Part shown: positions 1-64,000 of the stretch, piece by piece
Layout: each line of letters opens with the position of its first letter
Position numbering within the stretch: position 1 is the first letter of the stretch
Assembly: GCF_028583425.1 (NCBI RefSeq)
Contig: NC_072792.1
Span: 11,892,176-11,956,175 of the forward strand
Reading direction: 5' to 3'
From: Eublepharis macularius
Lineage: Eukaryota > Chordata > Lepidosauria > Squamata > Eublepharidae
DNA length: 64,000 nt
Position numbers and translations under genes: made by a program
The notes under the pieces: model-generated
What the model was told of the DNA's origin: nothing
What the model saw: the letters and a program-made list of their open reading frames with translations, nothing else
Databases searched by the model: none

Positions 1-39
1 CAAAGGAGGTGTAGTTAAAAATTTACAAACTGGGACAAA

Positions 40-1080
40 AAACCCCGTGTTGCACTTACCTGTAACTGTTGTTTGTCTAGGTCTTTTGTGCAGGCACACA
101 TTGGGACTGCACATGAGCAGGCCTGCCGACCAGAAAAGATTTTTCTAGTTCTAAAAGACCAAAAGGGGGCGCTCTGCCCCCACTGCACACACGCAGGAGT
201 TTCCCGCCGAATGCAAGTAGTGCCCCCATTAACCTTCAGTTCTCCTGAGCTGCCAGTGTCATATCTGAGCCCCATCCATGCCAATTTTAATGTTCCTTTT
301 GTGCTGAACCAATGTATCTTGCTGTAACTCGATGTCATTTTGCCCATGTCATAACTATTTCTTTCACAGGCGTTCACAGGTGTTTATCTAATGAATTGCA
401 GCAGCTTCCAGTGTTTCTGACCTTGTATGCTACCCCCTCTCAGACTTTGCTATGTCTTGCTTCCTAGTGACTCAACTTGATATTACAAATATGTGAAACA
501 TTCTCACACAAGAAAAGCGCCAAAATCTTGTTTATGATTGGGAGGGGGGGGGGAAGAGCAGACTTGAATGTTAAAAGAGAAGTTTCTCTCACATGATGTC
601 ATTCCTGTCAACTTTTACTCTGGCTGCTTAGATGCTTACCTTGCTTCTGAGTAGTCCTATGGACATATATATGGAAATGATCTGATTTCTGAATAAAAAC
701 CATTTAACCAAGAACCTGTGTCTTGCTGCAATGGTCCAGGGATCTGTCTACTATATCCTGTCATCCATAGCCTGACATTCGGATGTATTATACAGTAAAA
801 ACCAAATACACTGACAGCGGGGCAGGAGGGAGGGAATGTGCGCCTGCACGAAGACCTAGACGAACAAGTTACAGGTAAGTGCAACACTGTTTTCGTCTTT
901 GGTCTTCAGTGCAGTGCTACATGGGGAGTTTAGCAAGCTACTGTGGGTCAGCCAACCAAAGATGTAGGACAGCTGTTCCCACTGCTGACATTTTTTTTGC
1001 TATTCACGTCAACAGCATAGTACTTTTACTAAGTTATATCACCACATGGCAGCCTGAAAGACAGTGAGACAGACTGTTAA
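40..1080 (-). mobile_element. DIRS retrotransposon, 3'-terminal fragment (copy 1)
   Basis: The left part (about 46-230) carries the terminal sequence shared with copies at 10.98, 13.5, 46.7 and 53.1 kb: a GTAACTGTTGTT block, a TCTTxTGTGCAGGCACACATTGGGACTGC block and a GCAGGCCTGCC block. At about 830-930 the same sequence recurs inverted, which is the internal complementary region typical of DIRS elements. Beyond it (930-1080, minus strand) a degenerate peptide containing SAVGTAVL matches the recombinase C-terminus of the 11.4-kb copy. Order and orientation (recombinase end, internal complementary region, terminal repeat, reading right to left) are the same as in that copy. No open reading frame survives. 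Family assignment is by comparison with the other copies in this window; the exact ends are uncertain. Confidence 0.65.
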
Positions 1081-1105
1081 AATGTTATAATGATGTAGTC
1101 AATAG

Positions 1106-1110
<5 letters not shown>

Positions 1111-1149
<39 letters not shown>
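1111..1149. repeat. (TG)n dinucleotide microsatellite
   Basis: About 19.5 uninterrupted TG units. It sits between the DIRS fragment and the decayed end of the Gypsy gag region and is likely length-polymorphic. Confidence 0.98.
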
Positions 1150-1152
<3 letters not shown>

Positions 1153-1340
1153 AAAAAATCAGTCGTGGAGGCACAGTGTGCGAGTGTCAGGGGTGGGGGG
1201 GATGGACAGGCCACTGCGGGGGGACTGTCAGGGAAACTACAGAGAAACCTGCCATGTGGAGCCCTGTAGCCACTGCCCTGTTTCGGCTCCTGCAGTAACA
1301 GTGAGGAAACAGCACAAGCCTGTCCCTATGTGGAAAACAC

Positions 1341-3129
1341 CTAGGAAATCTCACTCAAATGCACCCCCCCCCAACCGTCACTCCAAGAAATACACACTGG
1401 GTGTGCATTTCCTCTTTCCTCTTGCAGAGGGTCTTCATATTGGTCTCTGAGCGCCTGCACAAATGCATCTAGAGACCCCAGTTTGGGTGCAGTGACCTCG
1501 TAGATGGTCACATACCAATCAGTGGCCAGTCTGCTCAGATACAATTTCAAATGATTCCCTTGACTGTAGTCGTCAGGGAACAGATGGCCCCAGTTTTGGA
1601 AAAATTCCAATGCTTGTATCATAAAAAATCCTAGTTTTTCTGGTGTCCCATCAAAACCTGCTTCCAGTTTCGGCCAGCCTGGATCCGCTCCACCCACAAA
1701 TGGTATCAGTGCTCCTGGTGCTTGCACATCCGGATGCCCCAGTTGCAGGGGAGGCATCCATCCATCGGGAGGTGGTGGTACTGGTCCCACCCACAGTTGT
1801 GGTCCCAATCTGGGTTGAACATGCGGTATCACCCCGAGAGGTTGTCGGGGAGGGATGTCTTGTGGGGGTTGAGGCCCCGTTTGAGGCTTTGGTCTCCCTG
1901 GTGCTGGAGTTGGCTGCGGCAGGTGGTGTGGTCGAAGGTTGGGTAGAGTTCCAATCCCTTGGGTCTGTGGGGGTCGTGCAGCCCAGGCAGTTGGGTCGGC
2001 CGGCCTCCCTGTCCAGTCGACTGGTTGGGTTCTTGGCTGAGGGACCAAATTTTGCAACCTCCCAACTGGAGGTATTTGTAATCCCATCTGCTGTGTGGTA
2101 GCAGGGCCCATTTGTAATCCACTTTGGGGTGTGGTGGCCTGGGGTAGGGGACCTCCCCAGTTGGATCCCACACGTGAAGAGGATGTGGTACTCTCGGGCG
2201 ACAGGATGATGATCTGGGTCCTGCTGCTTCCAGCTGACAAAATTCCAACCCGGCGTGTAGCTCTGTTTCACTTGAGATCCCACAAGTAGTCCCACATTGC
2301 TGATCGCCAGTAGTAGCGGTCAGGTTCCTCACCATGTCGGAGGGGGGTGCCACCAGGCAGGTGTCCGGGAGAGAGAGAATTAATTCTAGGGTCGCTCTTA
2401 AACCCCGGGTGAGTTCATGTAGGGCAAGCAGTTCATTTTTCATCTCCTGCAACTTGCCGCGGATCTGATGTATGCATCGGAGGTTGGCATCTTCTTCTGC
2501 CACCAGAGATTCGTAATAAACCTCCGGCAGGGTGTCACTTCCCCAGGGCATATAGCTTTCCTTTCTTAGGGTGGAACTAAAATACTGCTCCACAGTAGGG
2601 TCCCACCATAAGTCCATTCCACGTCCCGCAGACGCCTCTTCTGCAGTTTGATCCCCGCTGGCAGAGTCTATGAGGTGACTCCCTGCCAGATACGGTTCCC
2701 TCTTGTCCTTGTGGCAACCTTCCAACTAGGGGATTGGGTTTGGAGTAGCATCTCGTCCACATAGCTCTCCATGAGTCCTACACTGGGGTCTGAATGTCTC
2801 CACACATCCGGAGTCGGTCAGGGTTTCTGTCCATGCCTCCGGGGTTGATTCCCGGGGTCTTGTGGCCAAACTGTCGCTCCGGACTCCACCAAAGCCCAGG
2901 CAGTCTCAAGTCCAGGCAAGCCCATATCAGGTGGAGCTGTCGGTGGTATTTCCAGAGTCGGTGGCCACTCCATTTCCAACTCATCTCCTAAGTTTAGTAT
3001 GGGGTAGTCCCCATATTGAAGCGATATCATCTCCAACTTCATCAGTCCTGGGTCTTCCTCATATGACATACTGCTGGTAGTTAGCTCCCAAGGCAGACAG
3101 GTGAAGAGAAAAAGGGACTAGTACCAAAA
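1341..3129 (-). pseudogene. Ty3/Gypsy retrotransposon gag, frameshifted
   Basis: Reading from 3129 downwards, the internal region follows the LTR directly. An acidic start (about 3069-2818) is followed by a helical segment with EDANLRCIHQIRGKL (about 2725-2330), a long Pro/Gln-rich linker, and a retrotransposon gag core with GFDGTPEKLGFF, DDYSQGNHLKLYLSRLATDW and LDAFVQALRDQYEDP (about 1660-1380). This core resembles the gag of Gypsy elements that gave rise to domesticated RTL/PEG10-type genes. At least two frame changes are needed to connect the parts, so this is a dead copy. No zinc knuckle, protease or polymerase follows; the element is cut off near 1340. Gag normally assembles the cytoplasmic particle in which reverse transcription takes place. 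Confidence 0.75.
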
Positions 3130-3611
3130 TGTCAGTTCTTGGCAGGTAGATCCCTCAGCCCCTCTCCAGAGAACAAACATTGATTCCAGTAGAAAAGCTT
3201 TTATTAGGATCTTTACAGTTCAGGTCTCAACTCCATCATGGAGCTTGGTAGAAGTGACAAGGCAAAGATAAGCATTGTTATACTTGATTTTCCCGCTCTC
3301 AAACAATGGTCAGGATTTTGGCGTGCAACTCTACATGGGTCCTATGAGAACCCTTTATAGTTATGGCTAAACAGTGAGTACACAATAATAGGTTCCCAGC
3401 GTCTGAGCAAAGTAGCAAAAGCAGGCGTCTGTAATCTCCAAGGTCATCTCTAGTTTGGAGATGCATAGTTCTGCGAGATAACATGAGAGGCCCCTCCTGG
3501 CTAGAGGGCCTGGAGAAATAACAGTTATAATGTGGAAAGAACATGGCTAAGGAGAGAATAAATCAGGTTAGCATTAAACATTCAATATACTGTGGCATCA
3601 GTGACATAACA
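3130..3611 (-). mobile_element. LTR of the Gypsy element (5' LTR of the gag copy)
   Basis: On the minus strand the segment begins TGTTATGTCACTG and ends AACTGACA (TG...CA). It holds a TATA-like AACTATAAAGGG and a polyadenylation signal CTAATAAAAGC about 100 bases before the end. The next bases inside the element, TTTTGGTACTAG, are plausible as a primer-binding site for a leucine-type tRNA. The gag reading frame starts about 60 bases further in. Length is 482 bp. A matching 3' LTR is not present in the window. Confidence 0.7.
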
Positions 3612-4439
3612 ACCAAACAGTCATGGCATGGCTGTGCACAGACATGACAGATTTTTTCTTTTCTTTCCCTTTCTTTTCTTTCTTTGTTTCTTTTCCACAG
3701 ATACCCAAATACCCTGAATGAAGAAAAGGCCACGAAGTGAACCCCAATCTATTCTTGAAGCATCTGTGGTTATAGAAATGTCAGCGCAGAATCTTCTGAA
3801 TGGGCATCCTTGGGTTAGATTCTCAGTTTGGGCCCACCATGACAAAAATCCAAAAACAGATCCTGGAGTAAACAGCTTTTGCTTGTTGATGGGTCATCAC
3901 CAGGTTACAGTGATGTAAAACCCAATTTGCAGTGGCCCTATACTCAGTTGAGTAAAGAATGGGTCAGAGGTAATGGTCGCTATGAGACCCAGTAGTTTCC
4001 AAACCAATAACATGGATTGGTAACACTTAGTAATACAGAGATGGGTCAGAGATCAAGCTTTCCTGGTTCTGAAAATCAGGAGTAAGATCCTGTCCACAGA
4101 GGAACTGAATTCAGGCCCCAATGAAGTCTATAGTTCTACCGGGGTAACAGTAGCAATGCTGACTGCACCACTAGTAGCCATTCTTCCCTGTAGGGATATG
4201 CCTAGCAAACCCTGGATTGTCATACACTCAGTAAGCACATGAGTTGCAGAGGCCAAACTGAAGGAAGGCACCGTCTATTGAAAACATTCACAATATATAG
4301 AACAAAGATCCCTCCTGTGGTTGGGATGTATAGAGATGTGGAGTGTGCCTCCTTAAGGCTGTCAGTAATTCAGTAAGTTAGAAACTTAACAGTTAAGAGA
4401 TATCAAACATTGAAGATAATATCAAGATCAAAGAACAAC
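3612..4439. other. Intergenic DNA without a recognisable gene
   Basis: The only marked structure is a pyrimidine-rich tract at about 3650-3698 ending in CCACAG, which looks like a strong plus-strand splice acceptor but has no sensible coding sequence after it. The rest has many stops and no repeat family I recognise. Confidence 0.5.
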
Positions 4440-5042
4440 TTATTCAACAAGAAGCACTCCAAAATGCAGCGGAGTGCCGAGAAGTGCACATATTACACCG
4501 GTATTGCGTCAACTGCATTGGTTACCAGTAGAGTACCGAATCAAATTCAAAGTTTGGGAATTAACCTATAAAGCCCTATGCGGACTGGGACCTGCGTATC
4601 TTCGAGACCGCCACTCCCAATATGTGCCTCAGAGGATGCTTTGATCTAGTGATAAACAGCTACTAATGAATGATCCCTGGCCCCAGGGAGGCCTGCCTAG
4701 CATCGACTATAGCCAAGGCCTTTTCACTCCTGGCTCCAACCTGGTGGAACGCTCTGTTTAATGAGACCAGGGCCCGGTGGGATTTGTTATCATTCCGCCG
4801 GGCCTGTAAGACAGAGCTGTTCCGCCAGGCATTTGGTTGATGCTGGGTAGGGCCCCTGCCAGCCAAAATAGGGTAGAACGGGGGCCCCCATTAGAACATT
4901 CACCTCCAAAAAAGAAGTCTCCTCCTTCTTTATTTTTCAGTGACAGTTGGAAATGGATTAATGAACTGTTTGTGCTGCTTGTTTGTTTTTAAATATTTAT
5001 ATTGTATTTATTATGTTTTAAATTGTGCTTGTAATTTTAATG
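4440..5042 (+). mobile_element. L2-like LINE, 3' end (first part)
   Basis: Plus-strand translation shows the C-terminal hallmarks of L2-type ORF2 proteins: LHWLPVEYRIKFK, then TYKALCGLGPAYLRDR, then AFSLLAPTWWNAL and FRRACKTELFRQAF. The 3' UTR follows (ATTGTATTTATTATGTTTTAAATTG). The element stops at about 5042 and resumes at about 6150 after an antisense CR1. Several stops interrupt the frame. L2 proteins reverse-transcribe their own RNA from its 3' end. Confidence 0.8.
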
Positions 5043-6149
5043 TAGAATCATAGAATCAGAGTTGGAAGGGCCCATACAGACTATCTAGTCCAACCCTCCG
5101 CCCAGTGCAGGATCAGCCTAAAGCATCTCTGACAAGTATTCATCCAGCCTCTTCTTGAAAACTGCCAGTGAAGGGGAGCTCACCACCTCCCTAGGCAGCT
5201 GATTCCACTTTTGAACTACTCTGACTGTGAAAAAGTTTTTCCTAATATCCAGCCGGTACCTTTGTGCATGTAGTTTTAGCCCATTGCTTCACATCCTAAC
5301 CTCTGTTGCCAACTGGAACAGCTCTTTGCCCTCCTCCAAATGACAGCCTTTCAAATATTTAAAGAGAGCAATCATGTCCCCCCTCAACCTCCTCTTCTCC
5401 AAACGAAACATTCCCAAGGCCCTCAGCCTTTCCTCGTAGGGCTCAGTCTCCAGACCCCTGATCATCCTTGTCGCTCTCCTCTGCACCCTCTCGATTTTGT
5501 CCACATCCTTTTTGAAGTGAGGCCTCCAGAACTGCACACAATACTCCAGGTGTGGCCTGACCAAGGCAGTATAGAGAGGGGCTATGACCTCCTGCAATTT
5601 CGATGCTATGGCCCCTTTGATACAACCCAGGATTGAATTAGCCTTTTTTGCCACCACATCACACTGACTGCTCATATTCAGTTTACAGTCCACTCTTACC
5701 CCAAGATCCCTTTCACATATACTACTGCCCAGAAGTATCACATATACTACTCCCCATCCAGTATTTGTGCTTCCCATTTTTGTGGCCCAGATGTAATACT
5801 GTGCACTTGTCTTTGTTGAATTGCATCCTATTCACAGCTGCCCACTTCTCCAGAGTATTCAGGTCTTGTTGAATTTTAATTCTATCTTCTTGGGTGTTTG
5901 CTACTGCTCCCAATTTGGTATCATCAGCAAATTTAATGAGCAGCCCTTCCACTCCTTCATCCAGATCATTGATAAAAATATTGAAAAGTACCGGGCCCAA
6001 AACTGAGCCCTGCGGCACCCCACTGGACACCTCCCTCCAATCTGATGAAACGCCATTGACCACCACTCTTTGAGTGCGGTCCTCCAACCAGTTCCCTATC
6101 CACCAAACTGTCCTATAGTCCACTCCACAGTCTTCCATATAATGTCTAT
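5043..6149 (-). mobile_element. CR1 LINE, 5'-truncated, ORF2 C-terminal half
   Basis: The minus strand encodes the second half of a CR1 reverse transcriptase: VPQGSVLGPVLFNIFINDL, the catalytic FADDTKLGAV, then RDLGVRVDCKLNMSSQCD, YTALVRPHLEYCVQFWRPH and RGDMIALFKYLKGCHLEEG. The first part lies in the frame ending at 5722 and the second in the frame ending at 5289, so one frameshift separates them. The 3' end carries the CR1-type tail, visible on the plus strand as AGAATCATAGAATCAGAGTT. It is inserted antisense into the L2-like LINE; AATGT at both junctions may be a short target duplication. Endonuclease and N-terminal RT are missing, as usual for truncated CR1 copies. Confidence 0.92.
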
Positions 6150-6225
6150 AAATGTGATCCACCCTGAGCTTGCTGGTGTGGGGAGGGCGGTATATAAATT
6201 TAAATGAATAAATAAATCTATAAGA
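6150..6225 (+). mobile_element. L2-like LINE, 3' end (second part)
   Basis: The terminal segment GATCCACCCTGAGC followed by GGGAGGGCGGTATATAAA and an AAATAAATAAAT tail is the 3' end of the LINE whose coding end is at 4440-5042. The intervening CR1 is a later insertion. Confidence 0.75.
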
Positions 6226-6339
6226 ACATGTCATGATATTATAATCTAGACAAACAGTATGAACGTTTGCACTCAAGATTGCATAAGTATCAATAAATTG
6301 ACATCATACTCTTTGTTCTACTTTCAGGAAAACAAAGAT

Positions 6340-8091
6340 TGGAGCAGGGTTCTTACCACTGCTACATCCTGATTTGCATTAACGTTGTCAGGCTTTGGCC
6401 GGGGCATAGCTGCACAGGGAGTCGGTGTGCATGAACTGTGGTCCTTGGCTGTGGACAGGGAATGCCCAGGTCTCCACTCTGTGGAAGGAGGGGAGGTATA
6501 CATCACCCTTGCTCCCTCTCTACCACTTGCGCACCTGCTCAACCTGGCAGGGTCCCAGTGGCATCCTCCTGGTCTGTTGGGATGGCAGAGTAGCTGCCTC
6601 CTGGCTGTCCCCCGCCTGTTCCTCTAGGCAAGTCTGGGAGCTGAGCCTGAGACTCCGGACACACATCCCCTTGGCTTTGTCTTGAGCATGTCCAGGTCGG
6701 GCTCAAACAGCCGGGACATGAAGCTGGCATCCACATGCCGGGTCCCGGCTTGGTACTGGAGGGAGAGGTACCAGCGCAAGACCCGGAGGTTGTGGTCTTT
6801 CACACAGTGGATCCACTGCAAGAGGGCATGGTCAGTTAACAGTATGAATGGGTTGCCTGCCAGATAGTACTGCAGGGTCCCGATGGCCCACTTGACTGCC
6901 AAAGCTTGCCTTTCGATGGTGGCATAGCGCTGCTCTGGGGGTTGGAGCTTGCGGCACAGGAAGAGAATGGGGGCAGGGGCCCCGTCGCGCTCCTGAGTGA
7001 GAATGGTTCCCAGCCCCATCTCTGAGGCATCAGTGGCCAACATGAAGGGTTTACTGAGGTCTGGGTTCCACAGGGTGGTGCTGTGGGACAGGGCGGTCTT
7101 CTGGTCCTGAAAGGCGCTGTCCCTGGCGGGGGTCCATTCCATTTGGTTCCTCATTTCCTTCTTTAGGCAGTCCGTCAGGGGAGCTGCTTGAGATTCAAAG
7201 TGGGGTATGAATCACCCATAATAGCCTAGAAGGCCCAGGAAACACCGCAGCTGCCTCTTGGTGTTGAGGCAGGGGATATCCACTATGGACGCAACCTTAT
7301 TGGGGGAGGATGTAGCCAACCCCCTACCACGACGAAGCCTAGATACTGAAGTTTCTGGAACCCGAGCTAGCTCTTCTTCGGGTTAGCCCAGGGACTGGCT
7401 CTCTGCAAGGTAGTGAGAACTAACTCCAGGTGTTGTAGGTGCATCTCCCAGCTGGGGCTGAAAACGATGATGTTGTCTATGTACGCCAGGGCAAATGACT
7501 TATAATCTCCTAAGATCCGGTCCACCAGACACTGGAACGTGGCAGCCACCCCGTGGAGGCTAAAAGGCATCTGCTTAAATTGAAAGAGGCCCTGGGGCGT
7601 TGCAAAGGCTGTCTTCTTGTGGTCCTTGGGCCGTACTGGGACCTGCTAATACCCTTTGGTCAGGTCTAAAGCTGACAGAAAGCGAGCTGTTCCCAGATGG
7701 CCGACCAGCACGTCTGCCCGCGGCATGAGGTAGGTATCGAAACTTGCCACTCGATTGACCTCCCTATAGTCCACGCAGAAGCAGGTGGACCCATCAGGTG
7801 TTGGCACAAGTACTAAGGGGCTCCTCCAAGCACTCTGGGAGGGTTCTATTACACCCGGCCGGAGCATCTCCTCAGTCTCCTCCACTGCTTCCCATTGCTT
7901 TCGCAGCACTGGACACCAGGTGGCTAGAGCAGGTTGGCTGGGCTCCGTGGGGATAGAGTGCTGGATCAGGTCCATTGACCCAGGTGGCAGGAGAAGACCC
8001 CCGGGATCCATTTGCAGAGAGCGGTCACCTGGGCTGCATGCTCGGGCGTCAAGGCTGGGTCAATCTGGGGAGTCTCCATCTCTAGTGCTGT
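6340..8091 (-). pseudogene. Ty3/Gypsy pol: reverse transcriptase and RNase H, broken
   Basis: From 8011 downwards: RT N-terminus with VEETEEMLRPGVIEPSQSAW, SPLVLVPTPDGS and FCVDYREVN, then ARFLSALDLTKGY (7646-8011). The next frame (7367-7570) has MPFSLHGVAATFQCLVDRIL and the active-site segment AYIDNIIVFSP, where the expected YxDD is YIDN. RNase H follows at 6624-7154: FMLATDASEMGLGTIL, IERQALAVKWAIGTLQYYL, LLTDHALLQWI and DASFMSRLF. At least two frameshifts or stops separate the blocks. No integrase is visible and the sequence loses coding character below 6620. The copy cannot encode an active polymerase. It is a separate element from the gag copy at 1.3-3.6 kb, because the order is wrong for one provirus. 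Confidence 0.9.
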
Positions 8092-8442
8092 ACACAGATT
8101 ATAATAAATAGTTTTGTGTTACATAGTATTTTCTCTTTCTTACCACACAACTTACCGTCTTATGTTACATTTCATTCATAACCCGGAGTGACGCTGACAA
8201 CAGCCTAGCGTACTCCGAGCCTAATTGCTTCTGCTTTGCCTCTCTACGAAGCAAATCCCATTGAAGACCAGATCCCTTATGAGCTACATATAAAACTGCA
8301 ACCCCAAGGCCAGTTGCAGTGTGATTATGTTCTACATAATGTTGTGTCAGGGGAGCCTCCATGACCCTGTTCCTAATCCTAGAGATGTGTTCCAAAATTC
8401 TGGTTCGAAGTGGACTGACCGTATTGCCCACATATAGTATAG

Positions 8443-9322
8443 CAACAGAACTACCAGAGAGAAAACTCTCGGGAGAAATCAACCACAACCTTGTAACTTA
8501 TCACAATTATTTCAAAAGTGCAATGTGCTATAATCATACATCAAATTCATATCCAATAAATATATATCCATATACAATCATTCATATACATATACAAGAA
8601 TAACCCAAAACAGGACGGGCAATAAAGTCCAAAGAGTCCAATAAAGTCCAAAGTCCAACTTCTTTTGCCTTCTTGTAAATGCTCATATGCATGTATGGAA
8701 GTAACCCAACCGGAAACGGCAATAAAGGCCAGAGAAAGATCTTTTTCAGTGATGTGTCTTCTTTTCTCTTTTTCTTATCCTTTAAACGGCAGAAAACGGA
8801 ATGGATGGAATACAGTTCCATGCCCTATCTGGGGCCGTGGGACTCAAAAACTCAGATTTCATGCCTCCACTTCCTCAGGGGCGTCATTTTCCACTATGAT
8901 TCTTATAAAGCGTTCCTTCCCTCCATCACCCGGACTGTCGGCAGCTGTGCAGTCACTTGCGCGCCGCTGCGCAAAGAAGACACATCACTGAAAAAGATCT
9001 TTCTCTGGCCTTTATTGCTGTTCCCGGTTGGGTTACTTCCATACATGCATATGAGCGTTTACAAGAAGGCGAAAGAAGTTATATACTGAAGGAGATTCTC
9101 TTTGGACTTTATTGTCCGTCTTGTTTGGGTTATTCTTGTATATGTATATGAATGATTGTATATGGATATATATTTATTGGATATGAATTTGATGTATGAT
9201 TATAGCACATTGCACTTTTGAAATAATTGTGATAAGTTACAAGGTTGTGGTTGATTTCTCCAGAGAGTTTTCTCTCTGGTAGTTCTGTTGGTATATTACA
9301 GGAGAAGCCATTGTTTTTTACA
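8443..9322. mobile_element. Long inverted repeat inserted in the PLE nuclease (probable PLE terminal unit)
   Basis: Arms of about 310 bp (about 8445-8765 and 8970-9290) are near-perfect reverse complements separated by about 200 bp. For example ACCAGAGAGAAAACTCTC on the left faces its inverse near 9265-9285. The whole 880-bp unit is flanked by a perfect 14-bp direct repeat CACATATAGTATAG (8429-8442 and 9323-9336), which is also coding sequence for the nuclease LYV motif. The insertion therefore happened in an element whose nuclease was then intact at this point. The spacer carries a degenerate hammerhead-like motif on the minus strand, as PLE terminal repeats often do, so the unit is probably a terminal part of another PLE. 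Confidence 0.8.
8851..8878 (-). ncRNA. Degenerate hammerhead ribozyme-like motif
   Basis: On the minus strand CTGAGGA is followed by a weak stem (AGTG...CAT) and GAAAT, i.e. the order CUGANGA, stem II, GAAA of hammerhead ribozymes. The stem is mostly lost and no GUC cleavage triplet follows, so activity is unlikely. Its place in the spacer of the PLE-type inverted repeat fits the known presence of such ribozymes in PLE terminal repeats. Confidence 0.4.
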
Positions 9323-10084
9323 CACATATAGTATAGAGCAGGGACAAATAATCAAATAAATTACACCCGATGTTTGGCAAGTGGCAAAATGCTTGAACCA
9401 CAGTTGTTTTTTCAGAGACTTTATATCTATCTTGTCCCCTTCGATGATTAATGGGCATGCGGCACAATGCCTACATTTGTAATTGCCCAAAGGGGCATGG
9501 ACACCCTTCACAGGTCCCCTTAAATCTGAGTGTACCAATATGTCCCTGATACTTCATGTCTTCCTATATCCTATAGTGGGTTTAAGTTCACATCCTTTAA
9601 TATCTGATATCACTGACCAGTATTTAGAAATAATCTTACTCAGTGGCTTAGTCGTGTGTAATCCACCGCCCTCCTTATCCTCTTGTCTCCTGCTTGTCCT
9701 TAATTTGGAACACAGCCTCCCTAGGAATACTAAAGCCCTACCCCTGGCCAGTTGCAAAACCTGGTCAGGATACCCTCTCTTGGAAAAAGCTCTGGTCAAA
9801 ACCTCACTCTGCTGCTGGTATTCTTCCTGAGCTGAGGAATTACGTTTGAGCCTTAATAATTGGCCGTAAGGTATATTATGCCTTAGATGTACTGGATGAA
9901 AGGAATGGTATGCTAAATAGGAATTATGGTCAGTGGGTTTGTGGTATGGCCGAATTAATAACTTGTTATCTGTGCTTCTGTATACTGTCATGTCTAGAAA
10001 ATTAATTGCCTGTCCACTAAGTTGCCAAGTCACTGTAGCTTGGGAGCAACAGCCCCTCAGGAGCTCTAAGAAGCATTGAAGAAT

Positions 10085-10145
10085 TCTCCGTCAGCTGGCC
10101 TGCATATGCAGAGTCTCATGTGTGTCTGCACAGAATGACGATGAA
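10085..10145 (-). repeat. DIRS terminal-repeat relic, inverted
   Basis: CAGCTGGCCTGCATATGCAG followed by AGTCTCATGTGTGTCTGCACAGAA is the inverse-oriented counterpart of the DIRS terminal sequence found at 11.0 kb. It directly adjoins the truncated end of the PLE, suggesting that a DIRS insertion or its decay removed the PLE 5' part. Confidence 0.55.
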
Positions 10146-10980
10146 CTATAGTCTCATTGAAGGAAGGAGAACAGGCTTCTGCTCTAGAGGAGCCTACACA
10201 AGGGTGATCACTCAGAAAACTTATCAATAGTCATGTCTCTATAAGCAGGATCAAAAAAAAAATAGTGTCAGAATCTCAAGAGAAAAATAAAGGGTGTAAT
10301 CTGTCTGGACAAACAGAAGGGTGCTAGACGTTCGTTAGTTTTCCTTGTCTCACTATCCCCATGATAGTCTGACATTGAGCTGAGGGATGGGGTGTTTGAC
10401 CCTAATGTCGAAGGTAGAAATACCTTCCAAGTGATGCTGGTATGTTTGAGGGCATTGCATGCAGCCTTGGGTAGTACCCAATGGACCAGTAGCAATGACA
10501 CCAAGAGACTTTACGGTTTGGTAACTGTCCTGTATCTGGCTTAAGGAATCATATGTTGTTCTCCAAAAGGACAACAATATGTCCTTGAAGGGAACGTTCT
10601 CAATCCTCCTTAACCCCAGGAAGAGCTGTTAAGTGTAACCAACCAGGTTCAACACCTGATAACCACGACCAAAACTTTGGTACCTGATTAAAGATTCCAT
10701 AGAGCACTTTTCAGCTGTCCTCCTCTGTTATTTGGCTGACTAGCAACAAAGCCTGTTGTAGGAAAAAAAATACAATGGGCACTAGAAAGGGGAGGGTAGG
10801 CAGGCAGGCATTGGCTCCTCTGTGACTGATATCAGCCGGATGAGGCAGGGGGGCGGGCGTTTCCACATCCTCTGCACCAGATCCCTGCTGAGTGAAGGAG
10901 GAACAGGCATTGCCACCTGCTCCACTCCTGATCTTGGGTGGGTGAAGGCAGCATTTGCTAGTGTTTGCTAATGTGTTGCT
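10146..10980. other. Unassigned DNA between two DIRS termini
   Basis: No intact gene. The minus strand has two short overlapping frames (10268-10504 and 10353-10577) that I do not recognise. Flanking by oppositely oriented DIRS ends (10085-10145 and from 10982) makes an internal DIRS remnant possible, but I see no diagnostic motif. Confidence 0.4.
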
Positions 10981-11080
10981 ATGAAAAACAGTTGCGCTTA
11001 CCTGTAACTGTTGTTCATCTAGGTCTTCTGTGCAGGCACACATGGGACTGCGCACGCGCAAGCCTGCTGATTTCAGAGAC

Positions 11081-11091
11081 TTTATATAGCT
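11081..11091 (-). promoter_or_regulatory. TATA-like box in the DIRS terminal repeat
   Basis: The minus strand reads AGCTATATAAAGTC inside a GC-rich terminal repeat with several CpG and GCGCAtGCG-type motifs. DIRS terminal repeats carry the promoter, so this is a plausible core promoter, though not shown to be active. Confidence 0.4.
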
Positions 11092-11397
11092 CAGAACCAC
11101 TAGAGGGCGCCCTCGGCCCCCCCCCCACTGCGCATGCGTGGCTGCTTTTCCTGCCGAAAATAGCTCTTAAGAAGCGGGGCGCCCCCAACGTACTCTCAGT
11201 CCTCTTTCGCTGCCGAGCCCTAAGGTAAGTACCAAAGACATTAGTGGGGAAGGAGGGAATGTGTGCCTGCACGGAAGACCTAGACGAACAACAGTTACAG
11301 GTAAGTGAAACACTGTTTTTCATCTATGGTCTTCCTGTGCAGTCCCAGATGGGAGATTACAAAGCTTAATTACCTGGGTGGAGGGATTGACTAGTTG

Positions 11398-12304
11398 TCA
11401 CAGGAAAATTGATTGTAGAACTGCTGTACCCACCGCCGTCTCCTTTCTGTCTAGGACGTCAAGGGCATAGTGTTTAACAAACGTGTCAGCCGACGCCCAT
11501 GTCACCGCCTTGCAGATGTCCTGGATCCCTCTCTGGAGAGCTGCCGACGACGCTGGAGACCTGGTGGAATGAGCATGAACCTCCAACAGACAAGGTATGT
11601 TAGCAGTTCCACAACACAACAAAATAGTTTGTGTGGGCTAAGGTTTGGGGACTAGCCTTTCAACCCTCCTTTGGGCCCAAGAAGCACACAAACAGGTGAT
11701 AATCTATTCTAATAGGCTTTAAGCAATCTAAGTAAAAAAGGATTGCTCTAAGAACATCTAAAAAATGAAGGGCCTTTTCAGCCTCCGAATTCTGGTTATG
11801 GAAAAACACTGGTAAGGTTATTTCTTGGGAAATGTAGAAGCTAGACACTGCCTTAGGCAAAAAATCCACCTTTGTCCTAAGGACCACTTTTGCCGCATGG
11901 ACTTTCAAATGAGGGGATTCACAGCATAACGCAGCTAATTACCCCACCCTCCTCGCCGAAGTAACAGCTACCAGGAATGCTACCTTAAAAGATAGGAAGC
12001 GCAAGGGGCATGTGGCTAACGGTTCAAAAGGCTTGGACATGAGTTTGGTTAGAACAAAAGGTAAGGACCACTGTGGGACTATAGCCCTTACAGAGGGAAA
12101 CAAGTTATTTAACCCTTTTAAAAACATTTTGGAAGTATATTGAGAGAAAACTGTTCTTTGATCTACTGGGAGATGAAAGGCGGAAATGGCCGCCACGTAA
12201 ACCTTTACAGATGAATTAGACAACCCCCCTTGTTTAAGTTCACAAAGGAAATCTAGAATTTCTGATAGAGGGGAAGGGGATCCAAGCCCCTCTCCTGACA
12301 TCAA
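11398..12304 (-). pseudogene. DIRS tyrosine recombinase, broken
   Basis: The N-terminal core-binding part (12304-11939) contains EILDFLCELKQGGLS, SSVKVYVAAISAFHLP and FKVAFLVAVTSARRVG. The middle (11908-11660) contains MKVHAAKVVLRTKVDFLPK. The catalytic end (11622-11398) contains the HxxR-type motif in EVHAHSTRSPASS and the probable nucleophile tyrosine in FVKHYALD. The three parts lie in different frames, with a short gap near 11640. The arginine-bearing SARRVG motif, the HSTR motif and the HY motif are the expected signatures of this family. The enzyme would join the circular DNA copy to the genome; frame breaks make this copy inactive. Confidence 0.9.
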
Positions 12305-12309
12305 ACGCT

Positions 12310-13200
12310 AAATTTATTCCACTTAATGGTGTAGGATTGACGAGTGGACAAACATCTTGCATTTTGTAATACGCTCCCTCCGAGAAGGTGTGCCCTGAAT
12401 GATCAGCCAGGCAGTCAGTTCGAGTTTCTCTACTCTGTGGTGAAATACTCCTTTTCACAATAGCAGATCTGGTCCCATCAGGAACTGGTACAGTCGAGAC
12501 TGCAACCTCAGGAGAGAGTGGAACCACAATTGCCGTGGCCAGTACTGAGCTATCAGGATGGCCAACGCTCCATCCACTTGATTCTTGCTGATCACCCTGG
12601 CCAGAAGTGGAAACGGGGGAAACATGTAAAAGAGGTGAGTGGACCAATTTAGTTGAAATGCGTCCCCGAGACCTGCGACCTATGCCGCCTCTAGAACAGT
12701 ACTGGGGAGTCTTGTGATTTTCTTCGGAAGCAAACAGATCCACATCTGGAAAACCCCTCTGAAAACACAGGGTGTAAATAAACATCTTGCACGGACCACT
12801 CGTGATTGTCCCCCTGCAACCTGCTTAAACGGTCTGCTACCATGTTGTCTATGCCTGGGATATGGACTGCTATCAACCAAACTGAATTGTCCGTGGCCCA
12901 GTCCCAAAGTTTCATAACTTCCTTGCAGAGTCACTGACGCTGTGCTGCCCTGCTTGTTTATGTAAAACATGGTTGTCGTATTGTCCGTAAGTATCTGGAC
13001 AGTCCTGTTCCTTACTGTATCTGCAAACGAAATCAACGCATATAATACTGCCCTCAATTCCAGAAGGTTAATATGTTCTTGCTGTTCACATTCATCCCAT
13101 ACACCATGAGCATAATACCCCTTACAGTGAGCCCCCCAACAGGGTGGATACATCTGTAGTAAGAGACATCTGACTGTCTACAACCAAAACGAACCCCTTT
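12310..13200 (-). pseudogene. DIRS RNase H and connection region, broken
   Basis: The frame 13153-12680 shows EHINLLELRAVLYALISF (catalytic Glu region) and RTVQILTDNTTTMFYINKQG (catalytic Asp region), the DIRS-type RNase H. Another frame (12915-12691) continues with VWLIAVHIPGIDNMVADRLS and FSEGFSRCGSVCF, and a third (12785-12240) leads towards the recombinase. Several frameshifts are therefore present. RNase H degrades the RNA template during reverse transcription. Confidence 0.85.
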
Positions 13201-13279
13201 AAAAAGATTACAGTTGATCATCCACCAGTCTAAAGAGCCCAGAACTTGTCGGCATTATTCCCCAAACCTCTTCATGATG

Positions 13280-13520
13280 TTACATTACAATCCTACCATA
13301 TGTGAATATATGAACCAACATGTTTTCCACATCTCTAGCACAAACCATATTTGAAAACATTTTTGCTAGTTTGTTCAGTGTATAATAACATCTACATACC
13401 ACTTTTATGCAATTAGTTTCTACGTTCTTTGATAACCCAAATACATTTTTAAAAACACCTGTCCAAATTCTGGGTGTCAACTCATTTTTAAAATTGGCTT
13501 TAAAAAAAAGTTTAGAATTT
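13280..13520. other. AT-rich unassigned segment
   Basis: No repeat family or coding signal recognised between the truncated DIRS copy and the next DIRS terminal fragment. Confidence 0.4.
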
Positions 13521-13523
13521 TCA

Positions 13524-13720
13524 GTTTGTCTTCAGTCTTCAGTGCAGTCCCACATTGGAACTGCGCACATGCAGGCCTGCCGACCGGAAGATTCTTTAGC
13601 TCTAAAAGACCAGAAGGGGGTGCTCCGCCCCTACTGTGCACGCACAGGAGTTTCCCGCCAGAGTGCCCCCATTCCCCTCAGGGTTTTTTGCCATTAGGAG
13701 AGGTTCTCCTTAGCTCTACA
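13524..13720 (-). repeat. Isolated DIRS terminal-repeat fragment
   Basis: It has the same block order as at 46-230: TGCAGTCCCACATTGGAACT, GCAGGCCTGCCGACCGGAAG, CTCTAAAAGACCAGAAGGGG and GGAGTTTCCCGCC. The orientation equals the 10.98-kb terminus, so it is not that element's opposite end but a separate terminal fragment. No coding sequence is attached. Confidence 0.65.
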
Positions 13721-13949
13721 CCTTGCTTACCGCAATTTCTTCTGTGTGATCTCATCATGACTCATTTTTAAGGAAATGTTAACAACGTGAAATAAAGATG
13801 CCTCTTGCTGTGAAACATGATCATTGTTCACTGCGTCTGGGTGAGACCCACAATGTTTCAGGAGATAGACTGCCAGATGTCCATGCCTACGCCGGAAGTA
13901 AGGGAATTTCTTGGTTCAAGCGGCGTTATGGGAGAAGGCTCTCCCCGGC

Positions 13950-14340
13950 TCATATATGCCAGCAGCAAAGACATCTGCTATGATGAAGTCCCCAGCCCAC
14001 TTGAACTGTGAACTCCAGTGCCGAAGACCAGCAAAGTTATCTGCTGCAATGGATCTACCGGCCCAATCCAAACCATCCACTCCAGTTCTGAGGTCCTGAT
14101 CTGGCAGCAAGTTATCAGCCTTGATGAAGCCACCAACCCATCCTGAACCATCAATTCTGGTTCCAAGGGCCAGATCTGGCAGCAAAGTCTTCTGCTGTGA
14201 TGAAGCAGGCAGCCAATTTGAAGAGTCACTCCAGTTCCAAGGGTGAAGCTATCTGCTACGTTAGAACAATCAGCCCACTTTGAACCATCAAATTTGGTTC
14301 CAAGGGCCACATTTTGAATCTGAACAGGAGGCATTATGGA
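13950..14340. repeat. Diverged minisatellite, about five units of about 70-76 bp
   Basis: Repeated blocks contain GGCAGCAAAGT, TCTGCTxxxATGAAG, CAGCCCAxTTTGAACC and CCAGTTCCAAGGG in the same order, with substitutions and small indels. On the minus strand the units read in frame for part of their length with a period near 24 residues, e.g. LGTRIDGSGWVGGFIKADN and LRTGVDGLDWAGRSIAADN. It lies just before an L1 ORF2 tail. Confidence 0.7.
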
Positions 14341-14439
14341 GGGAAAAAACATCATCCTTATACCATTAATGTGTCTCTTGGGTTTTATTACTGTACAATT
14401 TCCCAAGAATTTGTGGTATTAATTTCATATTCCTTGGTT

Positions 14440-14625
14440 GAGGCTTGAAGGTTAATAGCTAAGAACTGGAAGCACCATGCTTTTATAAATCTGGAAATTT
14501 GGCTGAGGAAAGTTTGGGTTGTCATGATTATGGACAAAATTTCGAAGATGAAGCAGGGTAACAGTAAGAAGAAGGATGTCCAAAGACTTTTTGTTCAGCA
14601 TTGGATCATTTTTATTGACTTCTGA
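14440..14625 (+). pseudogene. L1 ORF2 C-terminal fragment
   Basis: Plus-strand translation gives RLIAKNWKHHAFINLEIW, WVVMIMDKISKMKQGNSKKK and LFVQHWIIFIDF before a stop, the usual tail of L1 ORF2 proteins. The related tail at 59.53 kb has MDKMTRKLKEQ at the equivalent place. No upstream RT or endonuclease is present. A 5'-truncated remnant. Confidence 0.7.
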
Positions 14626-14639
14626 AATAAAAACTTCCT

Positions 14640-15650
14640 TATGGAGTCTGCAAAAAAATGGAATTACTTAATTTGAATGTGATGTTCTACATGAATGTCT
14701 GAGTAGTTTGTGTGTTTACATTTTATAGGTGTTTTCTTTATGAACTAAAATAGTAAAGATGAATAGTAAAAACTTTTGTAAAGGAGAATTTTGTATTTTG
14801 TACCTGGTATTTGTTATGGTACTTATTTTTCAAATTATATATTTTATTTCATTTCCTAAACAGTAACATTTGTCTGAATTTATAATAAATTTATTAATAT
14901 ATGTTTTTAAAACGAGTAACTAACCTTTGGTATAAGTGTGTGCTAAGAACACATAATAGTAATATTGTGTGTTTTATATTTCAAGGTCAAGGACATGCCA
15001 GACATACATTTTATAATACAGAAGTAATTTTAGCATAAATATGTTCATCTGACAAGCAATTGCAATATAACTATAAAATACATTCATTAGAGTACAATAT
15101 TGTATTGCACATTTTGTTGAAATTTCTAGAAATACACATAGAATATACATATTTTGTCTTGGATTTGAAAAAAATCCAACAATAGCATAAAATTGTTTTA
15201 TAAAGTACAGCACACAGTGAAGATCTGAGTCAAGAAAATGTATCCCTTTTCATTTATATCATGATTGAATTGCCTCCCATCCAGTAGCTCTTCCACATTA
15301 CAGTTACATAAGGAACTATTTTATATTTGGGCAGAAGACATGATGAGTTTGTACTTTTCCTAAAGTATAATACTGAATATATAATATGTGTGCATCATGA
15401 ATATATAATATGTGCGTCATGAAAAGGAATATATTCTAAATAAATAACAGACAAGAATGTCTTACTCATGTTGATGATTCAAACATTCAGAAAAAGTACA
15501 TGGTACAGTCTTCTAAGATGGTGTCATTTCAGAATGCAGGTGGATAACACGTGTTTGAAAACTCCCTATCAGAATCTTCAACTATAAGCAAGCATATCCT
15601 TTTTCTGAGTGTTTGAAAGGGCTGTCCTAATGTTATACTGGTGAAAGAAT
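14640..15650 (-). other. Probable 3' UTR of the host gene (AT-rich)
   Basis: About 1 kb of AT-rich, repeat-poor DNA directly downstream (minus strand) of the terminal coding exon. AATAAA-type polyadenylation signals occur on the minus strand at about 14845-14895 (plus strand TTTTATTT and TTTATT). The actual cleavage site cannot be told from sequence alone. Confidence 0.45.
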
Positions 15651-15910
15651 TTACAGTGCTCGTAATCGTGCAAGCAGAGCCTCCACTTCAGGAATCGCTT
15701 CTTGTTTGGAAGAACATCCAGCAAGCTCTATTTCCTTCTCTTTGCTGCTTCCACCATGATTGATATCCTTCTTCCCAACGGCTTTCCTCTTTTCTGCAGA
15801 TGAACTGGCTTCCATCCCATGGTTATGCTCCTTGCTCAGCTGATTCCTTGCCAACAATACATTCGTACTGTTGTGTGAATGTAACTTTTCTGTTGTTGCC
15901 ACCTGATTTT
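15651..15910 (-). CDS. 3'-terminal coding exon of a host gene with a MIM1-like C-terminus
   Basis: A good splice acceptor on the minus strand (pyrimidine-rich TGTTTTCTTCCTTACAG, ending at 15911) precedes 85 codons ending in TAA at 15651. The exon is in phase 1: its first two bases complete a split codon. The peptide runs from ENQVATTEKLHSHN through a Ser/Lys-rich hydrophilic stretch (EASSSAEKRKAVGKKDINHG) to PEVEALLARLRAL. The end fits LxxRLxxL, the core of MIM1 motifs by which ESCRT-III-type proteins bind MIT domains such as those of VPS4. I do not recognise the gene. Upstream exons must lie at higher coordinates and I could not place them. Clean acceptor, open frame and unique sequence make this the best host-gene exon in the window. 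Confidence 0.6.
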
Positions 15911-17259
15911 CTGTAAGGAAGAAAACAGACAAGTCATTTGTTGCCTTTTATATCCAGGTCTCTGGCATAATTGCGTAATTCTATATACCAAAAAGAACGA
16001 AGTGGGAGATTGTTTATTGAAGTTTGAAAATGTAAAGGAACGAGAGAGAACAGGGTGCAATATGAAAGACTTGAAAATCAACAGTCTGCAACTAAAGAAA
16101 GTTCAAAGCCCTCTCGGTACATGGAATTAATTGCACAGCTCTTGGATTTTGGCCCAAATGTCTACAAGTTATGGCTGACGTTTTATAAAGCCAATGTATG
16201 TTGCCAGCTGCTGAACACTCACCACTCATACTGAACCAACAAATCGTAGGGATACTCATCTCGCAGAATTAAGTGGAAGGAAGAAGAGAATGGTAAATGC
16301 TATTTCTTTTCTTCATCGAACAGGTCAAGTAACAGGAGTATGGCAGTGACTTAAATGATTATGAGGTAAGTTTTGATATTTGCTCACTCGTGAAAACAGC
16401 CAACTACAGCGGGAGCCATTTTGGCAGAGTGAACACTGCTGGACTTGGCCAATGTTATTCACAGAACTTCGTGGTGAAGCGAAGATGAGAACCTGGGTTC
16501 TCACAAATGAAGTCCCTGTTTCTCAGTCAAAACTCCCTCACGGGATTGGTCCTGAGATTAAAAATGGGTAATACCCATATGGGAGAAGTAAAATGAAAAA
16601 CATATATGCTGGAATATACATTCTAGGTCCTGATCCTAATTAGAATATCCCAGGTGGTAACTACTTGAATGGATACTTTTGATAGTATGGAGTATATCTT
16701 GTTAAATAACTTTAGACAGGAACAGATCTAAGCATGGATTCAAGCAACTGGTACTTTAAGGAATTATGTGGTAGCTTTGCCTTCTGAAATTCAAGTATAT
16801 ATCAAAGCAAGAAGTAGTAATTGGGAGAAACATTTTTCAATAATAAACTCACCACCACCAACTGAATGGGGTTTTTCAATTCAGTTCAGCTAGAGGGAAA
16901 GTTCTGATCCAAAATGATTTGTAGTCTTACTGACTAAGGTTGTGCTGCTATTTTTGTTCCTTTTATGTTTGAGTTCTGTATAGTAAGAAAAAGTATTGCT
17001 ATTTAATTATCTAACATGGCCTACTATCCCATGCTAGGCAACTGGTGCTACTTTGCAGGAAAAATAATGGCAAAGGGACCTTTTGCCAGAATTATACATT
17101 CATCATTGGTAAAAAGGAGGCCTTCAATAGATAATAATCTGACCATAACACCAGTTTTAACCTGCGTGGTTTAATCAGATCACTAGTTACTTACTGGGTA
17201 CAAAATAGTGACTGCCTTTTGTAAGTGTTGGGCCCAGTGTAACATGGGAAAGACATATC
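15911..17259 (-). other. Probable intron of the host gene
   Basis: Directly upstream of the acceptor of the terminal exon. No further coding exon or repeat was recognised with confidence here. Confidence 0.4.
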
Positions 17260-17267
17260 ATGACAAC

Positions 17268-17939
17268 TAGGGGTGTGCATGCGAGAAAGATTAGGTTTTC
17301 CTGCCTCAGAATTTCCAAAGTGGGAAAAAGATTCTGACATCGCTTGTTGACTGACTTCGGTACGCCCTGTGAAGACTTGGAGCACACCAAACCCCCCCCC
17401 CCCCGCTTATTTCACCTGATGGGAGGGAGAAGAGGAGGTTCCCTCCTCCCTCTCCCATAAGATGAAATAAGCGGAGGTGGGAGTTTCCCATCCTTCAGCT
17501 GGGAGGTGGGGACTCCCTGGCCTTCCAACTGAAGTTTAAAGACTGTTTTGAGGCTTCCCTGGCTTCAGCTGGGAGGGAGGAAATCCCTGACCTCCCAGCT
17601 GAAGTTAAAGCCTGTTTCGGGGCTTCCCTAGGTTCAACTGGGAGAGGGGGACTCCCCCACCACCCAGGTGAAGTTTAAAGGACCTTTCAAGAACCCTGAG
17701 GCTGGCTCCAACTGACTGGTGGAGGAGGGAGCTCCCCGCCAGTCAACTGAAGCCAGCCACAGGGTTTGAAAGTGCCCCAGAGCTTTCCAAAGTGACCCAA
17801 ATCGCTTTGGGAAGCTTTGATTCGGCATTTCCAAATTGGGGCCAGCATGCTGGGCCTGATTCAGAAATCCTGATTTTTTACTAATCGGGTCTGATTCAGA
17901 TATTTATCCCAAATCGGAAACTCAAATCCCATACCCCTG
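17268..17939. mobile_element. Non-autonomous hAT-type transposon
   Basis: The 672-bp segment begins TAGGGGTGTGCAT and ends ATCCCATACCCCTG, imperfect terminal inverted repeats of the AGGGGT type. It is flanked by 8-bp direct repeats ATGACAAC (17260-17267) and ATGGCAAC (17940-17947), one mismatch, the length expected for hAT elements. Inside are a hairpin (about 17405-17473, CTTATTTCACCTGATGGGAG against its inverse) and repeated CTTCAGCTGGGAGGGAGGA-type units (about 17480-17640). It has no transposase frame and would have needed one in trans. Confidence 0.8.
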
Positions 17940-18171
17940 ATGGCAACCATAATATCCTAAGCATGACTGAACAAGACAGCCTCTGTATGAATACCAACCC
18001 CCCCAAGTAATTGCTAGGGATCCCCCGCACTACACATAAAACCACTTCTGCAAGCTCCTCAGGCACGTGCCAAAAAGTATGGTAGATGATAAACCAGTAT
18101 GGGTCCCAAACTGGCACTAGTGTCAGGGTCATGACCCCTACCGTAAGCTACACTTTACACGCTTTATGGTG

Positions 18172-18631
18172 TAGCAGCCCCTGCCATACATTAGGGACTT
18201 GATGTTAACTATTATGCTGGGGCTTGATATTCATTGACATGCTGTGTAAAATCTTGTGTGTAAAAGATCCTGTTAGCTGACACAGCAGGGAAGCGTATCT
18301 ATGTTGTACTTTTAGCAAGAAAAGTGCCGTTGCCATAGATACATAACCTTGATGTTCTGAACTTTATAAAAGCATTCTCGCAACTCATATTCCTGTAGAT
18401 ATCTACTGTAGCTAGATTCCTTAATGTTCACTGTAGATAGATGGGAGGATTGGGGAGGGGGGACAGGGCTGTGCTTAAATGTCTATATATGCTGGGTATT
18501 TGGAACCAGACTTTATTCCTACCAAAGAACATTTTGGGAATGCTGAACTGGGCATTATCAATAAAGCTGGAACTCATGCAATCTTGGACTCTTGCAGTGA
18601 AGTTATTGAGATTCAACTGGTAGATTCTTAC
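18172..18631 (+). mobile_element. LTR-like segment (solo LTR candidate)
   Basis: It starts TGTAGCAGCCC and ends GATTCTTACA (TG...CA), with a TATA box CTTTATAAAAGC near 18362 and a polyadenylation signal TCAATAAAGCTGG near 18558, in the order of a retroviral-type LTR. No clear target duplication or internal region was found, so the ends are uncertain. Confidence 0.5.
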
Positions 18632-18939
18632 AACTAGTACTCAACACAACTAAACCCAGCTAATAGCTATACTGTTAACTTGAGGAAAGAGAAAGATACC
18701 CAGCTGATTATTGTCACTTCACTGTACCCCAGTGTAAAGTTGTTAAGAAACTGCCTACCAAGCTGGAATCAATAGTGCAGAACTAGTACAGTAGTGTAAT
18801 CCATTCAGGATGCCATCTACTGCCTCTGACAAAACACGCACCAGCACCCACTTGGTAGTCATAAAAGTCCAGACTCCTGCATTAGGCTGAAGTTCCACTG
18901 CAGAGAGGTTCCAGAGGGGCAATACATTCCAATATCACA

Positions 18940-19040
18940 CTTGGACACTGTCTTGAAGACTACGCTTCCCAGAAAAAGGCAACCCGTCTTGGAGATGCTG
19001 CTGCTCAGCCAATCACAGCCTAGAAGATCTTCCTGCCTCC
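18940..19040. promoter_or_regulatory. Promoter-like motif cluster
   Basis: GACTACGCTTCCCAGAA (about 18958-18974) resembles the ACTACxxxTCCCAG element bound by ZNF143/THAP11 in vertebrate promoters. A CCAAT box in AGCCAATCACAG follows about 35 bases later. No first exon is evident, and the area is not CpG-rich. It could be chance or a remnant of a repeat promoter. Confidence 0.25.
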
Positions 19041-19199
19041 AATATGGGTGGTGGAGTTAAAAACATCATCCTTCTTTCAACCGGATGTCTCAGCCCATTA
19101 ACAAGCCTTGGAGAACGAAGGTAGCAAAAACAATGATGGGAGAGAGCAGATGTTATGATCCGCTCTTCCTTTGGTAATAGAGGCAGACAGGGCAAGCAG

Positions 19200-20940
19200 T
19201 ACTTGGCAACTAGATTAGGCCAAAGGCCCAGCTAATCCCGTATTCTGGTACTACGCACTGACTTAATATCTTTTCCAAAATCATAAATGGGGAAGAAATG
19301 ATGGTAACCATCTGCTATTCGACCCCAAATTGAGATGAACTGACAAACAAATGTTGATTCAATTAAAAACACTGGCTCATAAACAAGCTATAAAGCAATT
19401 TTAAAAAATAATCAAAATATTCTTCTATCAACCACTCTTTGAATGATCCCTCAAATGAGTTCAAACTTTTAAAAAAAGGCATATTCAATATTCATGTAAC
19501 CTTGAACAAGGCTTGAAAATGGCTTCAACAAACTTGACATGACATTTAGAGTTTTTTGGTTATTCACTGAAAGATGTTCCATCATCCCAATAGTAATGAC
19601 TTTGGAGCACAGGCAGTCACTCATGACAGCATGTTTTATGCGAGTGCTGAAAATCTCCACCGAAAACAGCTTGTACATTAAAAGGCTGCTGCTGAAGATA
19701 TTTACTGCACTGTCATTTCCTGACCAGGGGCTCACAATGATGGATGAGTTTTTTATACAGTTTCTTGGGCAATCTCAACGCATTTTAGAAGTATGATCAC
19801 CTTTTGGCTGTTGAAAGAAAATGAAGACCCCCTCCCCCCCCATTTCTCCTACACCAGAGGGACAATTGTTGCAAAATCTAGTCACAGAGGACAATTTTCA
19901 CTTAACTGCATTTATTGTATGAGGAAACGGCACAACAAACGCATAATCTGAATTTGAGGCGCACAAGGCTACAAGGGATAGCACCAAGCTTTCTGAAGGC
20001 AGGGAGGGATGAAAGCCTAATCAATCAAGATAACATGGCAATGTGAATTTACATGTGAAAGCTAATATATGCAATTGACCAAGAATGACATTTCTGAAGA
20101 GTCATGTTGGTCTGAAATAGGAGGATATCTGTATGAGAAGTCATTCCAATCTTCCTAGAGCTAACTGGTACAGTCCTTTCCCAGGCAACTCTCTCTCTTG
20201 CTCTCTGGCATGAAGAATTACGAAGCAGATTTTTGACATGAGGACATTACAGGTGGTCTGACGATACAAAAACATATAACCCCCTGGCTACACAGGAAGG
20301 CTCTGGTGCGAACAGAATGGATTGAACCTTATGACTGAACTGAGATCGGTTTGTCTGCTGTTATCAGAGCGTTTTACAAAAAAGGAAACAATCTGTCACG
20401 TGCATTCTGATATTGTTCTCTTGAGAAGCCAAGAGTAGTGAATGCTTATATTACAAGGATGGCTTTTGCCTACAGAAACGGCATCTCTTCTGTTTGACAC
20501 TAGGGAGATGGAAATGCTCTGAGGAGACAGAAGAAAAACTTAATCAGCATACAGTATTTCTGGAGATCCTGATATTATAGACAGTACTTGCTGTGTCTAC
20601 TCTTGAGCACAATTTCAAAGACTTGAGGATTTATTCAGCGACAGATGTCAGTGTCCCATGAGATTTAGATTTTATTAAGCCTTGAATGCAGGAGATTGCA
20701 TTAGTATGTTTTGCTCTTGCTACTATTAAAACAAAGAATTATCATTTATCCAGATTGGTTTGGGTGATGCATCTACTTCATGCAAACTAGGAACTGGGAA
20801 GACTATGCTCCATTTCCCAACTCACCCAATGTACCAATCCTGCATTTGATGCTAGGAGGCAATCACTCATTGCTATATTAACCTACCTGGCATATATAAG
20901 ATCCGTACAAGGGAGTGAAATACTAGATTAAATGTATCAT
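19200..20940. other. Unassigned DNA
   Basis: No recognisable gene or repeat. A minus-strand frame at 19469-19735 (starting MSPWSGNDSAVNIF) is open for 88 codons but matches nothing I know and lacks splice or start context. Confidence 0.4.
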
Positions 20941-20942
20941 TT

Positions 20943-21190
20943 AACCAAGCCAGCGTGGAATAGTAGAACCAATGTTTCAGAGGGTTAGCGTGCCAGGCTA
21001 GGATCTAGGAGACCGTTTGAAGATCTGCTCAGCCATGGAACTTTGTTGGGTAACCTTGGGTCAGTCACACACTTCAGTCTAACCGACTCCACAGGATTCT
21101 TGATTCACAGGACAAAAAGGAGAGAACAATGTCAACTCCTTTGGGTGCCCATTGGGGAGAATGGCAGGGTATAATAAATAACCCAAATCA
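20943..21190 (+). repeat. tRNA-derived SINE
   Basis: CCAGCGTGGAATAGTAG is followed by TTAGCGTGCCAGGCTAGGAT, GGGTCAGTCACACACTTCAG and GGGGAGAATGGCAGGGTATAATAAATAA. This order is the common reptilian tRNA-derived SINE with an L2-like 3' tail. A- and B-box regions are degenerate, so it is an old copy. Confidence 0.75.
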
Positions 21191-21299
21191 GACACGAACA
21201 GATGTTGGTGCACTGGGTGTACAAGGAAACAGGGTTCTGTGGCTTGGATCCTTTGACTATGTTCCTCTTTCATGTCCAAACAAAAACGGTAAGACCAAA

Positions 21300-22255
21300 A
21301 AAAAAATCTAAGTGTAACATGTGAAGCACATTTCCAGTGCAGAAGAATGTAATAATTATCTGATAAGCTTTGTGCTTAAGAAAAAGAACAGGCTTTTAAA
21401 TCAAAAGACCTATGGGCACACTTAAAGTAATTGGCTACTGGATCAAGAATAGCTTGAGTGGCAAACTTGGATTTGCCACTTCGTATGTGAACTATTCCAA
21501 TGAATTCCCCAAGTGCCAAATATATGAAAACGCCACCCCCTTGGGGAAATGAATGACGTTAGAAACATGTAAAGTATTTGTTACTGAAATACAGGACTAA
21601 AGGTGCATCCTCCATTTCAGGTTGTGAAAAGTATTTGCTTTATTTAAGAATAACATTGTTAGTGATGACTTACAACGGTGACATTTCCTACTTGGTTAAG
21701 TTGATGGCAGCATCTGAGAGCACGGTCAGTGTGTTTCGTTCAAAAAATCTTTCACATTTTTCGATTTTCTTTTCCTGCCACTTCACTTTTGATTGCTGGA
21801 AATTGTGTTTGAAAGCCAGGTTCACTATATATCTGAGCTGATTCACATTATTTTTTCTGACTTGGATATAATTACTCATGTCAAGAAGAGAGTGTTAAAC
21901 GTAATCTGTGAGGCACTGTGAATGCTTTTGTCTGGGTATATGCATCAAGAAGCAGATAAATTTAATAGCTTCCCAACAAGCATACCTTGAGAGAAACAGA
22001 TACTCCTGGTGATTCATACATTACCATTTACTTGTGTTTTCCGCATGAATATTAATCTCCTATGTTGCAGAAAATAAAGTGGTCCTCCAAAGCAGCTAAA
22101 TTCGTGCCTTGGCTTATAGATGCACATCATTGATGCTTAAGATCCACACAATACAAGGGACCAGTTTTGGGGAAAGTATCAAATTCCTAAAACCAGTGCT
22201 GTAAAGGCAAGTCAACACGCCTGGACATTGGAGGGCAGAGCAGGCCTCTCTGTGT
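21300..22255. other. Unassigned DNA
   Basis: AT-rich, without coding potential or a repeat family that I can name. Confidence 0.4.
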
Positions 22256-23027
22256 GTAAACATTTTTTTTTAATTTATTTGTTGGATTTATCTCCCGCCC
22301 TCCCCACGAGCTAGCTCAGGGTGGGTCACATCATAAAACCACAATTTCAAGAGACTATATATAAAATAAATACAATACATTACAGTTTAAAATTCGCAGG
22401 GAGGACAGGGTATAAATTTGATGAAATATAAAATATAAAAAATATCAGTACATATTCTGGGTAGGCATTACAGATTTCATTAGACAGTTCATGCAGCAGA
22501 ACAAAATAGGCAAGGAACCAGCCGGACAGATCGCTAACTCTTCAACCACTGTCATAGGTCTGGCGGAACATCTCCATTTTACAGGTCCAGCAAAACTGTA
22601 ATAAGTCCTGCATGGCCTGGCTCTCAACTGGGAGACCCTTCCACCAGGCTGGAGCCAAAGCCAAAAAGGCTCTGGCCCTGGTTAAGGCCAGGTGAACATC
22701 CTTGGGGCTGGGGGCCACCAGCAGATGTTGGTCTGGTGAGTGTAACACCCTCCGGGGAACATACAGGGAGAGATGGTCCTGAACATATGCAGGTCCCAGT
22801 CCGTTAAGGGCCTAAAAGGTTAATACCAACACCTTGAACTTGTACTGGAATTCAATCAGGAACCAGTACAGTTGGCACAGTACAGGTTGAATATAGGGAG
22901 TTCCTGAGAGGACGCGCATCGTCACATTCGTGACTAGTTGCAATTTCCAGGTCAGTTTCAATGGTAGCCCTGCAGCAAGAGAGAGTTACAGAACTCCAAT
23001 ATGGAGGTGACTGTTGCATGGATCACT

Positions 23028-23275
23028 ATAGTTTGATGCAGTGATTAAGAGCGCCGAGACTCTAATCTGGAGAGTTGGGTTTGATTCCTTACTTCTCCAA
23101 CTGAAGCCAGTTGGGTGACCTTCGGTCAGTCACAATTCTTCTAGAGCTCTCTCTGCCACACACATCTCACAGAGTGATCGTTGTGGGGATAATAAAAACA
23201 TACTTTGTAAACTGCTCTGAGAGAGTGTCCTGAAGGGTTGTATATAAATCGAATGTTGTTGTTGTTATTATTAGC
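23028..23275 (+). repeat. tRNA-derived SINE
   Basis: It contains a B-box-like GGGTTTGATTCC, GGGTGACCTTCGGTCAGTCA, TAAACTGCTCTGAGAGAGTG and a TTGTATATAAATCGAATGTT end with a (TTG/TTA)n tail. Same general plan as the SINE at 20.9 kb but with a different 3' part. Inserted into the L2-like LINE. Confidence 0.75.
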
Positions 23276-23450
23276 TAGGTTGTGAAAGGAGAGGTAGGAA
23301 GCAAGCTGTCTGACCTACTGAAGACAGAAGAATGCAGATCTGGCAACTGACGAGACCTGGGCCTCTATTGACAAGGAGGCATTCAGAATCACACCAATGC
23401 TCCTCACCATTGATGCAGGCTTCAAAGGCACCCTATCTGAGACTGGGACC

Positions 23451-24048
23451 AAATCCACACTTACTTTTTGTTTCCACAACTTTTTCGCAACTGTGGTGCT
23501 GTTCAAGAAGATACTCACATGCTTTCCCATTCCATGTGTTCCCCGCCATCACTGCGCACAATTGCGCTTCCTTTCTATACCACATGATAATGGCGGAAAT
23601 CTGCTTTCATAGCGCATTTGCACAATAAAGAAAGGTCGGTATACCGCAAAACCTACTTTAGTAAGCAGCAGTTTGTGTGGGAAAAGAAACAGATGATGGT
23701 CCTTTATCTTACCATCAGTTACTTTCCGCTCTCGGCTTTGAATGGAGCCTGGCTCCCCCCTATAAATACTCTGGTTTTTCCCTGGCTCTGCCTACATAAG
23801 AGTCGGAATATTGGTATAGCACAAAATTTATTTATTTTTTAAAGGGAAGTGATGTCACCATCAAAGCTGATGACGGAGGAGGGAACTGCCCACTATAACA
23901 CTTTACTCAGTGGTGTGTGGAGAACTGATTGCGCCAAGAAGACGCACTGGGAGGGTGAATGTGATGATGCACAGCATGGTAGCGGAATGAACCCAACTGC
24001 CATGACTGCGCAAGATAAGTGGATGGTGACTGCGTGTGGATTTGGCCT
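23451..24048. mobile_element. Non-autonomous TIR transposon
   Basis: Starts CCAAATCCACAC and ends GTGTGGATTTGG, perfect 12-bp terminal inverted repeats. The flanks ACTGGGA (left) and CCTGGGA (right) agree at six of seven positions and may be the target duplication. It interrupts the L2-like LINE. No transposase frame inside; it includes TATAAATA and AATAAAGAAAGG motifs of unknown meaning. The superfamily is not certain from termini alone. Confidence 0.65.
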
Positions 24049-24316
24049 GGGAGCCAGATTCCCAAGCTCAACCCGTCTTCACAGGGTTCAGCTCAGCCAA
24101 CTGCTTCATCCACACAGTCACAGGATCCAAAGCCCTGTCCAAAATGTCCATGGCCACATCTGGTCTGCCGTCCATAAACAGATACAACTGGGGGTCATCA
24201 GCATATTGACGGCAACCCAGTTTGAAATTTCAGGCAAACTGGGCAAAGGGGAGCATATAGATATTAAATAGCATTGGGGAGCAAATCACCCCTTGAGGAA
24301 CACCGTATACCACTGG

Positions 24317-25205
24317 GTACCTCTTCTGGATGAAGCGGTAAATGGGCTACTCATTAAATTTGCTGATGATACCAAATTTGGAGGAGTGGCAAACATCCAA
24401 GAAGATAAAGTTAAAATTCGACAAAACCTGAATACTCTGGAGAAGTGGGAGGTCGTGAACAGGATGCAATTCAACATAAGTGCACAGTATTACATCTGGG
24501 CCACAAAAATGTGGAGCACAAATACAGGATGGGGAATACACTTCTGGGTAGTAGTGTATGCGAAAGAGATCTTGGGGTAAGAGTGGACTGTAAACTAAAT
24601 ATGGGCAGCCAGTGTGATGCGGTGGCAAAAAAGGCAAACTCAGTCTTGGGTTGTATCAAAAGGGCCATTGCATCGAAATCACAGGAGGCCATAGTCCCTC
24701 TCTATACTGCCTTGATCAGGCCGCACCTGGAGTACTGTGTGCAGTACTGCAGGCCTCACTTCAACGAGGATGTGGACAAAATCAAGAGGGTGCAGAAGAG
24801 AGTGACGAGGATGATCAGGGGTCTTGAGACTGAGCCCTAGAAGGAAAGGCTGAGGTCCTTGGGAATGTTTCGTTTGGAGGAGACTGAGAGGGGACATGAT
24901 TGCTCTCTTTTAAATATTTGAAAGGCTATCATTTGGAGGAGGGCAAGGAGCTGTTCCAGTTGGCAGCAGAGGATAGGACTCGAAGCAAGAGGCTTAAATT
25001 ACATGCACAAAGGTACCGGCTGGATATTAGGAAAAACTTTTTCACGGTCAGAGTATTTCCAAGGTGGAATCAGCTGCCTAGGGAGGTGGTGAGCTCCCCT
25101 TCACTGGCAGTTTTCAAGAAGCGGCTGGATGAATATTTGTCAAGGATGCTTTAGGCTCATCCAGTATTGGGCAGGGGGTTGGACTAGGTCTGTATGTCCC
25201 CTCCA
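24317..25205 (+). mobile_element. CR1 LINE, 5'-truncated
   Basis: Plus-strand translation: LLIKFADDTKFGGVANIQED (catalytic FADD), CTVLHLGHKNVEHKYRMGN, ERDLGVRVDCKLNMGSQCD, YTALIRPHLEYCVQYCRPH, RGLETEP, then FKYLKGYHLEEGKELFQLAA and RKNFFTVRVFPRWNQLPREV. Frame shifts occur near 24470 and 24840. The 3' end CTCCAACTCTGTGATTCTGTG is the CR1 tail. It is inserted opposite to the host L2-like LINE. Confidence 0.92.
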
Positions 25206-25999
25206 ACTCTGTGATTCTGTGAACATCTGCCCCCCAAGCGCAACCTGCTGTCCCTGACCATGGCGAAAAGAGACCCACCACTTCAAGACAGCCCCACTTA
25301 TCCCCACATCAGTGAGAGGAAGAAGGTCATAACGGACTGTGTCGAACGTTGCTGTCAGATCCATTAACACCAGTAGTGCCAAGCTGTCTTAATCCAGGTG
25401 CCGATGAAGATCATTTCTGAGAGCAACCAATGCTGTCTCCCTCCCGTGGCCCGGGAGGAAGCCCGACTGAAATGGATCTAGGACCAAGGAGTTATCTAGG
25501 AATACCTGCAGCTGCTCTGCCACCTTCCCCTTAATCACCTTACCCAGGAACAGGAGATTTGATACTGGGCAGTAACTGGACGGATTGGTGGGGTCCAAAA
25601 ATGGCTTCTTCAGAAAGGACCTTGCCACTGCCTCTTTCAATGCTACAGGGAACACAGCCAAGCTCAGATAGATTAATAGTCTCCATTAATGGGGCCCAAA
25701 GTTTGTCACCACTTGATTTAACCAGCCCATGACATACAAAGCTCCAAGTGGCATGTTGTAGGCCTCATAGCAGCCAGGGTCCTATCAACTTCATCCTGGG
25801 AGAGGGAGTTGAAGTGATCTAAAACCAAACCAGAAGGCAGTCAAGGGGTCTCCAGTTCATGTACTGTATCAACTGTGTCCGGCAAGTCCTGGTGGAGGGA
25901 CAAGATTTTGCCTACAAAGAAGCTCCCAAAGGCCTCACAATCAAATTGAATCAACAATTTGCTGTTCTCCCTGTGATAGGGAGACTAAATATTAGATTA

Positions 26000-26285
26000 T
26001 TCTAAATAACTGCACTGGAGAAGTCATTTGTAGTGTTGAAATTAGATACCATCAATATGTGGACAACATCAAGCTCTACATTTTGCTATCCAAATCCCCT
26101 AGTAATTCAATAGAGATCCTAAGCTGATCCAGAAGGTGGTGCTGTGTGACGATTGCTCATTTCCATGGCACTTGTGTTAGGAGCTTCCTCATGGTGCCAT
26201 TATGCCTCCCATACTATTTAACATTGACATGAAACTACTGGAAGAATCATCTGGAAATGTGGAATTGGGCTGCCAGCCCGGTAGC
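26000..26285 (+). pseudogene. Short LINE RT remnant
   Basis: YHQYVDNIKLYILLSK in plus-strand translation resembles the YADDTQLY active-site region of L2/CR1 RTs with both catalytic residues altered. The downstream GASSWCHYASHTI-type text suggests the PQGS region in a rearranged order. Weak assignment, very decayed. Confidence 0.35.
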
Positions 26286-26309
26286 ATGAACTGGATCCAG
26301 TACCCTAGC

Positions 26310-26824
26310 TGTCAGTCCCTGGCAGTTAGGTCCCCAAGTTCTCCACAGTTAACACACAGGTGTTCCAGTTGAAGTAACTTTATTAGAGATCCATTCAGCA
26401 CAAGCTGCATAGACAGTGAAATTGGCAGAAGCGACATATGTGGGGTTAGCAAGATTATAGGGAATCTTTCCTTAGGAAAGAGGATTGTTAACGGGGGTGG
26501 GGAGGTGTTGGAGTGAGACGTTGTTTTAGAGCAGATAGTGAGAAAGATGAACTTATCTTCTTGGTTCTCAAAATGGATATATTTTGAGCCAGTTTCAGCT
26601 GGCAGTCAAGGACACTGGCTCAGTACAGCGAGAAAGAGAAAGTAAACATTTGCAAGATAACCTGCTGGCATCACAGCAAGAAAGAACTTCCCATACTCTC
26701 AGATACCAGAAGCAGAGCCCATATACGTTCATTGCAGATATGCAGGAGGCATATATGACACTAGCTTGCATCTGTTTCCTCCTAGGTTGGGCTACCCGTG
26801 AGCATACCAAGTAGGATTGCAACA
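26310..26824 (-). mobile_element. LTR, minus orientation
   Basis: The minus strand starts TGTTGCAATCCTACTTGG and ends CAGGGACTGACA (TG...CA, 515 bp). A polyadenylation signal TCTCTAATAAAGTTACTTC lies about 60 bases before the end, as in the Gypsy LTR at 3.1-3.6 kb, which also ends CTGACA. GGTACTGGATCC follows inside and may be a decayed primer-binding site. No coding region is attached. Confidence 0.6.
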
Positions 26825-27970
26825 GTGCCTCCCCCACCCCACTCCTTCCTCTAATGGCTTAGGGGCCATTAATTTTCTTCTTTGCTCTCTATGGAATGAC
26901 AGGTTTAATATGAAATAATTAAATATTTCACACTTTTGATGGCTTCCTCCTCTATGCAGCTGATCTTTCAAAGGTCAGTGTAAGCTATTTCAAGGAACTA
27001 AGGATTGAATAATACAAACTAAGTGCAAAAGGTGTAACGTTCATCACTATATGCTACGGGATGAACTGGACAACAGAACCATGCATTTATGTTAACTAAA
27101 GTATAAACTCACTTCCCAAACAACTGGACTACAGCAAATATAAAACCAACAAGAAAAGGGCCCTAATCCAATACAATGAATAAAACGTTTGAAATGTATT
27201 TTCCTGGTTTATCTTTCAGGCATTGGCCCTATCTTCCATTTTCCCTTCTGGATTGTATATAAACGACAGAAGAGTGCCTGCCATCTTTAATGAGATCCTG
27301 TTATTAACATTATGGTATAATGAAACACTCATTAAACAAAATTAAATAATGTGAATTTTTGCAGATTAAGTCTGTATAAAATCTGCCTGCTGCAAGTACT
27401 TACGGATATCATAAGTTTTAGTCTCATGATATGAGCCAATGGGGGCTTCAATGGCACATGGCTGTAAGAGGGGAGGAGCTACTCCTTTTGCCCTTGTGTG
27501 AAGATCAGAAAAAACAAGTGGGTGGAGACCAAAGATGCACTGTTTTCTTTAATTGCGCAAATTCCTGATAACAAGGAGAAAGTTCTACTGGGCTTGGAGG
27601 CATTGCTTTAAACGGCAGAGCTTGCCTGAAGCATGTGGGGAGAGGGGACTAGAAACACCTGAGTAGAGCTGTGGTGAAGTATATGGCCTCCACTATTTTC
27701 AGGTACAGCTTTAAAAGCCAAAGCTTACCTAACCCATGAGCTGAAGGACAAGAGTCAAAGAGCCCTTCATCTTTGACTCTTACCCCATGGCCTCACTGAC
27801 CTAGACCAGCAAGAGTAATCCAGTCTAACATGATTCTCCAAGTACATAGGACAAAATATTTTTTCCTAGCAGATATGGCTCCGCATTTACTGATCCTGGG
27901 TATTAGAACTATAGTTTTTTTAAAAATCTGAATACCTTGAAATTGGAAAATTGTGTTTTAATCTTTTAAT
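26825..27970. other. Unassigned DNA
   Basis: No gene or named repeat seen; mixed composition with scattered short poly-A and poly-T runs. Confidence 0.4.
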
Positions 27971-27974
27971 TTGG

Positions 27975-28075
27975 TTAACTAGACTATTCTTTATATGATT
28001 TTTACATTGTTTGCTGCCTTGAATTTAAAAAATGTGGAATGCAAAGGTTTTAAATAAATAAATACCAGCAGTAAT
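27975..28075 (+). repeat. L2-like LINE 3' tail remnant
   Basis: TTGTTTGCTGCCTTGAATTT followed by TGGAATGCAAAGGTTTTAAA and TAAATAAAT resembles the 3' ends at 6.15 kb and 22.3 kb. Short and degenerate. Confidence 0.45.
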
Positions 28076-28079
28076 TGTG

Positions 28080-28640
28080 GCAACAGAACAGCTGGGATGA
28101 TGACAGGAAAGAGCTCTAGCTAAAGCTCTCCAGCGCTTCAAAGCCTTGGCTCTAAGTTTGCCAACTGGACTGAATGAACAATGTCAAACCTGTTACTCAT
28201 GAGCATAGTTATCATTTCACAGTCTTTCCTACAACACTGAGGAGCAACTAAGTGTTCATTTGCCAGGACCAAAGAAAATGCTGAAGAGTATTATCAGGAG
28301 CAAAATCACCTCACACTTTTAAAAGAGCCAGATTTCACCAGCTATTTCCACTCTTCAACCTCTCAAATGAAAGAATCTGGACTAAGGTTATAGGATTAGC
28401 CCTTGAGACAGAAGATTGTGGCACTGGGCAACTGCCAGTATGGTGCCGTGTTTCCTCACACCACAGCCAGAAAACAAGATCTCTTCAGAAAGTGTGCTGA
28501 GATCATGGTAACTTTGGCTTTCTGTACCTCATAATTCTGAGCATCAGACTGAGGGGATGGAAGATCTAAACACCTTGAGGCTAGATGTTAACTCTTGCTG
28601 TGCTTTCACACAGGAACTGGGCCCTAAAACTTGGTACTTG
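28080..28640. other. Unassigned DNA
   Basis: Flank of the L1-like element. No coding or repeat signal recognised. Confidence 0.4.
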
Positions 28641-28643
28641 CTT

Positions 28644-28658
28644 ATTCCCTGAAATCAT
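28644..28658. repeat. Target-site duplication, left copy
   Basis: ATTCCCTGAAATCAT, identical to 30240-30254. The perfect 15-bp repeat defines the ends of the L1-like element and indicates recent insertion by target-primed reverse transcription. Confidence 0.93.
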
Positions 28659-28956
28659 TTTTTTTTATAATAGTTTTTTTATTTTCAATATCTAACATAC
28701 AACTACTACATACATACATACCCTACAAAACAGTAACTACAAAAGACTACAATAGCACAAGGGGTAGGAAAGAAGAGAGAAAAAAGAGAGAGGGAGGGAG
28801 GGGTGGAGAAAAGGGGAAGGTACCCTACAAACACTAAACACTAAACACTACATTTCTGTTTTCCCTTCATACTGCCATTATTCAAAAGTTAAAGCTTTAT
28901 ATTATATTGATGGAGTGGTTGACCTTACTAAATGCAAATTACAATTTAATTTCAAG

Positions 28957-29838
28957 TTAGATTTTTCTTCCCCTCCTGGGTCCCGGACGGAGTTCTCTCT
29001 GCGCAACTGCAGCCGCAGTGCTCGTTTCCTCCCCCTCCCCCTCAGGCTTCTCCTTTTCGTCTAGCTTGGTGCACTGGAATTCTGGGTTCCTGTCCTCAAA
29101 ATCCCTTAGTTGATCTTCTGATAATATCTTAAAGGCTTGATCTTTATGGGTGAACCAGATTCCTTCTGGAAATAACCATTTGTACTTTATTCCACGTTCT
29201 CTCAGAAGAGCTGCGAACTTTTTATACTTAAAACGTCTTTTCCGGACTAGAAATGGGACGTCTTTCAATATCTTAATTTTATTGCCCAAAAAGTCCAAAT
29301 CCGCATTATATGAATTGTATAGGATAGTGTCCCGGATCCTCTTAGATGAAAAATCGATGATGATCTCGCGCGGCAACTGACGCTTCATTGCATACTTTGA
29401 AGTAGCCCGACGGGCTTCCAAAATGGCGCTTTTAACTTCTTCTTTAGTTGCCCTCGCGGGTATCGCCAATAGTTCCGAGACAAGACCCCGTAAGTCCTCG
29501 TTTTCCTCCTCTTTCACATTCTGGAGGCGCAAAATTGTCTGTGTTCGTTCCACTTGTAGCCCGATCAACTGATTCTCCACCAGTTTAAGCTCTTTATTCG
29601 TAGCCTTCACGAGTGACGCACTTTCCCGAGCAGACTTCTCTGCCCCCCCCGCTGCTTCCTTGATGGTTTTCACTTCGCTCTCAATTAAGCCCACCCTTTG
29701 ATCTGTTTCATTCAGCTTGTCAACAAAGGGTTTTATAGCTTCACCAACTGCCCTCCGTACAATTTCCTCCAGCGATTCTCCCTTTAAGGCAGCCGAAACT
29801 GACTTGCCAAGGGCAGGACTTTGTTTTTTTGTTGCCAT
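28957..29838 (-). CDS. L1-type ORF1 protein (RNA-binding chaperone), intact
   Basis: 293 codons from an ATG in good context (AAAATGG) to a stop. The N-terminus is basic (MATKKQSPALGKSVSAALKG). Residues about 35-115 are a predicted coiled coil (ETDQRVGLIESEVKTIKEA, NKELKLVENQLIGLQVERT), which would trimerise. Residues about 115-195 match the RRM region (LRLQNVKEEENEDLRGLVSE, QLPREIIIDFSSKRIRDTIL). Residues about 200-265 match the C-terminal domain (FKYKKFAALLRERGIKYKWL, TDxxF-like FTHKDQAFKILSEDQL). The tail is acidic then Arg-rich (GPRRGRKI). In L1 this protein coats the element RNA in cytoplasmic particles and aids strand annealing. It is the longest undamaged frame in the window. The stop is followed by the 3' region, not ORF2. 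Confidence 0.92.
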   Translation of the reverse strand: MATKKQSPALGKSVSAALKGESLEEIVRRAVGEAIKPFVDKLNETDQRVGLIESEVKTIKEAAGGAEKSARESASLVKATNKELKLVENQLIGLQVERTQTILRLQNVKEEENEDLRGLVSELLAIPARATKEEVKSAILEARRATSKYAMKRQLPREIIIDFSSKRIRDTILYNSYNADLDFLGNKIKILKDVPFLVRKRRFKYKKFAALLRERGIKYKWLFPEGIWFTHKDQAFKILSEDQLRDFEDRNPEFQCTKLDEKEKPEGEGEETSTAAAVAQRELRPGPRRGRKI

Positions 29839-30239
29839 TTTGGGGGGGGGGCACCAACCAAATTTTGAGACTCAGCAAAGGGGAAGAGTGAGCCTTCTTA
29901 GCTTCAGATCTCACCTCTCCTTCACGTACGCTTGTAATAACAGAAGGAATTCGCTTACTTGTAGGCTCTCGCCTAGTTCTGCTCTTTGCCGTTTCTCATG
30001 GCCCGGCAGCACTCGAGGCGCCGCGCACGTCCGCCGGCCTCCGTAGGGACAAACGGGCAATTAACCCCCCGCATCGATTCCGGGGGGCTCTTCCCGCAGC
30101 GTCCCGGACCCAGCCTCCCTCACTGGGAGTTTTGGGGGCTAATCTTCGCAGATCAGCCGCCCGGACAGGGTGCTCGGCCGCTTCCTCTCGAGCCAGCGAA
30201 GAGGAGCGTCCGACATGGCGGAGAAAACGAAACCGAACC
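29839..30239 (-). promoter_or_regulatory. 5' UTR and probable internal promoter of the ORF1-only element
   Basis: GC-rich and CpG-dense, beginning TGGTTCGGTTTCG on the minus strand. Near the start, TTCTCCGCCATGTCGGACGC contains a CCATnTT-like/ATG context comparable with the YY1-type start of L1 promoters, although the match is loose. An upstream open frame (30241-29996) begins there but looks incidental. Because retrotransposed elements carry their promoter inside, this segment would drive new transcripts. Confidence 0.55.
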
Positions 30240-30254
30240 ATTCCCTGAAATCAT
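30240..30254. repeat. Target-site duplication, right copy
   Basis: ATTCCCTGAAATCAT, identical to 28644-28658. Confidence 0.93.
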
Positions 30255-30805
30255 GAAGCAGTTAATTCTTCCTCTTCTACCAACATGTTTGGCAATCTAC
30301 TCAGTGGAATTTTCTCCTAGTATACCTGCCGAGACTTTTACCTCCCCTGAAGACAAGGAAGGAGGATAGGGGCCTCATTTTTTTAAAGAGTTGTTGGGGA
30401 GAGGTTTGATGCTAGAGTGACAAGTTTGGACCTCCGTAGAAGGGCCAAGAGGAAGAACTGGTCTTCTTGTCTGCCAGACATGGAGGCAGCCTTGGCCTGC
30501 CACAAAGGTTTGACCTGGAACACTGTTTTAAGTCCCAACTCCCAAACTCGCTAGGTGATCTTAGGAACGACAGTCACAGTTTCAGTCTCTGTTGACAAGA
30601 TGGAGACAATAATGCTGCTTTATCATACAGTATTATGGTATATGTAGCATATTACACAAATGCAAAATACACACAAACACATGATGCCCCATTTTACACA
30701 TTAGGTGTCTAGTTTGTTCCTAGATCCCCAAGTCCGCATGCTGGAAAGCTGGAGATTTTGGGCCTGCTGACTGTGGAGGGTTCAAAAGGATCCAAAGCCC
30801 TGGCC
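30255..30805. other. Unassigned DNA
   Basis: Flank between the L1-like element and a CR1. No gene or repeat recognised. Confidence 0.4.
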
Positions 30806-30811
30806 AAAATA

Positions 30812-31391
30812 TCCAAAAGGGCCATTGCACTGAAATCGCAGGAGGTCATAGTCCCTCTCTATACTGCCTTGGTCAGGCCGCACCTGGAGTATTGCGTGCA
30901 GTTCTGGAGGCCTCACTTCAAAAAGGATGTGGACAAAATTAAGAGGGCGCAGAAGAGAGCGACGAGAATGATCAGTGGTCTGGAGACCCCCTACGATCAA
31001 AGACGGAGGTCCTTTGGAATGTTTAGTTTGGAGAAGAGGAGGTTGAGGGGGGACATGATTGCTCTCTTTAAGTATCTGAAAGGCTGTCATTTAGAGGAGG
31101 GCAAGGAGCTGTTCCAGTTGGCAGCAGAGGATAGGACTCGAAGCAATGGACTTAAATTACATGCAGAAAGGTACTGGCTGGATATTAGGAAAAACCTTTT
31201 CACAGTCAGAGTAGTTCAAAGGTGGAATCAGTTGCCTAGGGAAGTGGTGAGCTCCCCTTCACTGGAAGTTTTCAAGAAGTGGCTGGATGAGTATTTGTCA
31301 GGGATGATTTAGGCTCATCCTGCATTGGGCAGGGGGTTGGACTGGAAGATCTGTATGGCCCCTTCCAACTCTGTGATTTTGTGATTCTATT
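30812..31391 (+). mobile_element. CR1 LINE 3' end, ORF2 C-terminus open
   Basis: The frame continues without a stop to 31312: LYTALVRPHLEYCVQFWRPH, RMISGLETPYDQRRRSFGMF, RGDMIALFKYLKGCHLEEGK, LDIRKNLFTVRVVQRWNQLP and REVVSSPSLEVFKKWLDEYL. The 3' UTR ends CTCTGTGATTTTGTGATTCT. Only about 165 codons of the RT C-terminus are present. It is less diverged than the copy at 24.3 kb in having no frameshift. Confidence 0.9.
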
Positions 31392-31442
31392 ACATTGTGT
31401 GAAATTAGTACAATCAATGGCAAGGACAAGGGCAGGCATTTC

Positions 31443-31551
31443 CATATAGTGTCAAGAACCTTTCCATAAACAATGTGATAGGGTAAATGAATACAGTGTC
31501 AAGAACCTTTCCATAAACAATTTCATAGGATAAATGAATACAAGTTTACAA
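31443..31551. repeat. Tandem duplication of about 54 bp
   Basis: AGTGTCAAGAACCTTTCCAT and the following text up to AATGAATAC occurs twice in a row (about 31449-31500 and 31496-31551) with three differences. Confidence 0.85.
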
Positions 31552-31744
31552 AGACATAGTATTAGCAAGGATCCAATACAGGGTTGAAGAATTGCTGAAA
31601 CAGAACATAATCAGTTCTAAGACTTACATTAAACATGAAGCACAGGTAGTACATAGGAGTACATATTTAAAGCAACAGATAAAATGTAAGGCAACATAAT
31701 GGTGAAGTCTATGGCTCCTAACTCATTAGTGAAACATCTGGGAC

Positions 31745-32290
31745 CCCTTTCCTACAATATCGCCCTCTTAGCTGAGAAAAAGGCCTTTTTGAATAATTCA
31801 GTTTTGCATCGTTTGCAGAAAGTCAGGAGTGTGGGGGCTCTCCTGACCTCCTCAGGCAGGCTGGTTCCATAGAGTAGGGGCCACCACAGAGAAAGCCCGC
31901 ATACGGGCTGCTGTTGATTTCACCCATGTACAGGCTGGCACCTGCAAGAGACCTTGTTCAGATGAGCGAAGCTGCTGTGGAGGGACATAGAGAGGGAGGC
32001 GGTCCTGTAGGTATGCTGGACCAAGGCCATGAAGAGCGTTGTATGTAATAACCAATACCTTGAACTGAGCACGGTAACTGGAGTGACTGTAGGATGGGAG
32101 TGATGTTCAAGCTCCTGCTCACTCTGGATAATAGTTCAGCCTCAGCATTTTGTACCAATTGGAGTCTCCTAGCTAACTTAGACGGGAGACCTATGTGTAG
32201 TGCATTAGGATAGTCAAGTTTTGATGTTACCATAGCATGGATCCAGGTGGCCAGGTCAGGTGTACGAAGCCATTTTCCAGGCTACAGTGA
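31745..32290 (-). mobile_element. L2-like LINE, ORF2 C-terminal fragment
   Basis: Minus-strand translation: MVTSKLDYPNALHIGLPSKL, RRLQLVQNAEAELLSRVSR, then in another frame MVITYNALHGLGPAYLQDRL, PLYVPPQQLRSSEQGLLQVP and RAFSVVAPTLWNQ. These are the standard L2-type C-terminal motifs. One frameshift; 3' UTR missing or decayed. Confidence 0.85.
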
Positions 32291-32399
32291 GGTTGTAGTA
32301 AGCATTTTTTGCAGATGCCTTAACTTGTTTTTCTAGTAGTAGCACTGGATCCAGTATAACCCCATGCCTCTTAACCAAATTACTTCTGTGCATGCTGGA

Positions 32400-32950
32400 T
32401 AGTTTCTGCGATGGAGTATGCTGCTGTTCCCACTAAAACCTTCATTGGTGCATGTTCAATGGAAGTTTTAGCAGAAGAGGAAGCATGCTGTGTACCAGAA
32501 ATTATACAGCATGTTGGAATGCATCCACATGATCCAAGCCAATGCTATGAACAAAATATTAGCAATCCTCATGGGATTTTAAAGCAATATCTTAAATTCA
32601 ACCAGAAACAACTGACTCAAGGCAGGAAACATTCTCCGGGTTTCTTTCTAAAGACAGTCAATTAAGAAAAATATTTATAGTAATAACATTGCATCTGCTG
32701 ATTCCTAGGACACCATCATCAAATGACTAAAGCATTCTGACAGCATCTGGGTAGACAAGTCACACTAACCAATAATCACTTCTTATAAAATCCACCCAAA
32801 TTAGAAAATCGAATAATAAAAAAACATGAATAAATTCATAACAGGCCTTTAAAATGATTTGTATCTGAACTGCCTAAATAGGTATTCTGCCCACACAATT
32901 TTAAGACATTAATTCATTTTTCTTCATATATTAATATGATTTTTTTTGCA
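32400..32950. other. Unassigned DNA
   Basis: An 84-codon plus-strand frame (32411-32665, MEYAAVPTKTFIGACSMEVL) has no recognisable domain. No repeat family seen. Confidence 0.35.
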
Positions 32951-34354
32951 TCCTATTATATAAAAGGTTAACCATGTTCCAGACTCCTCACTTCCTACCC
33001 TGGTGTGCCTTCAGAGGGCGCTGCCATGGAGGGAGGCCCAGAAGAGGTAGCCCAAGAGGGAAGGTGGCAATGCCTACCACCGTCTTCACCCGGTTGAGAT
33101 CAGGAGTGGAGCAAGTGGCAATGTACGCCCCTCGCCTTCACCAAGTTGGGACCAGTAGCAGAGCAGGTGGCAATGCCCACCCCTCGGCTTTCATCCAGCT
33201 GGGATCAAGAGTGGAGAAGGTGGCAATGCCGTCCCAGCGATCCCCCACCATCACCCAATTGGAATCAGGAACTGACCAGGTGGCAATGCCCGCCACCGCC
33301 CTCACACAGCTGAGATCTGGAGTGAAGGTGGCAATGTTGCCCCCCCTTCACCCAGCTGGGACCTACACTGGTGCTCCTCCAGAGGGCACTGCCATGGAGG
33401 GAAGCCCAGAAGAGGCAGCCCATCCTTCCGAGTGCAAGCTGCAGTGAGAAGCCCAGGTTGGGATCAGGCACGGAGCAGGCAGTAATACCTTCCCCCCACC
33501 TTCACCCAGCTGGGATGAGGAGCGGAGAAGGTGGCAATGCCCATCCACTGCCTTCACCCAACTGCGATTGGGAGCAGAGCAGGTGGCAATGACTGCTACC
33601 ACTTTTACCCAGCTACGATCAGGAGTAGAGCAGGTGGCAATGTCCATCTCCTGCCTTCACCTAGCTGGGACCAGTAGTGAAGCAGGTGGCAATGCCCGCC
33701 TCCCGCCTTCACCCAGCTGGGATCAGCAGAGGAACAAGTAGCAATGCCTGCCCCCCAGCTGGGATCAGGAGCAGAGCAGGTGACAATGCCAGCTCCCCCC
33801 TTCACCTTCACTCAACTGGGATCAGGAGCAGAGCAGGAATGCCCACTCCCCCTTTAACCTGCTGGAATCAGGCACGGAGCAGTCAGCAATGCCCATCCCC
33901 CTTCACCCAGATGGAATCAAGTGCATTGTAGGATGCAGTGCCATCCCTTCTTCTAGCTAGGGTCAGGCGTGGAGAAGGTGGCAATGCCCACCCCCACCTT
34001 CACCTGGCTGGGATCAGGCATAGAGAAGGAGGCAATGTCCAATCCCTCTTCACCTGGTCATGGTCAGGAGTGGAGCAGGCAGAAATGCCCACCCCCCTTC
34101 ACCCGGACAGAATAAGGCACAGAGCAGGAGGCAAAGCCGCTCCCCCCCTTCATCCAGCCAGGATCAGGAGCAGAGGAGGCAATGCCAGCCTCCCCTTCAC
34201 CCGCCAGGATCCGGAGCAGAGCAGGTGGCAATGTCCCCCCCCCACACCTTCACCCAACAGGGATCAGTCACAGAGGAGGCGGCAATGCCCGCCTGCCTCC
34301 CCTCCCCTTTCTAGAGCCCGTTGTATTTTCCCCCACAACAGGCTTTGTTAGTAG
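32951..34354 (+). mobile_element. Helitron-like non-autonomous element with internal minisatellite
   Basis: The 5' end TCCTATTATATAAAAGG after an A resembles the 5' terminus known from vertebrate Helitrons. The 3' end has a short hairpin (GCCCGTTGT at 34316-34324, ACAACAGGC at 34335-34343, eight of nine pairs) followed about 10 bases later by GTAG before a T, close to the canonical CTRR end. There is no terminal inverted repeat and no target duplication, as expected for rolling-circle elements. The interior is almost entirely minisatellite. No Rep/helicase gene; it would depend on one in trans. Identification is by termini and is an inference. Confidence 0.65.
33066..34310. repeat. Minisatellite (VNTR), about 20 units of about 55-70 bp
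   Basis: Each unit contains AGGTGGCAATGCCC, a C-rich stretch, TTCACCCAGCTGGGATCAGG and AGxGGAG. Units vary in length and several are truncated. The opening block CAGAGGGCGCTGCCATGGAG (about 33011) recurs as CAGAGGGCACTGCCATGGAG at about 33380, so the array has a second-level duplication. Several reading frames run through it only because unit composition lacks stops; they are not genes. Confidence 0.92.
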
Positions 34355-34355
34355 T

Positions 34356-35200
34356 GGAAGTATATTGCATATTTGCATTGCATTGAAGAATATTGCATTT
34401 TTCAAAGTCCTTTTTCACACCGATTGCTCTCTGTATCTTTTCTGCTTCTCTGTCTCTCTCTCACACACAATCTAATACCATTTATTTTCCCACAAATATG
34501 GCAGCTCTCTAGTTTAGGGGAAATTGGCATTTTGAAAGCTTTGCAATGTTTTAACCTACAGTGTGCCATGCCCCAGAATGCTTGAAAGATAAGACCACCA
34601 CAGAAATGTGATAAAGTAATCGAGAAAAAGTCCCCCCTCCCACCCCAGTAATTATGAGCTGAAAATATTATGTTAAATTTTAAATCTTGAAAGGATCAGA
34701 ATCCCACAAGAGCAAAGCTAGTAACATCTAGAAAAGAGATTCATTTGCAAACTCTGCTCAAGCTCTCTCAGTTCCTTGATGTCTCCTGATTTTAAAAGAA
34801 TTTAGCAGCCACCTGTGTTTATTCTACAACACACCTGCTTTCCAAACAACTTCAGCTTACCATTCTTCCCCAATGTTGTTTAAGTGCAATGAAAATTTTA
34901 GACTTCTGTTGCTCACCCCTCAGTTCCAATTTGGCAAGATCCCTTTAACCATTTTTGATCTACTGGGAACAGAAATGTTAAGAAGATGGTGGTTTACAAG
35001 GAAACCTCAGGAAATTCAAGTCAATTTCATATAGATCTTTCACTTAAAACTATTTCCACTATTTTAGATGGCATACACAACACACCCAAGTAACTTCCCC
35101 ATGTGCAGCTAAGGTCAAATAAATAAGATATACTGGAGATATGGTTCACAATTAGCAGTTGTGTAGTCCCTCATCCCCTTTCCTCTGTCCTGCTCCATAT
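34356..35200. other. Unassigned DNA
   Basis: AT-rich, no gene or repeat recognised. Confidence 0.4.
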
Positions 35201-35201
35201 G

Positions 35202-35393
35202 GGCCGATTCCAGACGACTAACTGGAAGGTGCTTCATGCCGCCATGTTCCGGATCGCGATGGGGAAAACGCGAAATATCGCGTTTTCTTGCGCGAGTTTG
35301 GCACAAGAAAACGTGATATTTCACGTTTTCCCCGTCGCGATCCGGAACATGGCGGCATGAAGCGCCTTCCGGTTAGTCATCTGGAATCGGCCC
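35202..35393. mobile_element. Foldback MITE, nearly perfect palindrome
   Basis: The 192-bp segment from GGGCCGATTCCAGA to TCTGGAATCGGCCC is almost its own reverse complement over its whole length. Each half also contains a smaller palindrome: GAAAACGCGAAATATCGCG followed by TTTTC on the left and GAAAACGTGATATTTCACG followed by TTTTC on the right. It has no coding capacity. I could not define the target duplication, so the superfamily is open. A SINE begins directly at its right edge. Confidence 0.88.
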
Positions 35394-35600
35394 TGGTGTT
35401 TAGATTGTTGGACGAAGACTGGGAAGGCCTGAGTTCAAATCCCCACTCTGACATGAAGTTCGTTAGCTGAGTGATTTTGAGCCAGTTATTTTCTGTTTCT
35501 AGAGCTTGAGCCTCACTACCTGACAGAATAATTATGAGGATAAAAGGGGGTGGAAAACACCGTGTAAATTGTCCTCTGAGTTCCTTGGAAGAACAGCCAA
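35394..35600 (+). repeat. tRNA-derived SINE
   Basis: GGCCTGAGTTCAAATCCCCA is a good B box. TCTAGAGCTTGAGCCTCACT, GAGGATAAAAGGGGGTGG and ACCGTGTAAATTGTCCTCTG follow in SINE order. The 5' end is truncated at the MITE. Confidence 0.75.
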
Positions 35601-36267
35601 GTTTGCAGCTGACACCAAACTATTTCAAATGATAAAACCAAGAGGAACTAAGAAGATCTCCAAGATGATGTCTTCAAATTTGGGTCAGTAGGCAATGAAG
35701 TGGCAAATGAGGTTCAGTGGCAGTGATTGAAAAGGAAATGAAACTGTCAAAAATTCTAAGATAGAGATTATTATAAAAGGGAATGAAAATAAAATAACCA
35801 GTATTATGATGCTTTGAAGAAATCTGCATTGTGTCTGCTTTTTGCACGGTGTATATACTGCTCTGTTTGTTTCACCACAAACAGATGAAGAAAAAGATGA
35901 TGAAGGAGTGGAGGATACTCCCTAAGAGGAAAGGCTAAAAACTTGAGACTTTTCATTTAAAAAGTGAGATCACTGGGGGGCAGAGGCGATAAAGATTTGT
36001 AGAATTAAGTATGGTGTGTAGAACTACAACTTTTTCTGCCTGCTGAGAGCATATGATGACATTGGGGGAAAGAGGAGGGCTATGAATGAAGTCGTTGGGC
36101 AGTAGATTTATGACCCAAACCCCCCAAACATGATTAATTTATGTGTTTAGTGAGAGGGACAAGTTTAGGGCCAAACTAAATGTGATGGCATTCACAGGTC
36201 GGATCCATGGATGCTACTGCCATTTCAAAGGGATTTAGACTGCTGAAACAGCTGAGAGTGTGCAGTT

Positions 36268-36485
36268 GTTTCAGTACCTGGGGAGGGGCCAGTGGTAGAG
36301 CATCTGCTTGGCACACAAAAGGTCCCAGGTCCGATCTCAGACATCTGCAGTTAAAAGCATCAGGTAGTAGGTGATGTGAAAGAACTCTACTTAACATCCT
36401 GCAGAGCTGCTGCCAGTTTGAGTAGACAATATAGACCGTGATGGACCAGTGGTCTTATTCAATATAAGGCAGCTTCATGGGTTCA
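36268..36485 (+). repeat. tRNA-derived SINE, second family
   Basis: GGGAGGGGCCAGTGGTAGAG and GCATCTGCTTGGCACACAAA (A-box side), GGTCCCAGGTCCGATCTCAG (B-box side), then GTAGGTGATGTGAAAGAACT, GTAGACAATATAGACCGTGA, TGGACCAGTGGTCTTATTCA and AAGGCAGCTTCATGGGTTCA. This is a well-known squamate-type SINE order. Confidence 0.8.
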
Positions 36486-36739
36486 TTTGAAAATGCATGT
36501 GTATGGAGGGGAAAGAGAATCCCAGCCCACCGCTCTGTGAGCTTGATTGGGATTGGGCCCTTGTGGCATGGCAGCAATGAGCACAGGTGAGACATGGATG
36601 CATCCTATCTAGTTTAGCCCATAGATAACTTTAAAAGGGGATTGGCCATTTTTAAAATAGATTTAAAATCTACTGAACCACGATGATTAAGCAGCATGTT
36701 CATGTTCAGAGACAGTACACTTCTGAATATCAGGGATTT

Positions 36740-36830
36740 GTGGGAGAGGGAATGTTGGTTAGTCTTAAAGGTGCTACTGGACACTTCAGTATTTTGCGAC
36801 TACAGACGAACATGGCTAACTCTTCTGGAT
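36740..36830 (+). repeat. Reptilian SINE/LINE tail remnant
   Basis: TTAGTCTTAAAGGTGCTACT, GGACACTTCAG and CTACAGACGAACATGGCTAA match a short interspersed motif widespread in reptile genomes. It is too short to place in one family. Confidence 0.55.
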
Positions 36831-39290
36831 GTTTTCCTAAGTAATTCTTGTTTGATTCAGGCAGTTAACACTGAAATATATAACACGGCAGTCTTTTCTA
36901 ATAAGTAGCGCCATCTGAAATTTTTCATACAGTAGCAAGCCAGACTTTGCTCGTTTGGTAAAACTTTAGTGAAGGTCAGGGCTTTTAACAAAAATGAAAT
37001 TAACCAAATAAAAATGCCCCTTATCTGAAAGAAAATTACTGTTTTAACAGAGGCAAGCAATTAAAAAGATATGCACTGCTACTTTCTTTAGTCATTTGTG
37101 TTTTTTTAAAAGAAAATCTCTCATTCTAAGTTCTCCAACATAATAGGAGAGGTACAATTTTTCTTTTAAAAAGCAAACCTTATTTTTAAATTATATAAAG
37201 GGCCGTGAATGCTAGGTACAGGTGATTTTCCATCTGTGATTAAAAGTCAATTCTATTTTAATTGCCTTTAGGCTAATTGTCTTCTTTCTACTCAGATAAA
37301 CTGTCCTTCTCAGTGACTCTAATTGCTTTTACAGCAACATGAGGAAATAATATTGCAAAAACGAGGTATCAGAACCATCATTTGTTTAGAACAATGCTTA
37401 TTCTCAAAAAGTATTTGGTTTTATTTATATGTTTGGTCAACTGTTACTAGAGTACTATTAGAGTAGGAAATTGCGCTCAGTTTAAAATCCTGCCACTTAA
37501 CATAATTACACTTTTGAAATATGAAGAATTATTTCTTGGAGACAATGACGTGTTCCCTCATTACACATGTTTTCTTTTTCAAAATGTGAAAGCTGCTACT
37601 CAGATTGGGAGCGCAACTACCTGCCGTATAGCCTTACAACGGGTTCATTCATATTTATAATCCATCTGTGCTGTGGTCTGATGCAATCACTTCAGACCTC
37701 TCTGTTTTTTCAAACCAATCCATAATAGAGAAAAAAAAAGCAGGCTGTTGACAGGAGTTAATGTGGGTTTTAGTTTGCTTACAATTGCTTTCTAATCTAG
37801 TAAATGGCTGTGAAAATTGATGCAGTGTTCCAAGTGCTTTTATATACACTACTACAGATAAAGAGTTGTTGTGTTGCAGTAATCTCTGTAACACTAAATT
37901 GAATTTGACAAACTTCTTTGTTTTCTCAGTTTTAATGTAAACAGGTAAGCCTGCTGAATTTACATTAAATGTAATTGAAAGAAGACTATATTAATCACAG
38001 TAAAGACTGAAAAAATAATACAAGATTGTGTAATTTTGGAAGAAAACTACTAAAAACTACTAGAGATGATCCTATCATCTCTAGACATGGGCGTTCTCTT
38101 AAAGTTAGGCATTCCCAAGAACACTACACACCCACTTCTTAAAAGAAAAATTCCTGCGATTTTCCAGATATCGGCCAAGATATTTTGATGCCAGAAACAA
38201 ACTCCAAATTGTGCAACCCCCTCCTCCCACCATAATACTGATAAGAATTGTCAGGTTTCTTCTTTTTATCGTTAAAGATAATGGTACCCCAGCATTTGTG
38301 AGGGATCTCCTAATCCTACTTGGTGGGTAGGGCTGGCTGGCCTCATGTAACAGTATTAATCCAATCATCACATTTTTACATTAACCACACAAACATATCC
38401 AGTTAAATTTAACAAGGGTATCTTCGAAAACCTGAAACCCACAAGAGCTTCTCTCTTCTTCCTGCACAGAATTACTTACTGCAATCTCCACTGCTATTCC
38501 TACTAGAAATGGATGTTGGTTGGCCATCTTTTTATCACTAGCGTCACCAGGTAACTGCCAGGAACAGCAATAAACTACCCTAAACCATTCTGGTGGCTTG
38601 GTCTTCAACTCAGAGAGAAGGAGAATGATACAAATTTGCAAGTACTAGCAGGGTAGACCATGAAGTTCAGCCACAGAAAAGAGACCACTGAATGATTTTG
38701 CAACAGCTCTGGAGAGAATGCAGATAATTGTCACATGAAGGTAACGACCAGGACTACAGGGAGCACGGTGGTTTTCGGTGAATAAAAATATTAAATGGAC
38801 TGCAAAATACAGTTGTTGTTACAGGTCATCCTTGCAGCAGACATGCACACTGTAAATTTTAAATATCAACAAGACCATAATACACTCAAGTGAAGATAAG
38901 GGACAGTGGGACCAGCCACTTGTTTTTCTACAAGATTTTTGTTGCTGTTCACTTGGAGTGAGTCATACAATAATCCTCATGAGTCCTACAAAAATCATAC
39001 AAAATAAGAATACATGGAGTCTGGTCCCACATTGTTATATCTGACTATGCACATCCTGAGCAAGTTACTTATGGTGACCCAGTATAATTATTATGAAATG
39101 AGTGTCACTGACAGCAAAGGGACCAAATTTAAAATCTGAATCCCTCATGCAAGGAAAAAAATCAGTAGGTTCAGAAAAAGTTGAATTTAGCAACTGCAAA
39201 AACGTGCATACATTTGATTCATTGATACTGGATTACCAATTTGATGAGACAAAACTCCTATCAGCATCAAAAGAAATGAGTTAGTTCTGT
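36831..39290. other. Unassigned, AT-rich DNA
   Basis: No gene recognised. A short palindrome CTAGAGATGATCCTATCATC (38058-38083) precedes AGACATGGGCG and may be the edge of a hAT-type element. Otherwise unique-looking sequence. Confidence 0.4.
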
Positions 39291-39292
39291 AT

Positions 39293-39440
39293 TTAGATAG
39301 GTAAAGGTAGTCATTACCTTTACAAGCACCGAGCCATTACTGACCCCTGGCCGGAGGGTGGGGGCCAATTGCATCATGACATTTTCTTGGCAGACTTTTT
39401 GTTACGGGGTGGTTTGCCAAACTGCAAAGCAGCACAATAG
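39293..39440 (+). repeat. Reptilian SINE fragment
   Basis: GGTAAAGGTAGTCATTACCT, TACAAGCACCGAGCCATTAC, TGACCCCTGG and GCAGACTTTTTGTTACGGGG then TGGTTTGCCA match a common reptile interspersed repeat. The 3' half is missing. Confidence 0.65.
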
Positions 39441-39779
39441 GTGAGGTGCTGGCTAGTGTTCTATGTTTTGAGCTCCCTATGGACTTCCCTCTAGTCTCAC
39501 AATTTTAATGGGCACTGGTTCTTCCGCATTTACAGAACTTACGAAATCATGGGATCATATTTGTGTGTACTAATTATTGGGATCCCACCCCTCAACTGAA
39601 GTGCCCCCCTTGGGCTCTCTTGGAGACCTCTTCCATGGAACCACTTTTTAAGGGACTGCTTATGTGAAAATGGATTTTGCTCCTCCTACAATCTCCGTAG
39701 CAAGAGAACTATGGCATATAATATCACAATAATATCCATTTGATCCATTTTCACATGCTGAACTAATATTACGGTCAAA

Positions 39780-40445
39780 CTCAGGCTTAAAAATTGAGAA
39801 GAAATCTTCCTTACGGAAGGCTTGGGCAGATAAAGGAATTTTTACTTTAGGTCAATTGATAGGTAAGGCTGATGAGTTCTTGTCATTTTTTCAACTGAGG
39901 CCTAAATACGATTTTGCCGACTTCTGCTGAATGGCAGTATAAGTCACAAAACACATCTCTTAAGCATATGCTCTGGACTTGTTCAGTCATTCAGCCCTTT
40001 TGAGAGGAAGTTATTAGTCATATTAATTTTGTGTTAAGAAATGTACTTATTTTTGAGGATGTTACTGTATTATTAAACTACTTGCCTGTATCTTGAAAAC
40101 TAATCGATAGTCAACAAAAATGGATCCTCCATACCCTTGCAGTTGCTAAAGGACTTAAACTTCAACACTGGAAAGACACGCTCACTTCCTGTAAATCACT
40201 GGACTGAAAACCTTATAAACTTATCAACATTTCACATATCGCATATAGAAGGCAATTGCATATGGACTTATTTTTAGATATCTGGAAATCTTTTATAGAT
40301 AACTATGTATCGATTTGTCAATTGTGTTTTTGTAGGCAGCATTGTTTTTTTCTTTTTCTTCTGTATGCTTTGTTTTCCCTGTTTCACACTAATATAAAAA
40401 GTTTGCATGTACACAGTGATGCTATTTAATCCATGTACATTTTTA
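39780..40445 (+). pseudogene. L1 ORF2 C-terminal region, decayed
   Basis: Plus-strand translation in shifting frames: EKKSFLRKAWADKGIFTLGQ, LIGKADEFLSFFQLRPKYDF, HMLWTCSVIQPF, QQKWILHTLAVAKGLKLQHW and LFLDIWKSFIDNYVS. HxxWxCxxxxxFW-like and ILHxLxxAK motifs are typical of the L1 ORF2 C-terminus. Several stops; older than the tail at 59.5 kb. Ends in a TTTTTATTAATAAAAAATTA stretch. Confidence 0.75.
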
Positions 40446-43040
40446 TTAATAAAAAATTAACCCTTAAATTATTTTACACATACACATTTGCTCTGGCTAT
40501 CCGGTGGACAAGAAAATAAAGTCCATCATTAAATCATTGCACAGCGTCCAGCAGTATGGAAATAAGTAGCACAGCATACCTATAAGAGGCTTACACATTC
40601 CATTTGAAATCTTAAGAAATATTGAAATATGAACAAAGCAGCAATTTAGTTTACTGCAAGATCCATGCAAGACGGTTTCAGCCTTCACTTCTTATCTATA
40701 CATACTGCCACCAGTCAACGTGGATAATAAAACCAAACTCTCTGTGATTCTTGATCTATTTGTAACAGTCTTCAAAGCAGACAGCACCATGCATATAGCT
40801 TCTGTTATTTGCTTTTAATGCCGATTTCTTTTTAGGTTTTGGGATACATGCAGCTCTAACTGTCCAACATGGTAGCCTCAGTGGAGAATGGTGTTGGCAT
40901 CGGCAGCAAGAAGCCGCTTGGATGAAAGGAGCCAGCAACTGTGGACACAACTGCAGCTGTCTCTGAACCAACTCAGGGGGAAAAAATTGTACCAGAAACT
41001 CAAACTGCTTCCAGTCTTGCATCCAAATTCCAAATGTAAACCCTGCTATGTGCCAGTTTGAGTTAACTGCACATGTTTAATGGAGTAACGTTTTACGTAA
41101 TAAATAGTAAGGATTCCCTTAGCCCTTGAGAGGTATGCCAGAAGTTCATTACTTCTACCATCAGATTAGGCGACTTCATGCTTACTTTTCAAGTGATCCT
41201 TCTGAAGTGCAAGCAAAGAACATGTTTTCAAACAGCACGTAAAATACAACAAAAGGTACTGATACCAGCCCATGCATTTCCTGGCATTAAACAACTGAAC
41301 CCGCCTGACTGATGAAATCTGTACCAATTCAAAGAGTAAAAATCCTGACTTTCCTCTGAAACAGTGGAAATAATGCCAATTTAGTGAGATGTGATCAATG
41401 AACGGACAGAAAGAAGGTGGGCCAGTTGATAAGCAAGTCACTTTCTACCAGCTCAGAGGTGCTGGTGGTGTTCATACAAACACTATGTTGCTTTCTGCGT
41501 GCAAAGACATTTCATTATATCGATTTAGAAAGCAGCAACAGAAGCAACACTTTTTCCTAAGGGTGGTAAGCAAGTTTGATACTGGGTGTCTGTAGATTTC
41601 AATTGTGTACAAGACTGCTGTCAAAATTACAGCCCTTACAAGTACCCTTTTCAATGGCAAAAGGGAGAAAGAAGAGAGTGGGCTATATGCACAGATGTAT
41701 GTATGGAGAGGTAACAAAGCATTTGTAATTTCCTCTTATGGCAATGTTCTAACAATGACTGGTTTGTACAAGTTTTGCTGGGAGTTCATTAAGCTTCATC
41801 TGCACCCTTTTAAAAACTTATCAATAATGCTTGAAGGTATCTTTTTTCTAGTTGTCTAAAGAGGTTCAAACTATTCATGTGAGGATCCTGCAAAGCACAA
41901 AAACACCACACATGAAGAACTAGCGCAAAGATGCATTTATTGGCAGGTGGTCTTTGAAGTGTTGGAAGCAAGGTACTGGATTCTACTCTGACATAACTCA
42001 GTTTACATCTAAAGAAGTGGAGGAGGAGGGGGGAGTTGAGAGTGCATTTGTTCCCCAGTTCTAGTAGTAGTTTTACAAAGGAAAAAAGATCATCTATTTT
42101 AGCTTCTGAACAAAAGGCAGATCCACCCGCCTGCCCTTTTTCTACTCCCTCCCCATCAGTCTAAACCGAACAGGTTCGTGCGCTCAGTGAATAAGTCACT
42201 GTGGACACTTGGGGACAGTTAGAAATATTTCTTAACTGAAATTCAAGCAGTGAGCATTCTGAGCTGCTTGGAAAAAGTAGGGGAAAATAAAATATAAATG
42301 TTAAGAATGAATTTGAAAGCAAAAAAAAAGATGACAGGGGGGAAAAGGGTGGCAAGATTCTTGTAGTGTTTAGATTATTTCCGTCTGCATTATAAAACAG
42401 AAGAATCTCTCATTAGATACACTGTGCTCTCCTCTCTCTCATGCACACAGACTTTTTTAAAGGGATCATAAACTTGTTATGGGCTTGGGCATTTCCTCCC
42501 CCAGCCTCTACCTTCTCATATACAAATTCACCAGCAGTATCTAACCAAGTCCTGCATTATTCCTAAACGAACACGTATACAAAAGATTTGTAAAAAGCAA
42601 GGAATACCGATCTCAAGTTCTAAGTGACAAACACACCCAATTACTGTGTGATACTGAAGCCCTCTTCATCCCTGAGCCTTGATTAAGCATTACTTCTGAA
42701 CATTTTCAGAAACACAGCTTTATTTTCTTTCTTAAATCAATAATGACATTGGGGAAAGGACATTATAGCTTAGGGTATCTTATACTTATTCAACATTACT
42801 AGTATATTTTGGATTTAGCAATGGAAGTCACTAAAATCTGTTTATTTTTAGCTCAGCTTTATTTTTTATTCTAATTTCTTCTCCCATTGTAGAATTGCAT
42901 TGCACATCGCCCTTTTGGTCAAAATCTAGGAAACCGAATCAATCAGACTGGAATCTAGGCTAAGTTGCTCTATGATACATCCGAGATTAACTCACTCACT
43001 CACTACTACTTCATGGACTTTAATGCCAGTGTTAGATCTT
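40446..43040. other. Unassigned DNA, possibly UTR-like
   Basis: No exon proven. The plus strand at 40869-41039 reads MVASVENGVGIGSKKPLG, a stop, then VDTTAAVSEPTQGEKIVPET and ASSLASKFQM before a stop, which has protein-like composition but no splice context that I trust. CAATAAATGC occurs on the minus strand at about 41935. No repeat family recognised. Confidence 0.35.
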
Positions 43041-43044
43041 CTGG

Positions 43045-43215
43045 ACTAAATAATAACAACAACATTATTTATATACCGCCCTTCAGGACAACTTTGTAAA
43101 CCCACTCAGAGCGGTTTACAAAGTATGTCATTATTACCCCACAACAGGCACCCTGTGAGGTGGGAGGAGCTTTGAGAGCTGTGACTGACCCAAGGTCACC
43201 CATAAACATTTCGAA
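43045..43215 (-). repeat. SINE, minus orientation, 3' half
   Basis: AACAACAACATTATTTATAT, CCGCCCTTCAGGACAACTTT, AGAGCGGTTTACAAAGTATG and TGACTGACCCAAGGTCACCC are the reverse of the SINE type at 23.03 kb. The tRNA-like head is missing. Confidence 0.75.
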
Positions 43216-44985
43216 GCTCTGATCATTATCACGCCCAGTTCTAATATATTTTACTACAATGGCTAAAATTGAGTACTAGCCAAATTATTTAATTTGAATA
43301 CTTAGTAAAATATGAAATATGATTCAAGAAGATCAGTGTATTCGAATGGTGAACAATTCATATAAATCCATGAAGGATATTTAGCTGTGTATTTTCAACT
43401 GATGTTCATTAAAATTAATAGTTTTGAGTTACTGACTCCTATAACATCATTTTGGTTAGAACTGTCGTCTGATACGATTTTACTGCCTGTGGAAAAATTA
43501 AGATCCAATGACTTTTTAAAAAGAACACATACACTTCTTGTTCCATGTCATATCAAATTGCTTCTAAAAATGCAACGAAGTTTTGAATGATAGTTCCCTC
43601 TAGCCTTGTACTCTCTTTCTAAGAGTGCTCAGCCATTTCCCATGCAATGCTCTTAGCCAGGGCATGATGCAATAACCATGCTCTACTGTTTGCCCCCAGC
43701 AACCAGCAATCTAAAGGAGGATACCTGTAACCATGGATTTTCCATGTGGCTTTATGAATAGTATTAACTGATAAAAACTATCATTCAAAACTTTGTTGCA
43801 TTTTTTGAAAAAATGTCTTGACTAATGGGTCATAGCTATATGCAAAACACATGCAGTAATAAAATAAGAATACTCACTGTGGAAACCATTTGAAATTTCT
43901 TGCATGAAAATATGTTTCCTAACTCCTCTAGAGTCCAGAACAGGCACATTCCTTCCTGTCTTTTAATACAGTAAAATACTGGGAACAGAAGCCTTGGGAA
44001 GGTGTGCTATGCCAGCACCACATCTAGGGCTTTAGGCTGCTCTAGAAAATAGAAAGGGGGGCAAATAAAGCCCCCTCCCCACACCACATTTTCATACCCA
44101 GAGAAGAGATGCCAAAATGCCAAGGGGAAGAAGCAGCTTGATCACACTAAGGAAATAATGGCCAACATTTATTTAAATGCAAAAAAACAAGGTTTCCACA
44201 TAACGTTGTAAGAAAGCTTATTCTAAAAACAAACAATCCTGAGTTGCTAAGATCATTTTAGAGTCCAGCTACAAGAAATGGCCAGTGTTTTGTGACAAGA
44301 AAGGACAAATATTAGAGACTACATAAAGGGATTGTCTTAATAAATGTCCCAACATAGCCAACAGAGCAACCAAGCCTCCTTCCAGAGTTAATCGTAAGGG
44401 GAAAAAACTCCCTCATCTCCTGAGTTCTAACACATCTGTAAGCACATATTCAGTCACTGTTTTTGAGTTAACCATACCGACACAATCTCAGGTCACAGTT
44501 AGCTTTGTTCCAAACAGGTATCAGCCACAGAAGTAAGTGTCCAAGACAACTTTTTAAAAACCCTTTTTGGCTTCCTAAAATGGAGGGGAAGGATATACAG
44601 ATACACTGAGCGTGAGGCAATTCATTACACAGGCAGGGGAGAGCTTTGGAGAAAGCACACCAACTCATTTACCAGCAGAGTAGCAAGAAAAGAGACACTG
44701 AGTGCGCTGGCAGTTTTGAGAGGGGGTGGTGAGGACCACCCCAAAATGGCCGCTGGAGTAGGCAGAGCCAAACTAAAATGGCTGCCAGAGGGCTGCTTCC
44801 TCCTTGTTTTGCAAAATAATCACAAAAGGGGAAATAAAAAGGCAAAGTCTGGTGTGTGAGGAAGAATCACAATAAAGGAAGGAATACCCAGAGGGAGCAG
44901 GGGGAATAAAAAGGAAAGCCTGAAAGGGTGATAAATAAACGGTATGTTGGCCCCCAGAAACCTAATTAAAGAATTCCATGTTTGG
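43216..44985. other. Unassigned DNA
   Basis: No gene or named repeat. Composition changes near 44690 to a purine-rich stretch with paired AAAATGGCCGCTGG and AAAATGGCTGCCAG. Confidence 0.4.
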
Positions 44986-44989
44986 GACG

Positions 44990-45480
44990 TAATCAGAGTT
45001 TATTGTTTAGCAGTGGAAGCGTGATTATAGGTGCTTGTGAGCTGGTTCTGCTAACTGGTGTGTGTGCAGGAGAGAAAATAACAAAACATACACTTGCTTA
45101 TACTTAGAAAGGAAATAAGAGTTTTTTATTGTAGGAACTCCATACTCTGATAGGAAAGGAGGAGAGAGAGATTCTGTCTACTTAGCCAGTCTAAGAATGG
45201 ACATGGATACTAGGACAAGTCATACACCCATGCTTCCAAGATGGAGGGAGGAGGAGGAGGAGAAAAATGGTGCCTGGAACAAAGCCAGGAAGAAAAGAGG
45301 TGAGAGGGAGGAAGTCAGGAGGAGAAAATCCTTAGAATAGCAATCTACATATCAAAGGATGGTCAGGGCAGTAAACAGAGTGCCCTGACCTCTCTACCTT
45401 CCTAACTCTTTGGTTTGTCCCCCTCTGAAACTTGAGGAAGGGACAGCGCTGAATCTTCCTCTTCCAAAAAATGGGAACAG
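44990..45480 (-). mobile_element. LTR-like segment, minus orientation, uncertain
   Basis: On the minus strand CCTACAATAAAAAACTCTTA and later CTAAACAATAAACTCTGATT look like LTR polyadenylation signals, preceded by pyrimidine-rich U3-like sequence. No clear TG...CA ends or duplications. Confidence 0.3.
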
Positions 45481-46670
45481 AGCCACACACTAAGAAAAGC
45501 TTAGGTGCTTACCAGTCCTCCTCATCTTCTGGTAGTTGCGGCTGCTACTGCAGCCTTGGGATCCCTTTCCTCTGAATGAGGACAACCAATAATAGAGCCC
45601 TGGTTTACCGTGGCTCTGTCCACTTTCTGAAAAGCTCAGTGGGCAAGAGGGGAAGTAGTGGTTGAACAGTTCTTGCTATTGGAAATCTTCACTAGAGGAA
45701 CGCTCCAAATCAGAATGCTGCTGCTCCCTGTCCCCTCTTTTTCTTGCCATCCTTATCTGCCATCACTTTGTCAGGTGCTCCACCCTGGGAGCTTCATTAG
45801 TTTTGATGGTGCTAAGGATTGACACTGGTTGGGGTGACTGTTTTCAATATGAGTTGCAAGCCCAAGGTGTTTAGAGCTCCAGACAGCAAGGGCACCATAG
45901 GCCAACCTCTAAGACATGGCCCTTGGTAGACAGGGCTGAGTAAATAGCAGGTGGCTGAGTGGATTTTTTTTAAAAAGAATGGCTCGGTAATGTGAGAACA
46001 TGCTCCTTCTTGCCTACTTTTGTAAAATAAAAGCAGTGCTTTCAGTCTTTGGCATTATGCAGCATTGGTATTATGCATCTTCCCCAAGCACAAAAGGTAG
46101 AGGTCATGGGAGTCATTGATCAGACACTCGCCACGTTCAGAGTTACCTGCTTGAAGAAAGGACGCTGTACTAATGTGGCCTACGTAGATCAGACAGCACA
46201 GGAGAGGAACAACAATGGACTAAGTTCACCAAACGAACTACAAACGAACTGCATCTAAAGAACAGGGACGAAAACTGCTAAGCTAATTCTTAGAAGTCTG
46301 CATTGGTTCTACTAAGAGCGCAGTGGCCAGAAAAGAGCTGAACAGGAGGGTGCTTGCCCCTGACATCCTTTGAAGACACACAAAGAAGCAAAGCTCAATG
46401 AAGGAGATTTAGGTGCCAATTTCTGGGTTAGAGCTGTAGAATTTTCCGAAGCTGCTTCTGCTACTGCCCAGAAGAAGGTATTAAGAGCCCTAAGATTCAA
46501 AACAAGATTTACTGTTTGGCATAGAAGTTTATGGTTTAAGGGATGTAAGAATATTAAACATATGTGTGGTCCATGGAATCCTATCAAAACTGACTGGTAG
46601 ACACTATTGATCCTGCCTGGGCATAGATATTAGCAACTGTTGGTCCTCATCATGACAAAGTAAACAGAGT
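45481..46670. other. Unassigned DNA
   Basis: Short open frames on plus (46049-46258 and 46370-46600) have no recognisable domain. No repeat identified. Confidence 0.35.
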
Positions 46671-46703
46671 TGTACATACCTGTAACTATTGTTCATTGGG
46701 TTC

Positions 46704-46862
46704 TTCTGTGCATCCTCACATTGGGACTGCGCACGCACAGGCCTGCCAAACAGCAAAACTTTCTAGCTTCTTTTGAGCTCCGTTAGGGGCTGCTTCTCCC
46801 CGGTCACGTAGACCAACCATTTTCTCCGCCTAAAACGGGTCCCATGACCTAGGAGGAGCAAT
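46704..46862. repeat. DIRS terminal inverted repeat, left
   Basis: Reverse complement of about 51245-51418. The outer part also carries the GTAACTATTGTTC block shared with the other DIRS copies. Confidence 0.88.
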
Positions 46863-46989
46863 CCCCTTTCATTCAGTAACTGTCAATACTGAGAGAGAAA
46901 ACACCTGTCGGATTAACATGTACTGTAAATAAAGCCTAACCCAGAGAAGGTAGAAGAATGAGCCAGGGGGTGGAGGAGGACAAAGATTC

Positions 46990-47754
46990 GGAGAGGGCAA
47001 GATGTGTTTTTTGTGTAATACTACATTGATAGCAGCGCTCCTCACAGAATGAGCCGTTGTTCCATTATGAACCTCTATGATGAGAGCTTTGTGAACTTCA
47101 ATAGTGTATGTTTTGCTACTGGCACCTATGGCTGCTGAAGGCATTTTCCTCCCCAGGTAAGGTAAAGAATGGTTTGAGGAAGAAGAAAGGTGAATAAGAG
47201 ACAGAGAGAAAAAAGGCAGCAGAGCTACTCGGCTGAAGAACTGCTCTCCCTGGAGGCAGGAACAGAACTGAAGAGAGGGTGTCCCACACGCCAGACAGGA
47301 AGAGGAAGAAAATTAGTTCCTGCCTCCCTGATTGGACGGTGGGAATCACCCAAGATGTCCTCCACCTCAGAGGAAGAACACTGTATGCCCTTTCGATTGT
47401 TCATGACGGGCCAAAATAGCTGCCAGGTGAAACTTCAAAGAGGTAGTGGCTAGAACATAAGTAGTCCAAAATGTCATATAAAGAGCATTTAGCTGGTGAT
47501 ATGCCTTTTTTGTCAGCCCAACAGACAAAGTGTGTCCACTTGGAGAAATAGAATCTCCTAGTAGAAGGTCTCCTGGCATTCAATATTACACGCTGTACCT
47601 CCTTAGAGCAAACTAAGCATTGGGGTGTATGTGCCATGCTGTTACGTGTAATTTCTCTGTATCGTGGTGAAACATTTCCCGCCACACTAGAATATCCGGA
47701 ACCACCAGCAGTATAATATATTGTCTGTTTGGGCAGCTCTAGTAACTTTGGCAA
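46990..47754 (-). pseudogene. DIRS tyrosine recombinase remnant with internal deletion
   Basis: The N-terminal part (47754-47401) has NARRPSTRRFYFSKWTHFVC, WADKKGISPAKCSLYDILDY and ends abruptly. The C-terminal trace (about 47100-46990) has EVHNGTTAHSVRSAAINVV, the counterpart of the HSTR motif in copy 2. The catalytic middle is missing or replaced by unrelated sequence at about 47150-47400. Inactive. Confidence 0.75.
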
Positions 47755-47922
47755 CTAGATTTGCCTTGGCCAATAGGGAGTTACTAGAATGCAGTCTATG
47801 TTGTCTTGTTGAATCTTGCACAACACTTTTGCAATCAGGGGGAATGGCAGGAAGTGGTAGAACATCCGACTTGATCACCTGTGCTGAAAAGCGTCCCCTA
47901 GTGAGTTGGGGGTCGCTCCCTG

Positions 47923-48270
47923 CTAGGGAGCAAAACAGAGGTGCCTGTTGTCTGCAGTAGCAAAAAGATCTACCTCTGGTACCCCCCATTGGGCAAAAAT
48001 AGGTTCTAGATAACGGTTGTTTAGAGACCACGTGTGATTTGCATTCAGTTGTCGGCTTATCACATCCACCTTGGCATTGTCTGTCCCAGCTGTATGGCAT
48101 GTACAATTACTGCATTGGCAATAGCCCATTCCCAGATAGCCACGGCATCTGCACAGAGTGCCAAGAATGCCATTCCACCCTGCTTGTTTAAATAGCACAA
48201 CGCTGTGGTGTTGTCCATTTGAATTTGAACTATCGGTCCCTGCACAAACCCGGACCCACAATGAGCACCT
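47923..48270 (-). pseudogene. DIRS RNase H remnant
   Basis: VVTMDASTHG at the end of the RT frame is the RNase H start. IVQIQMDNTTALCYLNKQGG holds the second acidic site, and LEPIFAQWGVPEVDLFATAD the conserved connection motif. The HINxLEL block seen in copy 2 is missing, which implies a deletion of roughly 20-30 codons near 48255. Confidence 0.82.
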
Positions 48271-49401
48271 CAGCCATGAGTAGATGCATCCATTGTTACT
48301 ACTCTATTGCACTGTCTAGTTGCAAAGGGAACTCCCTTAAAAAGATTAGCCTCTACCGACCACCAATTTAAAGATTTTATAATTTGTCTTGGTATAGAAA
48401 ATTTTTGATTAGGAGAGTGTAACCTAGAACCAAACCTCCTAAGAAACCGATTTTGCAGTGGTCGCATATTCAAGCGCACAAAGGGCACCCTTGCTGTTGT
48501 GGTGGCCATATGACCCAGTAATTTCTGGATCCTCCATACTGATTGAAACCGATTCCTTGCAAACATGGACACCAACGATTTGATAACCTTTGCTCTTTCA
48601 GATGGAAGAGTAGCCTTACTATGTGTGGCATCTAAGATTGCACCAATGTAAGCCACCCTTCTACTGGGTTCCAGTTTAGATTTTGCAAAATTGATCACTA
48701 GTCCTAGTTTAAGACATGTATCCACTAAAGTGCTATGTCTTGCAGCAACTTTTCCCTAGATGGGGCTGTAACCAACCAGTCATCTAGGTAGAGAAAAACA
48801 GAGCAGCCTTGGGCCCTGAGATGTGCCACCAATGGTGCCATACATTTGGTAAATACCCTGCCATTTGGATTGTTGACAATCCAAATGGTAAAGCGGTATA
48901 TTGAAACACCCTCTCATGATATTTGAATCAAAGGTACTTCCTATGGGCCCTTTTAACTGCAACATGAAAATATACATCTTTTAGGTTCAACACTGCAAAC
49001 CAAACATTGTTGTCTAACAAGGGGAGTATAGCAGTGAGGGTCACCATTTTGAATTTAGATACTTGAATAAATTTATTAAGGGCTCTAAGATGTAAGATAG
49101 ACCATAGACCACCATCTTTCTTATGGACCAAGAAAAATCTTGAGAAAAAACCTCGAATGCTATCAGCTTCATAGATCTCTTGGATCACCCCTTTTTCTAA
49201 CAATGACGTTATTTCAGCCTCAGGTTCTTGTAATGTATTAATAGCAACAGAAGGCATGATGCAATCAGGAACTGTCACAAACTCCAACCCATAACCACAT
49301 TTAACACTGGTTAAGATCCAAGAGTCAGCTGTTATGAACTCCCACTGACAGCAGTAGGCTGAAAGTGAAACAAGGGTTTTGGTTGGATGCGGCTGGAACA
49401 T
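48270..49401 (-). pseudogene. DIRS reverse transcriptase, frameshifted
   Basis: The frame 49401-48928 shows EAEITSLLEKGVIQEIY, GFFSRFFLVHKKDGGLWSIL, LRALNKFIQVSKFKMVTL and WFAVLNLKDVYFHVAVKRAH. A shifted frame (48977-48780) leads to the active site, where the minus strand at about 48768-48800 still reads CSVFLYLDDWLV (intact YxDD). The frame 48725-48270 continues with LGLVINFAKSKLEPSRRVAY, IQKLLGHMATTTARVPFVRL and LNWWSVEANLFKGVP. The polymerase would copy element RNA into circular DNA. Two or three frameshifts. Confidence 0.9.
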
Positions 49402-50500
49402 GCCAGAACTGTTTCGCAGCCCCTTGATTGTCCCTGCGCTGAGAAGTCTGTTGGGAAGGTTTCTGCTTGTACTGTTCCTTTTGCCTATATTGCTGGGACG
49501 ACTGGTAGGAGTGTGAGAACTGGCTTTGTGGCTGATGATACTGCCGATACGGTCTGTCGTATCTCTGGTAGGGATATTGATGCCTAGGGAATTGATGCCT
49601 AAGCTGATATGTCCACTGGTCTTGTACTACCTCTAAAGACTGCTGTCTGGTGATTTTTCTTCTTTTGCAACAAAGTTTCATTTGTGGCTGCGGCAAACAA
49701 GACAGGCCCCTCAAAGGGCAACTTTGAGGGATCCCGATCTCTTGGGATCCGAAGAGTGCCTGTGCTCGGAACCATGCTCACTCCAGCAGCTCACAGTAGG
49801 TGAACAGCCTCTTGAAGTCCGAGAGCACCTCGGAGTGGGTGACCTTCCTGCAGAGGCTGCCAGTTGTCTCAGAATCTCCTCTCGGATCCAACCTGACTAT
49901 TCCTCCACTGGAGCGGGTTAAGCAAAAGTAGCCAACTCGAATCTGTGCTCCATCGTCCAAAGGCCCAAATCGGTTGCCAGAGATGTCGGATCCGCACCTT
50001 TTGATTCACCCACTGACACGGAATGGTTTGAGGAGTGGAGGTGAGGCAACGGAGTCCTGGGAGGAATCAAGATGGCATCCTCTTCGGATCTATGCTCTTT
50101 AGACCGACTCTGATGCTCCCAGCTCCAGCTACATTTAGAAGAATGCTTTGCCTTCTTCGCCTTTATCATAGGAGACTCCGAGGAAGGTCTCAATTCTGTA
50201 GAAGAATGTAGAGCAGGTGACTTCAAAGTTGTCAGATCCAACTTCAGAGTCAATCTCAGAGTTGATCTTACTGAAGCCACAGATCCTGCTCTGGAGCAGT
50301 GATCAGAAGTGGTTAAGGGCTTGTAAGCTGTGTGCAAGCAGCTAGATGCCCAGAAAAGCCCAATTTCTTCGATGACTGATTCGGCCTGCGCAAACACCTT
50401 GTTCCACAGTGCGGCTTTCAATCTTTGGGCTCTCTCATTTCTGGCCTTTGGGGTAAATTGCTTGCAAAAGGTGTATGAGCCAACCTTATGCCCCTCACCC
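49325..50500 (-). pseudogene. DIRS gag-like protein, frameshifted
   Basis: From 50500 downwards: NERAQRLKAALWNKVFAQAE, then Ser-rich and basic SPMIKAKKAKHSSKCSWSWE, then in other frames TNETLLQKKKNHQTAVFRG and a Tyr/Gln-rich tail QYPYQRYDRPYRQYHQPQSQ and YRQKEQYKQKPSQQTSQRRD. The low-complexity Tyr/Gln/Arg tail just before RT is typical of DIRS gag. Three or more frame changes. The hAT element at 50504-50875 interrupts its N-terminal side. Confidence 0.7.
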
Positions 50501-50503
50501 AGG

Positions 50504-50875
50504 CAGGGCCGGTGCACCCACTGAGGCCAGGTAGGGGGTGGCCTCAGGGCGCAGGGTGCCAGAGGAGGCACGGGGGCGGGAGCACGCAGCACGGAGCTGC
50601 AGCTTCCTATCCCTCCCATCCCATGCCACCGCCAGCACACGCCCCCGGCCGGGTGCAGCAGCCGCGGGCAGGCGTCTATGGCAGAGCAGGGCAACCAAGC
50701 AGGAGAGCTGGGAGGCCACCTGCAAGCTGTCCCGGCCGCCCGCCACAGCAATCGGGCCGGCAGTGCGCCCGCAATGATGTAACACATGACGTCATCGCGC
50801 AGGCCGGTGTGTGTGCACGCGGATGTCCGGCCCACCGGCTGGCTGAGAGCGCCAAAAACCCTGGCGCTGCTGCTG
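50504..50875. mobile_element. Non-autonomous hAT-type element inside DIRS gag
   Basis: Starts CAGGGCCGGTGCACCC and ends CCTGGCGCTGCTGCTG. Flanked by perfect 8-bp direct repeats CACCCAGG (50496-50503 and 50876-50883), the hAT signature. The first 60 bases (GAGGCCAGG...GGTGGCCTCAGGGCGCAGGG) match a pattern common at hAT-derived ends. GC-rich with many CpGs, unlike its surroundings. The minus frame 49918-50895 happens to stay open across it. Confidence 0.85.
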
Positions 50876-51244
50876 CACCCAGGCACAGAAGACACAGATT
50901 GTGTTGGTCGGACCTGGTCATTTTTGTACCATACCAGCTACATTGCTTAAATAGCGATTTTTCCAACATGTTGGCCAACTCCTCGCAACTGTGCTCAACT
51001 ATTACAACACGAGAACATGTGCCAAATATGCCAAAGTCAAATCGAAAGACAAGTGACGAAATCCAAATCCAGTCCAAAATCACATCGAAAATTCTCACAC
51101 TACAAGAAGATACAGCCAAATTGATAAACAAATAGCAAAATACAGGTCCAGTCCAAGTCAAGTCATAAATCGATATCCAGAAGGAAAAAACAAGCAAGCT
51201 CAGAAGCAAAGTTCCTCTCTTTGCAGCAGCTAAGAGAGAACTGA

Positions 51245-51418
51245 GGAAAGGAGGTCACTCCTCCGAGGTCATGGGACCCATTTTAGATGGGAAAAATGGT
51301 TGGTCTACATGACCAGGGAGAAGCGGCCCCTAACAGAGCTCAAAAGAAGCTAGAAAGTTTATTCATCGACAGGCCTGCGCGTGCGCAGTCCCAATGTGGG
51401 GATGCACAGAAGAACGAA
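51245..51418. repeat. DIRS terminal inverted repeat, right
   Basis: Reverse complement of 46704-46862, including the GCAGGCCTG(T/C) and GCGCGTGCGCAGTCCCA blocks. Confidence 0.88.
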
Positions 51419-51429
51419 GATGACTCTAA

Positions 51430-53095
51430 CATCACTAGTTGCAGGTGCTTTACAAGAAAATGGTATTGGAGAAACATGAACAGGAAATACTGCTCTTCTT
51501 TTCTAGAAACAAAAAGCTCAAAATATAGCTAGAACACTCAACACAGTATATTTTTAAAAAAGTATTCTAAAGGTGCATTAATCTTTTTAAAATCTTGGTA
51601 TTTAAATATTCTGGGTATTAATTTTTTACAAGGTCACATACACAACAAAATAAAAGGTTTAAATACATTTCAAATCCAGTAGGCACGAATTAACACACCA
51701 AAAGCTTAATGATTCTAAAAGTTAAAGCAAATGTTTATTGCTTAAAGTAATAACCATGTGTTTAATATGTTGAACTCGAACTGAACAGAAGCAATCTACA
51801 ATTAAAATTTGTTCAATCAATGTAATATGGCAAGCATCTTTAGCTATCCCATAGCAAAGCCAAGAATGACATGTACCCTGTAGACATTCTGCGAAAGTTG
51901 GCAGGGTTAACTGCACAGCTATGTCTTATCACTACTTATTCTCCTCATAAAGGGAGTTATTTATCATCATTTACAACAAACAAATATGGTATATATTTTG
52001 ATGTAAAAACATAAAGGCTCAAACTGGCATGCAATCGCTGTTTGCCAGCCACATTTTTCCTAATGAATTGCCCCTGTTGCTCTGCATCTCTCTGATTACA
52101 GTCAACAGCTTTCATTAGTCATTGCAAATAAGGCTTCGTGCCACCTTATTTACATCCCTACTGCAAATAATTAGAATTTCATGTTATAATCAAGCAAGAA
52201 ACTTCTGAACTTGCAGAAGATGCCATTTGACATCATTCAACATGGGGGGGGGGGGGAGAAAGGGTTTCAGCAATGGTTAGAAATGTGGTACCATCATTCT
52301 AGAATGCATCAGTTTCTTGCCAGACACAGAACCTGCCAACCGAAGGGCCACCTTTCTTCAATTGGAAATTCCAAAATCCATTGCCTCAGCAAGCAGAATT
52401 GCCACTGAAGAAGGCAGACAAGGACAGAAGCAATCATTTTTTATTCAAAAGCTAGTCATTTAAATTTCAATAAATACTGCTTGAAATTAGGTAGTGCAAA
52501 TAAGACAAACAGCAATGGGCTTAGGAAAATACACAGCTTTTGTACTGCATAGCTTTGGAATCAAACATAAGCTTCTAAAAACTGGAAAATGTGAATAGCC
52601 TCCCATTTAGAAGGCAAAATTTTTACTTTTTAGGAAGGAAGGAAGGAAGGAAGGAAGGAAGGAAGGAAGGAAGGAAGGAAGGAAGGAAGGAAGGAAGGAA
52701 GGAAGATGTTGACCAATGGAATCCTTTTCTGGAGGTTGATATGAAGCTGCTTTAAACTTCATCCGTTCAAGTGTGTAGTCTGTAAATAAATTTGCCAGCT
52801 TTTTAAGTTGCTACTGAAGTTTTATCTTTAAAAAGCTTGAAAACTGAAATATTTGCCAGCGATGATTATCTCTGTGCTATGAAAGCTTCACTAGTGGATT
52901 CCTGCACAGCAATCTAAGAGACCAAGAAAACTCTACTGTAGATTATGGTTATGGGTTGAGTTTCACCTCTTCAAGCTTGCCTAGATTTCTAAGTGGCCAC
53001 AGTAACAGCTCTCGGCTTGGCTTACTCCAAAAACAGAACCTGACATGAATGGTTTGGTTCTTCACATAGTTAAGGGAAGTTTAAAGCAGTAAACA
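51430..53095. other. Unassigned DNA with one microsatellite
   Basis: AT-rich. A run of 12 G (about 52243-52255) and the (GGAA)n array are the only low-complexity features. No gene recognised. Confidence 0.4.
52633..52705. repeat. (GGAA)n microsatellite
   Basis: 18 perfect GGAA units. Such arrays are highly variable and can bind ETS-family factors. Confidence 0.98.
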
Positions 53096-54745
53096 GGGTT
53101 GCACTTACCTATAATTGTTGTTCATCGAGCGGTCTTCTGTGCAGGCAGACATTGCCATTTTTCTCATGCGCTACACTCGCTTCTTCCTAGGCAGGTCTGC
53201 ACACTTGCAGATCAGCCATGGAAAAGATTTCAAGAGTTTTGAGGAAGACTAGGAGCACTCCTCTTCCCTTTGGCACCTTCCTGCCAAAAACATCACATGA
53301 CAAGGAAGAAGGGCGCTATTTTCTCAGTTCTCTCCATGTTCTCATCGGAGACCCCACAGAAACTGAACTTTCAGAGAGTTCACAGCAGGGTAGGGGGGAG
53401 GGATGTGTGTCTGCACAGAAGACCACTCGATGAATAACAGTTAGAGAGAAGTGCAATCCTGGCTGTTTTCCACCTTTGTGGCTTCTGTGCAGTCCCCCAC
53501 TGGGAGAGTAGCAAGCTCACTGACTGAAGGAGGTGGGTGTGACGGTCTCAGAGTAAGAGACCACGGAGGGCCACCTTCCCAACAGATGCTTAGCATTTCA
53601 TTGACATTCACCCAGAGGTGCTTCTAAAGAAGCTGGGAGCTCTCTGCAAGTGTCCCTGCCAAAGTACAAGCAGGAACGCAGCAAGGGAAAAAACGGTGCT
53701 CTGATGGGGAGAGCCATGCAAGGTCAAGGCCACTGAACAATGATGCACTCAAGGGAGAGTGTGATAGCCTCTAATAGCCCACGTAGGACACTGCTGGGTC
53801 TCTCTTGGAGCCTGAATGACTAATACAACCCATAGTGTTGTGAGACATGCAGGCTGGAATCCAACCCCTGGTAGGGAATCTCAGCCAGGGCACACTGGAC
53901 GCATTAACATTGTGAAACACTATGAATGGGGGGAGGGGGGAGGAGGGACATAAGATAGAAGTCACAATTTCCTCATTCCACAGATGGAAGTGCTGTACAC
54001 TAAAAATGAAGCACCAGGGAGGTGCAAAACGTTAGCAAGGGCTTACACCCCGGCTTTAAATGTCTTCGGAAGAGGAAAATTTAGAGAGTTTGAGTCCCAA
54101 ATATAATCAATATCACAACAAGAAGGGTCCAAGTCCTGCTATAGTGTCCATAGACTCTTACCCACTTGGAGGTGCAAGATATGGCAGTCGAGGAGCAGAA
54201 ATTGCCAATCAGCAAAAAATTGAGACTACTGCTACAGTGTAGGAAAAGGAGCTGACCAAAACTGCCAAAACCATCAGTGGGAGTGAAAACATAGCAAATC
54301 CACACCAGATAATGAAGCAGGTGTGCTGAGGCCAAAGAAGGGACAGTGTGCACCTTCAATGAACTTTGTGCTGCTAGCAGAACAACCTGTGCAGCAAAAG
54401 CAGCTGGGAGATAAAACATAAAAACATATCACCTTGCCAGTCACTGGATTATTGATGGTTTAAAACATTTAAAAGAAATAATTCTCCTTAGCCTCAAAGA
54501 TGAGGTGAGGGGGAAGCAGAGAACAGCAATGGAGAGCCCCTCTTCGCGACAGCAAAAAAAGAACCGAGAGAATAGCGCCCCTGTCCTAGTCATATGACGT
54601 TTTTGGCAGGAAAGCCCCAAAGGGAGAAGGGGTGCTCCTAGTCTTCGAGAATGCTCTGAAAATCTTCTCCATGGCTGGCCTCAGTGTGCGCAGTCTCAAT
54701 GTGGGACAGCACAGAAGCCACGGGGATGAACTTACTGTGCCACGA
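53096..54745 (-). mobile_element. Short DIRS derivative with inverted termini (copy 4)
   Basis: Left terminus (53103-53340): GTTGCACTTACCTATAATTG, GGTCTTCTGTGCAGGCAGAC, CATGGAAAAGATTTCAAGAG, CTTCCTGCCAAAAACATCAC. Right terminus (about 54560-54740) has the same blocks as reverse complement (GACGTTTTTGGCAGGAAAGC, CCATGGCTGGCC, CAGCACAGAAGCCAC). An internal complementary region lies at 53400-53500. A minus-strand peptide just beyond it (LRPSHPPPSVSELATLPVGD) corresponds to the recombinase C-terminus of copy 2. RT, RNase H and most of the recombinase are lacking, so it is a deletion derivative of about 1.65 kb. Confidence 0.7.
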
Positions 54746-55079
54746 GAAGGAAAAAAAGTGGTTAAATTTGCCACCTATCCAGCTTCATTTGTTTTCTTCC
54801 TGTTAGCTTTTTCTTAGTAAGGGCTGTGCTGTGCTAAACCTGGATTTCTCTTTCCACTGAACCAGAAGGCATAAGCAAAAGAAAGACACAGCCCGGGAGA
54901 TCGCTACACAGTCTTCCAAGCATGGACCGTCACTCTGCCCTACTACAATCATTGCTGAGTAAGCGAGAGTGGTGAATCATCGTGATTCGCTTCTCCATCC
55001 AGGTTCTTGCACAGAAGTCTCTTGCTTGTTCCAGCGAGTTATTTAAGCCAGAGCATTTCTGACATGGAAGAGAAAGGGG
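54746..55079. other. Unassigned DNA
   Basis: Between copy 4 of DIRS and a PLE. No gene or repeat recognised. Confidence 0.4.
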
Positions 55080-55775
55080 AAGGTACATTCTTGGCCAGCA
55101 GTGGCTGAACATAGCCTAACTCAAACAGGGCACAGTATCTTATTCCAGGACACCAAAATACTGGACAACACTTCCAACTACTTTGTCAGACTGCACAGGG
55201 AAGTCATTGAAATTCATAAGCATAAGCACAATTTCAACAGGAAAGAAGAGACTTTAAGAATGAATAGAGCATGGTTTCCAGCCCTGGAAAAGCACCAGGC
55301 TAACAAAACACTCTATACCTGACAATAGCCCTGCAGAGAAGATTAGCACATCAAGCACCAATCCATATGCAAAAGAACCTCCTCAGGATACAGTGAAGCC
55401 TCCCGCCATTAGCATTCCACACCCTGGGAAACTCTTACAGGAGGACTCAGCTCAACCCCACCCCTCCTGAATAGATATAAATTACCTGCTAACATCTTCC
55501 TACTTGCTAACATCTTCTCCACAGTTTGACACTGAGAGATCTCTGTCTTTTGGTGCTACACCTCTGAAGATGCCAGCCACAGCTGCTGGCGAAACGTCAG
55601 GAACTACAATGCCAAGACCACGGCAATACAGCCCGGAAAACCCACAACAACCATCGTTCTCCGGCCGTGACAGCCTTCGACAATACATCTCTGTTAGTCT
55701 TTTTGCCTTCAAAACCCTAGCAGAGGTCACCACGTGTTGGCTACAACTTGAGGACATTTTCCACTACCTCCAATA
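55080..55775 (+). mobile_element. Penelope-like element, 3' part
   Basis: Plus-strand peptide (55101-55322): MAEHSLTQTGHSILFQDTKI, VRLHREVIEIHKHKHNFNRK and EETLRMNRAWFPALEKHQAN. This is the C-terminal part of a PLE GIY-YIG nuclease ORF (the AEH...I.....L..T..Y..RL.RE.IEI.KH pattern). The 3' noncoding part contains a hammerhead ribozyme motif (55561-55601) and ends near CCATCGTTCTCCGGCCGTGA. RT and the nuclease N-terminus are absent. A different PLE family from the one at 8-10 kb, judging by the peptide. Confidence 0.8.
55561..55601 (+). ncRNA. Hammerhead ribozyme motif of a PLE
   Basis: CTGAAGA (55564-55570) fits the CUGANGA box. Stem II is GCCAGC (55572-55577) with GCTGGC (55585-55590), six perfect pairs around a 7-nt loop. 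GAAAC (55591-55595) follows, then the cleavage triplet GTC (55596-55598). Stem I can form between CCT (55561-55563) and AGG (55599-55601). Stem III would be minimal (AC/GT), as in PLE hammerheads that act as dimers. PLEs are known to carry such self-cleaving motifs in their terminal repeats. All core residues are intact, so cleavage is plausible. Confidence 0.8.
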
Positions 55776-57600
55776 AAAAGTGCCACTTGGATTGTTTTGG
55801 AACCAGTGTGGCCAGTAAGGCTGGTTCCAACTTTTTTAGTTCAGAGGCAGTAGCACTACGTGTGCAGTCAACAACCACCTCACAATGTTGTGCAACCGCA
55901 TAGAACATCACCACCCACCGGCACTAAGGGAGAAAGGCCAGATGGCAGTCCAGTTGGTGGTGATGCGGGAATAGCAAATGCTTAATGTAAAAGTACTCGC
56001 TCAGACTCTGTTGGGGAGAGAGCTACAGTTTGAAGGGGGATTTAAGGAAAATTTTCTAAGTATTCTAATAGTTCCAACAATTTTGAAAGGAGGCTATATA
56101 ACATAATAAGAAACCAAAGAAGGCACAGAGTGCTGAAATATTTAATCAATGCTATTTTCTAAATTAATTTTTACTTATATAAATTATTGTTCCATTGAAT
56201 AGGCATAAATATTTGCAAGAACCAATACATTCCTTCACGTCTAAGTACAAGTTTAGATCTGAAATACTAAAGTTTATCGTGCAATTCCTCCAAAAAGCTC
56301 CTCACAACAGCCCTAGGAGAGTACAGTTGGCTCAAACTTTACGGTTCAGAAGAGATTTTAACGGCACTTTAAATCCAACAGTCCAGTGACTACACCGCAC
56401 TCCAGTACAGTGGGTGTGTACTACATTATGCTTAGCATCAAAAATAGCCTTTGTCTTAAGAATTCAGTCTGAGCATTAACTGAAAAATAATCTTAAGCAT
56501 AAAGGTAGTTAATTAAGCATTAGATGTGCTATGTCAGTTATCACATACACGCAAGTTGTAATCTTCCATACCAGCCATACATTTATCCCATCTCTTCAGA
56601 ATAAAAGAAGTGTCTCTTCTTAGGTCAACATTATCAAATGACAGATCCAGAAATAAAAATTATACATGGCTAAACCTGCAATAAAAATGATCGGTCATTA
56701 CCAACATATACACATCAAACAGATTGGTTTAGGGTTTTGAAAAAATTTTGAAGTCCTATTTTCTCCTTTTCAGAACTCAAAGCAGTTGACAGTTCTGAAA
56801 GGGCTTGGAAGCTCTTTGAAGAGCTTCTGAGTGGATAATTGTGAGCTACGTGTCTCGCTGATTATGGCTATATGTGTATTTGCTTATAAAAATAGTAACG
56901 GATACTAAACTTTTAACATAAGACTTTATCTAACCCAGTTGTAAAGGAAGCAGGTCATAGTAGCTGTGATGAACAACAGGAAACCTGTGTGTGAACTGTA
57001 CTTCAGAATGCAAAGGGGTCCCTCATCAAAGAGACTCTGACATAGAGCAAACTGACTCATTAGGGAGAAGACAGCAAGAACTGCCTGCCTGACATCTAGT
57101 TGTCTGTGTTGAGGGAATTTTTTGGTTGGAAAACTTTGAATTATACAAGTCTCCTATGTGCAGACAAAGACAATACAGCCCATGCACAAGCTTATCAATT
57201 TAGCGAAAATTTGGCCTGTTTTTCCCTGATGCCCAGCAGTGGTATAAGTGGCTCTTCTGGCCAGCACTGTGCCTTTTTGTTTAGTATTGTTTAATAGTAA
57301 TGGAGCGAAACAAAACCACAGGACACAACAAGTTCTTACCTCTCTTCTTGGGACCAAGGGAGGCCATCTCAAATCAACACAGATGAAGTGATGAGTATGT
57401 ATGCATGTAAATCAAGTTGTAATTATGTACATATAGAAAATATTTACATACTGTTGCATCCCAAATTGTACTCTTACATTAATAAACACAGATACAAAGG
57501 ATGAATTATGTTCTTGGATGAAGAGCAGAAAAATAAACTGCACAACTACTGAATTATATATATTCATTCTAGTAATGGATATCCATTCTAATAATGGATA
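55776..57600. other. Unassigned DNA
   Basis: AT-rich, no gene or named repeat recognised. Short open frames are chance. Confidence 0.4.
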
Positions 57601-57869
57601 TAGCCTAGGGCTGAGAGCGGAAGCTCCAGGGAGATGGCACAAGGCCCAAAGGACCCCGCGGAACCTTCAAAGGCCGCCAAGAAGCCGGAGCGCCCAAGGA
57701 GCGAAGCGGCCACCGGTTTGAAGTTGGAGGAGGAGTCAGAGTAATCCAGTGGAGATCCATCTGGGGCTGAAGAAGACAAGAGCCTGCTGGCGGGAAATGA
57801 GGACAACCTGCTGTAAGGAGGCCCCACCAGCAGCTTGCGGAAAAATCAGCACCTGAAGAGGTGAGACCC

Positions 57870-58247
57870 AAAGGGGTCCTGTTCTATTTTCTGGTTACCC
57901 TAGCGAACTCTCAAAGGGGGACCCACATCAGAGTACGAGCTCTAATTGACTCGGGGTGCACTAGAGACTTAATTGCCACGGCATTGGTGACGGGGCTGGG
58001 GCTGGAGGTGAGAAAACTCGCCCATCCCATTGTGTTTGAACAAATGGATGGGACTCGAATGAAGGGGAATCCTCCCAGTTATGAGACTGAACTTGCCCCT
58101 CTGGGGATGGGAAGCCATTGGGAAACCCGGACATTTATAGTGAGCGCAGCTACTAAATTTCCCCTCGTGTTGGGAGTGCACTGGCTATGTTATCATGACC
58201 CATATGTACACTTGAGAGCCGGAAAGCAGTGCTTCCCAGGGGGATAG
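57870..58247 (+). pseudogene. Gypsy aspartic protease
   Basis: VRALIDSGCTRDLIATALVT holds the catalytic D-S/T-G motif in its DSGC form, typical of Gypsy proteases. GNPPSYETELAPLGMGSHWE and FIVSAATKFPLVLGVHWLCY follow, the second flap and end. The frame stays open to 58247. In an active element it would cut the Gag-Pol precursor. Confidence 0.85.
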
Positions 58248-58259
58248 TGTCACACGCGT

Positions 58260-59240
58260 GTGTGGAACAAGGAGTGGGGAAAAGCGGCCCCTCTTGTCCC
58301 AGAAACTGTTTTGTTAACCACAGAGGAGAGGGAGCAAATCCCCCCTGAGTATCGGGGCTTGAGCCAAGTGTTTGATGGAAAAGAAGCAGACGAGCTCCCT
58401 CCCCATAGGGCTACCGATTGTGCCACTGAACTGAGCCCAGGACAGAAACTGCCAAAAAGGAAGCTGTACTTCATGAGCCCTGGGGAGAGACCTGAGCTAC
58501 AGAAGTTCATTGACAAAAATCTGGTGAGAGATTTTTAGACCTGCGAGATCTCCCTATGCCGCCCCGGTGCTCTTCCACAAGACAAAGGGGGGGGGGTTGA
58601 GACTGTGCACGGACTATAGGGGGAATCAATGCGATCTTGATGTCTGATGTCTACCCCCTCCACCTCATCCGAGACATGTTGGGAGTGGTGGCACAAGGGA
58701 AGATCTTCTCCAAACTGGACTTGCGGGATGCTTACTTTTGAGTAAGAATCAAAGAGGAGGATGAACGGAAGACAGCGTTCAACACCCCTTTGGGGCAGCA
58801 TGAGTACTTGGTCATGTCTTTCGGTTTGCAAGTGGCTCCAAGGGTTTTTATGAATTTAATTAATGAAGTCCTGCACAAATACATGTACAAAGGGGTGGTT
58901 GTTTATTTAGACAATGTGTTATTGTTTTCGTAAGATCATGAATCGTATGTGAAATGAGTGTGGGGGGTACTGAAAACCATGCAGGCCCACCAGCTGCCAG
59001 TTAAATTGTCCAAGTGTGAATTCCACAAGAGAGAGTTGGACTTTTGGGCTACCGAGTCTTGGGTCAAGGGCTAAGAATGGACCCAGCGAAGGTTCAAGCC
59101 ATGGTGGGGTGGGAAGCCCCCAAAACTCGACGGCAGCTGCAGTCGTTCCTAGCCTTTGCTAACTTTTACTAACCCTTCATAAAGAACTTTGCCCAAATCT
59201 CCTTGCCCTTAACTGACCTGTTGAAAACCAAGGGAAAAGG
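58260..59240 (+). pseudogene. Gypsy reverse transcriptase, broken
   Basis: EYRGLSQVFDGKEADELPPH and RATDCATELSPGQKLPKRKL (58260-58538) are the usual RT lead-in. Then in shifting frames [37 protein letters not shown] and [11 protein letters not shown] (58905-58935), where the expected YxDD reads YLDN. KLSKCEFHKRELDFWATES and QLQSFLAFANFY, LPLTDLLKTKGKGPQGMKL follow. A run of G near 58588 causes one frameshift, and several in-frame stops occur. Confidence 0.88.
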
Positions 59241-59284
59241 ACCCCAGGGAATGAAGCTTAGTGCTAAACTAACATGGAGTGGAA

Positions 59285-60313
59285 AGTGTCCACAGGTGTG
59301 CTGTAATGTAGGCGGGGAGTCCGACACAAGCCTCACTAAAGTTCGGAGTTTAACGAAGCTGACCGGGGAACAAAGGAGAGAGCGTAGTCCAGAGAGCCAA
59401 GTCCAAAAGGTCAGAGCCAAGAGATCAGATAGAGCAGAGCTGGGTCGCAGTAGAGCCAGGCAGGTCTTTGCGCAGGTGCTTTTGCAATGAGGGAAAGGGT
59501 GTCCTGGCTTAAGAGCAATCACCTCCAAGGATGGACAAAATGACCAGAAAATTGAAAGAACAAAATCCAAGTGAATTTTTGAATGACTGGGGAAAATTTA
59601 AGGATTATCTTGATAACAAGTGGGATGTGAAAGAACAACTGTGGTCTCTGGATAACTATTAAGATGTACAGCGAATAAGTATGAACTTTACCTTTAATAA
59701 TAGAAACAAATAATAGAATAATGATAATGATAAGAAATAAGCGGTTATAGTGCTGTTGGGAGTCAAAAAGGAAAAGGGGGGAGGAAGAAGGGGTGGGAGC
59801 ATATATACCAGAATAAGGGGTAAATGTAGCTATACCATGTAGTACGGTATGTATGGAATGTATGTTATCTCATCCAATAAAAATTGATTTAAAAAAAAAA
59901 GCAATCACCTTCAAGGCAGTGCTGCATCCTGCTAGCACTCAAGGTCACTACGCCTCTGTTTGAGTGCCTGAAGCCTTGCACTCCGTCTCCTGTACAACAA
60001 GACGCAGCCGCACCCTACGCTGCCTCTCAGGTTCAGGGGAGCTTGGTGAGGATGTTGCCCTGGTCTCAACTACTGGTGCAGGTAACGGAACACCTTCTGT
60101 CTCTGTTTCTGCCCTGGATTCCTCAGCCTGATCTGGCAAGGGTTCCTGCTATTCCACTCCCTGCTGGTCCTCCATGTGTCTGACTCTGGAGGAGCTTGGA
60201 ATACACTCTACCCTGTCATCCTCCACGAAGTCTTCATCCTCTGAGGAATCAGAGCCCATAACAGCAGGCTTTCGAGTGCCTTACACAGTTGTTCACCTCG
60301 GAGCCATCCTGTG
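59285..60313 (-). mobile_element. LTR-like insertion within the Gypsy element
   Basis: It separates Gypsy RT (ends ...LTWSGK) from RNase H (starts ...HKFVVQVDVS), so the host frame was continuous before insertion. On the minus strand it begins TGTCACAGGATGGCTCC and ends CATTACAGCACACCTGTGGACA, i.e. TG...CA ends with short inverted tips. The target duplication is not clear (GAAAG left, CTAAG right). It contains an open acidic reading frame on the minus strand (about 60262-59948, one stop). An L1 tail (59531-59900) was inserted later. A solo LTR is the simplest reading. Confidence 0.6.
59531..59900 (+). mobile_element. L1 LINE, 5'-truncated 3' end
   Basis: It starts at the last codons of ORF2 (MDKMTRKLKEQNPSEFLNDW, GKFKDYLDNKWDVKEQLWSL, DNY, stop). 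A 3' UTR with a purine-rich stretch (AAAGGAAAAGGGGGGAGGAA) and CCAATAAAAATTGATT lead to a 10-A tail. It is flanked by GCAATCACCTCCAAGG (59515-59530) and GCAATCACCTTCAAGG (59901-59916), a 16-bp target duplication with one mismatch. This shows that L1 retrotransposition machinery has worked in this lineage. Confidence 0.93.
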
Positions 60314-60319
60314 ACACTA

Positions 60320-60700
60320 AGACGAAAATCACAAGTTTGTAGTGCAGGTGGATGTCAGCAACGTGGCAATGGGGTGTGTGATTCTACAGGAGGAGGAGGA
60401 GGGAAAATTACACCCCTGTGCCTACATGTCGAAAAAATTTTCGGACTCGGAACACCAATGGGCGATCTCAGATAAAGAGGCGACAGCAGTTAAACTGGCT
60501 CTGTGTACTTGGAGATATTGGTTGGAAGGTGCTAAAATGCCATTTGAGGTATGGACTGATCATAAGAATTTGGAAGAGTTACGCGCCCCTCGCAAGCTGG
60601 GTACCAAGCAGTTACATTGGGAGCGGTTTTTCTCTCAATTCAATTTTGTATTGAAGCACTTCCCGGGCAGACGCCCTTTTGCGCCTCCCCCAACATGACA
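60320..60700 (+). pseudogene. Gypsy RNase H
   Basis: FVVQVDVSNVAMGCVILQEE (first acidic site), HPCAYMSKKFSDSEHQWAIS, DKEATAVKLALCTWRYWLEG (Glu site) and FEVWTDHKNLEEL (second Asp) appear in order, followed by KQLHWERFFSQFNFVLKHFP GR-type closing motif. The frame is open for 118 codons and then lost at the PPP region. The conserved D-E-D residues look intact. Confidence 0.9.
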
Positions 60701-60799
60701 GTCAAAATGCGGTGGTGGACACTATGTTCTCACCCGCTCAGCTGGGAGAGGTGGTCGTTACTAGGCAACAGATGAGCAGCAAAGCAGTTCTGCCTGCTT

Positions 60800-61955
60800 T
60801 CACCAACTGGGAGGAGAAAGTGAAAGCTGAGGTGGAAAAAGAGGGGGAGGAAGTGCCCAAGGATGAATTGGAGGGTGAGCACGGAGCTTGGTATCAGCAA
60901 GGAAAACAATACGTCCTGCCAGGCTGAGAGGAGAGGTGCTGAAAAGTTGCCATGATGCTAAATTGGCTGGGCATTTTGGGTATTTGAAAACCTTACACCT
61001 AGTGCAAAGACAACTTTGGTGGTCCAAAATGAGGCGTGATATGTTGCAATATGTCTCCACTTGCCAAGTGTGCCTGATGGGGAAGAAAAGGGGAGGGAAG
61101 CCTCCTGGGTTACTTCAGCCACTTGAAACTCCAGCCCGGCCATGGGCCACAATTTCTATGGATTTTATTACTGACCTTCCCTCCTCCAAGAGAAAGATGG
61201 TGATTCTAGTGGTGGTGGACTTATTTTGAAAACAGGTCCATTTCATACCATGTTCTAAACTACCGATGGCCAAAAGCTGGCCGCTTTGTTTATGCAGCAT
61301 GTGGTCTGTTTGCACTCGTTTCCTGAGAAGATAATCTGACGGGGGGGGGGGTCACAGTTCGTGGCCAAATTCTAGAGGGAGTTGTTGCAGGTGGTGGAAA
61401 TAGAACAAGGGCTAAGCTCCGCCCATCATCCCGAGAACGATGGACAAACGGAAAGGGTTAATCAGGTGTTGGAACAATTTCTAAGGTGCTACATTAATTA
61501 CCAGCAGAGTGACTGGGTGGACTTTCTGGTTTTTGCTGAATATTGTTACAACAATAGCATACACAGCTCCATGGGAGCCTCCCCATTCAAGATTGCTCAA
61601 GGGTTCGAAAGCAGGGCCATGCCGTTCATACGCACCCAGGGTGAGAGCAAGGGGAGATCTGACTGAGCGGTGGACTAAATTGACGGACCAAGTGATCAAA
61701 AGGATCCTGGACAAAACCAAAGAGGACTACAAGAAGCAAGCAGATTGGAAACGCTCTGCCCCCTGGAGTCTAAAAGTGGGCGACAAAGTTTACGTCTCCA
61801 CCAAAAATCTACAAGGGGAGCAGCCGAGCAAAAAACCTGCATGGAAATATTTGGGACCCTTCAAGGTCATTTGGGTGATCAATGATGTGACTGTGAAGGT
61901 GAAACTGCCAAAGAACCTAAAAATGTTCACCCTGTATTTCATTTCAGCCTCCTGA
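60800..61955 (+). pseudogene. Gypsy integrase, broken
   Basis: HHCC zinc domain: KSCHDAKLAGHFGYLKTLHL and VSTCQVCLMGKKRGG (60940-61095). Catalytic core: WATISMDFITDLPSS (first Asp), then after a frameshift and a G run at 61340 SSAHHPENDGQTERVNQVLE (catalytic Glu). It ends with FAEYCYNNSIHSSMGASPFK, WSLKVGDKVYVSTKNLQ and KYLGPFKVIWVINDVTVKVK. The second Asp region is damaged. Integrase would insert the DNA copy. Confidence 0.9.
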
Positions 61956-62100
61956 AAAAGGGGTTCATTTCAACAAGAGTAATATAGAGTGGGTAAAAGC
62001 TTCTGATGTGAATACTCCTAAGTTTGTACATCAGTTTCTCAAGAAGTACCCGAGGAAACCTGGGGGGTTAAATTAGAAGAATCTTTGGGGGGGGGCAATA

Positions 62101-62811
62101 TGTGAAATACGCCTCCAGCATATCTGTCATGTGTTATGGATTTGACAGTTGTTGCTGACTCATGAGTCATGTACTCCTCCTGCGTTCTTGTAGCTCTACC
62201 TGTCTCTGACAGCGCTGGCGCAGCAAGGGTATCAGCAAAGAGGGAGAGGAGGAGTGGCCTTCTGCAGCTGAGTCTGTTACAGCTGAAGGCTCTGCTGATG
62301 GGTCTATTACATCTGAAGAAACTGCAGATTGAGATAGCTGGCAACTGCTGTTCATCAAACTCAAGGTCAGTTGCAGCTGGATCAGTGTGGGTGTAAACTG
62401 CAGGCAGCTCTTCATCTGATCACTCTTCACAGAGCGCAGGGCAAGGCTGACTCATGACACTGCTTATCTTGCAGGTGTTTTAGTTACAATTTCCTGGCAG
62501 GCCTGAGAACGTGGCCTTGAAGTTTCCACATAGACTGCACCAAACTCCTAAGAGACTGAGCAGAGTTCATCCTTTCCCTCCTCCCCTCTTCCCAGGCTCA
62601 GTATGCCAAAATCTTAATGGACTTTCTTTCCCACTGGGGGGCGGGGACTTGGACCTATAACGAACCTTGCTTTGCTACCTTGAGTCACTTCAGCCAATGC
62701 TCCTGTCACAGCATCTTGATACTGGTATTCTTCTTTAATAAAACCATCTTTAACTCATTCACTCCCGTGATGCAGTGAAGTGTTTTGGGAAGTGCCTGGC
62801 AAGACCTGACA
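62101..62811 (+). mobile_element. 3' LTR of the Gypsy element
   Basis: Preceded by a polypurine tract (CTTTGGGGGGGGGCAATA). Begins TGTGAAATACG and ends AAGACCTGACA (TG...CA, 711 bp). Contains a polyadenylation signal TTCTTTAATAAAACC near 62733 and a GC-box-like GGGGGGCGGGGACTTGG near 62640. The matching 5' LTR is not in the window. Confidence 0.85.
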
Positions 62812-64000
62812 CGGGTGGGGGCATATGAAACACCAAATCACATAAGAGCAGTACTGATAAAAATACTAATAACGAATCCATCACCTCACCCAGATCCTTT
62901 CAGTGTTGCTTTATGGGAACAAATGATTGTGGGAGGAAATAATGCTTTATTTTTTAGTATTTGACACTATATTTATTGTCCTCAACAAGGCCATTTTAGA
63001 AAATGGCACCTCCCCAATTAAATATTGCCAATGGAACTGAAGTAGAATATACAACATTCCAATTTTATTATAGCATGTATTAGCTGCATCACCAGAAACA
63101 ACAGCAAGAGATAGATAACTACAATGGGAGATACCTTTTTTGAATCTTTTGACTGCTTGCACTCAGTTAAAATCGGTTCAGTATGTTGTAAAATCAGATG
63201 GTGTAAAATAAGGATGCAATAAATGTGACCTTTACTGTAAATAAATCTTAATTTGTTACTACTAGGTGGGAAAAGCTTCACTGAGGCCGTGGTCTTACAT
63301 GTCAGGAAAAAAAGCCCCCTGATAAGTATTCACTTTATGGAAATGACATTTAAACCATTGCCCTGTAAAGTAAAGAGGAAAAGTCTAAAGCATCATTAGC
63401 ACTCCTTGTCTCTCATGCTCATTTAACCAAAAAAAGAGAAAAAGATGTGTGATCACCGTATGGCTTTGCTCCCTTCTTCTCATGTATGCTCTTAAGCTCG
63501 CATCCTGCTACAGAAAGAAAAGGAAACCGAAGGATGATCAAGCGTATACATGTCAGATTAGCAAGAGCTACTTCAGTGACGCCAGGAGTCTTAAACCTGA
63601 GAATGTAGCAGCAGGATGCAAGCACTTCAGTCTGTGCCACTAGATAGCTTGGCACAGGAGAGTCTCTGGTCTGCACTCTTCTGAACTTCAGCACCATCAC
63701 TGCAGCCAGCCAAGGAAAAGGCAAAAAGAGCCAGCAGAGTTTCATCTGGTCTTTTCAAGATACTGACATCAGACCATCTTTCCAGCTACAGCAAGTTATT
63801 GCCCCTGCACAAACCAAGGTCCCCCATAGACTATTGAAGAAGAAAAGGCTGGAAAGAATAGCACTTTCTTGTCTCTGCCTTTTCTCTTCAATTGTAAGAT
63901 GTACAATGAAGCCTATAATGCTCAATGATCATTTCTTCAACTAGTACCAATTAGGTCAGGCGTTCTCCAACATCTCATACCCAATAAATAATGTCCACTC
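62812..64000. other. Unassigned DNA
   Basis: No repeat family named. A minus-strand frame at 63419-63745 starts with a hydrophobic signal-peptide-like MKLCWLFLPFPWLAAVMVL but shows no known domain and no convincing splice donor; I do not call it a gene. Confidence 0.35.

What the first reader, a model, noticed from the sequence alone, without database searches (positions are those of the whole stretch)
28644..30254. Complete ORF1-only L1-like element (a reptilian 'half-L1')
Seen directly: perfect 15-bp direct repeats bracket a 1581-bp unit with a GC-rich 5' region, an undamaged 293-codon ORF1, a distinct 3' region and an A-rich tail. There is no ORF2 trace. The intact ORF and identical duplications suggest recent movement. 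Known: mammalian HAL1 elements have this plan and rely on L1 ORF2 in trans. Inference: an ORF1-coding, ORF2-free lineage may be active in this reptile. Its 3' region does not resemble the L1 3' UTR at 59.7-59.9 kb, which argues against a simple deletion of that L1 family.
Basis: partly seen in the sequence, partly recalled or inferred. Interest (0 to 1): 0.87.

Follow-up and report, generated by a model that had tools for sequence, protein, structure and literature searches.

The report
Active ORF1-only L1-like gecko transposon
A 1.6 kb jumping element that makes only the first of the two proteins a LINE-1 needs is present in many near-identical copies in a gecko genome, and the pattern of its mutations suggests it has kept that one protein working for its own benefit while borrowing the copying enzyme from other, full-length LINE-1s.

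Summary
Window 28659-30239 (minus strand) is a complete 1581-bp element with perfect 15-bp target duplications, a 293-codon L1-type ORF1, an A8 tail and no ORF2. It is not a one-off. The host assembly (leopard gecko, inferred) holds 459 places with its ORF1-to-3'-region junction and 4,686 with the half-L1 5' end. Six copies, the window's included, are identical over 1581 bp at different loci. Of 41 copies read, 39 have their own exact duplications and 40 keep the ORF.
A sister lineage (940 junctions) has the same ORF1-only plan but is only about 70% identical in DNA; synonymous sites are saturated (pS 0.75) while pN is 0.20. Two L1 families sampled in the genome have ORF1s only 26% identical, so neither is a recent parent.
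Private ORF1 mutations look neutral (N/S 1.97); widely shared ones are constrained (0.27). So ORF1p probably acts in cis, with ORF2p borrowed in trans. Two copies ending early in poly(A) suggest that poly(A), not a special 3' end, is recognised.
It works like mammalian HAL1 but looks like an independent, old lineage. A second, unrelated ORF1-only family also occurs in this genome.

The parts
28644..28658 (+). target site duplication at the element's 3' side
   Evidence: read directly, identical to 30240-30254
28659..30239 (-). complete ORF1-only element (1581 bp), 5' end at 30239
   Evidence: 41 copies compared, six (this one included) identical over 1581 bp
28659..28666 (-). A8 tail; tail length varies among copies
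28678..28683 (-). AATAAA, likely polyadenylation signal
   Evidence: read directly; role inferred
28759..28819 (-). polypyrimidine tract in the 3' region (sense strand); the corresponding tract is absent from sister-lineage copy L066, which moved
   Evidence: read directly; L066 ends before the tract with A15 and a 14-bp duplication
28667..28956 (-). 3' untranslated region; its last part is conserved with the sister lineage
   Evidence: blastn 79-93% over 39-54 nt, reported for 12 of 30 sister loci and in all 5 loci
28957..29838 (-). ORF1, 293 aa, L1 ORF1p type
   Evidence: phmmer to 2ykp/2ldy; low-confidence model, top 11 Foldseek hits all L1 ORF1p over 55 columns, E 0.013-0.046
29839..30239 (-). 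GC-rich 5' untranslated region, presumed internal promoter; 75% identical to the sister lineage although synonymous sites are saturated
   Evidence: promoter role inferred
30210..30221 (-). CCGCCATGTCGG near the 5' end, resembling the YY1 site of human L1 (site recalled, not tested)
   Evidence: read directly; CCATGTCGG also in the sister lineage; role inferred
30240..30254 (+). target site duplication at the element's 5' side
   Evidence: read directly

Best explanation
It is a currently or very recently active, non-autonomous non-LTR retrotransposon of the half-L1 type. SHOWN: ORF1-only anatomy, own target duplications, many near-identical copies, intact L1-type ORF1, purifying selection on ORF1 in the lineages that spread, a sister lineage of the same plan at saturated synonymous divergence, and open L1 ORF2 frames in the same genome. 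INFERRED: an internal promoter in the 5' region makes a polyadenylated RNA. Its ORF1p binds that same RNA in cis. ORF2p of a full-length L1 is captured through the poly(A) tail, nicks a TTTT/AA-like site and copies the RNA by target-primed reverse transcription. Selection therefore keeps ORF1 although ORF2 is borrowed.
For: Copies and activity: 41 copies of 1500 bp or more, six identical; 459 junctions and 4,686 5' ends with 0 control matches; 39 of 41 with own duplications; 40 of 41 frames intact. Selection: pN/pS 0.28 within the 26 copies of the 98% group and 0.18 between the groups. In 34 sister-lineage copies N/S is 1.97 for changes seen in one copy, 1.23 in two, 0.76 in 3-5 and 0.27 in 6 or more (neutral 2.12; one copy against 3 or more, Fisher p 6e-6; non-CpG changes alone p 5e-6). 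Deep lineage: window against sister ORF1 pS 0.75, pN 0.20; 7 half-L1 ORF1 rows form one clade, support 100/99. L1-type mechanism: A-runs at the end of 68 of 75 copies, 31 of 39 sites with 4 or more of 6 matches to TTAAAA against 32% at random flank positions, L017 and L066 ending early in A19 and A15 with duplications. Donor present: the L1 ORF2 search scored 150 of 23,654 candidates, and 43 of the first 73 rows lie in 1260-aa open frames; one such L1, read at both ends, has a poly(A) tail and a duplication.
Against: No retrotransposition or expression data. The site motif is inflated, because maximal matching lets the duplication take up A's next to the tail. Copies read were best matches, which favours young intact ones. 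In the window lineage alone the contrast is weaker (36N:21S private against 7N:11S shared, Fisher p 0.10; shared against neutral p 0.009), and within the youngest 15 copies pN/pS is 1.16 on very few changes. Seven of 75 copies lack a clear A-run: five end in simple repeats and two break off. The half-L1 and the L1 read share no 3' sequence beyond AATAAA and poly(A) (best UTR match E 0.016, antisense), so which L1 is the donor is not shown.
Confidence: 0.82

Rival explanations
1. The half-L1s are young internal deletions of a full-length L1 family whose autonomous copies carry a near-identical ORF1 and were hidden from us because only the best-scoring places are returned.
For: Searches score only the best 40-150 candidates, and half-L1 copies fill the top of the ORF1 searches. 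L1 ORF2-like fragments do lie downstream of 4 of 75 copies on the same strand (L012, L039, L065, L072).
Against: In those four a duplication lies at the end of the tail, so the ORF2 fragments are target DNA; L039 sits between the ORF1 end and the ORF2 start of an old L1, and L072 inside an ORF2. No copy read has ORF2 inside the unit. Copies at 70-84% DNA identity share the ORF1-to-3'-region plan. The two L1 families sampled have ORF1s at 26%.
Confidence: 0.15
2. One-off spliced or deleted L1 insertion.
For: Single-copy view of the window only.
Against: 459 junction matches, 0 control matches.
Confidence: 0.01
3. Mobilised by another LINE of this genome (CR1, Bov-B or L2 type) through its 3' end.
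For: A CR1-like fragment lies in the window (type recalled; RVT_1 match), part of the 3' end is conserved between lineages, and five of 75 copies end in simple repeats instead of an A-run.
Against: A-run tails of varied length in 68 of 75 copies, TTAAAA-like sites, and two copies that lack the conserved end yet have poly(A) and duplications.
Confidence: 0.06
4. Host gene of L1 origin (L1TD1-like) with processed retrocopies; two relatives are annotated as genes LOC129343057 and LOC129341943.
For: Predicted proteins P0001 and P0002.
Against: 4,686 places with the 5' end, near-neutral ORF changes after insertion, and P0001 itself lying in an ordinary duplication-flanked copy (L041).
Confidence: 0.02

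Closest known systems
HAL1 (half-L1) elements of mammals (Bao and Jurka 2010, not held; seen through passages in PMC5322556, PMC5753468 and PMC4161310)
   Same: ORF1 only, poly(A) tail, target duplications, said to depend on L1 ORF2 (passages)
   Different: HAL1s arose several times in mammals as derivatives of L1 (PMC5753468 passage). Here no parent L1 was found, two branches have saturated synonymous sites, and the host is a gecko.
L1 families of the same gecko (L076/L077 read at both ends; L078 read in ORF1 and the start of ORF2)
   Same: L1-type ORF1; poly(A) tail and duplication in L076/L077
   Different: ORF2 follows ORF1; ORF1 26% identical; UTRs of L076/L077 unrelated
Second ORF1-only family found here (L079/L080)
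   Same: ORF1, 3' region, A8 tail, 15-bp duplication, no ORF2
   Different: ORF1 22% identical to the half-L1 ORF1, short 5' region, G-rich 3' tract, far fewer candidates (94)
Poly(A) SINEs and processed pseudogenes mobilised by L1 (recalled)
   Same: borrow ORF2p through poly(A)
   Different: encode no protein of their own that selection keeps for their movement

Membership tests
HAL1-type (functional class: ORF1-only L1 parasite) | encodes L1-type ORF1 protein | tested here: met
HAL1-type (functional class: ORF1-only L1 parasite) | no ORF2 in the unit | tested here: met
   0 of 75 copies; ORF2-like fragments downstream of 4 lie beyond the tail and duplication; L058 and one L037 copy break off early
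HAL1-type (functional class: ORF1-only L1 parasite) | poly(A) tail and own target duplications | tested here: met
   A-run in 68 of 75; duplications in 39 of 41 and 29 of 34 sister copies
HAL1-type (functional class: ORF1-only L1 parasite) | amplified family with one ORF1-to-3' junction | tested here: met
   459 and 940 junctions, controls 0
HAL1-type (functional class: ORF1-only L1 parasite) | mobilised in trans by L1 ORF2p | not testable with these tools
   inferred from tails, sites and open L1 ORF2 frames
Mammalian HAL1 as a lineage | derived from an L1 of the same genome whose ORF1 it shares | tested here: not met
   ORF1 26% to two L1 families, no UTR match to the one read at both ends; an unsampled L1 cannot be excluded
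Autonomous L1 | ORF2 with endonuclease and reverse transcriptase | tested here: not met
   the element ends 298 bp after the ORF1 stop, tail included

The most novel reading that the evidence does not exclude
ORF1-only elements can be a long-lived class of their own. In this gecko a half-L1 clade has persisted beyond synonymous saturation, and a second, unrelated ORF1-only family exists beside it. Both would survive by cis action of ORF1p on its own RNA while taking ORF2p from L1s whose own ORF1 is only about 26% identical, which would mean that ORF1p and ORF2p need not co-evolve.
Probability: 0.5. Interest if true: 0.82.

Novelty: new variant of a known kind. Interest (0 to 1): 0.7.

Why it matters
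Half-L1s are described as mammalian in the passages seen. A natural, apparently active ORF1-only family with thousands of 5' ends gives a direct way to ask what ORF1p does for the RNA that encodes it, apart from ORF2p: changes shared by 6 or more copies are constrained while private ones are near neutral. It also bears on whether ORF1p and ORF2p must match, since the L1s sampled here have very different ORF1s. Practically, gene prediction has called such ORFs host genes (LOC129343057, LOC129341943).

Tried and rejected
Rejected: one-off deletion, host-gene retrocopies, CR1-type 3' recognition. The idea that sister-lineage places matching P0001 only to residue 294-297 were full L1s was dropped: the five read are the same element with C-terminal frame differences. 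ORF2-like fragments after L012, L039, L065 and L072 were checked and taken as target DNA.

Led nowhere: the search for homologous proteins with ORF1, with the L1 ORF1 and with alignment A1 gave 2, 3 and 2 hits, so no cross-species tree was possible. PF08333 is not in the library. The AlphaFold model is poor (mean pLDDT 53), and its Foldseek matches do not reach E 0.001. Bao and Jurka 2010 is not held. Paper searches listed no non-mammalian half-L1 in the rows shown (at most 21 each), and 100 listed nothing; that covers open-licence papers only. The total of 3' ends was not obtained. In the tree two of 13 rows were dropped: L062 (nothing extracted) and P0005 (fragment).

Full report
What is there. 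The unit lies on the minus strand of the window, 28659-30239, between perfect 15-bp repeats. It has a 401-bp GC-rich 5' region, a 293-codon ORF (28957-29838) and a 298-bp 3' region counted with its tail, ending in AATAAA and A8. The ORF is an L1 ORF1: sequence search against solved structures finds human L1 ORF1p over residues 43-254 (E 9.3e-5). The AlphaFold model is poor (mean pLDDT 53; residues 201-250 at 72-85). Its top 11 Foldseek matches are L1 ORF1p structures, over 55 columns, E 0.013-0.046, probability 1.00.

Where it is. The window is part of a 2.24-Gb assembly of 72 contigs. Predicted protein P0002 of Eublepharis macularius sits on a contig of exactly the length of contig C14; P0001's contig differs slightly in length from C1, where its exact match lies. 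I take the host to be the leopard gecko; this is an inference.

How many, how young. The best 40 of 5441 candidates were scored; 41 copies of 1500 bp or more, the window's included, were read. Fifteen are 99.7-100% identical to the window copy, six (itself included) exactly so; 26 are 97.5-98.7%. Exact duplications of 14 bp or more: 39 of 41. Intact 293-aa ORF: 40 of 41; L033 has a stop. The ORF1-to-3' junction with up to 3 mismatches in 38 bases occurs 459 times, 27 of them exact, control 0. The 5' end with up to 3 mismatches in 30 occurs 4,686 times, control 0; this pattern also admits the sister lineage.

A sister lineage with the same plan. P0001, 66% identical, led to 126 scored places of 23,419 candidates. 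Thirty-five loci were read (L041-L075); 34 copies passed a cut of 92% identity and 1300 bp, L070 falling just under it at 91.3%. Twenty-nine of the 34 are 1.52-1.57 kb; five are cut short at one end (L058, L059, L063, L066, L075). A duplication of 10 bp or more was found for 29 of 34, and 27 of 34 keep an ORF of 296 aa or more. Their junction occurs 940 times, control 0. Against the window copy they are about 70% identical; a match at the very 3' end, 79-93% over 39-54 nt, was reported for 12 of 30 loci and. ORF1 comparison gives pS 0.75, pN 0.20, and only 28 of 69 four-fold sites identical, while the 5' regions are 75% identical. Further diverged pieces in the flanks of L063, L069 and L075 are 77-84% identical to the window copy. 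A protein tree of 11 rows puts the seven half-L1 ORF1s in one clade, support 100/99, on a long stem; the place of L079 and P0004 is unsure.

ORF2 check. Of the 75 copies (41 and 34), 68 end in a run of five or more A's; L040, L049, L050, L052 and L056 end in other simple repeats, and L058 and one copy in L037 break off. Searching the fetched loci with L1 ORF2 pieces from L072, L076 and L078 found fragments downstream on the same strand of four copies: L012, L039, L065, L072. All four have duplications at the end of the tail, so these are target DNA; L039 lies between the ORF1 end and the ORF2 start of an old L1. No unit contains ORF2.

Selection. In the 26 copies of the 98% group pN/pS is 0.28, between groups 0.18, and within the 15 youngest 1.16 on very few changes. 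Distinct changes seen in one of the 26 copies are 36N:21S with one stop, shared ones 7N:11S (Fisher p 0.10; shared against neutral p 0.009). In the 34 sister copies the ratio falls steadily with sharing: 73N:37S, 16N:13S, 13N:17S, 8N:30S for changes in 1, 2, 3-5 and 6 or more copies, against a neutral 2.12; one copy against 3 or more gives Fisher p 6e-6, and 5e-6 without CpG-prone changes. Copies thus decay nearly neutrally after insertion, but lineages that spread keep ORF1p. This is what cis action of ORF1p predicts; if ORF1p were supplied freely in trans, ORF1 should decay in the spreading lineage too. The copies were chosen by match to P0001, which would remove N changes from the private class, yet that class is near neutral.

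The donor of ORF2. Locus L072 contains an L1 ORF2 (PDB 8sxt, E 6e-13) into which a half-L1 had inserted. Searching with a piece of it scored 150 of 23,654 candidates; 43 of the first 73 rows lie in open frames of 1260 aa. One of these L1s, read at both ends but not through the middle, has a 260-aa ORF1, the start and end of ORF2, poly(A), and a duplication read by eye. Its ORF1 is 26% identical to the half-L1 ORF1 over 230 residues, and its UTRs show no match better than E 0.016, antisense. A second family (L078) has an ORF1 at 25.8% followed by the start of ORF2; its UTRs were not read. So donors exist, but neither is a recent parent.

What is recognised. Insertion sites show T or C before and A's after the nick: 31 of 39 with 4 or more matches to TTAAAA against 32% at random flank positions; the test is somewhat inflated by how the boundary is set. 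Two copies end early: L017 at position 1519 with A19 and a 19-bp duplication, and L066 (sister) at 1431 with A15 and 14 bp. Both lack the 3' end. Poly(A) therefore seems to be enough.

A second ORF1-only family. The Pfam L1 ORF1 search, 22 matches over the cut-off, led to L079/L080: a 15-bp duplication, a 384-codon open frame holding a 360-aa ORF1, a G-rich 3' region, A8, no ORF2. Its ORF1 is 22% identical to the half-L1 ORF1. A 756-bp stretch from ORF1 to the tail recurs in 40 scored places of 94 candidates at 78-100%; 32 of the 40 cover it from base 1 to at least 740 in one piece. So the half plan seems to have arisen at least twice here, if no L1 with this ORF1 exists; that was not tested.

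Known and new. HAL1s encode only ORF1, carry poly(A) and duplications, number nearly 2,100 in human, and arose several times in mammals (passages in PMC5322556 and PMC5753468). The 2016 leopard gecko paper gives LINEs as 12.67% and unknown repeats as 19.35% of the genome, with no half-L1 in the passages seen. I found no report of half-L1s outside mammals in the searches named under Tried and rejected. In function it belongs with HAL1; by descent, as far as sampled, it does not.

Noticed in passing
L079/L080 (G000:C10 about 43887487-43889154): A second ORF1-only L1-like family, ORF1 22% identical to the half-L1 ORF1, 15-bp duplication; 40 of 94 candidates scored, 32 of these cover the ORF1-to-tail stretch in one piece.
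   Followed up: partly
window 59590-59915 (+): Tail of an L1 ORF2 (ending WSLDNY) with L1 3' UTR and A-rich end; its end differs from that of L077.
   Followed up: partly
P0001, P0002 (LOC129343057, LOC129341943): Leopard gecko predicted genes whose proteins match half-L1 ORF1; P0001 lies in element L041. Likely transposon sequence annotated as host genes.
   Followed up: partly
L017; L066: Copies with early 3' ends followed by A19 or A15 and intact duplications, natural evidence that the 3' end is dispensable.
   Followed up: yes
L049, L050, L052, L056: Sister-lineage copies whose tails end in simple repeats such as (CAAA)n, (GAAA)n or (TA)n instead of an A-run.
   Followed up: no
L039, L072: Half-L1 copies inserted inside old L1s, in L039 just between ORF1 and ORF2.
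   Followed up: partly
L041-L075, C-terminal part of ORF1: Intact sister-lineage ORF1s end at 296-300, 305 or 312-315 aa, apparently through frame differences near a G run.
   Followed up: no
window 33060-34290: Diverged minisatellite of about 52-bp units.
   Followed up: no
window 17493-17680: 69-bp tandem repeat, 2.7 copies, whose unit contains inverted CTTCAGCTGGGAGG/CCTCCCAGCTGAAG arms.
   Followed up: no
window 5722-6276 (-) and 6624-7154 (-): Reverse transcriptase fragments: RVT_1, CR1-like by recall, and an RNase H of reverse transcriptase type, gypsy-like by recall.
   Followed up: no
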